NCBI GenBank assembly: GCA_018056705.1
Contig: JAGPFE010000023.1
Location: forward strand, 1 to 46,401
Direction of reading: 5' to 3'
From: Candidatus Hydrogenedentota bacterium
GTDB lineage: Bacteria; Hydrogenedentota; Hydrogenedentia; Hydrogenedentales; CAITNO01
Length of the DNA: 46,401 nt
The position numbers and the translations under genes were made by a program. The notes under the pieces are model-generated. The model searched no databases and had not been told where the DNA came from. It was given only the letters and a program-made list of their open reading frames with translations. This document shows, piece after piece, positions 1 to 46,401 of this stretch (the first letter of the stretch is position 1; each line of letters opens with the position of its first letter).

Positions 1-2
1 GC

Positions 3-944
3 ATCGCGCGACCCCTGATCGCCCGGGAGCAAGTGGCGGTGACGCGGGAGTTCGGCGCGGACACCATCGCGCACGGCGCGACGGGCAAGGGCAATGACCA
101 GGTGCGGTTCGAAATGACGGCCATGGCGTTGTGTCCCGAGGTGAAGATCATCGCCCCGTGGCGGGATCCCAAGTGGACGCTGAATTCCCGGGAGAAAATG
201 ATCGCTTACGCGGAAGCCCACGGCATCCCGGTGCAGGTAAGCAAATCGAAACCCTATTCTTCCGACCGGAACCTGCTTCACATTTCCTTCGAGGGCGGGA
301 TCCTGGAAGATCCCTGGGCGGAGCCGCCGGAAGACATGTTCGTGCTGAGCGTTTTGCCCATGAAAGCCCCGGATACGCCAGAGTACGTTGAAATCGACTT
401 CGAGTCGGGCACGCCGGTCGCGGTCAACGGCGAACGGTTGAGCCCGGCGACCCTGCTGGCCAGGCTGAACGAACTGGGGGGCCGTCATGGGATCGGACGG
501 GTTGACATGGTCGAAAACCGCTTCGTGGGGATGAAATCCCGGGGCGTATACGAAACACCGGGCGGCACGATCCTCTACGCCGCGCACCGGGCGGTGGAAC
601 AGTTGACCATGGACCGCGAAGTCATGCTGCAGCGAGACATGCTGTCTCCCAAGATCGCGCAACTGATCTACAACGGCTTCTGGTATTCGCCCGAAATGGA
701 AGCGCTCATGGCCTTCGTCAACAAGTCCCAGGAGCCGGTGACGGGAACCGCGCGATTGCGGTTGTACAAGGGTAATTGCGATATCGTGGGCCGCAAGGCA
801 CCCAGGTCACTGTATGACCCGGCTCTGAGCACTTTCGAAGACGATGCCGGAGCCTATAACCAGGCCGACGCCACGGGATTCATCCGGTTGAACGCCATGC
901 GCCTGAGGGTGCGGAACCGGGCGGGCCTGTTCCGGGAAACCTGA
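3..944 (+). CDS. argG: Argininosuccinate synthase, 5'-truncated by the window edge
   Basis: This enzyme joins citrulline and aspartate with ATP to form argininosuccinate in cytosolic arginine biosynthesis. The reading frame is open to the left edge: codons before the first possible GTG (33) already read [10 protein letters not shown], a conserved stretch of the family, so the true start and the N-terminal ATP-binding region lie outside the window. Visible family signatures are [20 protein letters not shown], the citrulline/aspartate-site region around [12 protein letters not shown], and [13 protein letters not shown]. About 313 residues are present of the roughly 400 usual. The C-terminus ends normally at a TGA. 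The next gene starts 54 bp downstream on the same strand. Identification is very secure; only the 5' end is missing. Confidence 0.96.
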
Positions 945-998
945 TTCGCCAGGCAACATAACCGTTCACTCGACCGCTATCGCGGCGAAAGGATTGAC

Positions 999-2210
999 AT
1001 GAACCGGCGTGACCGCGTCATGGCGGCTCTGCGTTTTGAGCCGACAGATCGACTACCCCGTGACCTTGGAGGTATGCCCTCCACCGGAATCAGTTGTTTT
1101 GCCTATCCCCGGTTACGGGCAGCCCTTGGCCTGCCGCACCGGCAACCCCGGGTGTACGACACGGGCCAGATGCTTGCCCTGCCAGACATCGACGTGCTGG
1201 ACGCCCTGGACTGTGACGTCGTGACGGTCTGTCCCCCGGTAACCAATGCTTTCGAGCAACCGGAACGGTGGCATCCCTTCGATTTCGGCGGGCGACTGGA
1301 TGCCCTCGTGCTGGGCCCCTCAGGCTTCATCGTCGCGGCCGATGGAACGGTCCTGCAGCCTGCCACGGAAAGCCGCATGCCTCCGGAAGCCTTTGTTTTC
1401 GACCGCGATCACGCTGGCCAACTGTTTTCGCTGGATGGCACGACCCCCCGACCGGATCCTGAAGCGATTCGCTCCCGGCTCGAATCGGAGACGGAACGGC
1501 TTAACAGGGAAATAGAGGATGTGGTCCGGCTCTTCGAGCAGACCCGAAACGCCACGGACCGCGCGGTCATGGCCTTTGGTCTGGGTTTGGGCATCGGGAT
1601 CGGCGAATTTACCGGCGTGGCCATGTTTCCTCTGCTGTGCATGGAAGACCCGGATTTCGTGCGCGGCCTGCACCGGATGATCACGGATGCCACGCTGCGT
1701 CGGCTGGAACGGCTGCTGCCACGGATCGGGGCTTGCGTGGACGTGTTTGTCGTGGCGGCGGACGACTGGGGCACCCAGTACGGGCCAATCGCTTCGCCCG
1801 ACGTGTACCGGGAACTCTTCCAGCCGTACTACCGCGAGGTGAACGACCTTATCCATGCCCTGTCACCGGGAACCAGGACCTTCTTCCATTCCTGCGGGGC
1901 GGTGGAATCCCTGATCGACGCGTTCATCGAGTCGGGATTCGATGTCTTGAACCCGGTACAGTGGACAGCGGGAAGCGCTCCTCCCGAGGCCTGGAAGCGG
2001 CGGGCGAACGGTCGATTGGCCCTGTGGGGCGGCGGCGTGAACAGCCAGGACACGCTCCCCTGGGGAACACCCGAGGCCGTGGCCGAAGAAGCGCGGAGGG
2101 CCGCGGCCATACTGGGTGAGAGTGGCGGTTACGTGTTCGCCGCCATTCATAACATCCTGGCGGAGGTACCGCCGGAAAACGTGATCGCCCTGTATCGCGC
2201 CCTGGACTGA
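999..2210 (+). CDS. Uroporphyrinogen-decarboxylase-family (MtaA/CmuA-like) protein
   Basis: 403 residues of the URO-D fold family. The N-terminal substrate motif of true HemE (RQAGRY) is absent, so a haem role is unlikely. The protein resembles the corrinoid-dependent methyltransferase branch (MtaA, CmuA) and the many uncharacterised URO-D-like proteins of anaerobes and PVC-type bacteria. Near residue 305 it has FFHSCGAV, matching the His-x-Cys zinc-ligand motif of MtaA-type enzymes. In the distal segment (AAIHNILAEVPPENV) the third Cys seen in some methyltransferases is not present, so zinc binding could be incomplete or differently ligated. AAAGGA lies 5 nt before the ATG. It sits between argG and a chloride transporter with no evident functional link. 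Family is secure; substrate is unknown. Confidence 0.85.
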   Translation: MNRRDRVMAALRFEPTDRLPRDLGGMPSTGISCFAYPRLRAALGLPHRQPRVYDTGQMLALPDIDVLDALDCDVVTVCPPVTNAFEQPERWHPFDFGGRLDALVLGPSGFIVAADGTVLQPATESRMPPEAFVFDRDHAGQLFSLDGTTPRPDPEAIRSRLESETERLNREIEDVVRLFEQTRNATDRAVMAFGLGLGIGIGEFTGVAMFPLLCMEDPDFVRGLHRMITDATLRRLERLLPRIGACVDVFVVAADDWGTQYGPIASPDVYRELFQPYYREVNDLIHALSPGTRTFFHSCGAVESLIDAFIESGFDVLNPVQWTAGSAPPEAWKRRANGRLALWGGGVNSQDTLPWGTPEAVAEEARRAAAILGESGGYVFAAIHNILAEVPPENVIALYRALD

Positions 2211-2235
2211 CCAGCGGCAGGGGAACGGATAGCGG

Positions 2236-4329
2236 ATGCGCAACCGGTACCGGGAAATACTGTTCAACGGGTACAACGGGATTGCGGGTACCCTTTCCAA
2301 TCGGTTGCGGACTTCGGAGACGACCGGCCCCCTGGCCCTTTCCCTTGTTGTGGGCATGGTGGCCGGAGGCGCGGCGGTGGCCTTGCGGTGGGGAGTGGAT
2401 GCTGGTACCTGGCTGTTCCAGAAGAGGCTGGGCGGGGACATTGGCGAAGCACTTTCATGGATCTCCCCGTCTCTCGGCGGTCTTTGGCCCGTGTGCGTGG
2501 TGGCGTTCGGAGGACTGTGCGCGGGCCTGATCTCGCGGATTTTCGCGCCGGAAGCCCAGGGACATGGCGTACCCGAAGTGCTGGCGGCAATCCTGCGGGA
2601 CGGGGGGCGCATCAAGGGCCGGGTAGCCCTTGTCAAACTGGCCGCGTCGGCTTTCACGATCGGCAGCGGGGGCTCCGCGGGAAAAGAAGGCCCCATCGTG
2701 CAGATCGGGGCGGCAGCGGGGTCCCGTCTCGCGCAGTGGCTGCGCCTTTCGGACCGCCTGATCATCTTGGGCGCGGCCTGCGGCGCGGCGGGAGGCATCT
2801 CGGCAACCTTCAACGCTCCCATGGCCGGGGTGCTATTCGTGCTGGAAGTGGTGTTGCGCCGGTTTACCACGCGGTATTTCGGGCTCGTGGTGATCAGCAG
2901 CCTGACGGCGACCGTTACCATGCGCGCGATGAGCGGCGCCGGAGATTACCCGCATTTCATCGTGGCCCAACAATACGAACCGGCGGGATTGACGGATCTG
3001 CTGCTGTTCATGGCGCTCGGCCTGGTCTGCGCTCTTGGCGCCCGGTTCATGATCGCAGCCATGGACCACGCGGATCGCCTGTTCTCGCGCGGCATATCCT
3101 CGATGATGTGGCGTCCCGCGGCCGGGGGATTGCTCGCCGGGGCGGCGGCGTGCGTGGCCCCGCTGGTCATGGGATCCGGATACGAGGCCATTCGCGAAGC
3201 ATTGAGCCTGGAACAGGCCGCGTCAGACGCGCGGATCAGCCTTGCCCTTGGGCTGTTCGCGCTGTTCGTGGTCAAGGTGTGCGCGACGGCCTTTACCGTG
3301 GGCAGCGGTGGATCGGGCGGGGTGTTTGTCCCGGCGTTGTTCGCCGGGGCATCCCTGGGCGGCGCCTTCGGGGTGGCCGCCGAATGGATCGCGCCGGGGC
3401 AGGTTTCGCCACCGGGCGCGTACGCCCTTGTTGGGATGTCGGCCCTGTTCGCCGCTTCGGCCCATGCCCCGATGACGGGCATCATCCTGCTGGTCGAGTT
3501 GACAGACAACTATGGCATTATCCTGCCCCTGATGGGTGCCACGGTCCTGGCCACCTTCGCCTCGCAGCGCATTTCACCGTTTTCCATCTACACGTCGCGC
3601 CTGCGGGACCGGGGGATCGAATTACATGAGCCGGCGGAAGTAAACCTCATGGACGCGGTAACGGTCAGCGAAGCCATGGACGAAGTTTTCGACCGGGTAT
3701 CCGACCAGATGCCGCTGACAGACCTGATCGAGATATTTCAGCGGTCCCACGAACGGGGCTACCCGGTAGTGAACGCGACGGGGGACCTTGTGGGCATCGT
3801 GGCGTTACGGGACGCGGAAGAAGCCATCCTGAGAGGCCGCAACCCGGAGACGACCACCACCGGGGATATCTGCACCCGCAGGGTTGTGGTGTGTCGTCCC
3901 GACCAGACGTTGACCGAGGCCCTGTCCATGTTTGGCGGCCATGGCTTCGGCCGGATTCCAGTCATCGACCCCGAAAATCCAAAACGGGTAATCGGCATGC
4001 TCCGTCGCGGCAATATCCTGAACGCCTACCTGGACATCTGGCGGCGGAGTGAAAAAGCGGCGGTCCGGGATGAACTCGTGCGGATCACCCGGGAACAGCA
4101 GGCCATGACCCTGGTCACCGCCGTGGTGGGCATGGGCGCGCCCGCCGCGTTCAAAACCCTGCGGGAACTGCGGTTCCCGGAAGGGGCACTTGTCGGGGCG
4201 ATCCGGCGGGGCCACGAAACCCTCATGCCGAAAGGCGACACGATCATCCATCCGGGCGATGAACTGGTTCTGCTGACCACGCGGGATCGGGAAGAGGCGT
4301 TGCGCGCTTGGGTACGTACCGTCACCTAG
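2236..4329 (+). CDS. ClC chloride channel/transporter with CBS pair and TrkA-C-like tail
   Basis: 697-residue inner-membrane protein. Residues about 30-450 form the ClC core with multiple hydrophobic segments. Selectivity-filter signatures are visible: GSGGSAGKEGP, whose Glu matches the external gating glutamate of CLC-ec1 (GREGP), and GSGGSGGVFVPALFAGASLGG. The gating Glu favours a chloride/proton antiporter or a gated channel over an ungated pore. Residues about 475-600 hold two CBS motifs (ERGYPVVNATGDLVGIV and FGRIPVIDPENP), usually nucleotide-responsive. The last ~80 residues, ending DTIIHPGDELVLLTTRDREE, look like a TrkA-C/RCK-C ligand-binding domain. The gene follows the URO-D-like gene by 25 bp, so co-transcription is possible. 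Transport class is confident; stoichiometry and ligands are not readable. Confidence 0.93.
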   Translation: MRNRYREILFNGYNGIAGTLSNRLRTSETTGPLALSLVVGMVAGGAAVALRWGVDAGTWLFQKRLGGDIGEALSWISPSLGGLWPVCVVAFGGLCAGLISRIFAPEAQGHGVPEVLAAILRDGGRIKGRVALVKLAASAFTIGSGGSAGKEGPIVQIGAAAGSRLAQWLRLSDRLIILGAACGAAGGISATFNAPMAGVLFVLEVVLRRFTTRYFGLVVISSLTATVTMRAMSGAGDYPHFIVAQQYEPAGLTDLLLFMALGLVCALGARFMIAAMDHADRLFSRGISSMMWRPAAGGLLAGAAACVAPLVMGSGYEAIREALSLEQAASDARISLALGLFALFVVKVCATAFTVGSGGSGGVFVPALFAGASLGGAFGVAAEWIAPGQVSPPGAYALVGMSALFAASAHAPMTGIILLVELTDNYGIILPLMGATVLATFASQRISPFSIYTSRLRDRGIELHEPAEVNLMDAVTVSEAMDEVFDRVSDQMPLTDLIEIFQRSHERGYPVVNATGDLVGIVALRDAEEAILRGRNPETTTTGDICTRRVVVCRPDQTLTEALSMFGGHGFGRIPVIDPENPKRVIGMLRRGNILNAYLDIWRRSEKAAVRDELVRITREQQAMTLVTAVVGMGAPAAFKTLRELRFPEGALVGAIRRGHETLMPKGDTIIHPGDELVLLTTRDREEALRAWVRTVT

Positions 4330-4429
4330 AAGTCCCTTGACGCCGACGATAGAATGGTTTACCATGAATAGGTCCCGCCTGAACAGGCCGGGCGCGCGCA
4401 ATCTATCTGAACGCTCGAGAGGGGCGCTT

Positions 4430-5209
4430 ATGGACAACGCGGATCGCTGGTTGATGGTGGCCACCCAGGCCGCCCGGGCCGCGGCAATTTACCTCGCGGA
4501 ACACTGGGAAAAGCCCCAGGAAGCCCTGGCCCGGCCCGAGCATGACGTCAAACTGGCGGCGGACCGGGAATCGGAGCGGCTTATCCTGGAAAAACTGCGG
4601 GATACGCCATTCCCAGTGGTGTCGGAAGAAACCCGGGCGGAAAGCCCGCCGCGGGATGGCAGCCCCTGGTGGGCGGTAGATCCCCTGGATGGCACCGTGA
4701 ACTATGAGCGGGGGTTTCCATTCTGCGCGATCTCCGTGGCCCTGCTGGAAGGCGACACGCCCATACTCGGGGTGGTCCACGACTTCGTCCGGCGAGAGGA
4801 GTTTACCGCCATGACCGGACGGGGTGCCTGGCTGAACGGGCGCGCCATTCATCCCGCCCCGGTCCCCGCTGACCCGGGGCAGGCCCTGCTGGGCTGGGGA
4901 CACCCCCTGACGGGCACGCTCTCCGAAACGGAACTGGCCCGGCACTACCGCGTTCAGCGGCATTTCCGCAAGGTACGGCAGATGGGCAGCGCGGCACTGG
5001 CCATGGCCTACGTCGCGTGCGGCAGGCTGGACGCGTACTGGATCGATGGCATCATGGTCTGGGACGTGGCGGCCGGCACCGCCATCATCAATGCCGCGGG
5101 GGGATGGTCCCTGTGGGAACCGGTGGACGCTGGGGGGTTGCTGGGCATATCCCGGTCGGCCTCGAGCCAGGCTTTATGGGACAAGATCCCCGTGGACCCC
5201 GGCGCGTAG
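4430..5209 (+). CDS. Inositol-monophosphatase-family phosphatase (SuhB/CysQ-like)
   Basis: About 259 residues of the Mg-dependent, lithium-sensitive phosphatase superfamily (inositol-1-phosphatase, 3',5'-bisphosphate nucleotidase CysQ, histidinol phosphatase). Visible metal-site motifs are VVSEET (Glu ligand), DPLDGTVNYERGFPF (D-x-L-D-G-T) and WDVAAGTAIINAAGG near the C-terminus. The frame is open back to 4337, but I place the start at 4430, where GAGAGGGG precedes the ATG at good spacing and the protein begins MDNADRWL, at the usual family start. The upstream 31 codons are Arg-rich and look untranslated. It converges on the HAD gene with only 3 bp between stops. Which phosphate ester it hydrolyses cannot be told from sequence. 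Confidence 0.88.
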   Translation: MDNADRWLMVATQAARAAAIYLAEHWEKPQEALARPEHDVKLAADRESERLILEKLRDTPFPVVSEETRAESPPRDGSPWWAVDPLDGTVNYERGFPFCAISVALLEGDTPILGVVHDFVRREEFTAMTGRGAWLNGRAIHPAPVPADPGQALLGWGHPLTGTLSETELARHYRVQRHFRKVRQMGSAALAMAYVACGRLDAYWIDGIMVWDVAAGTAIINAAGGWSLWEPVDAGGLLGISRSASSQALWDKIPVDPGA

Positions 5210-5212
5210 CGA

Positions 5213-5932
5213 TTACGGGCGGCTCAAAAGGCCAGGCAACCGCTCGAGATACTCCTTCCAGGAAGCCAAAACGAAACGGGCCGTGGTCTGATCCCGGAAC
5301 CGGGAATTCACCCCGGTGAAAAGCGCGCCGCTGCCCCCAAGGGCCTGAATACCCGCTATATCCGTGGGCTCAAGATCGCCGATGTGCAGCAGTTCCCCCG
5401 GCGTCACTGCCAGCGAGGCCGCGGCGCTTTCAAACGTGACCGGTTGGGGTTTGGCCGCTCCCACCTCATCCGAAAAAACCATCACCCGCAGGTAGGCCGC
5501 GAAACCGTAACGCTCGAGCAACTGCCGCAAACTGGATCCCGGGCTGATTCCCGTGTCGGAAATCAATCCCACGGGCACGAAGCGCGCGGTTTCCCGGACG
5601 GCCTCCAATGCGTCTTCTACTGGTTCGGGAGGATGTCGCAGAATGATGGTGGCGAAATCATTGGCGAGCGCGGCAGCGGACTCTGGGGACAAGGAAACAC
5701 CCAGTATCGCGCAGGCCATGTCCACGGCGTTACCGGGCGTCAGGGTGCGTTGTTCCTCGATATGACACCGCCCGAACTCGGACATGACCCGGTCAAGGCA
5801 GGCCCTGGCGTCCGCATCGCTGGTCCCCGTGACGCTGGCCAGGCGCTGAACCCGCCACCCGTGGCGCAGATCCCCGTCCCGGTCGCGGAACAGGGTACCC
5901 CAGAAATCGAAGGTTACGGCTCGAGTCGCCAC
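5213..5932 (-). CDS. HAD-superfamily hydrolase
   Basis: 239 residues, cytosolic, likely a small-molecule phosphatase. Motif I is FDFWGTLF, where the nucleophile Asp is kept but the usual second Asp is Trp, a variant that recurs in annotated HAD hydrolases. Motif II is LISDTG, motif III the Lys in AAKPQP, and motif IV HIGDLEPTDIAG. A helical cap lies between motifs I and II. The start is a GTG with GAGGAGG 7 nt upstream, and it overlaps the end of the acyltransferase gene by 19 bp, so translation is probably coupled. The altered motif I may change catalysis or substrate range. Family is secure; substrate unknown. Confidence 0.87.
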   Translation of the reverse strand: MATRAVTFDFWGTLFRDRDGDLRHGWRVQRLASVTGTSDADARACLDRVMSEFGRCHIEEQRTLTPGNAVDMACAILGVSLSPESAAALANDFATIILRHPPEPVEDALEAVRETARFVPVGLISDTGISPGSSLRQLLERYGFAAYLRVMVFSDEVGAAKPQPVTFESAAASLAVTPGELLHIGDLEPTDIAGIQALGGSGALFTGVNSRFRDQTTARFVLASWKEYLERLPGLLSRP

Positions 5933-6534
5933 TCCTGGTCCTCCTCGTATCGTACCTGGCGAAATCCCTGGGCGGCCACCAGTTCCTGAAATTCCTTGAG
6001 ACGCGCCTCGGGCACGTTTTCGGTGCGGTGGCCGATCTTTCGCGCGGGGATTCCCGCCCAGACCTCAGAGGGTCCGGTGGATTCGAGCAGGACACTGTGC
6101 GGGGCGAGCACGCTGCTGTCGCCCATGGTCACACCGGGACCGACAAAACAATTGCTGCCCACCAGGCAGTTTTCGCCAATGTAGATCGGGGCCACGCGTT
6201 CGGGCACGTCTCGCCATGCCCCGTCGCGCCCACCTGCCATGGGCAGGTGGTCCATGAGAATCGAGTACTCCGCGATACCTGAAAAGCGACCAACCCGTAT
6301 TTCCATCCGCGCGTCCAGAAGGCACCCCCAACTGCAGCCGCTGCGGGTTTCAAAAATGATGCGTCCACCGGGACGGGCGCGAAGAGAAGTGTTGTTCCGG
6401 AAACGGCACCGATCCCCCAGGAGCACATCGCCCTCGACCCATAAATCGGGCACGGGAAAATTACAATGGCGACCCCGCACGGCAAACTTGCGGCCATGCC
6501 ACCAGGTCAGCCACGCGCGGGTCAAGGAATTCAT
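5914..6534 (-). CDS. Left-handed beta-helix (hexapeptide) acyltransferase
   Basis: 206 residues with the irregular [LIV]-G-x-x-x-x hexapeptide repeats of the LbH acyltransferases (WbbJ, maltose or serine acetyltransferase type): VEGDVLLGDRCRFRNN, then IYIGENCLVGSNCFVGPGVTMGDSSVLAPHSVL, followed by the usual closing AGIPARKIG turn. A His in MDHLPM may serve as catalytic base. Such enzymes acetylate or acylate sugars of glycans or nucleotide-sugars. It lies 14 bp after the pseudopilin gene and overlaps the HAD gene. No convincing Shine-Dalgarno precedes the ATG, which fits coupling to the upstream gene. Its neighbours give no specific substrate. Enzyme class confident; acceptor unknown. Confidence 0.88.
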   Translation of the reverse strand: MNSLTRAWLTWWHGRKFAVRGRHCNFPVPDLWVEGDVLLGDRCRFRNNTSLRARPGGRIIFETRSGCSWGCLLDARMEIRVGRFSGIAEYSILMDHLPMAGGRDGAWRDVPERVAPIYIGENCLVGSNCFVGPGVTMGDSSVLAPHSVLLESTGPSEVWAGIPARKIGHRTENVPEARLKEFQELVAAQGFRQVRYEEDQEWRLEP

Positions 6535-6548
6535 CGCGACACGGAGGC

Positions 6549-7520
6549 TTACTGGTTACTGACGAAGATCCAGGGCCCCGCCGCGCGGCGGAACTGGGTC
6601 CACGGTGGCAGGTCGTTGTTGCAGGGCCGTCCGCCCACCGTGTACTCCATGGCGCCTTCACCACGCTGGGTCCGGGCCTCGAAATGGAAGTCCAGTTCAC
6701 CGTTGGCGTTCAGGTCACGGGTGGCCAGAAAGTACGCCCGCAACGCCGTGATGTGGTACAGGTCGCGGCCGTTGTTGGCCTGTTCGGCCGGCACACCCAA
6801 GGGATCAGGCAGGATGCCATAGGTGTTGCCGGCGGGTCCCACGCCAATCAGCACGAAGGCGTCATACTTAGGCGGCGGAAAAGACAGTTGCGGGAAATCA
6901 GGATCGGACGGATCCCACGCTTCCGCGTAAAAATATCCCTTATTGATCCAGTACTTCTGAACCCGGACGAATTGGGCTCGGTTCACGGGGATATACACAA
7001 AGGGCCGTTTCGGGGCCTGCAACTGGCGGGTAATTTCATCGCCGACGGGCGTAACCCCGTCGTACCGGGGCAGTCCCGAGTCAAGCACCCATTGTCCGGT
7101 GGGTTGCCGCACGCCACGGGGCAGGAATTCGAGGATGCTCAACCGGCCGTCCCCGTCGGTGTCGTAAGACCGGGAAAACTCATCATACAACTCCTCGTTG
7201 CCATGGTATTTCATCAGGGCAAGGTAAGGTTTAAGCACGTAAAACTTTTCTTCCTCCGCCGGGTTGGATGGCGGGGTAACCTGGTCCTTCGCGCCTTGCC
7301 AGATATACCCATAGGCCGGGGGATAGGTAGAGTTATCCGTGTAATAGGCGATCAGGGCCGTGTTGACCTGTCGCAGGGCCGAATCCATCCGGCGAATCTT
7401 CGCCCGCTCGATCATGCGGGGGCCCACGGTCATGGTCAACGCCGCCAGGATGGCGATGATCGCGATCACCGTGAGCAATTCAATAAGGGTAAAACCCCGG
7501 CTTCTATCTGGCATGGCCAT
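6549..7520 (-). CDS. Type II secretion/type IV-like pseudopilin with an EF-hand-like loop
   Basis: 323 residues. The N-terminus MAMPDRSRG/FTLIELL is a prepilin peptidase site: cleavage after Gly9, methylatable Phe10, and Glu at mature position 5, followed by a ~20-residue hydrophobic helix. The soluble domain is much longer than that of GspG/PulG (about 140 residues). Residues 120-131 read DTDGDGRLSILE, a perfect 12-residue EF-hand calcium loop (D120, D122, D124, G125, S128, E131). A second looser DLNANGELD loop begins at 269. GspG pseudopilins bind calcium, but not by an EF-hand. The ATG has GGGAG upstream, and a strong promoter lies 42 bp before the start. It is remote from gspE/gspF at 14.4-17.4 kb, with which it may work. 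Confidence 0.88.
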   Translation of the reverse strand: MAMPDRSRGFTLIELLTVIAIIAILAALTMTVGPRMIERAKIRRMDSALRQVNTALIAYYTDNSTYPPAYGYIWQGAKDQVTPPSNPAEEEKFYVLKPYLALMKYHGNEELYDEFSRSYDTDGDGRLSILEFLPRGVRQPTGQWVLDSGLPRYDGVTPVGDEITRQLQAPKRPFVYIPVNRAQFVRVQKYWINKGYFYAEAWDPSDPDFPQLSFPPPKYDAFVLIGVGPAGNTYGILPDPLGVPAEQANNGRDLYHITALRAYFLATRDLNANGELDFHFEARTQRGEGAMEYTVGGRPCNNDLPPWTQFRRAAGPWIFVSNQ

Positions 7521-7561
7521 GACTTACTCCCTGGTAGCGGATGTTGTGATCCTGTGAATCT

Positions 7562-7590
7562 ATAATACCATTGATTGCCGAATTCGTCAA
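7562..7590 (-). promoter_or_regulatory. Sigma-70-type promoter for the pseudopilin gene
   Basis: On the minus strand TTGACG (-35, 7585-7590) and TATTAT (-10, 7562-7567) are separated by exactly 17 bp, each matching the consensus at 5 of 6 positions. It points towards the pseudopilin start at 7520. This is the best promoter match in the window. It lies in the divergent interval with the GH95 gene. Confidence 0.7.
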
Positions 7591-7664
7591 ACCGGAACCT
7601 GTAACAGGCAGTCAAAAAACGGGTTACCACGCGCATTTTCACGGCGCGCGACGGGAGAACAACG

Positions 7665-9920
7665 ATGTTGCATCTCATGATCGGTGTGTGCGCTTCCCTG
7701 GCACTGGGTGGCGTTCCCGGGCCGGAATGGGACCTGGTTTATGACCAGCCGGCGATGGTATGGGACGAAGCCCTTCCCCTGGGTAACGGCCTGCTCGGGG
7801 CCCTCGTGTGGGGAGACGGGGCCCCTCTTCGGATCTCCCTGGACCGCACGGACCTGTGGGATCTACGACCCGTGCTCGCTTTTGAACGGCCCGAGTACAA
7901 CTGGAAAACCATGCGGGATTGGGAACGGGCAAAACGGTACAAGGAACTGATTGACCTGTATGAGGATCCCTATAACGAGCCCGCGCCGACCAAGATTCCG
8001 GCAGGACGGATCGAGTTATCCCTTCCCGGAAAGCCCGCGTTCCGGGAGAGCCGACTGCGCCTTGCCGATGGCGTGGCCGAAACAACCTTTTCGGACGGAT
8101 CGGTGGTCCGGGTCGTGGTGGCCGCGGACCGGCCGGTTGGCCTTGTGGAAGTAACCGGAAACGCGCCGGAACTGAGCGTCATCGCGCCGGCATTCGGCGG
8201 AAGCCCCGGCAAGGCGGAACGGGGCATCAGGACAGGAGACCTCTCCCTGCTGGGATATCCCGCCCCGGAGATCCGGGAGGGACCCAACAGCCGTGGTTTC
8301 ACCCAGCAGGGCTGGGGGGGATTCCGGTTTGCCGTGGCGGTTGTCTGGACCCGGGAGGAGAATACCTGGCGCGCGGCATGGTCCGTCGCCACGGGCACCG
8401 ATCAGCAGGACCCTTTCGACGCGGCGCTGGAACAGGCAAGGTCTGTCCTGGCCCCGCAGGCGTTCCACGCCGCGCTGGACGCCCATAAAGCCTGGTGGAA
8501 AACCTGGTGGGACCGGGTCACCGTGGAAGTGCCGGACGCGCGGATTCAGAAACAGTGGTTCCTGGAAACGGCCAAGTTCGGCGCGGCCACCCGTCCCGAC
8601 ACGCCCCCCATTTCTCTGCAGGGACCCTGGACCGCCGACGATGGAAAACTCCCCCCCTGGAAAGGCGATTACCATCACGACTTGAACACCCAGTTGAGTT
8701 ACTGGCCGGCCTACTCCGGTAACCGGATGGACGGGGCCCAGGGATACGTTGCCTGGCTCTGGAACAACCGGGAAAACGCGGAAGCATGGACAAGGCGATT
8801 CTTCGACCTGCCTGGCCTGAACGTGCCCATGACCACGGACCTGAAACTCCGCCAGATTGGCGGCTGGAGGCAATATACCCACTCAGCCACCACCGGCGCG
8901 TGGCTTGCCCATCACTTTTACCTGCACTGGCAATTCTCCCGGGATCGCCAGTTCCTGGAAACCATGGCATGGCCCTGGATCCGGGACTGCGCGGTGTTCC
9001 TGGAGGCGGTGACCGCTGACCGGGACCACCAGGGACGGCGTTCCCTTCCCCTGAGTTCTTCGCCGGAAATCCACGACAACAAGCCGAACGCGTGGTTCTC
9101 CGTCATGACGAATTACGATAACGCCCTGATTCGCTGGAACTTCCGGACGGCAGCCGAACTGGCCCGGGAAATGGGACTGCCCGAAGAAGCGGCGCGATGG
9201 GAACGGGATCTCTCGGAAATGCCCGATTTCGCCCTGGATGAAGACGGCGGCCTTGCCGTGGCCGAAGGACACCCCCTGGAGGAATCCCACCGTCATTTCT
9301 CTCACCTCATGGCCATTCATCCTCTGGGACTGATCGATCCCGTCCTCGGCGGCCCGGAAGCCCGGAAAATCGTTGACCAGTCCCTGGCAAGGCTGGACCG
9401 ACTCGGCTCTTCCCAGTGGTGCGGGTACAGTTTCTCGTGGCTGGCAAACATGGCGGCATGGGCCGGGGACGGCGACCGGGCGGCCCGCGCCCTAGACATT
9501 TTCGCCGAGGCCTTCGTGTTGCGCAACGGCTTCCACTGCAACGGGGACCAGTCAGGAAAGGGTTATTCTTCCTTTACCTATCGTCCTTTCACCCTGGAAG
9601 GGAATTTCGCGTTCGCGGCAGGGCTCCAGGAAATGCTCCTGCAAAGCCACCGGGGGTACATCGAGGTGTTCCCCGCGATCCCGGCTGCCTGGAACCATGC
9701 CCGGTTCTCTGGTCTACGCGCCCGGGGAGCGTTCGTGGTTTCGGCGGAACGTGAAAATGGCCAGGTAAGCCGGATTGAGATTGTCAGTGAAACCGGCGCC
9801 GTTCCCGTCGTCCGGCTGCCGTGGAATGGACAGGTGGTCAACCTCGCCGACGCGACGGATACGGCTGGAGTCCGCGTCCAGCGGGAACGTAACCGCTGGA
9901 TCCTGGAGCCACGAGGCTGA
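7665..9920 (+). CDS. Glycoside hydrolase family 95 alpha-L-fucosidase
   Basis: 751 residues, predicted to be exported: the N-terminus MLHLMIGVCASLALGG is a short hydrophobic signal. The mature start DLVYDQPAMVWDEALPLGNGLLGALVWG is the typical GH95 N-terminal beta-domain opening (W-x-E-A-L-P-L-G-N-G). An (alpha/alpha)6 catalytic barrel follows, with HDLNTQLSYWPAYSGN, SSSPEIHDN and HRHFSHLMAIHPLG, and then a C-terminal beta region. GH95 enzymes remove alpha-1,2-linked L-fucose (some act on L-galactose) from glycans by inversion. GGGAG precedes the ATG by 8 nt. The gene stands alone, divergent from the pseudopilin gene and convergent with the permease gene. Family assignment is strong; fucose versus galactose specificity is not determined. 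Confidence 0.92.
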   Translation: MLHLMIGVCASLALGGVPGPEWDLVYDQPAMVWDEALPLGNGLLGALVWGDGAPLRISLDRTDLWDLRPVLAFERPEYNWKTMRDWERAKRYKELIDLYEDPYNEPAPTKIPAGRIELSLPGKPAFRESRLRLADGVAETTFSDGSVVRVVVAADRPVGLVEVTGNAPELSVIAPAFGGSPGKAERGIRTGDLSLLGYPAPEIREGPNSRGFTQQGWGGFRFAVAVVWTREENTWRAAWSVATGTDQQDPFDAALEQARSVLAPQAFHAALDAHKAWWKTWWDRVTVEVPDARIQKQWFLETAKFGAATRPDTPPISLQGPWTADDGKLPPWKGDYHHDLNTQLSYWPAYSGNRMDGAQGYVAWLWNNRENAEAWTRRFFDLPGLNVPMTTDLKLRQIGGWRQYTHSATTGAWLAHHFYLHWQFSRDRQFLETMAWPWIRDCAVFLEAVTADRDHQGRRSLPLSSSPEIHDNKPNAWFSVMTNYDNALIRWNFRTAAELAREMGLPEEAARWERDLSEMPDFALDEDGGLAVAEGHPLEESHRHFSHLMAIHPLGLIDPVLGGPEARKIVDQSLARLDRLGSSQWCGYSFSWLANMAAWAGDGDRAARALDIFAEAFVLRNGFHCNGDQSGKGYSSFTYRPFTLEGNFAFAAGLQEMLLQSHRGYIEVFPAIPAAWNHARFSGLRARGAFVVSAERENGQVSRIEIVSETGAVPVVRLPWNGQVVNLADATDTAGVRVQRERNRWILEPRG

Positions 9921-9930
9921 TCCCGAAGAA

Positions 9931-9966
9931 CATCCCCCCGGGTAGCCGGTACCACCCGGGGGGATG
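9931..9966. terminator. Bidirectional intrinsic terminator-like hairpin
   Basis: A perfect 13-bp GC-rich stem (9931-9943 with 9954-9966) encloses a 10-nt loop. It sits between the convergent GH95 and permease stop codons. A pyrimidine-rich CTCCTTTAT follows on the plus strand and TTCTTC on the minus strand, so it can serve both genes, though the U-tracts are short. Confidence 0.8.
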
Positions 9967-9982
9967 CTCCTTTATGACAGCA

Positions 9983-11728
9983 TCAGGCCACCTTTTTTTC
10001 GGACTCGCGTAACACCAGGTACCACGTTCCGAAAATGAAATACACAATGGTGGGCACGATCAGTCCGCGCTTGAACGCGTCAAAATCGAATCCCGCGAAG
10101 GCCACCAGCAGGGGCCAGCCGATACAGATGACCAGGCAGACCAGCGCGACACCGCCTACAGCCCATTCCAGCGGAGAACGCTGACGGGTTGCCGGCACAG
10201 GGGCAAGCGCGCCATCGGATTCCGGGGCCGTCGAGGTATCCACCGCGGAAGCACAGGCGTCTCCACCGGACGGAGCCTTGGCCGCGCCGGCTATCCGGGC
10301 AAAGACCGTGTACAGGATCACCGTCAGGAAGAATGCCGGAATAAACCGGAAATTGTCGTGGAACAGGTGCACCACCCCGAACTGGGGCGTAACCGCGCAC
10401 ACCATCACCAGCGACCCTATCCACGCGGCCATGGCCGGCCACCAGCAGTTACGCCCGTCACGGGTGGCCCAGCACTGGGCCATGCCCAGCCGGGGAAACA
10501 GCCAGTGCTCGGTCAGCACGATCGCGCCGACAGGCATGCACAACAGGCCATACAGGCCCACGAAGTCCAGCATGCGGGTGAACGCGAACGGCGAGCATGC
10601 CACGATCGTGGTAATAATCCCCGCCGCGGCGGTTACCTTCCATCGGGGCCAGTTGGGGGTCAGCACCTGCAGCGCCAGCCCCACGCGATAGATGGTGGGA
10701 TTGGATGTGGTCCAGCCCGCGATGATCACCGCGATAATGCCGCTGACCCCCAGGGCAAAGTACGCGAGTTCACCGGACGAAATGGTGTTGAGCGGCCGCT
10801 GGAACGCCAGGGCGGTGGCCGCGCCCATCATGCCCGCGCAGATCCAGGCCATGTAATGGCCCAGGAACATGCCCAGCGAGGAGTACAGGCCATACCCCCA
10901 GTGGCGGGCGTAACGGAACAGGGCCATGTCGGCAAGCCCGGCATTCATGGCAAGGTTACAGATCGCCGCGAAGGCCGCCACCTGCCAGAAGGTCCATGGC
11001 GTGCTGCCGTCCGGCGTCTGGCCGGTCCAGATCACGGAATTGGCCACGCGCCAGAAGTCATGCCAGGAACGAATTCCTCCGAAGTCTTCCATGCCCGGAA
11101 CCTGTCGAGCCAGCGACGATAGGGTCGGCAACAGGGCCAGCGCGCCCGCCAGGAACATCAGGATCATCCACGGCGAACACACCACGGCAAACTGGCCAAG
11201 CCGCTTGAAGCCGAGCACCGCCAGCAGTACCACCACCGCGCCAACCAGTAACGTGACAATCACAAACAGGGGATTGTCCGGAAACAGCGCGAGGGTGTTG
11301 ATCCGGATCCCCAGCGCCGCGCACACCGCCGAAGCGGACACCGTGATCATGGAGCCCGCCAGGATGGCGAACATGAACGCGTTCAACAGGTTGTAGGCAA
11401 CGGTTACCACGGGCCCACCCACCTGCCGCAGGTACCAGTACAGGGTCAAGCGCGTGCGCACGGCAATGGGCGCGCACAGAAACGTCCACATGAGCACCGC
11501 CAGGAGGTTTCCAAGGGCGAGGCCCACGAAAATGTCCCATGCCGTGCACCCCTTCGCCACGAACAGCGCCCCGATGACGAATTCTGTCCCCGCCACGTGC
11601 TCCCCGGCAAACAACCCCGCGAAATACCTTCCCGGCTGCAACTTGTCCGGCGTGACGGGAGCCCGTTCAAACTCATACAGTTTATCGGTGGCTTCGGTAA
11701 CGCTGATCTTCTGGCTTGCTGTGCTCAT
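9983..11728 (-). CDS. NCS1-family (purine/pyrimidine/allantoin-type) permease
   Basis: 581-residue integral inner-membrane protein with about 12 hydrophobic segments. The start of the first membrane segment (GRYFAGLFAGEHVAGTEFVIGALFV) and the second block (AWDIFVGLALGNLLAVLMW, then CAPIAVRTRLTLYWYLRQVGG) match the NCS1 nucleobase:cation symporter pattern (cytosine permease CodB, Mhp1). A Pro/Ala-rich, low-complexity cytosolic stretch of about 50 residues lies between the last two membrane regions, which is unusual for the family. The ATG is preceded by AAGGAAGG. No catabolic genes for nucleobases or hydantoins are adjacent, so the substrate is open. It converges on the GH95 gene across a terminator. 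Upstream is the long repeat-rich interval. Confidence 0.82.
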   Translation of the reverse strand: MSTASQKISVTEATDKLYEFERAPVTPDKLQPGRYFAGLFAGEHVAGTEFVIGALFVAKGCTAWDIFVGLALGNLLAVLMWTFLCAPIAVRTRLTLYWYLRQVGGPVVTVAYNLLNAFMFAILAGSMITVSASAVCAALGIRINTLALFPDNPLFVIVTLLVGAVVVLLAVLGFKRLGQFAVVCSPWMILMFLAGALALLPTLSSLARQVPGMEDFGGIRSWHDFWRVANSVIWTGQTPDGSTPWTFWQVAAFAAICNLAMNAGLADMALFRYARHWGYGLYSSLGMFLGHYMAWICAGMMGAATALAFQRPLNTISSGELAYFALGVSGIIAVIIAGWTTSNPTIYRVGLALQVLTPNWPRWKVTAAAGIITTIVACSPFAFTRMLDFVGLYGLLCMPVGAIVLTEHWLFPRLGMAQCWATRDGRNCWWPAMAAWIGSLVMVCAVTPQFGVVHLFHDNFRFIPAFFLTVILYTVFARIAGAAKAPSGGDACASAVDTSTAPESDGALAPVPATRQRSPLEWAVGGVALVCLVICIGWPLLVAFAGFDFDAFKRGLIVPTIVYFIFGTWYLVLRESEKKVA

Positions 11729-11973
11729 GGCTGACCTTCCTTATATTCCGGTCCCTGTACCCGCCTCTCCGGCGCTCCGCCCGTCCGGCCGCGGTTCTTT
11801 CCAATGTCAGGATAAGGTTAAAGCAAACCCCTGACCCGATACAAACGCCGTGTTCGACAGGCAACCTCATGCTCTAGAGGAGAACGCTTCGCTTGAACCA
11901 TGGACAGGCCGCGCCTGGCTTGGAAGGAGCGTGCCCCGATGGAAATGGGATGAAGCACCAAACAGCGGAAATG

Positions 11974-12076
11974 CCACAATACATGGGCCTTTCGGTGTGG
12001 ACACCTGATAACAGGGAGCCGGTTGAGCGTTTCGGCTGGAAACACCACAATACATGGACCTTTTGATGTAGACGCC
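11974..12076. repeat. Two diverged copies of a 32-nt repeat
   Basis: Copies at 11974-12005 and 12045-12076 both begin CCACAATACATGG and are identical at 27 of 32 positions. All five differences are transitions. They are separated by 39 bp of unrelated sequence. Two copies only, with no leader or cas gene, so this is not a CRISPR. Confidence 0.7.
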
Positions 12077-12118
12077 GCGATATATTGATTTTGGATGGGC
12101 GATCCACCCATTACTCGG

Positions 12119-12237
12119 CATTTCGACGGGTACCAATTAAATCGCCATTCCGACGCTCCCCAATTAACTTTGTCATTTCGACGGTTTCCCATTATTTGGC
12201 ATTTCGACGGTCTCTCAATTACTTGTCATTTCGACGA
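12119..12237. repeat. Tandem array of about 27-nt units, five copies
   Basis: The core CATTTCGACGG (with variants) recurs at 12119, 12146, 12174, 12200 and 12227, a period of 26-28 bp. The intervening bases also share a C-AATTA-like core, so the whole unit is repeated rather than a repeat plus unique spacers. The last copy runs into the longer REP-like element. Confidence 0.8.
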
Positions 12238-12256
12238 ACGAAGTGAGGAGAAATCT
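12225..12256 (+). repeat. REP-like element, copy 1
   Basis: The 32-nt unit begins GTCATTTCGACGAACG and ends GAGAAATCT; short complementary ends ATTTC and GAAAT could form a small stem. It matches copy 2 at 29674-29705 (opposite strand) at 27 of 32 positions, so it is a dispersed element in this genome. When translated it gives the peptide FDERSEEKSI, familiar from spurious ORFs in many genomes. Confidence 0.75.
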
Positions 12257-12610
12257 ATCGAACCTTGCAACTTGCTTTTTTTCACCTTCCATTCCAACAT
12301 AACCCCCTATCCCCCCTGGAAAATACCTGAATTACAGCCCCGACGAAGTCTTCCGCGCGATGCAGCAAAACAGGACAGCGCGAACGAACTTCAACGCCAC
12401 ATCGTCAACGCGCCGCGCCCGGGTTACCCAGGGGCGCGTATTGCCGGTATACCGGGAAAACCAGTATGCTGTACCGGATTCCCCACCCGGGCCGCGGGGG
12501 AGGATGACGCGTATTCCCGAGGGAAGGAAAATTCCGGTACGCGTCTAGATAACGGTGGCATAAGATCGGGTGAACTGTTAACTACCCGGAGAGGGAAAGC
12601 GTTAAACCAG

Positions 12611-13249
12611 ATGGCGCATGGGACCGAAAACAGAGCCAGATGGTCCGAAATGGACGACACCGCTCTGGTGGAGGCCGTCCGATCGGGCCGGATGGACGCG
12701 TTTGACGAGATCGTGCGCCGGTACCAGGGGCGGATTTACGCCGCCGCTTACCGTATCGTCGGCAACCGCGAGGACGCGCTGGACGTGACCCAGGACGCGC
12801 TGGTCAAGATTTATCAGAAACTCGACACGTGGGCCCCCACTGGAACCTTCAGTTCCTGGGTCATGCGCCTGGCCACCAACCAGGCCATCGATCGCGTCCG
12901 GCAGATGAAACGACGCCCCCAGGAAGCCCTGGACGAACGGATCGACTACACCGGCGAAGGCGCGCTGCCTTCCGCCCCCCCCACCGACGCGGGCGCGCGG
13001 GCCTCGGAAATCGAGGACAGGGTTCGGAAAGCCCTGGAGAAGTTGTCTCCCATGCAGCGCATGGTATTTGAATTACGGCATTTTGAAGGACTGGCCCTGG
13101 CGGACATCGCCGGGGAACTGGGCTGTTCCATCGGCAGCGTGAAGGTTCACCTGTTCCGCGCGCTCAAGAAACTGCGCGAGGAACTGCGGGACCTGGCGCC
13201 GGAGTGGGTAGACGACGAGGAGGAGCAGGCATGTTCCGACGATGGCTGA
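12611..13249 (+). CDS. ECF-type RNA polymerase sigma factor
   Basis: About 212 residues with the two-domain ECF plan. Region 2 (residues ~15-90) reads LVEAVRSGRMDAFDEIVRRYQGRIYAAAYRI, followed by the core-binding NREDALDVTQDALVKIYQKL and promoter-melting segment WVMRLATNQAIDRVRQMKRR. Region 4 (~140-200) has LEKLSPMQRMVFELRHFEGLALADIAGELG, then the recognition helix CSIGSVKVHLFRALKKLRE. The frame is open to 12095, but the extra 172 codons translate repeats, so I place the start at ATG 12611; ATG 12650 is an alternative. It overlaps the next gene by 19 bp, typical of a sigma/regulator pair. The downstream gspE/gspF genes are plausible targets by position only. Confidence 0.9.
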   Translation: MAHGTENRARWSEMDDTALVEAVRSGRMDAFDEIVRRYQGRIYAAAYRIVGNREDALDVTQDALVKIYQKLDTWAPTGTFSSWVMRLATNQAIDRVRQMKRRPQEALDERIDYTGEGALPSAPPTDAGARASEIEDRVRKALEKLSPMQRMVFELRHFEGLALADIAGELGCSIGSVKVHLFRALKKLREELRDLAPEWVDDEEEQACSDDG

Positions 13250-14313
13250 ATGAACGCCTGATCCGTATCGCGGTGGTCTCTTTTTACGAGCCCGTGTCCC
13301 CCAGGGAGCGGGAACGGGTGGCGCGGGCCGCGCGGCGGGATCCTGAACTCCGACGCGAAATCGCCATCTTGCGGGGCGTGCGAAACCATGTCCACCTGGA
13401 AACACCCGCACTGGACGTGGACCTGACCGCCGCGGTACGCGCCCGGCTGGCGGAAGCCCAACTGGAGGCGCATACTTCCCGACCGATCGTTTTCCCCCGC
13501 TGGCGCGCGATGGCATACGGCGCGGTGCTGACGACGGCGGCCGCGGTCATGCTGGTTGTCACGGTACCGGGTATCCGGCAGGTGGCTCCCGCCACGGAGC
13601 CTTACCCGGCACCCACGCCATCGGCGCGGTCCATCGCGATGGAGCCCCGGGAATCCCCGGTGTCCAGCGTGCTGGCACAGGCGTGTCACCTGGTCGACCA
13701 GGGTGACCCCGCGCGGGCCCGTCAACTGCTGACGGATACCGTGGCCCAGTACCCCGATGATCCTGGCTCCGGCGAGGCACTCGCCATGCTCGCGGACCTG
13801 GAATTCAGCGAGTTCCACCGATTCGACAAGGCCGAGGAATACTACGAACTGCTGCGCGTCCGTTACCCGGAGATCTTCATGAAAACCCGGGACGCCGTGG
13901 ATCGCTATACCCTGCTGGCGGAAGCCGCGCCCATGTATTACGAGCCCCTTTACACGCTGGTCAACGCGCGCAAGAATGGCGAAAGCATGAACGCCCTGGA
14001 GCGGCTGATGGCCCGCTATCCCGACACCCGGATCGCGCAGGAGGCCATGCGCACCCTGACGGCGTTCCACGCGGACGGCCCCGCGTCGTCGCCGGCGGAT
14101 GTCGCCTCGGCCCTGCAGCGCGCCCGGGCGCGGTGCGCGGAACCGGTGGCGGCCGCCCAGTTCGATCTGGCCCTGGGAAACCTCTACCGGGACCGGCTCA
14201 AGGATCCGGATCGCGCGGCGCGCTATTTCAACGCGGCAGCGACCTGTGGCCAGGAATACGTGGCCCGGCCCGCGCGGGAGGCCCTGGCGTCCTTGCGCTA
14301 CAACTCCCGGTAG
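13231..14313 (+). CDS. Membrane-anchored anti-sigma-like protein with a helical-repeat (TPR-like) domain
   Basis: 360 residues, starting inside the sigma gene at an ATG preceded by GAGGAGG. Residues 1-90 are a charged cytosolic helical segment (ERERVARAARRDPELRREI), the position of an anti-sigma domain. Residues about 93-115 form one membrane helix (MAYGAVLTTAAAVMLVVTVPG). The rest, presumably periplasmic, is an alpha-helical repeat region with TPR/YfiO-like features: ACHLVDQGDPARARQLL, FDKAEEYYELLRVRYPE and ALERLMARYPDTRIAQEAM. There is no HxxxCxxC zinc motif of the ZAS anti-sigma class. I infer it controls the sigma factor and senses something at or outside the membrane. It could alternatively be a TPR scaffold for the pilus/secretion machine encoded next. 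Confidence 0.65.
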   Translation: MFRRWLNERLIRIAVVSFYEPVSPRERERVARAARRDPELRREIAILRGVRNHVHLETPALDVDLTAAVRARLAEAQLEAHTSRPIVFPRWRAMAYGAVLTTAAAVMLVVTVPGIRQVAPATEPYPAPTPSARSIAMEPRESPVSSVLAQACHLVDQGDPARARQLLTDTVAQYPDDPGSGEALAMLADLEFSEFHRFDKAEEYYELLRVRYPEIFMKTRDAVDRYTLLAEAAPMYYEPLYTLVNARKNGESMNALERLMARYPDTRIAQEAMRTLTAFHADGPASSPADVASALQRARARCAEPVAAAQFDLALGNLYRDRLKDPDRAARYFNAAATCGQEYVARPAREALASLRYNSR

Positions 14314-14410
14314 TCCAACTGCCCTCCCGAACGTCCGGCGCGCGACGCGACGGGACACGCGGCCAGTGTGATACGATTGAATCCGAGACAACGCGCGGAG
14401 GAGAGTTGTC

Positions 14411-16141
14411 GTGGCCGGCATGAACGGTTTTCTGGAACACGTGGTACGCGGCGGCGTGGTCGACCGAAGCCTCGCCGAACGGGCACGGGTCGAATCCGAA
14501 AAATCCGGCGAACCCATCGTGGAAGCCCTGTGCCGGGTGGCCCGGATCGCTCCCGCGGACGTGTACCGGGCCCTGGCCGAATACTGTGAAATGCCCTTCG
14601 TGCTTCTTTCCCGGCAGCAGATCGATCCGGCCATCGCCGCGCGGGTACCGGCCCGGTTCGCCACCCATTACGGCTTCGTGCCGGTGGAGGAAAAGGGAGG
14701 CGCGCTGGTGATCGCCATCAGCGACCCCATGAACCACCAGCTGCTCGACGACATCCGGCTGGTGCTGCGTCGGCGGGTGGAAGCGGTGGTGACCACGCCC
14801 CAGGAAATCACGCGGGCGATCAAGGAACTCTACGGCGTCGGCGCGGACACCGTGGAAAAGATCCTCATCAGTTCCGAACACGGGGAAACCACCCTGACCC
14901 TCGAGCAGGGCCCGGTCAGTGCCGACCTCGGCGACGAATCCATCGACCCGTCCATCATCAAGTTCGTGAACGAACTCATCCTCGAGGCAATCCGGTCCGA
15001 CACCACGGACATTCACATCGAGCCATTCGAGGATTCCCTCAGGGTGCGTTACCGCATCGACGGCATCCTCCACCAGGCCCCAACCCCTCCGTCCATCCGG
15101 GGATTTCATAATGCCATCGTGTCGCGTATCAAGATCATGGCCAACCTGAACATCGCCGAAAAACGCCTGCCCCAGGACGGGAAGATCCTGGCCTCTTTCG
15201 GCGACAGGCAGTATGACCTGCGGGTATCCGTGCTACCCACCCCACATGGCGAAACCGTCAACATCCGTATTCTCAGCCGATCTTCCATGGCCCTCAGCCT
15301 GGACCAACTCGGCTTTCTTCCCGAAGATCTCGATCAGTTCAACCGGTACATCTCCAAGCCCTACGGGATTATCCTGGTAACGGGTCCCACGGGAAGCGGC
15401 AAAACCACGACCCTTTACGCGGCCCTTGCCAAGTTGAACCAGGTGGATCGGAAGATCATCACGATCGAAGATCCCATCGAGTACCAGTTGGCCGGCGTCA
15501 CCCAGATGCAGGTGCAACCGAAAATCGGGTTCGACTTCGCCATGGGCCTGCGATCGATGCTCCGGCACGATCCGGATATCATGCTGGTCGGCGAAATCCG
15601 TGACTCCGAAACCGCCGAAATGGCCATACGTTCCAGCCTGACGGGGCACCTCGTGCTGAGCACCCTGCATACCAATGACTCCGCGGGAGCGGTCACGCGA
15701 CTGATCGACATGGGAATCGAACCTTTCCTGATTTCCAGCACCATGATCGTGTCCATCGCCCAGCGACTGGTCCGGCGGGTGTGTCCCCAATGCGCGGAAC
15801 CGGTGGAACCGGATCCCCAGTTGCTTCGCTGGGAGTTCGGCGTGGAACCCGACCAGTACGGTAATGCCCGGTTTCTCAAGGGACGGGGCTGCGAGCACTG
15901 CCGCCACACGGGGTACCGCGGTCGCCTCGCCATCTACGAAATGATGCCTTTCACGGAAGCCATCAAGGACCTGACCGTCCGGCGGGCCAACGCCCTGGAA
16001 ATCAAGCGCCAGGCGCTGAAGGAGGGCATGAAAACCCTGCGGCATTCCGGGTGGCGGCGCGTGGTCTCCGGGGATACCACCGTCGAGGAAGTGCTCCGGG
16101 TGACAGCGGACGCCGAGGACATCGGCGTGAAACGGGATTGA
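14411..16141 (+). CDS. gspE: Type II secretion / type IV pilus assembly ATPase (GspE/PilB)
   Basis: 576 residues; the hexameric cytosolic ATPase that powers pseudopilus or pilus extension. Residues 1-145 are the N-terminal T2SSE_N domain. The catalytic half has Walker A GPTGSGKTTTLYAAL, an Asp box around IITIEDPIEYQL, Walker B ILVGEIRDSETAEMAI and the His box LSTLHTNDSAGA. A tetracysteine zinc motif (CPQC, then CEHC) follows at about 460-495, as in GspE and PilB. The GTG at 14411 is chosen over the ATG at 14420 because GGAGGAG lies 7 nt before it. gspF follows after 7 bp. No secretin, GspG or peptidase gene is nearby. Confidence 0.95.
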   Translation: MAGMNGFLEHVVRGGVVDRSLAERARVESEKSGEPIVEALCRVARIAPADVYRALAEYCEMPFVLLSRQQIDPAIAARVPARFATHYGFVPVEEKGGALVIAISDPMNHQLLDDIRLVLRRRVEAVVTTPQEITRAIKELYGVGADTVEKILISSEHGETTLTLEQGPVSADLGDESIDPSIIKFVNELILEAIRSDTTDIHIEPFEDSLRVRYRIDGILHQAPTPPSIRGFHNAIVSRIKIMANLNIAEKRLPQDGKILASFGDRQYDLRVSVLPTPHGETVNIRILSRSSMALSLDQLGFLPEDLDQFNRYISKPYGIILVTGPTGSGKTTTLYAALAKLNQVDRKIITIEDPIEYQLAGVTQMQVQPKIGFDFAMGLRSMLRHDPDIMLVGEIRDSETAEMAIRSSLTGHLVLSTLHTNDSAGAVTRLIDMGIEPFLISSTMIVSIAQRLVRRVCPQCAEPVEPDPQLLRWEFGVEPDQYGNARFLKGRGCEHCRHTGYRGRLAIYEMMPFTEAIKDLTVRRANALEIKRQALKEGMKTLRHSGWRRVVSGDTTVEEVLRVTADAEDIGVKRD

Positions 16142-16148
16142 ACCGGTC

Positions 16149-17363
16149 ATGACGCGGTTCCGGTACGTCGCGCGGAAGGGTCCCGGTGAAAATGTCGAGG
16201 GGACCGTGGAAGCGGAATCGCGGCGCGTGGCGGTGGCCCGGATCCGGGAACTGGGTTACTTTCCCCTGAAGGTGGAAGAAGATACCGGAGAAACGTCCCG
16301 GGATCTCCTTCGGGAAAAACTCCAGCGGATCAGCATTAAAGACCGCAACGTCTTTCTGCGCCAATTAGCCAATCTCTTCGAGTCAGGCATGATGATCACC
16401 CGCGCCCTGCGCACCCTGGTCGAACAGACTGAAAACCCCCGCCTGCGCAAGGTGATCGATCAGCTCCGGGAAGAGGTGCAACAGGGCAGCAGCCTCGCCG
16501 AAGCCATGGAAAAACACCCGGACCTGTTCCCAGCCATGTACGTGAGTCTCGTGCGGGCCGGTGAAACCGGGGGCATGCTGGAGGAAGTGCTCTGGCGGAT
16601 CTGCGCTTTCGGTGAACAGGAAGAAGAATTACGGGGACGCGTGGTCTCCGCGATGATCTATCCGGCCTTTCTCGTCGTGGTCGGTTTTTCCGCCGTGTTT
16701 ATCCTGGTCTCTTTCGTGTTTCCAAAGTTTATCCGTATTTTCGAGGATTTCAACGCGCAATTGCCCATGCCCACCCGGATCCTTATGGGATTCAGCGATT
16801 TCATGGGCGCGTGGTGGTGGGCGGTCCTGATCGCACTGGCTGGAGGAGTGGCAGGGCTGTTCCGGGCCTGGCGGACCGAGGGGGGCCGCCGGTATTTCGA
16901 CGCGCTTTTTCTTCGGATCCCCGTGCTGCGGACCCTCGTGATCAAGTACGAAATGGCCAAGTTCGCCCGGACCCTCGGTACCCTGCTGGATAATGGCGTG
17001 CCCATTCTGACGGCATTGCAGATCACCGGGGAAACCATCAGCAACCGATGGATCCGGGACGAGATCCTGACCATTCACCAGGCGGTGCGGGACGGGGAAA
17101 GCCTGAGTGAAGCGTTGCGGCGGTGCATCCATTTCCCTCCCATGGTGGTCAGCATGTTCGCCGTGGGAGAAGAAAGCGGCCGGGTTGGCGCGGTGGCCAC
17201 GCGGGTGGCAGACGCGTATGACCTGGAGGTAGACCGGGCGGTCAAGGCACTCGTGGCATTGTTTGAACCAATGCTGATTGTCATCATGGGCGTCATCGTG
17301 GGCTTCCTCGTCATCGCCATGCTCCTGCCCATGCTCACCCTCAGTTCAGCCATCGGGGCTTGA
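16149..17363 (+). CDS. gspF: Type II secretion / type IV pilus inner-membrane platform protein (GspF/PilC)
   Basis: 404 residues with the duplicated T2SSF architecture. A short N-terminal segment (TRFRYVARKGPGENVEGTVEA) leads into cytosolic helical domain 1 (LRQLANLFESGMMITRALRTL). Two membrane segments lie near 170-235, then cytosolic domain 2 (FARTLGTLLDNGVPILTALQI), and a final membrane segment near the C-terminus (LIVIMGVIVGFLVIAMLLPM). GEESGRV and GETGGML are the typical conserved turns. It anchors the ATPase to the pseudopilus. It starts 7 bp after gspE with a weak ribosome-binding site, so translation is probably coupled. Confidence 0.94.
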   Translation: MTRFRYVARKGPGENVEGTVEAESRRVAVARIRELGYFPLKVEEDTGETSRDLLREKLQRISIKDRNVFLRQLANLFESGMMITRALRTLVEQTENPRLRKVIDQLREEVQQGSSLAEAMEKHPDLFPAMYVSLVRAGETGGMLEEVLWRICAFGEQEEELRGRVVSAMIYPAFLVVVGFSAVFILVSFVFPKFIRIFEDFNAQLPMPTRILMGFSDFMGAWWWAVLIALAGGVAGLFRAWRTEGGRRYFDALFLRIPVLRTLVIKYEMAKFARTLGTLLDNGVPILTALQITGETISNRWIRDEILTIHQAVRDGESLSEALRRCIHFPPMVVSMFAVGEESGRVGAVATRVADAYDLEVDRAVKALVALFEPMLIVIMGVIVGFLVIAMLLPMLTLSSAIGA

Positions 17364-17416
17364 ACCTTCTCGCCATGCGTCCGTTCCCAGTGGGTTGCGT
17401 AATCTTTCAATTTTTG

Positions 17417-17446
17417 TTGCAAAGTTGTATCAAACCTGTATAGAAT
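17417..17446 (+). promoter_or_regulatory. Candidate sigma-70 promoter for the GntR/LacI pair
   Basis: TTGCAA (17417-17422) and TAGAAT (17441-17446) are 18 bp apart, in an AT-rich dip after gspF. About 30 bp downstream, AACGTT at 17476-17481 is the centre of an imperfect palindrome, the CG-centred form of many LacI-type operators. Autoregulation is therefore possible but speculative. Confidence 0.45.
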
Positions 17447-17535
17447 CTTCCAATAACTTGTTTTTTTTGATGGAAAACGTTATACCACGCCCCTGATTCC
17501 CAACGCGGGGGAGGAGCAGAGCAGGAGAAACCGTC

Positions 17536-18636
17536 ATGGCGCGGAATGGTTCACCCTCTGAACAGATCAAGCAGGTAATCCGTCAAATGATCGAAAAAGG
17601 GGTATTCGGGGTTGGACAGCCCGTGCCGTCTGAACTCGAATTGGCCGCACAATATAACGTCGGACGCGCCCATTCCCGCCAGGCGCTTCGGGATCTCGAA
17701 TCGGAAGGGTATATCCTCCGCTCCCGGGGACGCCGCTCCATTGTCGCCCCCAAGCAGCAATGGCCAGGCCGGGCCCTGACTTCCGTCGGGGAAAACGTGG
17801 TGGCTCTCGCCCTCCCCACCTACCAGTCCCGCTACTGCCAGGCCATCCAGCATGGCCTGTTTTCCGTCATCTCGGAACGGGGGTACCAGAGCATTGCCTA
17901 CAACCTCAGTTTCGATGAGACCGGGGAACCCCATTTTCTGAAACATGTCAGTTCCCTGGGGCTGCGCGCGCTGGCCCTGTGGATCCAGAACGAAACCCCG
18001 GAGACGGAAAACCAGGTCCGGGAAATCGCCGAATCCGGCCTCCCGGTTGTCCTGGTGGATCACGAGGCCCGGCAGACCGAACTGGACGCGGTAACTACTG
18101 ACAATGAACAACTTGGGGAGGAACTGACCCGCGCCCTGCTTCAACGGGGGCACGAACGCGTTGGATTCCTGCGGGACACGTATAACCTCATGAGCACCGA
18201 GGAACGGCAGCGGGGGTTCACGCGCGCCCTGGCGGAAGCGGGCATAACCTACCAGGAAGCCTGGGGCGCGGCTTTCAATCCTCACCACGGGGACGAAGTT
18301 ATTCAGGCGGTGGACATGGTTATGGCCCGGCGTAACCCGCCCACGGCGTTCTACTGTTCTCACGACGCCCTGGCCCAGGTGGTGGCCGATCGCCTGAACG
18401 TACTGGGATACCGCCTGGGAGAGGACATCGAAATCGCCACCTCGGATGACGACGGCCTGTTGCAGGAACGGGGTGTACCCGCCATACTCATGCGCCAGCC
18501 TGGTTACGCCATTGGCCGTAAAGCCGGAGAATTACTGCTGGAGCGTATCGCCGACCCGTCGTTACCCCCACGGGTGGTACGGCTGGCCCCGGAATGGGTG
18601 TGCCGGTCAAACGGGGACCCGATTGCCGCGGAGTAA
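17536..18636 (+). CDS. GntR-family regulator with LacI/periplasmic-binding-type sensor domain
   Basis: 366 residues, cytosolic. Residues 1-70 are a GntR winged helix (QIKQVIRQMIEKGVFGVGQPVPSELELAAQYNVGRAHSRQALRDLESEGYILRS region). Residues ~85-360 look like the periplasmic-binding-protein fold used by LacI regulators: GLFSVISERGYQS, VDHEARQTELDAVTTDNEQ, RGHERVGFLRD, CSHDALAQVVADRLNVLGY and EDIEIATSDDDG. This is the AraR-type arrangement, which normally binds a sugar. AGGAGAAACCGTC precedes the ATG. A LacI-family gene follows after 52 bp and is probably co-transcribed. No sugar-utilisation gene is adjacent on this strand, so the target and inducer are unknown. Confidence 0.88.
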   Translation: MARNGSPSEQIKQVIRQMIEKGVFGVGQPVPSELELAAQYNVGRAHSRQALRDLESEGYILRSRGRRSIVAPKQQWPGRALTSVGENVVALALPTYQSRYCQAIQHGLFSVISERGYQSIAYNLSFDETGEPHFLKHVSSLGLRALALWIQNETPETENQVREIAESGLPVVLVDHEARQTELDAVTTDNEQLGEELTRALLQRGHERVGFLRDTYNLMSTEERQRGFTRALAEAGITYQEAWGAAFNPHHGDEVIQAVDMVMARRNPPTAFYCSHDALAQVVADRLNVLGYRLGEDIEIATSDDDGLLQERGVPAILMRQPGYAIGRKAGELLLERIADPSLPPRVVRLAPEWVCRSNGDPIAAE

Positions 18637-18688
18637 CCTGGGCCCGTGGACTTAAAAACATGGTTGGAGCGGTTGGAGGTAACGCGCA

Positions 18689-19768
18689 ATGCCTAAAATC
18701 AATAAGCCCAAGGGCGAATGGACCATCCACGATATCGCACGGGAACTAGGCGTCTCCGCGAAAACGGTCAGCCGGGTGCTCAACCACAAGGACGGGGTCG
18801 GACCAGAACTGCGGGAGAAAATCCAGCGCCTCATGGACGAGGTGGGCTACCAGCCTCATCTCGGCGCGCGTTCGTTGCGTACCCGGGTCAGCACGTGTAT
18901 CGGCGTCACCATGCCGGTGGGACCGGAAAGCGCGCCACTAAGCCAGAATTTCGTGCTGTGGATCGTGGAACAGATATACGCGGCATTCGGCCGGCTGGGC
19001 GAATACGTGTGCATGGACCTGAATCCCAGGGCCGGGATAGACGCGGGTGATTATGGACGGGGAATCTGGCAGCACCTGTTCAAGGCATGCGTGATCGCCG
19101 GCCCATTGCCGGTAGATGACCGTATTCTCCGGCGCATTCACGACAGCGGCGCCCGATACGTCGTGTTCAGCCGCCTGGACAGCGTGCCCGAAGCCAACTG
19201 CGCGGTGGTGGATTATGAACGGGCCGCCTACGAATCGACTCGGTATCTGATCGAGCGGGGACACCGACGCATCGCGATCCTGCGTTCATTCGAGGGACTC
19301 AATCCCGGGCTCGAACGGTTGCGTGGATACAAGCGCGCACTGGAAGAAGCAGGGATTCCTTTTGATGAACGGCTGGTGCGCTCGGTGGGACTGAGCACTG
19401 ATTCAGTGGCCGCGGGCACCCATTTCCTGCTGACCCAGGAAGGCGTAACGGCCTTGATCGACAGCAGCAGCATGGAAGACGGTGACAGCCTGAAAGAGGG
19501 AGCGGCCCGGGCTGGTAAACATTTTGGCGAAAACGGTATTGAACTGGTGGCATGGACCTATCTTAAGGACATGGCGGTATGCCGCGAAGCGTCCGCGCAC
19601 GTCTGGCTGCCCATGCGGGAATCTGCCAGGGAAGGCGTCATGATGCTGGCGGACCGGGTATACGGCCGGGCGGAGGGTCCTATCCACGTGGTGTATCCCC
19701 CGGTGCTGCAACCGTACCCCATTGAGCAACTGTTGCCGACGCCCAAGCGGTTCTTCTACCAGGAATAA
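18689..19768 (+). CDS. LacI-family transcriptional regulator
   Basis: 359 residues. The N-terminal DNA-binding head is TIHDIARELGVSAKTVSRVLNHKDGVGPELREKI, then the hinge DEVGYQPHLGARSLRT. The sensor core follows with ARYVVFSRLDSVPEANCAVVDYERAAYESTRYLIERGHRRIAILRS and GLERLRGYKRALEEAGIPFDERL (shown in parts), all typical of the family. GGAGGT precedes the ATG at 8 nt. It is the second of two sugar-type regulators in tandem, which suggests hierarchical control of a locus elsewhere. It converges on the methyltransferase gene with 4 bp between stops. Family certain; ligand unknown. Confidence 0.93.
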   Translation: MPKINKPKGEWTIHDIARELGVSAKTVSRVLNHKDGVGPELREKIQRLMDEVGYQPHLGARSLRTRVSTCIGVTMPVGPESAPLSQNFVLWIVEQIYAAFGRLGEYVCMDLNPRAGIDAGDYGRGIWQHLFKACVIAGPLPVDDRILRRIHDSGARYVVFSRLDSVPEANCAVVDYERAAYESTRYLIERGHRRIAILRSFEGLNPGLERLRGYKRALEEAGIPFDERLVRSVGLSTDSVAAGTHFLLTQEGVTALIDSSSMEDGDSLKEGAARAGKHFGENGIELVAWTYLKDMAVCREASAHVWLPMRESAREGVMMLADRVYGRAEGPIHVVYPPVLQPYPIEQLLPTPKRFFYQE

Positions 19769-19772
19769 CCCC

Positions 19773-20609
19773 TCAGGGCTTGCGCCAGCGCAGGTACAGG
19801 TCGTTGCCGATCCAGTGATGGAAGGGACGCGATATCGGGGCCGCGATCCGGTAAAGGGGGCTCCGGGCAAGGTCACCCGTCAGGCGGTGACTCCCGGCGC
19901 GGAGCAGGTCAGGATCCACCCAGATTTCCGGTGCTGGATAGACCAGCCCCGCGTCCCGCGCGACGCGACGTAGCAGGGTGGGCGTGTATTCCTGGATGTG
20001 TACCCGGTCCATGACAGCCAGTTGCGCGTCCACGTCTTCAACGGTCCCGGGACGGAACCACCGCAGCATGGGTCGGATCAGCCGGGGCCACAGGACCCGG
20101 TGAAACACCAGGTTCGGCGTCGTGTGCGCGAACAGCACCCCGCCGGGCTTGAGCACCCTGGCCATTTCCCTCAGCAGGTAAGCGCCCCCCGCGTAATCCA
20201 GGTGTTCAATGAGGTCCCCGGCGAAAACCCGGTCGAACTGGTTATCCGCGAAGGGCAGGTACCGACAGTCCCCCCGAACCAGCACCGGTTTTCGGGACCT
20301 GCCGGCCCCCAGGGAGGCCGCGAGGCGACAGGCGGCCGGGGAGAAATCCAGCCCCACGGCCAGGGCGCACCGGTCCGCCAGCGCGTAAAGCAGTTCCCCC
20401 CGCGCGAAGCCGAGTTCCAGGACATGATGACCCGGGTCACATGCCAGTATGGAAAGGTGCTTTTCCCGCAGCCAGGACAACCGGCCCGACCTGAACCCGG
20501 CGTAGCCCTCCACGTCTTCACTCAGGAAATAAGCCTCCGGGTAGGCCCCGGGATCAAGGGAACGCCCCCGGGATCCGGGGCGCGGATCATCCGTCGACGC
20601 ATCCATCAT
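19773..20609 (-). CDS. SAM-dependent class I methyltransferase
   Basis: 278 residues. The SAM-binding core spans about 45-165: motif I is HHVLELGFARGELLYALADRC (GFARG instead of the common GxGxG), motif II Asp in AVGLDFSP, then RGDCRYLPFADNQFDRVFAGDLIEHLDY and LREMARVLKPGGVLFAHTTPN, the standard Methyltransf_11 pattern. The C-terminal ~80 residues contain basic and aromatic stretches. The start ATG overlaps the stop of the FHA/sigma-54 activator gene (ATGA), so the two are translationally coupled. The substrate cannot be inferred; small molecule, lipid or polyketide-type acceptors are all possible. Confidence 0.87.
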   Translation of the reverse strand: MMDASTDDPRPGSRGRSLDPGAYPEAYFLSEDVEGYAGFRSGRLSWLREKHLSILACDPGHHVLELGFARGELLYALADRCALAVGLDFSPAACRLAASLGAGRSRKPVLVRGDCRYLPFADNQFDRVFAGDLIEHLDYAGGAYLLREMARVLKPGGVLFAHTTPNLVFHRVLWPRLIRPMLRWFRPGTVEDVDAQLAVMDRVHIQEYTPTLLRRVARDAGLVYPAPEIWVDPDLLRAGSHRLTGDLARSPLYRIAAPISRPFHHWIGNDLYLRWRKP

Positions 20610-22459
20610 TGAACAGGCACCTTAAGCCCATATTCTTCAATCTTGCGGTACAGCGTGCTGCGCCCGATGCCCAGCAGGGCCGCGGCGTCCCGGACATTCC
20701 CCCCGCACAGTCGAAGGGCTTCCTCGATATGCCGGCGTTCCATCTCCTGGAGGGACAGGAAACCTCCCGCCTTCCGCTCGGGAGGGGGTGTGCCCAGGGC
20801 AAGGTCGCTTTCGTCGATCACGTCACCCTTAGCGAGGGCCACGGCGCGTTCCACCACGTTCCGCAGTTCCCGGACGTTTCCGGGCCAGGTGTGCCGCTGC
20901 AGGGCGCGCAACGCCGTCGGCGTGAACCGGGCGTGGGCGGCCGCGCCACTGCGGGCCAGCGCGCTGGATAGAAAGTACGCGGCCAGTTCAGGAATGTCGC
21001 CGATCCGCTCACGCAGGGGTGGGATGTACAGTTCCACCGCGTTGAGCCGATGATAGAGATCCCGCCGGAATCGTCCTTCTTCGACCGCGCGGCGGATGTC
21101 GGCATTGGTGGCGGACACGACCCGCACGGTCACCTTGATTTCCGCCTGGCTGCCCAGTCGCCGGAATGCCCCGGTCTCAATGGCGCGCAGCAGGCGGGCC
21201 TGGTTGGCCAGGCTCAGGTCGGCCACCTCGTCGAGAAACAGCGTGCCGCCGTTGGCTTCCTCGAGCAGGCCGCGCCGCACGGCGTGAGCGCCGGTGAATG
21301 CTCCTTTCTCATGTCCAAACACCTCGCTTTCGAACAGCTCATCGGGAATCGCCGCGCAGTTGACCGCGACCATCGGCCGATCCGCCAGGTCGGACAGTTC
21401 GTGAATCATGCGGGCAACCAGTTCCTTGCCCGTGCCGGTTTCGCCAAGAATCATGACGTTCAAACGGGTCCGGGCGTACTGCCGGGCTTTTTCCCGGAGC
21501 GTTTTCATGGCCGTGCTGCCGCCCAGGATCGGCCCGGCATTGGTAACCCCCGCCACGAGTTTACGGTTTTCCGTTTCCAATTGTTCCAGCCGTTCCATGG
21601 CTCGCAGGTAAGGCGCGCCCGTGTGGGCGAGGGCCAGCAGGGTGGTCAGGTCGTCCTCATCGTGCATGCGTCCCGGGGTTTCGCTGCGCGTCACCAGGAC
21701 GCCCACCGCCACGCCCGCGAGAATCAGCGGTGCCACCAGGGTCGTCCGCACGGCTGGCTTGCCGTCCTCCTCGATGGACTCCGGCAACAGTACGCCCTTC
21801 TGGCCGGAGAGGGCGTCCGCCACCAGATCCCGCAGGACGGTATCTTTCTCGAACACGGCCACCCCCTCCCGAGGCCACACGGCTACCCGGCTTTCGGCAT
21901 CCGGCTTCCACACCAGCCAAGCCTGCATGGGCGCGACCCGCTCCTGCACTGCCTGCAGCAGCAGCGAGGCCACGCCGCTCATGGAACGTGCCATGCTCAT
22001 GGCAATACCCAGGTTGACCAGGTGGAGCAATTCTTCGGTGGACCGTGGTTTACCCTGGCCAAAGAGGGATTCCTCATCAGACGGTGAATAGATCGGCCCA
22101 CCCAGGGACAGGGCCGACGTGGCTTTGCCCGGCCTGGGCAGGCTCCGGGTGACGCCATTAGCTGGTTCCGTGGCCCGGATCACACAGAAAATCGTCGCCC
22201 CCACGCCGATTTCATCCCCCGGGGACAGCATCGCTTCGCTGACCGGCGCGCCATTAAGCAGCGTGGCGTTGCGACTTCCCATGTCCCGAAGTTTCAGGGC
22301 ATCATTTTCGAGGGCCAACTGGCAATGCCGGCGAGACACGGTGGGATCATCCAGCCGGATGGTACATCCGGGATCCCGCCCGATGACCAGGGGAAGCGGT
22401 CCGATCGGCCATGCCACGCCACGATCCTGGCCTCGGCGAACCGTCAGGTAATACGGCAT
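20606..22459 (-). CDS. FHA-GAF-AAA+ sigma-54-dependent transcriptional activator
   Basis: 617 residues. Residues ~25-95 are an FHA domain (LVIGRDPGCTIRLDDPTVSRRHCQLAL, with the R/S/R-H phosphothreonine-binding residues). Residues ~130-290 look like a GAF sensor. Residues ~305-540 are the sigma-54 interaction domain: Walker A GETGTGKELVARMIH, the diagnostic GAFTGA loop in HEKGAFTGAH, Walker B GGTLFLDEVADLSL. Residues ~570-615 form a Fis-type helix-turn-helix (IEEALRLCGGNVRDAAALLGI). FHA replaces the receiver domain of NtrC, so activation probably depends on Ser/Thr phosphorylation rather than a His kinase. GAGGAGG precedes the ATG. The only co-transcribed gene seen is the downstream methyltransferase. 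Confidence 0.95.
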   Translation of the reverse strand: MPYYLTVRRGQDRGVAWPIGPLPLVIGRDPGCTIRLDDPTVSRRHCQLALENDALKLRDMGSRNATLLNGAPVSEAMLSPGDEIGVGATIFCVIRATEPANGVTRSLPRPGKATSALSLGGPIYSPSDEESLFGQGKPRSTEELLHLVNLGIAMSMARSMSGVASLLLQAVQERVAPMQAWLVWKPDAESRVAVWPREGVAVFEKDTVLRDLVADALSGQKGVLLPESIEEDGKPAVRTTLVAPLILAGVAVGVLVTRSETPGRMHDEDDLTTLLALAHTGAPYLRAMERLEQLETENRKLVAGVTNAGPILGGSTAMKTLREKARQYARTRLNVMILGETGTGKELVARMIHELSDLADRPMVAVNCAAIPDELFESEVFGHEKGAFTGAHAVRRGLLEEANGGTLFLDEVADLSLANQARLLRAIETGAFRRLGSQAEIKVTVRVVSATNADIRRAVEEGRFRRDLYHRLNAVELYIPPLRERIGDIPELAAYFLSSALARSGAAAHARFTPTALRALQRHTWPGNVRELRNVVERAVALAKGDVIDESDLALGTPPPERKAGGFLSLQEMERRHIEEALRLCGGNVRDAAALLGIGRSTLYRKIEEYGLKVPVQ

Positions 22460-22655
22460 AAGGCAAGCCTCCTCTCGGGCATCCCCGAATCGGGACTTAT
22501 TCTACATCTATTATGCCCGCTTTCCCAGAATGAGACAACAGCCGAGCCAGGCATACCGGGTACAGGGATCATGCCGGCCCCCACGCGGTACAGTCATGCC
22601 CGGGCCGAATGTGTGTCATAATGAGGGATCAGCACTCCCGTGAAGGCACCACCTG

Positions 22656-24119
22656 GTGAACATGAAAAACAACCACGCACTGCCTGGGGTCCAGGGGTAC
22701 GGCATCGCTGCACTGGCCCTTGGGATAGGCTTGGCCATGACGGGCCTTGCCCTGTTGCTCTGGCCTGGCCCCACGGTCGAACCGGCGTTGTCCCCTGCTC
22801 ATCCCCGGCCATCGGGGCGCCCGAACATCGTCCTCATCGTCATAGACGCGCTACGGGCGGACCGGCTCAAGGCCCAACGCAACGGCCTGCCGGTCATGCC
22901 ATCCCTGGCCTCGCTGGCCCGGGCGGGCACGCTGTACGCGAATGCCTGGGCACCAGCCAGCTGGACCCGCCCGTCCATGGCATCCCTGTTCACCGCGCTG
23001 CCCATGGAAACGCATCAGGTCCGGTGGAGCGCGGATCCGGATCAGCCGGACGGCCCGTCAGACGTGTTATCCGACGCCTTCGAAACCCTTGCGGAGTACC
23101 TGCGCGCCGCCGGGTGGCGGACCATCGGCGTCCAGACCAATCCTAATTGCCTGCCCGAGTTCGGCTTGGCCCAGGGCTTTGAAACCTACGCCTTTTCGGC
23201 GGCATGGCGGGCGGAACAGGTCACCGATAAGGCCCTTGAACTGGCCGCCGGTGCGTCTTCGCCTTTTTTCCTGTATGCCCATTACATGGAGCCCCACCTT
23301 CCATACCCCGCGTCACCGGAGGCCCGCGCCGCGATGGGATGGCCTCCTCCAGTCCTGCTTCCCACGGAACTCGAAATTGTGGACAAGGGTTTCAGGGATT
23401 ATTTCTGGTCCTACCTGCGGCACCGCTATGGCATGTCCACCACGTCACCGCCAGCGTTTTCTGACGTCCAGCGGGACGCGACGCGGATGATCTACGACGC
23501 GGCGTGCCGTACCGCGGATACCGCCGTGGGCCGGCTGGTCTACTCTCTCGAACGGCAGTTTCCAGCCACCCTCTTCATTATTCTGGCAGATCACGGAGAA
23601 CAGTTCTGGGATCACGATCTGCTGGGACATGGCTTGAGCCTCTACTCGGAGGAAACCCGGGTGCCCCTGATCCTGTACGGGTGGCGCACGCCCAGGGGAT
23701 TACGGGAAACCACCCCCGTATCCCTGCAGGATGTGATGCCCCTTCTGGTCGATCGCCTGGGATTACCACCCCGGGATCACTGGATGGGTACCGCGCCCGG
23801 GCTCCCGGAACGCCCAGTATTTTCCAGCACCCGCGCGCCATGGCCTTCCTGGAACGTCCACCTGGACATGGTCGTCTTCGGGCCATGGAAACTGATTCAC
23901 GACGTTCGAAAAGATACCTGTGAACTGTATAACCTGGAAGCGGACCCTGGAGAACACCGGAATCTATGTTCGGAGGCTCCCGAGGTAGCGGACCGGGGAA
24001 GAAGCCTGTTACGCGAACACCAGGAAATGGCCATATTCCGGCGTCAGGCGGGACAAGAAACCCGGCAGGTAGACGAATCCGTGCGAGAACAACTCCGGGC
24101 CATCGGGTACATGGAATAA
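22656..24119 (+). CDS. Sulfatase/alkaline-phosphatase-superfamily membrane-anchored hydrolase
   Basis: 487 residues. Residues ~14-36 form one hydrophobic N-terminal segment (signal anchor), so the domain is periplasmic. The sulfatase fold is clear: NIVLIVIDALRADRL (metal Asp), YAHYMEPHLPYPAS, ATLFIILADHGEQFWDHDLLGHG (Asp-His metal site) and the C-terminal LYNLEADPGEHRNLC. The nucleophile region reads ASWTRPSMASLFTA. Aligned with the sulfatase motif C-x-P-x-R, the Cys is Thr104 and the Arg is Met108, so formylglycine cannot form. Thr is the nucleophile in phosphoglycerol and phosphoethanolamine transferases of this superfamily, so a phospho-transfer or phosphodiester role is possible. GTG 22656 is chosen for its spacing to AAGG; ATG 22662 is an alternative. 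Confidence 0.85.
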   Translation: MNMKNNHALPGVQGYGIAALALGIGLAMTGLALLLWPGPTVEPALSPAHPRPSGRPNIVLIVIDALRADRLKAQRNGLPVMPSLASLARAGTLYANAWAPASWTRPSMASLFTALPMETHQVRWSADPDQPDGPSDVLSDAFETLAEYLRAAGWRTIGVQTNPNCLPEFGLAQGFETYAFSAAWRAEQVTDKALELAAGASSPFFLYAHYMEPHLPYPASPEARAAMGWPPPVLLPTELEIVDKGFRDYFWSYLRHRYGMSTTSPPAFSDVQRDATRMIYDAACRTADTAVGRLVYSLERQFPATLFIILADHGEQFWDHDLLGHGLSLYSEETRVPLILYGWRTPRGLRETTPVSLQDVMPLLVDRLGLPPRDHWMGTAPGLPERPVFSSTRAPWPSWNVHLDMVVFGPWKLIHDVRKDTCELYNLEADPGEHRNLCSEAPEVADRGRSLLREHQEMAIFRRQAGQETRQVDESVREQLRAIGYME

Positions 24120-24141
24120 CCAAGCAAGGGCCGGTCCGAAA

Positions 24142-24186
24142 AATATATAGCGTCCGGAACACAACCTGTTCCAGACGCTATATATT
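24142..24186. terminator. Long AT-ended bidirectional hairpin terminator
   Basis: Two 20-nt arms (24142-24161 and 24167-24186) pair with a single mismatch around a 5-nt loop. It lies between the converging hydrolase and Lys-rich protein genes. The arms end in AATATATA, so an A-tract precedes and a U-tract follows the GC core in both directions. Confidence 0.85.
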
Positions 24187-24213
24187 CTCTACAGTTGCTG
24201 ATTGCTCCTGAAC

Positions 24214-24384
24214 CTACTTCTTGGCGGGAGCCGCCTTCTTGGCCGGGGCCGCCTTCTTGGCGGGAGCCGCCTTCTTGGCGGGAGCCGCCTTCTTGGCCGG
24301 GGCCGCCTTCTTGGCGGGAGCCGCCTTCTTGGCCGGGGCCGCCTTCTTGGCCGGGGCCGCCTTCTTGGGGGCTTCGTCTGCCAT
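24214..24384 (-). CDS. Small Lys/Ala/Pro-repeat protein (histone-H1-tail-like)
   Basis: 56 residues: MADEAPKK followed by eight exact AAPAKK hexapeptides and a stop. GGAGGA lies 8 nt before the ATG, a strong ribosome-binding site that fixes this start over the longer frame from 24465. The protein is very basic, without hydrophobic core, and is expected to be disordered. Such (A/P)K repeats resemble the C-terminal tails of histone H1, bacterial Hc1/AlgP-like proteins and the tail of mycobacterial HupB, which bind DNA non-specifically. Nucleoid or RNA binding is therefore a reasonable inference; no folded DNA-binding domain is attached. It has its own promoter and terminator, so it is probably a monocistronic, well-expressed gene. 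Confidence 0.8.
   Translation of the reverse strand: MADEAPKKAAPAKKAAPAKKAAPAKKAAPAKKAAPAKKAAPAKKAAPAKKAAPAKK
24217..24360 (-). repeat. Eight tandem 18-bp coding repeats
   Basis: Each 18-bp unit encodes AAPAKK. Units differ only at a few synonymous bases (GGCCGGGGC versus GGCGGGAGC on the plus strand), so the protein repeat is exact while the DNA alternates between two variants. The near-identity suggests recent expansion by slippage and possible copy-number variation between strains. Confidence 0.9.
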
Positions 24385-24757
24385 GTGCTGTTCCTCCGAT
24401 TGCCCAGAGTTACTGGTTGAACCGACTTCAAGTACCCGGCCCGCCTGAGCCGGGATTTCGGCCAAAAAATGGTTTTTCAGGTTTTTCGTTAAGTACGTGG
24501 TGCCTGAAAACTTCTTTTAACGCATCCATTCAACTGTAAACCACTACAATTTGTGGCTTTCACGCAAATGTATATCATATTTTGAATCAAAAGTCAAGCA
24601 TTTTTTTAAAAATACGCTTACTTTTTTTCCAGATAATTTCAATAAAAAAATGAAACATCAAGGGTTAATTGAAGTGAAAAGAGCTAGGAATCCACGAAAA
24701 GAATGGGCTGCCCCCTGAACGCAACACGCTTAATTAAAAATATTGTATTGCTTGTTG
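24385..24757. other. AT-rich intergenic interval
   Basis: This gene-free 373-bp stretch is far richer in A and T than its surroundings, with runs of T and A between about 24595 and 24660. It contains the promoter and a long (~180-nt) leader for the Lys-rich protein. I see no credible ORF. AT-rich DNA next to a nucleoid-protein-like gene may be a bending or silencing region, but that is inference. Confidence 0.6.
24569..24597 (-). promoter_or_regulatory. Sigma-70-type promoter for the Lys-rich protein gene
   Basis: On the minus strand TTGACT (24592-24597) and TATACA (24569-24574) are 17 bp apart in an AT-rich context. The predicted transcript has a leader of roughly 180 nt before the ATG at 24384, unusually long for such a short gene. 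Confidence 0.5.
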
Positions 24758-26359
24758 CTACATGAAAATTAATAGTGTTATCGATTCATACAGGGCGGCA
24801 AAGGAAAGTTGAACGCCGATAAATAAGGTTGCGCCAGCGAGTGATCGGAAACCGAACATCAGCCCCGCCAGGGAGAAACGGCTCGGACGAAACAGAAAAC
24901 GCAATACCCATCGGCTCCAGCAGAGTACCGCGAATACCGCAAGCAGATACGCCTGCAACTCCAGGCTCATGGTGATGGAATGCAGCGCGTATCCCGAAAC
25001 CATCCGGGTCCACACCGGACTCATGACCAGCGCGGTGGAAAACAACGCGCTGAATACAACGAAAACACCAACAGGGAATCCAAATATGGAAAATAGTATT
25101 GTATTTCTTACTGTTTGTATTATGTAATTGTTGTAAAAGGTTGCCCACGCGGCATGGAGAATACTTCCGGATTCGTAGGCCGCGCCCACGTACGCAAGTT
25201 CTCCCTCGGAGAAGACGTGCTGTACCGCGTTCAGCAGAAACAGGCCCAACGCGGGCATCATGATGGCGGCCAGCATGCATACCAGGACCCACGAATAATA
25301 CACGCCATGAAGCCAATTCCACAGTCGCGTGTATCGACGGGTCTCCCGGAGAAAGGGATAAAAAAACTGCTCGGGTCGCGCGGTTTCCGCCAGGCGGTTC
25401 AGCAGATCACGTTGCAGCAGGGCCCCTCCAAGGAAGGACAGAAACAGGCCCACCAGTCCCACCAGGGTTATCGCGGGACGGGTCCGGCAGGGATCGGCGA
25501 TCCAGAAGGAGGCGTTTTCTTCGTCCGCTCCGGTACCAGGTAAACCGATATTTCCGGGGTCCGTCGCGGCGGCGGCCTTCGCGTCGGACAGTAACGGCCC
25601 ATCCCACGACCGGAGGTTCACGCCCGCCGTTGAGGGCACGTCTCCCGGGAGATCCTGACCAGTTCCGGCCAACGGCTCTTCGGGTGACGATTCATCCGCG
25701 GCCTCAGCGAGACGATCGAGGCCCTTCGGATCCAGGTATCCAGACCATACCTCCGGGCATTGCCGGGTAACCGGGGCGATACCTTCACCGTCCAGGGCCA
25801 CAACAGCCCAGGAAAAAGCGGGAATTCCCCCCCGCAACCGGCCGGACACCACGCAACGGATACCGTGAATGTTTACCGTGTCGCAGGACGGCGAGATCAG
25901 TTCGCCGGCCAGTACTTCAGGTTTCGCCGGATCGGGTGTGTAACCGGAAGCCACGAGGGCGGCGAGAACCCGGGGCTCGGCATCGAGAATGATCAGCCAC
26001 GGCGGATCAAAGGTGGGGGCGGGGGCATCCGTCGCATCGGACAACTCCGGATGCCGGAGCAGCGCGAATTCCGCGGGCGAGAGAACCTTTTCCAATGTTT
26101 CCGCGGTCAGGCGCAGCACGCGAACCGGTATACATCCCGACCCGGGGTCATCACGGGATTCCGGGGCGTTGACCAGCACCGCGGCACGAGACCACGGCAG
26201 GGAATCCAGCCAGCGCCTTTCGGTTTCCCCGCACACCCCAAGTATTGCCGCGGCCAGTAGCATGAGCAACATGCCCCGAAGCGGCCAGCGTTTCGCCACG
26301 GGGGAAACAGTGATAACCCGGGCGTCCGGATTAATTTCGGGGCCAGGGATGTCCGGCAC
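24758..26359 (-). CDS. Multi-pass membrane protein, possibly SpoIIM/DUF95-like
   Basis: 533 residues. One membrane helix lies near 30-45 (MLLMLLAAAILGVCG). A ~230-residue, probably periplasmic region of low similarity to anything I know follows. The C-terminal ~240 residues contain about six hydrophobic segments. In that part FYNNYIIQTVRNTILFSIFGFP and GYALHSITMSLELQAYLLA recall the SpoIIM/DUF95 pattern (N-N-hydrophobic helix, then H-x(2)-x-E), but the match is weak. The start is a GTG without a clear ribosome-binding site, 4 bp after the ceramidase-like gene, which suggests coupling; ATG 26272 is an alternative start that would remove the first 29 residues. The last gene of a probable four-gene operon. 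Function unknown. Confidence 0.65.
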   Translation of the reverse strand: MPDIPGPEINPDARVITVSPVAKRWPLRGMLLMLLAAAILGVCGETERRWLDSLPWSRAAVLVNAPESRDDPGSGCIPVRVLRLTAETLEKVLSPAEFALLRHPELSDATDAPAPTFDPPWLIILDAEPRVLAALVASGYTPDPAKPEVLAGELISPSCDTVNIHGIRCVVSGRLRGGIPAFSWAVVALDGEGIAPVTRQCPEVWSGYLDPKGLDRLAEAADESSPEEPLAGTGQDLPGDVPSTAGVNLRSWDGPLLSDAKAAAATDPGNIGLPGTGADEENASFWIADPCRTRPAITLVGLVGLFLSFLGGALLQRDLLNRLAETARPEQFFYPFLRETRRYTRLWNWLHGVYYSWVLVCMLAAIMMPALGLFLLNAVQHVFSEGELAYVGAAYESGSILHAAWATFYNNYIIQTVRNTILFSIFGFPVGVFVVFSALFSTALVMSPVWTRMVSGYALHSITMSLELQAYLLAVFAVLCWSRWVLRFLFRPSRFSLAGLMFGFRSLAGATLFIGVQLSFAALYESITLLIFM

Positions 26360-26363
26360 GCGA

Positions 26364-27827
26364 TCAGGCCGCTTCCCGCTGGGGAGTTGTGGTGGCCTGT
26401 GGCGCGGCCACGGTGAGCGGGCTGGAGGCGGGACACAGGTCGTCCACCACGCGACGCGTGAGGGCTTCCATGTACGACCCGGTGCTTGGCCCGAACCAGT
26501 TCATGAGCCCGATTTCGTAACCAAGCGTTCCCTTCTCCTCCGTTTCGTTGTAGTACTTGTCTGGAGAGAGGTAGCCGAGATACCCCGGGGCGAAACTGGT
26601 CACCCACAAATCGATACCCCGGGGAGCCATGGCTTCACGCCATTCCCGGCACAATTCACCGCTGACGTCGAAGGGAAGTCCCACAAAGATGACGTTGCCC
26701 AGGCGGAGAGCCTGAACGGCGCCTTCCTTTTTGACCCCCGCGACCAGGTAGGCCAGTGGCGAGAGCCGCCATTTCGGAGAAATGGGACGCATCTGGAAGG
26801 AAGAGGTGCCTACATCCACCGACAAGGCGGCGATGTCGGCGCGATCAACAAATTGCGGGGGATGCGCGGCAAGGTCGTCCACGACCAGCTTGGCCAGGGC
26901 CTGGCCGAGCAGCACAATCCGGTCCGAAGGCGTGGGCGCTTCAGGCGCACGGGGACTCATGGAGCCCAGCCCGCCTCCGGCGTACATGGCCATGCCCTTG
27001 ACCTGGGGCGCCAGAGCCCTGCAGAGTTCGCCGGGAAACTCGGCGGTAAAATCCATCATGTCCTGGTCAAAGTTGGTGGGGTGGGCTGAAAAACGGACCA
27101 GCACAGCCCGGTCTCCATTCTCTTTTTCGAACAGGAGATACTGCAGCGCGTTATCAACAGGCCCTTTTCGAGCGCGATTTCGGATGTACTGTTCCGCGTC
27201 CACCATGCCGTGGGCGAATTTCGCGGGGGCAAGGCTGTTGCACGCGGCTTCAAGGGCTTCCGTTACGCGCTCCGCCAGGAACTCGGGAACGGTGGGATCA
27301 TAGGCGCCAGAAGAGAATTTACCCGCCAGGCCTGGCAACGTGCCGCCAGGACCGCAGTGGGTATGGCTAGCGGTGAAATAGATATTGTGCCGGTCCAGTG
27401 GCGTGCGTTGCGGCGCCTTCTGCCACACCAGTTCGGCAACGGTAGGGGGGGTCAGCAGCATATCGGTGGTCACGATGGCGGCCATGTCTTTGCCGTCGGA
27501 TACGGCCAGGACCCGGCAATGGAGTTCGTCCCGCACGCCCCTGGACCGCTTGCCATCCGGGCGGCCGCCGTAACCGGCCATGGGCGTTCCGATTTTCGGC
27601 GTGATCGTCACTTCGGCCCACCCGGCCTGCAGCCGCGAGGGATTCGCCGTGAAATCATTCCGGGCAGCGCCCTCGTCGATAGCCTGTAACGCCTTTTTGT
27701 AATAATTCTTTTCGGCGAAACGGTTGTCCTTGTACACGGGCCATGGACCAATAAACAGCCAGAAGAGGAACACGATCGTCACCACGACGATCAGGAAACC
27801 CAGCACGATCCGCTTGAAGATTTTCAT
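26364..27827 (-). CDS. Neutral/alkaline ceramidase-family hydrolase, membrane-anchored
   Basis: 487 residues. Residues 6-28 are a single hydrophobic anchor. The neutral-ceramidase N-terminal domain signatures follow: QAGWAEVTITPKIGTPMAGYGGR, DMAAIVTTDML and NIYFTASHTHCGPGG (zinc-ligand His residues). GGGLGSMSPR corresponds to the GDVSPN segment that carries the catalytic Ser of bacterial ceramidase. In uncultured carbohydrate degraders this family is very numerous and its true substrate is usually unknown, so ceramide should not be assumed. The C-terminal immunoglobulin-like domain of classical enzymes (about 650 residues) is missing. AAAGGAG precedes the ATG. It lies 30 bp after the dehydrogenase gene. 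Confidence 0.82.
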   Translation of the reverse strand: MKIFKRIVLGFLIVVVTIVFLFWLFIGPWPVYKDNRFAEKNYYKKALQAIDEGAARNDFTANPSRLQAGWAEVTITPKIGTPMAGYGGRPDGKRSRGVRDELHCRVLAVSDGKDMAAIVTTDMLLTPPTVAELVWQKAPQRTPLDRHNIYFTASHTHCGPGGTLPGLAGKFSSGAYDPTVPEFLAERVTEALEAACNSLAPAKFAHGMVDAEQYIRNRARKGPVDNALQYLLFEKENGDRAVLVRFSAHPTNFDQDMMDFTAEFPGELCRALAPQVKGMAMYAGGGLGSMSPRAPEAPTPSDRIVLLGQALAKLVVDDLAAHPPQFVDRADIAALSVDVGTSSFQMRPISPKWRLSPLAYLVAGVKKEGAVQALRLGNVIFVGLPFDVSGELCREWREAMAPRGIDLWVTSFAPGYLGYLSPDKYYNETEEKGTLGYEIGLMNWFGPSTGSYMEALTRRVVDDLCPASSPLTVAAPQATTTPQREAA

Positions 27828-27857
27828 GTTTTCGACTCCTTTATGCCGCGCGCCCGA

Positions 27858-28925
27858 TCAGGGCATGTCCACGGATGCCTTGAGAACTCCGTCCGCGTAA
27901 GCCGCCACCAGTTCGAAGGCCCGGGGGGCTTCATCCAGGGTAAACGTATGGGTAATCAGTGACGCCACGTCGAGGCGTCCGGTTTCGATCAGCGCGATGG
28001 TACCAGAATAATTGTTCAGGAATCTGCGGCACCATTTAAGGGTAAGTTCGCGTCGCCTGGCAAAGCCGACCGGCACAAGGTCATCGTCGTTGCCGCTGAT
28101 GCCGGTGAGGACGCAGCGTCCAGCTGGCCGGCATCCGCGGACCGCGATCCAGATACCCTCGGGGCGGTTGGTCGCGTCGACACACGCGTCCGCGCCGGGA
28201 CCACCCGTCTGTTCGGCCAGCCAGGACAGGGTCTCCCGCGCGCCGCCGTCCGGACCACCCGGTTTCGCGACCCACGCGGCGTCAACCCAACCTTTTTCCA
28301 GGGCAAACTCCACCCGGCCAGGCAGGAGGTCCACCCCGAAGATCCTGGACGCGCCGCCGGTTCGGGCCACCTGGGCCGTGAGCAGGCCAATGGGTCCCAG
28401 GCCAACGATGAAAACGGTATCCCCAGGTCGGAGCGCGGCCAGTTCAATCGTGTGGACCGCGACCGCCGCGGGCTCGATCATTGCCGCGACCGCCGCGGAC
28501 AGGGTTGCGGACACGGGAAAACAGAACCGCGCGTCCACCGTCATCAGTTCCCGCATGGCCCCGTCGCAACCGGGGCCCCCCGGAAAGAACATCCGTTCAC
28601 AGACGTTGTAATGTCCGGACATGCACCAGCGACATGCCAGGCATGGAATCCCCGGTTCCACGGCCACCCGTTTCCCCACCAGGGAGGGGTCAGCCTTTTC
28701 CCCCACGGCCACGACCACGCCCGCGTATTCATGACCCAGAATGGTGGGGCCGGTCAGCGCGGCGTGTCCGATCCGGCCTTCCAGGTAGTAGTGGATATCG
28801 GAACCGCACACCCCGACCGATTCCACCCGGATGAGGGCGTCATGAGGGCCCGGCTGGGGGGCGGGTTCTTCCACCAGCCGCACATCCCTTGGCCCGAACC
28901 ATCGGGCGGCCTTGATCTTGCTCAT
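27858..28925 (-). CDS. Zinc-dependent medium-chain dehydrogenase (sorbitol/xylitol dehydrogenase-like)
   Basis: About 355 residues. Catalytic zinc region: GVCGSDIHYYLEG and GHEYAGVV. Structural zinc lobe: CLACRWCMSGHYNVC (C-x2-C-x2-C-x7-C). The Rossmann fold has VGLGPIGLLTAQVA and FGVDLLPGR, whose Asp favours NAD over NADP. The overall pattern is the polyol (sorbitol, xylitol, L-threonine) dehydrogenase branch. I take ATG 28925, which has GGAG 8 nt upstream, rather than the GTG at 28934. It follows the lyxose-isomerase gene by 77 bp. Together they could interconvert a polyol, a ketose and an aldose, for example D-arabitol or xylitol to xylulose to lyxose; the exact substrate is inferred. Confidence 0.88.
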   Translation of the reverse strand: MSKIKAARWFGPRDVRLVEEPAPQPGPHDALIRVESVGVCGSDIHYYLEGRIGHAALTGPTILGHEYAGVVVAVGEKADPSLVGKRVAVEPGIPCLACRWCMSGHYNVCERMFFPGGPGCDGAMRELMTVDARFCFPVSATLSAAVAAMIEPAAVAVHTIELAALRPGDTVFIVGLGPIGLLTAQVARTGGASRIFGVDLLPGRVEFALEKGWVDAAWVAKPGGPDGGARETLSWLAEQTGGPGADACVDATNRPEGIWIAVRGCRPAGRCVLTGISGNDDDLVPVGFARRRELTLKWCRRFLNNYSGTIALIETGRLDVASLITHTFTLDEAPRAFELVAAYADGVLKASVDMP

Positions 28926-29002
28926 ACCGATCACTCCAGCGTTCCGGACCCGGCCGGAAAAAATCTTCAGACCCGGCCCGGCATCGGAGGGTTACAGGTG
29001 GA

Positions 29003-29596
<594 letters not shown>

Positions 29597-29673
29597 CCCT
29601 TTCGGGCGCAAGTTCCATGTGAAGGCGCGCTGATCGCGGGGAAGTGGGGCTTCCCGGCGCGGGGGTTCAGGCC

Positions 29674-29705
29674 AGATTTTTCCGCGCATCGTTCGTCGAA
29701 ATAAC
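29674..29705 (-). repeat. REP-like element, copy 2
   Basis: Read on the minus strand this begins GTTATTTCGACGAACG and ends AAAAATCT. It is identical to the copy at 12225-12256 at 27 of 32 positions. Both copies lie in intergenic DNA beside divergent genes. Confidence 0.75.
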
Positions 29706-29714
29706 AACGATCTT

Positions 29715-29734
29715 CGTCGTATGCCGGCATGACG
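29715..29734. repeat. Short palindrome next to the REP-like element
   Basis: CGTC, a GT bulge, the perfect 10-bp palindrome ATGCCGGCAT (29721-29730) and GACG form a near-symmetric hairpin. It lies 10 bp from REP-like copy 2 and may be part of the same composite element. Confidence 0.5.
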
Positions 29735-29890
29735 TGGAAATCACCATAAATTTATTTATATAATTAACATACTTTATCATATTCAATCCTCACTCCAACC
29801 CCAAATCCGTCTCTTCGGGATATGCCACTCTGGAAAAGCACCGCCCGGAATGCGCCCGCGGGCGTTCATGTTACACTTTAGATAAACGAT

Positions 29891-31996
29891 ATGGCCACGC
29901 TGATCTCCGATATAACACCGCAGGCCGCCAGCCAGGTGGTCTCGCTGGATGAGGTCGTGTCACTGCTCGAACGGAACTTTCCGGGCGGTGACATGGATCT
30001 CGTGCGCCGGGCGCACGCTTTCGCGGAGCGAGCACACGAGGGACAGGTTCGCGCGTCGGGAGAACCCTACATTACGCACAGCCTGCATGTCGCGCGGAAC
30101 CTGGCAAACCTTGGGCTGGATCCGGTAACCTGCGCGGCGGGGCTCCTGCACGATGTGCTCGAGGACACCGGCGTCACGCGGGAAGAACTGACGCTGCGGT
30201 TCGGCGAAGAAATCACGTGGCTGGTGGACGGCGTGACCAAGATCAGCGGTCTGGAATTTCACCATGATCCCCAGTCGCTGGAGCAGAAGCAGGTTCAGAA
30301 TATCCGCAAGATGCTCGTGGCCACTGCCCGGGACCTTCGGGTGATTTTCATCAAACTGGCGGACCGGTTACACAACATCCGGACGCTGGAGTACCTGCCG
30401 GAAGAAAAACGCAAGCGCATCGCCCGGGAGACGCTGGACATTTTCGCGCCGCTGGCGCACCGGCTGGGGATTTCCGAGTGGCGATGGGAACTGGAGGACT
30501 ACGCGTTCCGGCACCTGGATCCCGTGATGTACCGGGAACTGGCCCGGATGGTCGCGATGAAACGCCGGGAACGGGAGGCCTACCTGCGGGAGACCGTTGA
30601 ACTGGTCAAGGCCCGCCTGAAGGAGGGGGGCCTGGAAGCCGATGTCATCGGGCGGCCCAAGCACCTGTACAGCATCTACGAAAAAATGCAGCGGCAGGGC
30701 AAAGAATTCAACGAGGTGATGGACGTGCTGGGAATTCGCGTCATCACCCGCACGGAGCGCGCGTGTTACGAGGCCCTTGGCATCATTCATAACCTGTGGA
30801 CCCCCATCCCCGGCCGCCTCAAAGACTACATCGCCATGCCGAAGATGAACATGTACCAGGCCCTGCACACCACGGTGATGCGGGAGAACGGCCTCGCGAT
30901 GGAGGTACAGATCCGCACGGAAGCCATGGACCGGGTGGCCCGGGAAGGACTCGCGGCGCACTGGCGGTACAAGGAAGGAACGGCTGACGAAAAACTGGAT
31001 GCCCAGATCGCCTGGTTGCGGCGGGTGTATGACTGGATCAAGGATGCCGGGCCCGTGGATGGCATGCTTGACAGTGTCCGCCGGGAATTCCAGTCCTCGT
31101 TCATTTACGTGTTCACGCCAAAGGGTGAAGTAAAGGAACTGCCCCGGGGCGCCACGCCGCTGGATTTCGCGTACCTGATCCATTCCCACGTGGGTCACCA
31201 CTGCATCGGGGCCAGGGTCAACGGCAAGATGGTGCCCTTGCGGTATAACCTGCAGACCGGCGACCAGGTGGAAATCCTGACGTCGAAGCACCAGGAACCC
31301 CGGCTGGACTGGCTGGACATGGTCGTCACGGGCCGGGCCCGGGTCAGGATCCGCCAGCGGTTGCGGGAACTGGGCGAACTGCCCCCCCTGGAGGATGCCC
31401 GGCAGCCGGAGAAAGAAATCCGGAGCAGGCCGGAGTCACCGCTGGTTATTCCCGCGCGGACCGAGGAGCGCCGCGTCACCGACGACGCTACCCGTCGGAA
31501 ACTGGTGCGGGTCGGCGGGGTCAAGGGGATGGCCGTGCAGTTCGCGAAATGCTGCGACCCGATGCCGGGCGACCAGATCGTGGGCTACGTGACCCGGACG
31601 CCGGGCATTTCCATCCACCGGCGGGACTGCCGGAGTTTTCAGCGGACTGCCCGGGATCCCAGGCGGATCGTTGACGCGACGTGGGAGGGTGAAGGCACAT
31701 TCATGGCGTGGCTTCGCCTGGAGACACGGCATCGTCCCAACCTGCTGGCCGACATCACTGATGCCCTGCGACCCCTCAACCTCGATATTCGCAACGCCAG
31801 TTTCACGGAATGCGCAGAAGGCAGTCGCCGGCATTATTTTGATTTCAGTTTCGAGACTTCCGACCACCGCACGGTGGAGCAGGCCCTTCGGGTGGTGCGC
31901 ACGGTACCCGGCGTGCTGGGTGCCCGTACGCTGGACGCCCATGGCGTAAAGACCCCCCTGCCATCGCACCGCCCCTCTCCGTCTCGGGGGGGATGA
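29891..31996 (+). CDS. rel: Bifunctional (p)ppGpp synthetase/hydrolase (Rel/SpoT)
   Basis: 701 residues, cytosolic stringent-response enzyme. The HD hydrolase domain (~35-190) is intact: ITHSLHVA and LLHDVLEDT (HDxxED). The synthetase domain (~225-370) has [22 protein letters not shown]; the R-x-K-D motif marks the bifunctional Rel/SpoT class rather than RelA (EFDD). A TGS domain follows ([22 protein letters not shown]), then a conserved Cys/zinc-finger region ([17 protein letters not shown]) and a C-terminal ACT domain. No Shine-Dalgarno is visible before the ATG; TTACACTTTAGATAAACGAT directly precedes it, which would permit a very short leader. uvrB follows after 19 bp. Confidence 0.96.
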
Positions 31997-32015
31997 ACAG
32001 GGTCCGGGATCTTCC

Positions 32016-34031
<2,016 letters not shown>

Positions 34032-34057
34032 GGTCCCCACCTGACGCGAGGCCCCTT

Positions 34058-37000
34058 TCACGGTTCCGGTTCGATGAACGCTTCGCTGGCGATGACGCGG
34101 GGGGCGTCTTCGGGCTGATTCTGACCGGCTTCGCCGGGCGCCTGCATCCGGTCCAGGCCGTACTCGAAGTACAAGAGTTTCAGGGCCTTCATGAAGTCTT
34201 CGTCGGACTGGTTGTGCCGGCGGAAGCCGTTCAACTGGCGATGGAGGGCGGCCGGCAGCGGCTTGATAAACGCCTCGTAGAGCGTGTCCGCGAACCGTCG
34301 CAGCTCCGGATCGTTCGTCTGGGCGGCGAAATCGCCCAGCCGTTTGAGCACGTACCGCTGGCCGGGGCGTAGCCGCTGCAGGCGGTTCTGCTGGTTCCGC
34401 CGCAGTTCGGCGTCCTCCCGGAAACGCCGGAGGATTTCCATGACCCGGGTGTTGTGCTGGCGGGGCAGCGATTCCCGCGGGGTGTCGGGGGCGCATCGCA
34501 ACCACGACAGGGCGGTTTCGATGTCCACGGGTTGCACTTCACCGCCGTCGCAACTGTAGAACTGCTGAAAGCCGTCGGACGCGCATAGGGCCAGGGCGTG
34601 GGGTCCCCGGCCCACGCGGCCGCACCGGATCCCATCCCGCAACTCGCAGATCCGCTGGTATTCCTCGGGGTCTTCCTGCCGCATCCGGCGGAAGAATTCT
34701 TCGGCCTCTACCAGGTCCATGATGGTTTCGTCGCCTTCTTCGGCGTCAGCGAGGACTTCCGACCGTTCGTCGTAGATGGCGTAGAGGGCGTCCTCGTTGA
34801 GGGCCTCGGTCTCCTCGAGGATCTGGGTATCCAGACCGATCACCTGGTGGATCTCGCTGATCCGCCTCCGGAGTTTTTCGGTCAGGCCCAGGTTTCGTTC
34901 GATGCCCGCTTCGGGCAGGAAGTTGAATCCCCAGATTTCGTCGTTTTCCGAACCGATGCGGTCAATGCGGCCGAACCGTTGAATCAGCCGGACCGGATTC
35001 CAGTGCAGGTCGTAATTGACAATCACGTCGCAGTCCTGCAGGTTGAGGCCTTCGGACATGACGTCGGTGGCCACGAGGATGTTGATTTCCTGATCGCGAT
35101 CGCGGGCCAGGGTCGTTTTCGCGTTGGCCTTGGGGGCGAAGCGGGCCGCGATCCGGGCCTGGTTGGCGCTCTGACCGGTGACCATGGCCACGTCGGGGCG
35201 ATGGCCGTCCGAGTTCAGCGCGTTGAACAGGTACGTTGCCGTATCGGCAAACTGCGTGAACACCAAAACCTTGCCGCTGGTTTTTGGAAAGTTGTTCCGC
35301 ATGCCTTCGAGGAAACGGTGGAGCTTGGCGTCCCTGGCAGGGATGATGGGATCCACCATCCGGTGGATTTCCTCCAGCACGGCGATATCGGACGCGACGT
35401 CTTCCCGCAGGCGGGGCAGGTCGAAGGCCTCAATTTTGTACGGCGATTTCTGCCGGAGGCCCTCCCAGTCCAACTCGCCGGCAGTATCCATTTCGTAGAA
35501 CTGCCGGGCGTCCAGGCCGGCTTCCCGGGCGAGTACCACGCCCCGGTCCAGCCCATCCAGAAACTGCCGGTTGGCCTCCAGCATCCGGCGGACCGATTCC
35601 CGGAAGGCCTGGACGCTCGATTCCAGCCGTTTGAACAGCAGGATGCGGATCAGGCCCCGCATGTTGCGACCGCCCCGACGCAGGTCCTCGTATACCTTCT
35701 TTTTCTGAAAGGATTCTTTCAGGTACAGGCCGAGCCCGAACCGGGCGTAGGTCATGGCGTGGCCGTCAACATCCTGATCGCCGTTGATCAGGGCCCGCAG
35801 CCGGTCGTAAAAGCCGGCGTAGGTGGCGTCGATGTTATAGGATAGGGTGGAAAGCCGCCGCCTGGGGAATCCCTGGCGTCTGCCGCTGACCATCACGAAC
35901 GCGTGGCGTTCGCCCCGCAGGTAGGGCGCGGCCTGGGCGTCGTCCAGGTCGCGCAGGCGTTGGCCCGTGTCGTCGGCGATGCCGTACCACCGCAGGATAT
36001 GCCGGCGGGTGCGCCGGACCAGCACCATTTTCAGCAGGGCGGGCAGGGATTTCTGTCCGTTCTCCACCTGCCGGAAGTAGGCCCGCAGGTCGGCCGGCAG
36101 GATGGGCAGGGAGATTTCCTGCTCCCCCTGGAACAGCCGCAACTGGTAATACACGTCCCATGGGCTCTTGTTCTGGGGCGTGGCGGTCAGCATGCACAGC
36201 AGGGGCCGCCGTTTGTGGATGAACGCTTCCAGTTCCTCGTACTGCTGGGTGTTGGGATACCGGAAGTGATGGCTTTCGTCGAGCAGGATGAAATCGCATT
36301 CGGCGTACCGGGGGTCTTCCAGAATACCCGCCGCGCCGCGCAACTGGCCGGTGGACAGCACCCGCGCGTTGAGGTCAAACTGGTGCGCGTATTCCGTCCA
36401 CATGTCCACAAGGGGCGCGGGACACAGAATCAGGACGCGACGCCCCTCGGCGCGGCGGAAATGCCGCGCGATGGCCGCCCCGATGTAACTCTTGCCGAGG
36501 CCCACCACATCGGCGATGAACACGCCACCGTGTTCGCGGATGATCTGAATGCCCCGTTCGACGGCGTCCTTCTGGAACTCGGTCAACTGTTCGAGCACGG
36601 TATCTTCGAGCAGCAGGTCACGGCCTCCGCCCTCGTCGTCCAGCCGGTCCCGCACGAGGGTCAGCAACACCTTCATGTAGACGTCCCACGGCGTGGCGGG
36701 ATACAGGGCCCAGGATCGGTCCAGTTCCTCCCGGAGTTCCTCCTGCAGGGGAACGGCCTGCTGCCACAGGCTTTCAAACCACGCCTTGAGCTGGGCGTGG
36801 TTGTCGTTGCCGTGGACGGCGACGTTGAGTTCGGTGTTTCCCGAAAGCCCGCCCAGCGTGAGGTTGCTGGAACCGACGATGCCCATGCCGCGCTCGAACC
36901 GCCCGTCCTCCGCGTAATCGAACACGTACGCCTTGGCGTGCAGGCGGCCCAGGCCGTACATCCGGGCCTCCAGCCGCCCCGACGCGGCCAGTTCCCGCAA

Positions 37001-37366
37001 CTGCTTCAGGGCGGATTCGGCCGGGTCGTTCTGTTCCGCCCGGGCGAGGATCTCGGCGATCCGTTCCGCCGTTTCCCGGGCGAGTTGCCGCTGTTCGGTC
37101 ACGTTGCGGTAGCGGCGTTTCCGGTCCTGCCGGGCGGCCAGGTCCAGGTCATGATGCTGTTCTATCAGTTGTTCCAGCGTCTCCCGGTCGGTGCCGTTGC
37201 CCAGCAGCAGCCGCAGTCGCCGCAGCCGGCCAAGATCCTCGACCAGGGGCGCGAGACCCGAAAAGTAGGTGTAGCCCACGGCCCAGTCCGCCGACACGGA
37301 GAATCGCAGGGCCTGCCGCACCGCGTCCAGCAGTGTCACGTTGACGTTGTCGATGATGTCCGCCAT
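34058..37366 (-). CDS. PLD-nuclease/SNF2-type helicase fusion
   Basis: 1102 residues. Residues ~1-200 are a phospholipase-D-like domain with one HKD motif, RLHAKAYVFD (H143, K145, D150), followed by GIVGSSNLTLGG; one HKD per chain implies a dimeric nuclease. Residues ~260-850 are an SF2/SNF2 translocase: Q-motif-like FQKDAVERGIQII, Walker A ADVVGLGKSYIGAA, DESH box LLDESHHFR, TATPQNKSPWDVYYQL, VFTQFADTATYLF, ATDVMSEGLNLQDC and QRFGRIDRIGS. The final ~250 residues are helical with no recognised domain. This architecture is typical of phage-defence and restriction loci (compare DrmD-like proteins). It is the last gene of the cassette and is preceded by a 277-bp gap. Role inferred: DNA translocation with cleavage of unmodified DNA. 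Confidence 0.9.
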   Translation of the reverse strand: MADIIDNVNVTLLDAVRQALRFSVSADWAVGYTYFSGLAPLVEDLGRLRRLRLLLGNGTDRETLEQLIEQHHDLDLAARQDRKRRYRNVTEQRQLARETAERIAEILARAEQNDPAESALKQLRELAASGRLEARMYGLGRLHAKAYVFDYAEDGRFERGMGIVGSSNLTLGGLSGNTELNVAVHGNDNHAQLKAWFESLWQQAVPLQEELREELDRSWALYPATPWDVYMKVLLTLVRDRLDDEGGGRDLLLEDTVLEQLTEFQKDAVERGIQIIREHGGVFIADVVGLGKSYIGAAIARHFRRAEGRRVLILCPAPLVDMWTEYAHQFDLNARVLSTGQLRGAAGILEDPRYAECDFILLDESHHFRYPNTQQYEELEAFIHKRRPLLCMLTATPQNKSPWDVYYQLRLFQGEQEISLPILPADLRAYFRQVENGQKSLPALLKMVLVRRTRRHILRWYGIADDTGQRLRDLDDAQAAPYLRGERHAFVMVSGRRQGFPRRRLSTLSYNIDATYAGFYDRLRALINGDQDVDGHAMTYARFGLGLYLKESFQKKKVYEDLRRGGRNMRGLIRILLFKRLESSVQAFRESVRRMLEANRQFLDGLDRGVVLAREAGLDARQFYEMDTAGELDWEGLRQKSPYKIEAFDLPRLREDVASDIAVLEEIHRMVDPIIPARDAKLHRFLEGMRNNFPKTSGKVLVFTQFADTATYLFNALNSDGHRPDVAMVTGQSANQARIAARFAPKANAKTTLARDRDQEINILVATDVMSEGLNLQDCDVIVNYDLHWNPVRLIQRFGRIDRIGSENDEIWGFNFLPEAGIERNLGLTEKLRRRISEIHQVIGLDTQILEETEALNEDALYAIYDERSEVLADAEEGDETIMDLVEAEEFFRRMRQEDPEEYQRICELRDGIRCGRVGRGPHALALCASDGFQQFYSCDGGEVQPVDIETALSWLRCAPDTPRESLPRQHNTRVMEILRRFREDAELRRNQQNRLQRLRPGQRYVLKRLGDFAAQTNDPELRRFADTLYEAFIKPLPAALHRQLNGFRRHNQSDEDFMKALKLLYFEYGLDRMQAPGEAGQNQPEDAPRVIASEAFIEPEP

Positions 37367-37391
37367 TTTCCGTTACTTTCCGGCTTATGCC

Positions 37392-37413
37392 GTCGACGGG
37401 GCACCCGGTCGAC
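37392..37413. promoter_or_regulatory. Hairpin/operator-like inverted repeat before the helicase gene
   Basis: Two 10-nt arms, GTCGACGGGG and CCCGGTCGAC, separated by CA, pair at 9 of 10 positions. It lies 25 bp upstream of the helicase start, in the only sizeable gap (277 bp) of the cassette. It could be an operator, an attenuator or an RNA hairpin affecting helicase expression; no promoter is obvious in the gap. Confidence 0.4.
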
Positions 37414-37643
37414 CCTGATCACTCCTTCGCGGAGGTCACGGTTCCGACCCGGAACGCGTCCCCTGTACCAGGGCCGTAAGGTCCCCCGACAACACCGGCT
37501 GCCGACGCGGGCCCCCGACGCGCGGGATCCGGGACCAGCTGACCTGCTCCCTTGACCCCCTGTCCCGAAGTCCAAACTTACATCGCATTGCGTATCCAGC
37601 TCCGATCATATGGCCAGCCTGGTTCAGTCAGGCCCCCCTGTAT

Positions 37644-40600
37644 TCATAGTCCGTATAACCCCGCCACCACATCATCCAGTTCACGCTCCAGGGATACCCG
37701 TGCTCCAGGCGTCCCTTTCAGAATCCTGTTTACCAGTCCTTCCACGCGCTTGCGCTGCGCTTCCGTGGCTTCAGGAATTGGCAACTCCTCCATGGTGGGC
37801 TTCTGGAGTTGCAACGCCCCCGTGTTCAGAATTTTACAGCAGACTTTGAGATATTCCCAGCATGGCGTACTGTTCAGTATTCCAAGTAGGAAGAGATCCC
37901 TGCCTTCAATCATGAAGCACTTGTTATTCAGCACATATTCACCTGAAGGATCCAAAGCGAATTTACTAGATCGACAGATTTCCTGATAGACAATTTTAGG
38001 CAGTTTCAGTTGATGTAATTTTTGTGTGGAGCCCGTCTGAAGTTCATACCATGGATATTGACCATGCGCGACTTGTTCCAGTTTTTTCTGGAATCTCATC
38101 AGGTATTCATGCACCGCGGGATACTGTTCGATATCCGTGCCACGAACTGTACAGATCAGCCATTTATCCGCAAAAACCGGACGCCAGCGCCCCACGTCTT
38201 TTCCCCGTAATAATGGCAAAATAATTTTTTGTGACTCAGGATCCTGTTTAATTAATTCCTTCCGCGTATCACCGTCGATCACAAAAGCCTCATTAAGGCC
38301 GGTTACAAATCCACGATGAATCTTTCCTTTAGCGTATTCGCCCAGAGGGATGCTTTTTTTCTTTTTGAGAATAGTGAACCTGGAATCCCCGATCACCCAT
38401 GTGCTCTGGGTCAATTGATCGCTCGTAAGGGAAATCCGGTGGCGCCTGACAATTTCAGCAAGATCATCCTGGTCGGTAATCTCCCGGTTATAGTTCATTC
38501 CAAACGCGTTTGAATCCAGAAATCCCGAGCCATCTCGAGACGCAACCAGAATGGCAGGACTGATATTGGCGCCCTGAAAAATTTGGGAATTTTCCAGGTT
38601 CAGCAATTGATGTATCGCGCAGGAAGATTGCAGATATTCACGCAATTTTCGAGCGGATTCTGTCTTAAGCCAAGAATTGGAAGTAATAAACACCATTACC
38701 CCCCCCGTTTTAAGCAGTTCAACGGCCCGTACCAGGAAGTAATGCAATAAATCTCCCCTTCCATGGTAAATTACCGGAAATACTTTCTTCAGGTCATTTT
38801 TGTACTCGTGGGGGATTTCCTCCTGGCGGACATAGGGAGGATTGGCGAGGATGATGTCGAAGCCCCCTTCGTCGAGGACGTCGCAGAACTGGACATCCCA
38901 GGCGAAGACGGGTTTGCCGTCCTTCCGGGTGAGGCCCAGGATCTCCTCCTGCTGCTGCAGGATGTTCGCGATCTGCCGGCTGACCTGCTGGATGCCGGTT
39001 TCGTAGTCTTTCTTCATTTTTCCGGCGGCCTCGAAGTGCTTATTGATGAGGTCGCGGCGTTTCCTGATAAGCGGGCGCAGGAGGCCATCCCGGATCAGGT
39101 CGCCCTGAACACCATGGAAAGCGGGGCCGATGAGGCTGTCGCCGGTTTCGACGCGGTAATCGAGGTTGGGCAGGGGCTTCGGTTCCTTGTCCTGGTAGTC
39201 CACGGCGAGGGACAGCCACAGCCGCAGCCGGGCGATGTTGACGGCGAAGTCCTCCAGGTCCACGCCGAACAGGTTGTTCCGGATGATATCCAGCTTGTCC
39301 TGGTACCGGGTGGCCTGGCGGGACTGGGCATTAAACAGGGCCTCCTGCAGGTCAAGCAGTTCGTGCAGCATGCCGAGGAGATAGGCCCCGGATCCGCAGG
39401 CGGGATCGCACACCCGGACCTGCTCGAGGGCCCTGAGCACCTTTTTGGAATCCCCAAGGTCGCGCGCGTCCCGGTCCTCCACGAACCGTTCGAGGGCCCG
39501 GGGATCCTCGTCCGGGCAGGCCCGCCCCAGGTACGCCTTGAGGGCTTCATGGCACATGTACCGGACGACGTTCTGGGGCGTGTAATAGGCCCCCTTCTCG
39601 TGGCGGTTCACCACCAGCCGCTCGAAGAGTTTCCCGAGCATTTCTGGATCTACCGCCACGTCCTGGTCGAAGGGTGTGGACTCGGTGACCGTAAAGTTAT
39701 ACCGGGCGAACAGGTCGTTGAGGATGGCCCCGATCGGCGCGTCGGGGACCTGGAGGTTTTTGACCCGGTCATACGGGGCCGGTTCAAACAGGCCGCCGTT
39801 CAGGAAGGGCGCGTCGCCGATGACCTCCCGGAGCCTGGCATTCCAGGCCGGATCCCGCCTGTCCGCGCGCAGGGCCTCGAAAAACAGTTTTTCCAGGCGG
39901 TCCCGGTAAAAGTTGGATGCCCCGTCCCGCGTTTCCTGGTAGTCCTTCCACAGCCGCTGAAAATAATCGGGCGTGGCGGCTTCTTTCGTGCCCGCGGGGT
40001 ACTGCAGCCAGCCCTTGTGGGCGACGAAGGTAAGGAACAGCAGGCGGTTGCATACCTGCTGGCAGAACAGCGTCTTCTCGGCTTCGTCCCTGAAGTTGCC
40101 GGAGACGGCGGCAAACAGGTCCCTGAACCGTCGGCTGAAGTCGGAGTAGAAAGCCTTGTCCAGGGTGGCAACGTCGAAGGCGACCCGCAGGCGCTCGGCA
40201 ATGTCGGTCCGGGAGAGATTCGCGCCGCCCTCGGCAACGCGGAGACCAAGCAGTCGTTCCACCGGCGTGCGCAGGGGCTGGTTTTTCGATTCGATCCGGA
40301 ACCGGCGGAAGATCCACCGGTTACCTGACCGTTGCGGATGAACCAGATGCCAGCGGGAGCCGTCGGGGTTCGTGACCAGGAAAAGGAAAAAGTCCGTCGG
40401 CCGGTTCTTCAGGATTGCCTCGAGCACGGGCCGCTGGTGTTTGAGCAGGAGCTCTGGATCCTTCAGCCGCACCACCACGGCCCAGAACGCGCCGGCGACC
40501 TGGGTGATCACCTTCGGCTGTTCACGGTTGTACAGCAGCGTGGCCGGCGAGTCCGGTTTGCGCCCCCCCCTGGACGTGACCTTATCGCGGGACACGTCGG

Positions 40601-41153
40601 CCAGGGGAAGGATCATTTCCCTGTTCTCGTAGCCGAGGGTATGGACCATCAATTGGAAGGCCCGATCGAAGGGCGTGCCTGCCGCCGGGTCCAGCAGCCG
40701 GCGGAGAGCCGCCTCGAGCCCCTGGCAGTCCGCGATCCGGTTCCGGCGTTCCCAGTCCCCGTCGGAATGGTCTCCCGCGTCCAGGGTACGCCCATGAAAA
40801 CAGCGCGCCTGGGGATCGCCGTTCTCGAAGTACCGGACCTGGTCCAGCGTGTACGTGACACACCACTGGTGCAGCGCGCGGGCCACCTCACTGGCCAGTT
40901 CCGCCACGCGCTGCCGGTAGGCATTGAACGCCGCATCGTCCGCGCTCGAGTCAATCACGTCCGCGTCTTCAGAGATCAACTGCCCGTTCGGGTCTTTCCA
41001 CCAGCCGGTAACCTGCTGGGACGTGCTGCCACCAAACCATGCCGTGAATTGCTGGTTGACCCTGTTGAACCACTTTTTCCTTTCCTGGGGAGGAATAGGG
41101 TTGCCGCATCCGCACTTGCTGGGTATGGTGAGGGTCACGTTGTGATTCAGCAT
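37644..41153 (-). CDS. Eco57I-like adenine-specific DNA methyltransferase with extra N-terminal module
   Basis: 1169 residues. Residues 1-~110 are an added module with a Cys-rich start (SKCGCGNPIPP) and WFGGSTSQQVTGWWKDPNGQ. A long helical region follows (to ~540). The methyltransferase core has motif I VCDPACGSGAYLLGML (~585) and the N6-adenine motif IV FDIILANPPYV (~770). Residues ~850-1150 form a target-recognition domain of the TaqI/Eco57I type, ending IPEATEAQRKRVEGLVNRI. No clear PD-(D/E)xK nuclease motif is visible, so cleavage probably depends on the PLD-helicase encoded next. GGAGG precedes the ATG. The DNA of the recognition domain is markedly richer in A/T than the rest of the gene. 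Substrate DNA site unknown. Confidence 0.9.
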   Translation of the reverse strand: MLNHNVTLTIPSKCGCGNPIPPQERKKWFNRVNQQFTAWFGGSTSQQVTGWWKDPNGQLISEDADVIDSSADDAAFNAYRQRVAELASEVARALHQWCVTYTLDQVRYFENGDPQARCFHGRTLDAGDHSDGDWERRNRIADCQGLEAALRRLLDPAAGTPFDRAFQLMVHTLGYENREMILPLADVSRDKVTSRGGRKPDSPATLLYNREQPKVITQVAGAFWAVVVRLKDPELLLKHQRPVLEAILKNRPTDFFLFLVTNPDGSRWHLVHPQRSGNRWIFRRFRIESKNQPLRTPVERLLGLRVAEGGANLSRTDIAERLRVAFDVATLDKAFYSDFSRRFRDLFAAVSGNFRDEAEKTLFCQQVCNRLLFLTFVAHKGWLQYPAGTKEAATPDYFQRLWKDYQETRDGASNFYRDRLEKLFFEALRADRRDPAWNARLREVIGDAPFLNGGLFEPAPYDRVKNLQVPDAPIGAILNDLFARYNFTVTESTPFDQDVAVDPEMLGKLFERLVVNRHEKGAYYTPQNVVRYMCHEALKAYLGRACPDEDPRALERFVEDRDARDLGDSKKVLRALEQVRVCDPACGSGAYLLGMLHELLDLQEALFNAQSRQATRYQDKLDIIRNNLFGVDLEDFAVNIARLRLWLSLAVDYQDKEPKPLPNLDYRVETGDSLIGPAFHGVQGDLIRDGLLRPLIRKRRDLINKHFEAAGKMKKDYETGIQQVSRQIANILQQQEEILGLTRKDGKPVFAWDVQFCDVLDEGGFDIILANPPYVRQEEIPHEYKNDLKKVFPVIYHGRGDLLHYFLVRAVELLKTGGVMVFITSNSWLKTESARKLREYLQSSCAIHQLLNLENSQIFQGANISPAILVASRDGSGFLDSNAFGMNYNREITDQDDLAEIVRRHRISLTSDQLTQSTWVIGDSRFTILKKKKSIPLGEYAKGKIHRGFVTGLNEAFVIDGDTRKELIKQDPESQKIILPLLRGKDVGRWRPVFADKWLICTVRGTDIEQYPAVHEYLMRFQKKLEQVAHGQYPWYELQTGSTQKLHQLKLPKIVYQEICRSSKFALDPSGEYVLNNKCFMIEGRDLFLLGILNSTPCWEYLKVCCKILNTGALQLQKPTMEELPIPEATEAQRKRVEGLVNRILKGTPGARVSLERELDDVVAGLYGL

Positions 41154-41171
41154 GGCCTATCCTCCACGGTA

Positions 41172-41846
41172 TTATTCTGCCTTGTTGCGTTCCGGGCGAG
41201 CAAGAGGGCGAAACCATCCAAATCGTTCCCGATCGCTGTCAAAGTCCAGTCCATCGTACTCGCCGCCAATGTACATCACCTCGGCGCCTTCCAGCGCGTC
41301 CACCGCCCACCATCCCCGAACCAGGTTCGCGGGAGAATAATCCGGTGTGGCATCGGACAGGTAGAACCCGCGATAGCGACGCGCGATCAGCCCCGCGCAC
41401 AGGGCGGGATCCACGCAAACCGGTATGGCCCGGAACCACGTGCCAGCCAGCAGGGCATCGGTGGAAAACGAGTCCGCCATGACCAGTTCCTCGGACATGT
41501 ACAGGGATCCGCAGATGGCATGACGCAGATCGGTGCGAAGCATGGCCCGATACCCCGGGTAACGGGCGGCAGCCTGGTCACACGCCTCCCGGGTCAAGCC
41601 CGTGGCCTGGAAAAAAGCCTCGGGCGACGCATCCAGCGTCAGGCCATGGGGTCTCAGGAAATCCCTGTCAAACGCGTCGAAAAGGTTGATCTCTTCGATG
41701 CAGGGATAAAACTGCTCGGGCGGCGCCCAGCGATCCCCGAACGCGAGGGCCATGGGCAGATTTAACATGGTCAAGCCAGGCAGGTAGGGATTCGGACGGG
41801 TCAGCCCGTATTCTTCGACGGGGAAATTCATGATGACGCTGTACAT
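41172..41846 (-). CDS. Cassette protein B2, unknown family, paralogue of the product at 44066-44701
   Basis: 224 residues, soluble, no membrane segment, no domain I recognise. It shares with B1 a common order of motifs: YLPGLTMLNLPM (B1: FIPGMTLVSLPM), TGLTREA (B1: LGVTREK), IPVCVDPALC (B1: IPYCADPAVC) and FYLSDATPDYS (B1: FLVADREPDFS). The two are therefore paralogues within one operon; B2 has a longer middle segment. The start is fixed by AAGGAG 8 nt before ATG 41846, giving MYSVIMNFPVEE. It begins 2 bp after the A2 gene and ends 18 bp before the methyltransferase gene. Conserved Cys residues in the shared motif could bind metal. Possibly a partner subunit of the ATPase/VWA pair; function unknown. 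Confidence 0.8.
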   Translation of the reverse strand: MYSVIMNFPVEEYGLTRPNPYLPGLTMLNLPMALAFGDRWAPPEQFYPCIEEINLFDAFDRDFLRPHGLTLDASPEAFFQATGLTREACDQAAARYPGYRAMLRTDLRHAICGSLYMSEELVMADSFSTDALLAGTWFRAIPVCVDPALCAGLIARRYRGFYLSDATPDYSPANLVRGWWAVDALEGAEVMYIGGEYDGLDFDSDRERFGWFRPLARPERNKAE

Positions 41847-41848
41847 GG

Positions 41849-42436
41849 TTACGCTCCTTTTCCGCCGGCATCCCCCGATCCGGCCTGGTCCACGTTGAAC
41901 GCGCGTTCCAGCAGGTTCTTCCACGTGACGAAACGATCTCTGGCCTCCCGACAAAACACGTCCCCAACGTGCCGGTAATAATTACAGATCACCGCGACGC
42001 CGATGTGATCAGCAAGGCTCCCATGCCGGATGACCCACGCGTGGTGGAAGTCCATGTGACTGCAACGAAAAGGACGGGGTACCGCTCGAGGAGTCATGAC
42101 CCGCTGTACGGTACCACTCAGCACATCCAGCACGGCATGCCCAAGCATCAGTCGTCCGCGCGTAACCATGTACAGGGCCATCGGAAAGGCATCATACTCC
42201 CAGTTCCGCCGCAGGGCTTCCACCAGTACGGCCTCGGCTTCGGCATCCGGGCCTTGCCGCAACCGGTACAGCGCGTCAATCAATCCAGGAGCCAGGTCGG
42301 CTTCCTGCCTGGGCAAAGCATTCAAGTCGGACCGCATGGAACCCGTGGACTGTCGTGGCGCGTCCCCCGGGGTTTTTGGCGCTGGCACGCCGTTCCTGGC
42401 GCGTCGTCGGGAAGTGGGGCGTTTTGCTGGATTCAT
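41849..42436 (-). CDS. Cassette protein A2, resembling the C-terminal domain of the MoxR-type ATPase
   Basis: 195 residues. The first ~45 are basic, Pro/Ala-rich and probably disordered; the rest is helical. Its region EAEAVLVEALRRNW...FPMALYMVTRGRLMLGHAVLDVL aligns in order and spacing with the ATPase C-terminus (EIDAALLYFLRKTP...LALYMACRKRLSLSPRVLDAM), and the similarity continues through FRCSHMDFHHA/FKCAYRNASMY to ICNYYRHV/YTIIKKHNI. I infer that it is a stand-alone duplicate of that domain. Start ATG 42436 has GGAGGAG 10 nt upstream; the upstream in-frame codons to 42463 are not needed. It lies between the VWA and B2 genes with tight spacing. Function unknown, perhaps a substitute or capping subunit of the ATPase assembly. 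Confidence 0.75.
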   Translation of the reverse strand: MNPAKRPTSRRRARNGVPAPKTPGDAPRQSTGSMRSDLNALPRQEADLAPGLIDALYRLRQGPDAEAEAVLVEALRRNWEYDAFPMALYMVTRGRLMLGHAVLDVLSGTVQRVMTPRAVPRPFRCSHMDFHHAWVIRHGSLADHIGVAVICNYYRHVGDVFCREARDRFVTWKNLLERAFNVDQAGSGDAGGKGA

Positions 42437-42472
42437 CCTGGGTTTTCTCCTCCAAACGCGCATTCGCGCACG

Positions 42473-44035
42473 CTAACGCAGGAAAGTGGGCAGCTTTGTA
42501 ATCGATTTTGCGTATTCGATATTTGTAATGTACGTTAAGGCAAAATGAAGCCCGGTACCCGTATCCTGAAAGGCCTTAAGATTTTCCGGAGTAGCGAAAA
42601 AGCCGTCCGTCACCACGAGCACATTCCGGGGACGACGCGTGGCTGGCATTTTGATCACGTGGTCCAGCACACAGTCCAGGTCTGTTCCCCACGTGGTACG
42701 GATATGGCCCTTCCGCAGGTTCTCGCTGGTTACGGGGAATACCTCATTGCTGAACAGAAATACCCGAACCCGTCCCATTCTGACCAGGTCCGCGAAAATC
42801 CTGACCAGCCATGGCAAATCCGACGACATGGATCCACTGACGTCAAGATAGACATGACAGGCCATCGGATCCCTCCAGCGGGGCCCGTGGACCTCTTGTT
42901 CGTGCTGGCATAGCAGGGGCTGGGTGTTCCATAATAAGCGACGGGCCCAGTACGTTCGGTCTTTAGTGGAGAACCGCGGCTCGAGAGTCCTTTGGGTGTA
43001 CGCTTCGTTAACCATCACCCTGGAGCAGTAGACGGGCTGGTAAACCCCCAGTTTCACGCACAGTTGTTTCAACACCTTCAAGGCCTCGAGCCGCGGGTTT
43101 TGCATCGGAACTTCGGAATCAAACACGCCTTGGTTCCGTCCGGCAATCGACGGAAACCGCTCCTTCACCCACTCTTCCATGTCAGCGGTCAGTTTCTGCA
43201 GCAATGGGTTCTGGCTGGTTTCCCATTGTGTATCCTGTATCGTGAGATGGGGGGAGTCATGGTCTGTTTCCTCCTCCTGAGCATGATCGGGAGTGAGCAC
43301 CTGGTGCGAACCGAGTAGCATCGGTGAAGAGCACAATCCGTTCTGCTTGAGGAATTCGATAATGTCATTTACGGTCGCGGTTTTTTTGTCGTACAGTTTT
43401 TTGTACAGTGCTATCCCCCTCCTGGCCATTACCGGTCCCAATTGGTCCTCCAGTTTTCGATATAGCCCTGCCAGGGGGGGACACTCAATGTCCCAGGAAT
43501 ATCCGTCTCCTGTCCATTGCGGTGGGGGGGTCAGAAGAAAGTGTGGATAATCAGGATCGGGATACAATTTCCGGAACAGGCTGAGGTAGCGCGGTTCCGG
43601 AAACATATGGGCAATCCGCGCGTTGATGACCGCGTCAAACGCGATGTTCTTCAACAAGTCCGGCGCACCAAACAGGGTATTGTGGCCATATCGAATGTGA
43701 TGCAGCTCATGCAGGAGAACCACCAGCAGCCACTCATCCCGAAGACAAAACTTTTTATAGAAATCGGGATTTATCAGTAGTTCCGGATATACCTCCGCCG
43801 TGATTGCCGCGGATTGCACGGTGTCAGAAAACCGGATTTTCGAGCAGGACAGCAGGTCTTCCAGGAACATGGCATGCCATGGCAGTACCCGGAAAAGGCG
43901 TTGTTGCAGATCCTCTTCTGGAGACAGGCGCTGTCCTGCTCGCGTGGACAGTTGCTTCAGAAGATCCTGAAGCACTTTCTGGGTTCCCGGTTTAAAACTG
44001 GATTTAAGAGTAGCCCCACTCGTAGACATGACCAT
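42473..44035 (-). CDS. Metallopeptidase-like plus VWA-like protein (DUF2201 architecture)
   Basis: 520 residues. The N-terminal half holds HELHHIRYGH at 109-118, an HExxH zinc-protease motif with a third His, as in the putative metallopeptidase domain that precedes VWA-like domains. The C-terminal ~150 residues form a VWA domain with full MIDAS: DVSGSMS (near 398), the Thr in TTWGTDLD and VVTDGFF. Between them is a Gln/His/Asp-rich linker (DHAQEEETDHDSPH). VWA proteins of this type are standard partners of MoxR AAA+ ATPases and may present substrates to them. AAAGGA precedes the ATG; ATG 44029 is an alternative. It is flanked by B1 (30 bp) and A2 (36 bp) genes. Whether the peptidase is active is unknown. 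Confidence 0.87.
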   Translation of the reverse strand: MVMSTSGATLKSSFKPGTQKVLQDLLKQLSTRAGQRLSPEEDLQQRLFRVLPWHAMFLEDLLSCSKIRFSDTVQSAAITAEVYPELLINPDFYKKFCLRDEWLLVVLLHELHHIRYGHNTLFGAPDLLKNIAFDAVINARIAHMFPEPRYLSLFRKLYPDPDYPHFLLTPPPQWTGDGYSWDIECPPLAGLYRKLEDQLGPVMARRGIALYKKLYDKKTATVNDIIEFLKQNGLCSSPMLLGSHQVLTPDHAQEEETDHDSPHLTIQDTQWETSQNPLLQKLTADMEEWVKERFPSIAGRNQGVFDSEVPMQNPRLEALKVLKQLCVKLGVYQPVYCSRVMVNEAYTQRTLEPRFSTKDRTYWARRLLWNTQPLLCQHEQEVHGPRWRDPMACHVYLDVSGSMSSDLPWLVRIFADLVRMGRVRVFLFSNEVFPVTSENLRKGHIRTTWGTDLDCVLDHVIKMPATRRPRNVLVVTDGFFATPENLKAFQDTGTGLHFALTYITNIEYAKSITKLPTFLR

Positions 44036-44065
44036 GATGTCCTTTCTACATGTCGTTGCAAGTCC

Positions 44066-44701
44066 TCAGACCTGGTTCTTTTCTACCGGAATCTCCAAGC
44101 TAAGGGTTGGAATGTGGCGCATGTCATCGACCAGCACGCTGCGCCAAAGGGTGCTAAAACTGAAATCAGGTTCCCGATCCGCCACTAGAAACATCCCGTG
44201 AGCTCGCGACAGGATCGCTATGCAAACCGCGGGATCCGCACAATAGGGAATCTTCGAAATTGAAAGTCGACCATGGAGCAGCAGTTGATCCAGTTTGACG
44301 GGAGCGGCAAGGCGGAAACCTCGCTGCAGGGAAAACACCTCAATGGCCTTTTCACGGGTTACACCTAACTGGTGGAGCATCTCGTCGGGATCATCCTGTT
44401 CAAATCCTCGGTGGTCCATTGGATTGAGACACCAGAAGCGTTGCAGCGCCTCGGAATCAAGCCCCCCATCCGGTTTACGCCGGAAGTCTGTCAGAAAGTG
44501 CTGAAACTCCTGCTGCGTGACCTGCTTGAGATTGAACAGCATCGGCAGGCTGACCAGGGTCATTCCGGGGATAAAACAGATTTGGGAGCGCACGGTACGT
44601 TCTGAATGTGATCCAGTGCCCCCTCCCCACCGTCTGTAACACATACACATATTGAGCGCATTCGGATTGACCGCCGCGTTTTTTTTGTGGGGATAAAACA
44701 T
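44066..44701 (-). CDS. Cassette protein B1, unknown family, paralogue of the product at 41172-41846
   Basis: 211 residues, soluble, no recognised domain. It shares with B2 the N-terminal FIPGMTLVSLPM, the central LGVTREK and the C-terminal IPYCADPAVC and FLVADREPDFS motifs. The first ~45 residues differ from B2 and are Cys/Gly/Arg-rich (NMCMCYRRWGGG). The start is ATG 44701, which overlaps the ATPase stop codon (TGATG) and has AAGGAGA 7 nt upstream; translation is thus coupled to the ATPase. Base composition is less GC-rich than B2, so the paralogues are old or have different recent histories. Position suggests a subunit acting with the ATPase; function unknown. Confidence 0.8.
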   Translation of the reverse strand: MFYPHKKNAAVNPNALNMCMCYRRWGGGTGSHSERTVRSQICFIPGMTLVSLPMLFNLKQVTQQEFQHFLTDFRRKPDGGLDSEALQRFWCLNPMDHRGFEQDDPDEMLHQLGVTREKAIEVFSLQRGFRLAAPVKLDQLLLHGRLSISKIPYCADPAVCIAILSRAHGMFLVADREPDFSFSTLWRSVLVDDMRHIPTLSLEIPVEKNQV

Positions 44702-46335
44702 CACGAAATCTCCTTCTGTTGAATATTGTTCGGCATCGTATCCATAAACACGCCGTTGAACTCATATGCATATTTTCTATAATTCATTGCCATATTCATT
44801 GCATTTGAATCATTTATATTATGTTTTTTTATTATAGTATATATAATAATGAATAAACTGTGCGCATCTTCATAATGTGCGTACATGCTGGCGTTCCTGT
44901 ATGCGCACTTAAAACTTTCATCGTTAAACCGGACCATGGGCTTAAAGAGAAATTCCAGAATTTGTCCCATGGCATCCAGAACCCGGGGGCTTAAAGACAA
45001 CCGTTTCCGACACGCCATGTAGAGAGCCAGCGTGGCAACAGGCAACTCATCCTTAGGGGTTTTTCTTAGAAAGTACAGCAGTGCGGCATCGATCTCTTCA
45101 TGTTTCTCTGTCTGGGCCAGCACGAGTGCCGCCTTGGCACGCTCAAGCGGATCGCTGATGCGCCGCAAGTTGTAAATAGGCATCACGTGCTTTTCCATGG
45201 TCTCTTTCCACGCGTGCATGTGAATGACCTGGAGTTTCGCGAAATCGAGGTCCAGTCCGCAGGCCAGCTGGGGAAGGCTGTTTTCCAGGGCCATCAAACC
45301 AGTAACGCCAAGCAGGTCGGACGACACCTCCAGGTTCGCCTCCTCGGCCATCGCCTGCAACGCCGCCATCAGGGCCCGGATGTTGTTTTTGAGAATCAGG
45401 ATCCGGCGAATGGATACCTTAAATGGCGTTTGGTTCTTCTCGTCGGGAACGGAGAAGCTTGAAATTACATTCATTAGATATTCAGAAATATTTGCATTTA
45501 CACCATGGTTTTTCGCGTACAGTTCCCGACCCCGATCAAGCACGCGGCGCAACACTTCGGCAGGCATGGTCGGCTCGGCCTCGGCTCCACCTTGAATCAG
45601 CACGCGGCGGATGTCGTCGTTCATGTCCGACCAGTCGGGCACCCGGACGATGAAATGAAACCGATCCGCCAGCGCGTGATCCAGCGGCATGGCCCCGAAA
45701 TAACCGGATTCAGAGACGGTACCGTCATCGATCGTAACCGGATTCATGGCCGCCCAGCGGTAACGTAGTAACGGCAATTCAATGCCCTGCACCCGGCGTT
45801 CGTGGACAATCGGGAAAATCTTGTTCTGCAGTTCGGGACGGGTGCGATTAATCTCGTCAAAAAAGACGGCCTGTGCCTGCCAGATCGACGACGGCGTGGG
45901 GATGTACATTAACTCCCTGTTGTCTTCCGTGGGTACAGGCACGCCAACCAGGTCGTCGTAATTCAGCAGGCTGGCATTGTAAAACCGGCATTCGAGTCCG
46001 AGAACCTTGGCCAGGCGTTCAAAGAAGTAGGTTTTAGCGGTACCGTGCGTGCCGATGAGCAGCAATGGACCTTCCGTGATCAGGGAGGCGATGATAACCG
46101 GCTCAATTCGGTACCATCCATGCACGCCGAGGACACCCGACAACAGGGAAGATTTCCACAAGGATTTGAACAGGTCCTGCTGGGCGTCAGCGATTGTATT
46201 CAGGCAGGCATTCGGTGATTTTTTTCCTCTCCGCGCCGGTTTCGCCTGCTGGCCCTTACCCCGATTAGAGGAATCTGTTGCTTCGGGCGACGCGGCTTCC
46301 GGATGGTCGACGACTGCCTGCGCAAGTTCTTCCAT
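44701..46335 (-). CDS. MoxR-type AAA+ ATPase with additional C-terminal domain
   Basis: 544 residues. Residues 1-45 are a charged, basic, probably disordered leader. The AAA+ module (~50-290) has Walker A IGTHGTAKT (~94-102), Walker B AVFFDEINR (~156-164), the MoxR hallmark RPELQNKIFPIVHERRVQG, and sensor region WAAMNPVT. After a helical lid the C-terminal ~135 residues form domain A, which resembles the separate A2 protein. MoxR ATPases remodel proteins or complexes together with VWA partners, and a VWA gene lies two genes on. The start is ATG 46335, which has GGAGGT at 7 nt; that sequence itself lies within the alternative start codon context at 46350. The 66 bp to the window edge show no clear promoter, so more genes may lie upstream. 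Confidence 0.9.
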   Translation of the reverse strand: MEELAQAVVDHPEAASPEATDSSNRGKGQQAKPARRGKKSPNACLNTIADAQQDLFKSLWKSSLLSGVLGVHGWYRIEPVIIASLITEGPLLLIGTHGTAKTYFFERLAKVLGLECRFYNASLLNYDDLVGVPVPTEDNRELMYIPTPSSIWQAQAVFFDEINRTRPELQNKIFPIVHERRVQGIELPLLRYRWAAMNPVTIDDGTVSESGYFGAMPLDHALADRFHFIVRVPDWSDMNDDIRRVLIQGGAEAEPTMPAEVLRRVLDRGRELYAKNHGVNANISEYLMNVISSFSVPDEKNQTPFKVSIRRILILKNNIRALMAALQAMAEEANLEVSSDLLGVTGLMALENSLPQLACGLDLDFAKLQVIHMHAWKETMEKHVMPIYNLRRISDPLERAKAALVLAQTEKHEEIDAALLYFLRKTPKDELPVATLALYMACRKRLSLSPRVLDAMGQILEFLFKPMVRFNDESFKCAYRNASMYAHYEDAHSLFIIIYTIIKKHNINDSNAMNMAMNYRKYAYEFNGVFMDTMPNNIQQKEIS

Positions 46336-46401
46336 GCTGATGACCTCCATGGTTGGTTGGTTGAAAGGACCGGACTGGCCAACGCTGATGGCCTGCCCGG
46401 G

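Follow-up and report, generated by a model that had tools for sequence, protein, structure and literature searches.

Gene content of the locus

We analysed a window of 46,401 bp, the whole stretch of DNA studied here, which is an entire contig of a MAG, so that nothing upstream of the ATPase gene is visible. Positions 34058-46350 hold seven genes on the minus strand, encoding a MoxR/RavA-like ATPase, B1, an HExxH+VWA protein, A2, B2, an Eco57I-type adenine methylase and a PLD-SNF2 helicase. The open reading frames and domain matches confirm the sequence-only reading of seven consecutive same-strand genes in this order. From the ATPase to the methylase, the genes are separated by a 4-bp overlap and then by 30, 9, 2 and 18 bp. 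The same reading described them as mostly overlapping or within 40 bp of each other, which holds for these junctions, but not for the gap between methylase and helicase (277 bp in the window, 19-86 bp in four relatives). No RNA elements were found at Rfam gathering scores.

The ATPase (549 aa, 44701..46350, minus strand like all features below) carries AAA_5/AAA_3 domains and is followed by B1 (212 aa, 44066..44704), the third component of what we call the MoxR-B-VWA module. Structures were predicted for the ATPase and for B singly. That of the ATPase matches the RavA fold, mainly over residues 58-383, with the A domain barely covered. The next protein (520 aa, 42473..44035) joins a metallopeptidase-like HExxH domain to a VWA domain with a MIDAS site, and its HExxH (H109, E110, H113), MIDAS and TDG motifs are present in 11 out of 11 aligned sequences. 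Its match to VWA_CoxE (23.4 bits) falls under the Pfam cut-off of 26.4, and Pfam gives no match to DUF2201_N; many of the wider relatives have both DUF2201_N (PF13203) and VWA_CoxE. There is a weak match to VMAP-M5 (13.3 bits, cut-off 27), and the VWA profile finds no PDB relative at E 0.1.

The methylase (1169 aa, 37644..41153) matches the Pfam families Eco57I (128 bits) and TaqI_C (32 bits). The DPACGSG and NPPY motifs are found in five of the five methylases compared, and the relatives with solved structures, including BseCI, TaqI and BrxX, are adenine methylases, consistent with an N6-adenine DNA methyltransferase. The PADLOC type IIG model scores 324 bits, and Pfam reveals no nuclease domain in the protein. 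Its N-terminal domain (40806..41153), a predicted docking part, resembles DUF3574 weakly (15.7 bits, cut-off 25). The helicase (1102 aa, 34058..37366) has PLDc_2 (47 bits, PLD at about 36752-37084) and Helicase_C (66 bits), both over the Pfam cut-off, and SNF2-rel_dom slightly below it (23.6 against 24.9 bits). It scores 219 bits with the PADLOC family C3a139 ('HKD+Snf2'), and H143, K145, GSSN (165-168), E179, VGLGKS and DESH are invariant in five aligned sequences. Catalytic motifs are conserved in the four enzyme-like parts of the locus.

The A and B components

The sequence-only reading proposed two duplicated subunits, A and B. Both similarities hold: A2 (204 aa, 41849..42463) resembles the ATPase C-terminus (BLASTP E=1e-5) and B1 resembles B2 (225 aa, 41172..41846; E=5e-9). 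Profiles built without window sequences also find A2 (21.8 bits) and B2 (65.9 bits). Yet 'A1' is not a gene of its own. Since A2 is similar to the ATPase C-terminus, A1 is the helical C-terminal domain of the ATPase (about 44704-45195), and A2 is an additional, stand-alone copy of it. B2 starts at an ATG, with a longer TTG start possible at 41954. Among the loci scanned, the extra A2-B2 copy occurs only in the window and no other stand-alone A copy adjoins the VWA gene; the locus L003 has two B genes without A2.

Neither B1, B2 nor A2 has a Pfam match. Homologues of B lie between the ATPase and the VWA protein in L002, L003, L004, L074 and L075, and by profile at eight of 38 loci from other phyla. 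B aligns with the middle gene of Verrucomicrobia and other phyla with an hhalign probability of 94%. We do not claim that it corresponds to the Chloroflexi middle gene (hhalign probability 6%), nor do we claim a fold for B, whose model has a pLDDT of 66 and a best PDB match at E 4.4.

Recurrence in Hydrogenedentota

We searched 68 genomes of the phylum, 17 of them in the family. The recurring unit consists of five genes, in the order ATPase-B-VWA-methylase-helicase. Four genomes of Hydrogenedentota, an uncultured group of bacteria, have it in full; in a fifth, a contig edge leaves the part from the VWA gene onward. The gene order recurs in three genera. The sequence-only reading had described a seven-gene cassette, but it is this five-gene core that recurs, without A2-B2. 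The VWA-methylase-helicase order is present in four genomes besides the window.

The VWA profile matches 15 of the 68 genomes at E <= 0.001, of which six contain the cassette subfamily (E <= 1e-100). The helicase is also found in six genomes (E <= 1e-100), and the two genes are adjacent in five, i.e. in 5/6 genomes with the VWA subfamily and 5/6 with the helicase. Hypergeometric tests of this co-occurrence give 3.4e-6 over the 68 genomes and 9.7e-4 within the family of 17, values that overstate independence because the cut-offs were picked with the scores in view and the genomes are relatives of one another. Draft assemblies are the source of the cassette loci (three are named MAGs), and one genome carries the VWA subfamily but no helicase, another the helicase but not the VWA subfamily, as could be expected if the neighbourhood were accidental or an assembly artefact. 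We regard this explanation as extremely unlikely. The order is kept in five genomes, the genes flanking the cassettes differ between loci, and the helicases are 49-78% identical (49-68% to that of the window). Furthermore, near-identical VWA and ATPase proteins occur in other database entries (P0001 and P0137, both 98%). Recurrence already contradicts an accident, and the original suggestion that the adjacency is not fortuitous stands.

Exchange within the methylase

The methylase N-terminal domain has five strong matches in the 68 genomes, which are the five cassettes, and four weak ones elsewhere. In plasmids, tblastn relatives of the domain from L004 are mostly annotated as DUF3574. The methylase of this locus has mixed affinities. 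In the core (columns 500-800), its identity is 58-61% with the window and L002 versus 41-42% with L003 and L076, and its C-terminus follows the same pattern (39% versus 18-20%). The N-terminal domain has the opposite one, with 69% identity to L076 and 56% to L003 versus 31-36% to the window and L002. The remainder of the L004 cassette sides with this domain: the helicase is 78% identical to L076 and 69% to L003 versus 51-52% to the window and L002, the VWA protein 45% to L003 versus 31-37%, and the ATPase 54% to L003 versus 38-40%. Columns 122-500 of the methylase count against this pattern, since they are 37-45% identical to all and clearly join neither side. As judged from these identities, the N-terminal domain was kept with the helicase clade and the core and C-terminus were exchanged. 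That the domain stayed with the helicase clade despite this swap argues for coupling.

Both halves of the cassette outside Hydrogenedentota cassettes

Helicase relatives with equal architecture and 28-34% identity are encoded on plasmids (e.g. Rhodococcus pR8C1, Pelobacter pPRO1 and Anabaena pANACY.05). A DNA methylase lies nearby at six of the seven loci examined; of three typed by Pfam, two are of the Eco57I type and one of the MmeI type. These pairs share the helicase architecture with the cassette, but have no match to MoxR or VWA (7/7 loci), and the DUF3574-like N-terminus is absent from 6/6 helicase-linked plasmid methylases. A search of viral contigs with six exact peptide patterns, which detect close relatives only, found no helicase relative. 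In the phylum itself, G046 has the helicase and no VWA within the 19.9 kb examined, and L074 and L075 (the latter at a contig end) have the VWA module without methylase or helicase in the visible sequence. In other phyla, none of 38 MoxR-VWA loci has a methylase beside the module or a strong helicase match; 27 of these loci include at least 7 kb downstream. Both halves are therefore found alone, and neither requires the other.

This distribution would fit two layers of defence: a complete methylase/PLD-SNF2 restriction pair and an independent MoxR-B-VWA backup effector that kills or stalls the cell once restriction has failed, co-inherited without contact. MoxR-vWA systems with peptidase parts have indeed been proposed as conflict systems (PMC7159879 and PMC12839542). 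However, the methylase N-terminal domain is common to the five cassettes and co-inherited with the helicase and VWA genes. In addition, the 85 flank ORFs of stand-alone modules include no PADLOC family with more than two matches, a count taken without a baseline, so a link of the stand-alone module to defence islands is not apparent. We consider two such layers rather unlikely. The sequence-only reading pointed out that MoxR ATPases pair with VWA proteins in conflict systems; the pair is present, but the module alone is not a defence marker, as in other phyla it lies apart from methylase and helicase.

At 28 of the 38 loci from other phyla, a divergent S-AdoMet synthetase lies at the downstream end of the VWA gene, and all ten genomes searched among these 28 have a second, higher-scoring S-AdoMet synthetase. 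The MoxR-B-VWA module might thus serve SAM metabolism or SAM-dependent enzymes in general, as an activase of S-AdoMet synthetase in most phyla and of the adenine methylase here, in which case the cassette would set DNA methylation, with restriction being secondary. Other MoxR-VWA pairs, among them NorQ-NorD and the CbbQ activases of rubisco, have a client enzyme on which they act. Yet the synthetase was not seen at nine Chloroflexi loci and L039, and in the cassettes a nuclease-helicase follows the methylase at 5/5 loci, with PLD and motor motifs kept. This makes an activase role improbable, in our view even more so than two separate layers.

Comparison with known systems

We found no description of a MoxR-VWA-methylase-helicase combination in the open-licence PMC literature searched. 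Among the closest systems described is the DUF499-centred, BREX-related (BR) type 2, partly named Hma in other reports. According to PMC12839542, it also combines an AAA+ ATPase with an N6-adenine methylase in a restriction-modification-like logic, and its helicase likewise consists of a Swi2/Snf2 motor with an HKD (PLD) nuclease at the N-terminus. In contrast, the AAA+ protein of the cassette is of the MoxR/RavA type, and its partners are a VWA-metallopeptidase and protein B. None of the seven proteins matches DUF499 (PF04465), or DUF3780 at E 0.1, in a contig whose edge lies directly before the ATPase gene on its upstream side. DUF499 matches do exist elsewhere in this genome, on contigs C16 and C44, and none is on the window contig (C2).

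The cassette resembles class 1 DISARM in its PADLOC matches to DrmMI (methylase, 126 bits) and DrmD (helicase, 128 bits). It differs from DISARM in that the PLD domain is fused to the helicase. With a DrmA model the helicase scores 78.5 bits, but it scores higher with C3a139 and DrmD. The DrmB domain PF09369 (tool name MZB, formerly DUF1998) has no match in the 94%-complete assembly, while control matches were obtained in eight of 14 genomes, and DrmB is not among the PADLOC matches listed, up to 25 for each of the two long proteins; its absence, already remarked upon from the sequence, is thereby upheld. The scores with BREX-1 PglX (108 bits) and the MADS methylase MAD2 (35.8 bits) are below the NCBI cut-offs of 500 and 720, and no PglZ or BrxC model is among the matches that NCBIfam gives for the seven proteins. 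DISARM, BREX, BR type 2 and MADS were not adopted as names for the cassette, because their defining parts failed. It differs from the closest of these, BR type 2 and DISARM, and is best read as a new variant of restriction-modification-type defence.

The ATPase and VWA genes have relatives of another kind. RavA-ViaA, NorQ-NorD and CbbQ-CbbO, where ViaA and CbbO are the VWA partners of RavA and CbbQ, share with the cassette the pairing of a MoxR-class ATPase with a VWA/MIDAS protein, in addition to the RavA fold match. Unlike them, the cassette joins its VWA domain to an HExxH domain in one protein, whose gene accompanies a restriction-like pair. MoxR-vWA ternary conflict systems with VMAP, FtsH or iSTAND parts, as described in PMC7159879 and PMC12839542, likewise combine a MoxR AAA+ protein with a vWA protein that includes a peptidase-like portion, but the partners in the cassette are a methylase and a helicase, and elsewhere an S-AdoMet synthetase. 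We recognized no VMAP part because B has no Pfam match, although such parts diverge fast.

A predicted control of the restriction motor

Sequence families and analogies suggest, with evenly balanced confidence on our part, that the five-gene cassette is a restriction-modification-type defence in which the MoxR-VWA-metallopeptidase machine is predicted to decide cutting. From what is known of their families, the methylase would label DNA of the cell itself and the helicase-nuclease would cleave DNA that lacks the label. The HExxH site may act as a protease. By analogy with RavA-ViaA, NorQ-NorD and CbbQ-CbbO, we predict that the AAA+/VWA machine remodels the complex of methylase and nuclease, thereby timing the cutting. 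Gating by a MoxR ring would also be analogous to the control of translocating type I enzymes by ClpXP, which targets translocating HsdR (PMC4231737) and is an earlier example of such a motor being controlled by an AAA+ protease. In this species, the second A-B pair would supply the ring with an alternative or extra adaptor.

A bolder version, which we find doubtful, would have MoxR-B-VWA/HExxH as a built-in AAA+ metalloprotease gate that binds the methylase at its DUF3574-like head and frees, remodels or destroys the PLD-SNF2 motor. Should S-AdoMet synthetase paralogues of other phyla be served by the same machine, it would control SAM-dependent enzymes in general. Translocating restriction motors endanger the cell that makes them; when uncontrolled, an EcoKI motor kills (PMC4231737). 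A cassette with its own AAA+/VWA/metallopeptidase machine would make motor control testable in a single operon, and the gate, if real, would do within this operon what ClpXP does externally for type I enzymes. The cassette also offers a role for the widespread three-gene MoxR-B-VWA module, for which we found no function in the literature searched. The other common partner of this module is the divergent S-AdoMet synthetase.

Gene content and recurrence of the cassette

The seven consecutive same-strand genes claimed by the sequence-only reading were confirmed as seven ORFs in a row on the minus strand (34058-46350). Pfam matches comprised AAA_5/AAA_3, VWA_CoxE (under the cut-off), Eco57I with TaqI_C, and PLDc_2 with Helicase_C, and there was none for B1, A2 or B2. 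PADLOC matched only the methylase and the helicase. A plus-strand ORF at 32016-34031, which we take by eye to be UvrB, is convergent with the cassette. The window is a complete contig of a MAG, hence the 5' side of the cassette lies beyond the contig end and is not visible. The closest named relatives are from Candidatus Hydrogenedentota.

A scan of genome contigs found 41 loci, of which three (L002, L003 and L004, all Hydrogenedentota) have the order ATPase-B-VWA-methylase-helicase. Among 68 genomes of the phylum, the VWA profile matched 15 at E <= 0.001, and seven loci in six genomes at E <= 1e-100. We took G016, G009 and G014 to be the genomes behind L002, L003 and L004, and therefore counted these loci once. 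We also examined loci in G013 and G010 and the second copy in G009. The G013 locus (L076) starts within the VWA gene and continues with methylase and helicase. In the G010 locus (L074) and at the second locus of G009 (L075), the available sequence shows ATPase-B-VWA with neither methylase nor helicase; the contig stops after about 3.2 kb in L074 and right after the module in L075. Directly behind the L074 module lies a 331-aa ORF without Pfam match (L074:2168-3163). Six of the 68 genomes have the helicase at E <= 1e-100, in five of them beside the VWA gene; in G014 the contig end cuts it, and the rest matches another contig. The sixth genome, G046, has its PLD-SNF2 relative (46% identity; L091:9564-14366) beside a 467-aa sigma-70-like gene in place of a methylase. 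The genes flanking the cassette vary from locus to locus. At L003 there are two B genes, and about 1.1 kb separates the VWA gene from the methylase (L003:11446-12539). This gap holds an ORF of a repeated identical peptide (L072:13157-13675), and the methylase at the locus is of the other subtype.

Evidence for coupling of the cassette halves

The strongest internal evidence for a putative coupling of the two halves is the methylase. In a segment-wise comparison, the core and C-terminus of the L004 methylase group with the window and L002, its first 122 columns group with L003 and L076, and columns 122-500 side clearly with neither. The L004 helicase also groups with L003 and L076, and its VWA protein and ATPase, compared with L003, fall on the same side as the methylase N-terminus. 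Since these segments group with different relatives, the core and C-terminus, including the TaqI-like specificity region, were exchanged, and the N-terminal domain remained with its partners. This domain is DUF3574-like. Its five strong matches in the 68 genomes are the five cassettes, and four weak ones lie outside them (E 5.8e-16 to 1.5e-5). We infer that it is a docking part.

Relatives of each half elsewhere

Helicase relatives occur in 597 plasmid records, seven of which we examined. Six have an annotated methylase near the helicase (L090 has none), adjoining it in three and one to three genes off in three. The N-terminal domain profile matched none of these six methylases, and no MoxR or VWA match was found at the seven loci.

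At the 38 MoxR-VWA loci of other phyla (L005-L042), 27 with at least 7 kb of downstream sequence, nothing matched the methylase, and the helicase matches were confined to two weak ones at E 2e-4 (L035, L036). The profile recognised B in eight. PADLOC matched 65 families on 85 flank ORFs (L005-L030); the 25 families listed include Dnd, Pbe, mad2, mad3 and a type II methylase. Because none of these 25 matched more than two flank ORFs, without a baseline for comparison, the module by itself is not visibly tied to defence.

Behind the VWA gene, 28 of the 38 loci, from several phyla, encode a divergent S-AdoMet synthetase (e.g. L007:11365-12519; L015:2869-4026); the ten others are nine Chloroflexi and L039. 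The untrimmed ORF starts ahead of the VWA stop in 26 of the 28 and at most 60 bp past it in two. GHPD, DNGLSGKK and GGGA stretches are preserved in all six aligned, and the ten genomes checked out of these 28 all have an additional, higher-scoring synthetase. A literature search on the synthetase in MoxR-B-VWA operons found no paper on this combination. Near the MoxR-VWA-synthetase operon of L005 lies a second DUF2201 metallopeptidase/VWA gene (L005:1732-2892).

Predicted function and named systems

Judged by their protein families, a methylase and a PLD-SNF2 motor make a restriction-modification-type pair. We file the cassette as a predicted variant of restriction-modification-type defence and not under any named system. 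We favour a gate: the AAA+ ring would act on the complex formed by methylase and nuclease, probably by way of the methylase N-terminal domain. Published work describes client enzymes on which MoxR-VWA pairs act (NorQ-NorD, CbbQ) and the removal of translocating HsdR by ClpXP (PMC4231737). Gating could be activation or alleviation, with or without proteolysis.

DrmB was said to be absent, and indeed the DISARM DrmB domain (PF09369) was not found in the window's assembly. Scores for BREX and MADS were far under the model cut-offs, and we rejected both identities. No description of the gene combination was found in the open-licence PMC papers searched. The closest described logic is that of the DUF499-centred BREX-related systems of type 2, for which PMC12839542 proposes restriction-modification-type logic; however, neither their DUF499 nor their DUF3780 is among the cassette's matches. 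Two DUF499 matches lie on contigs C16 and C44 of the same MAG, as possible BREX-related systems.
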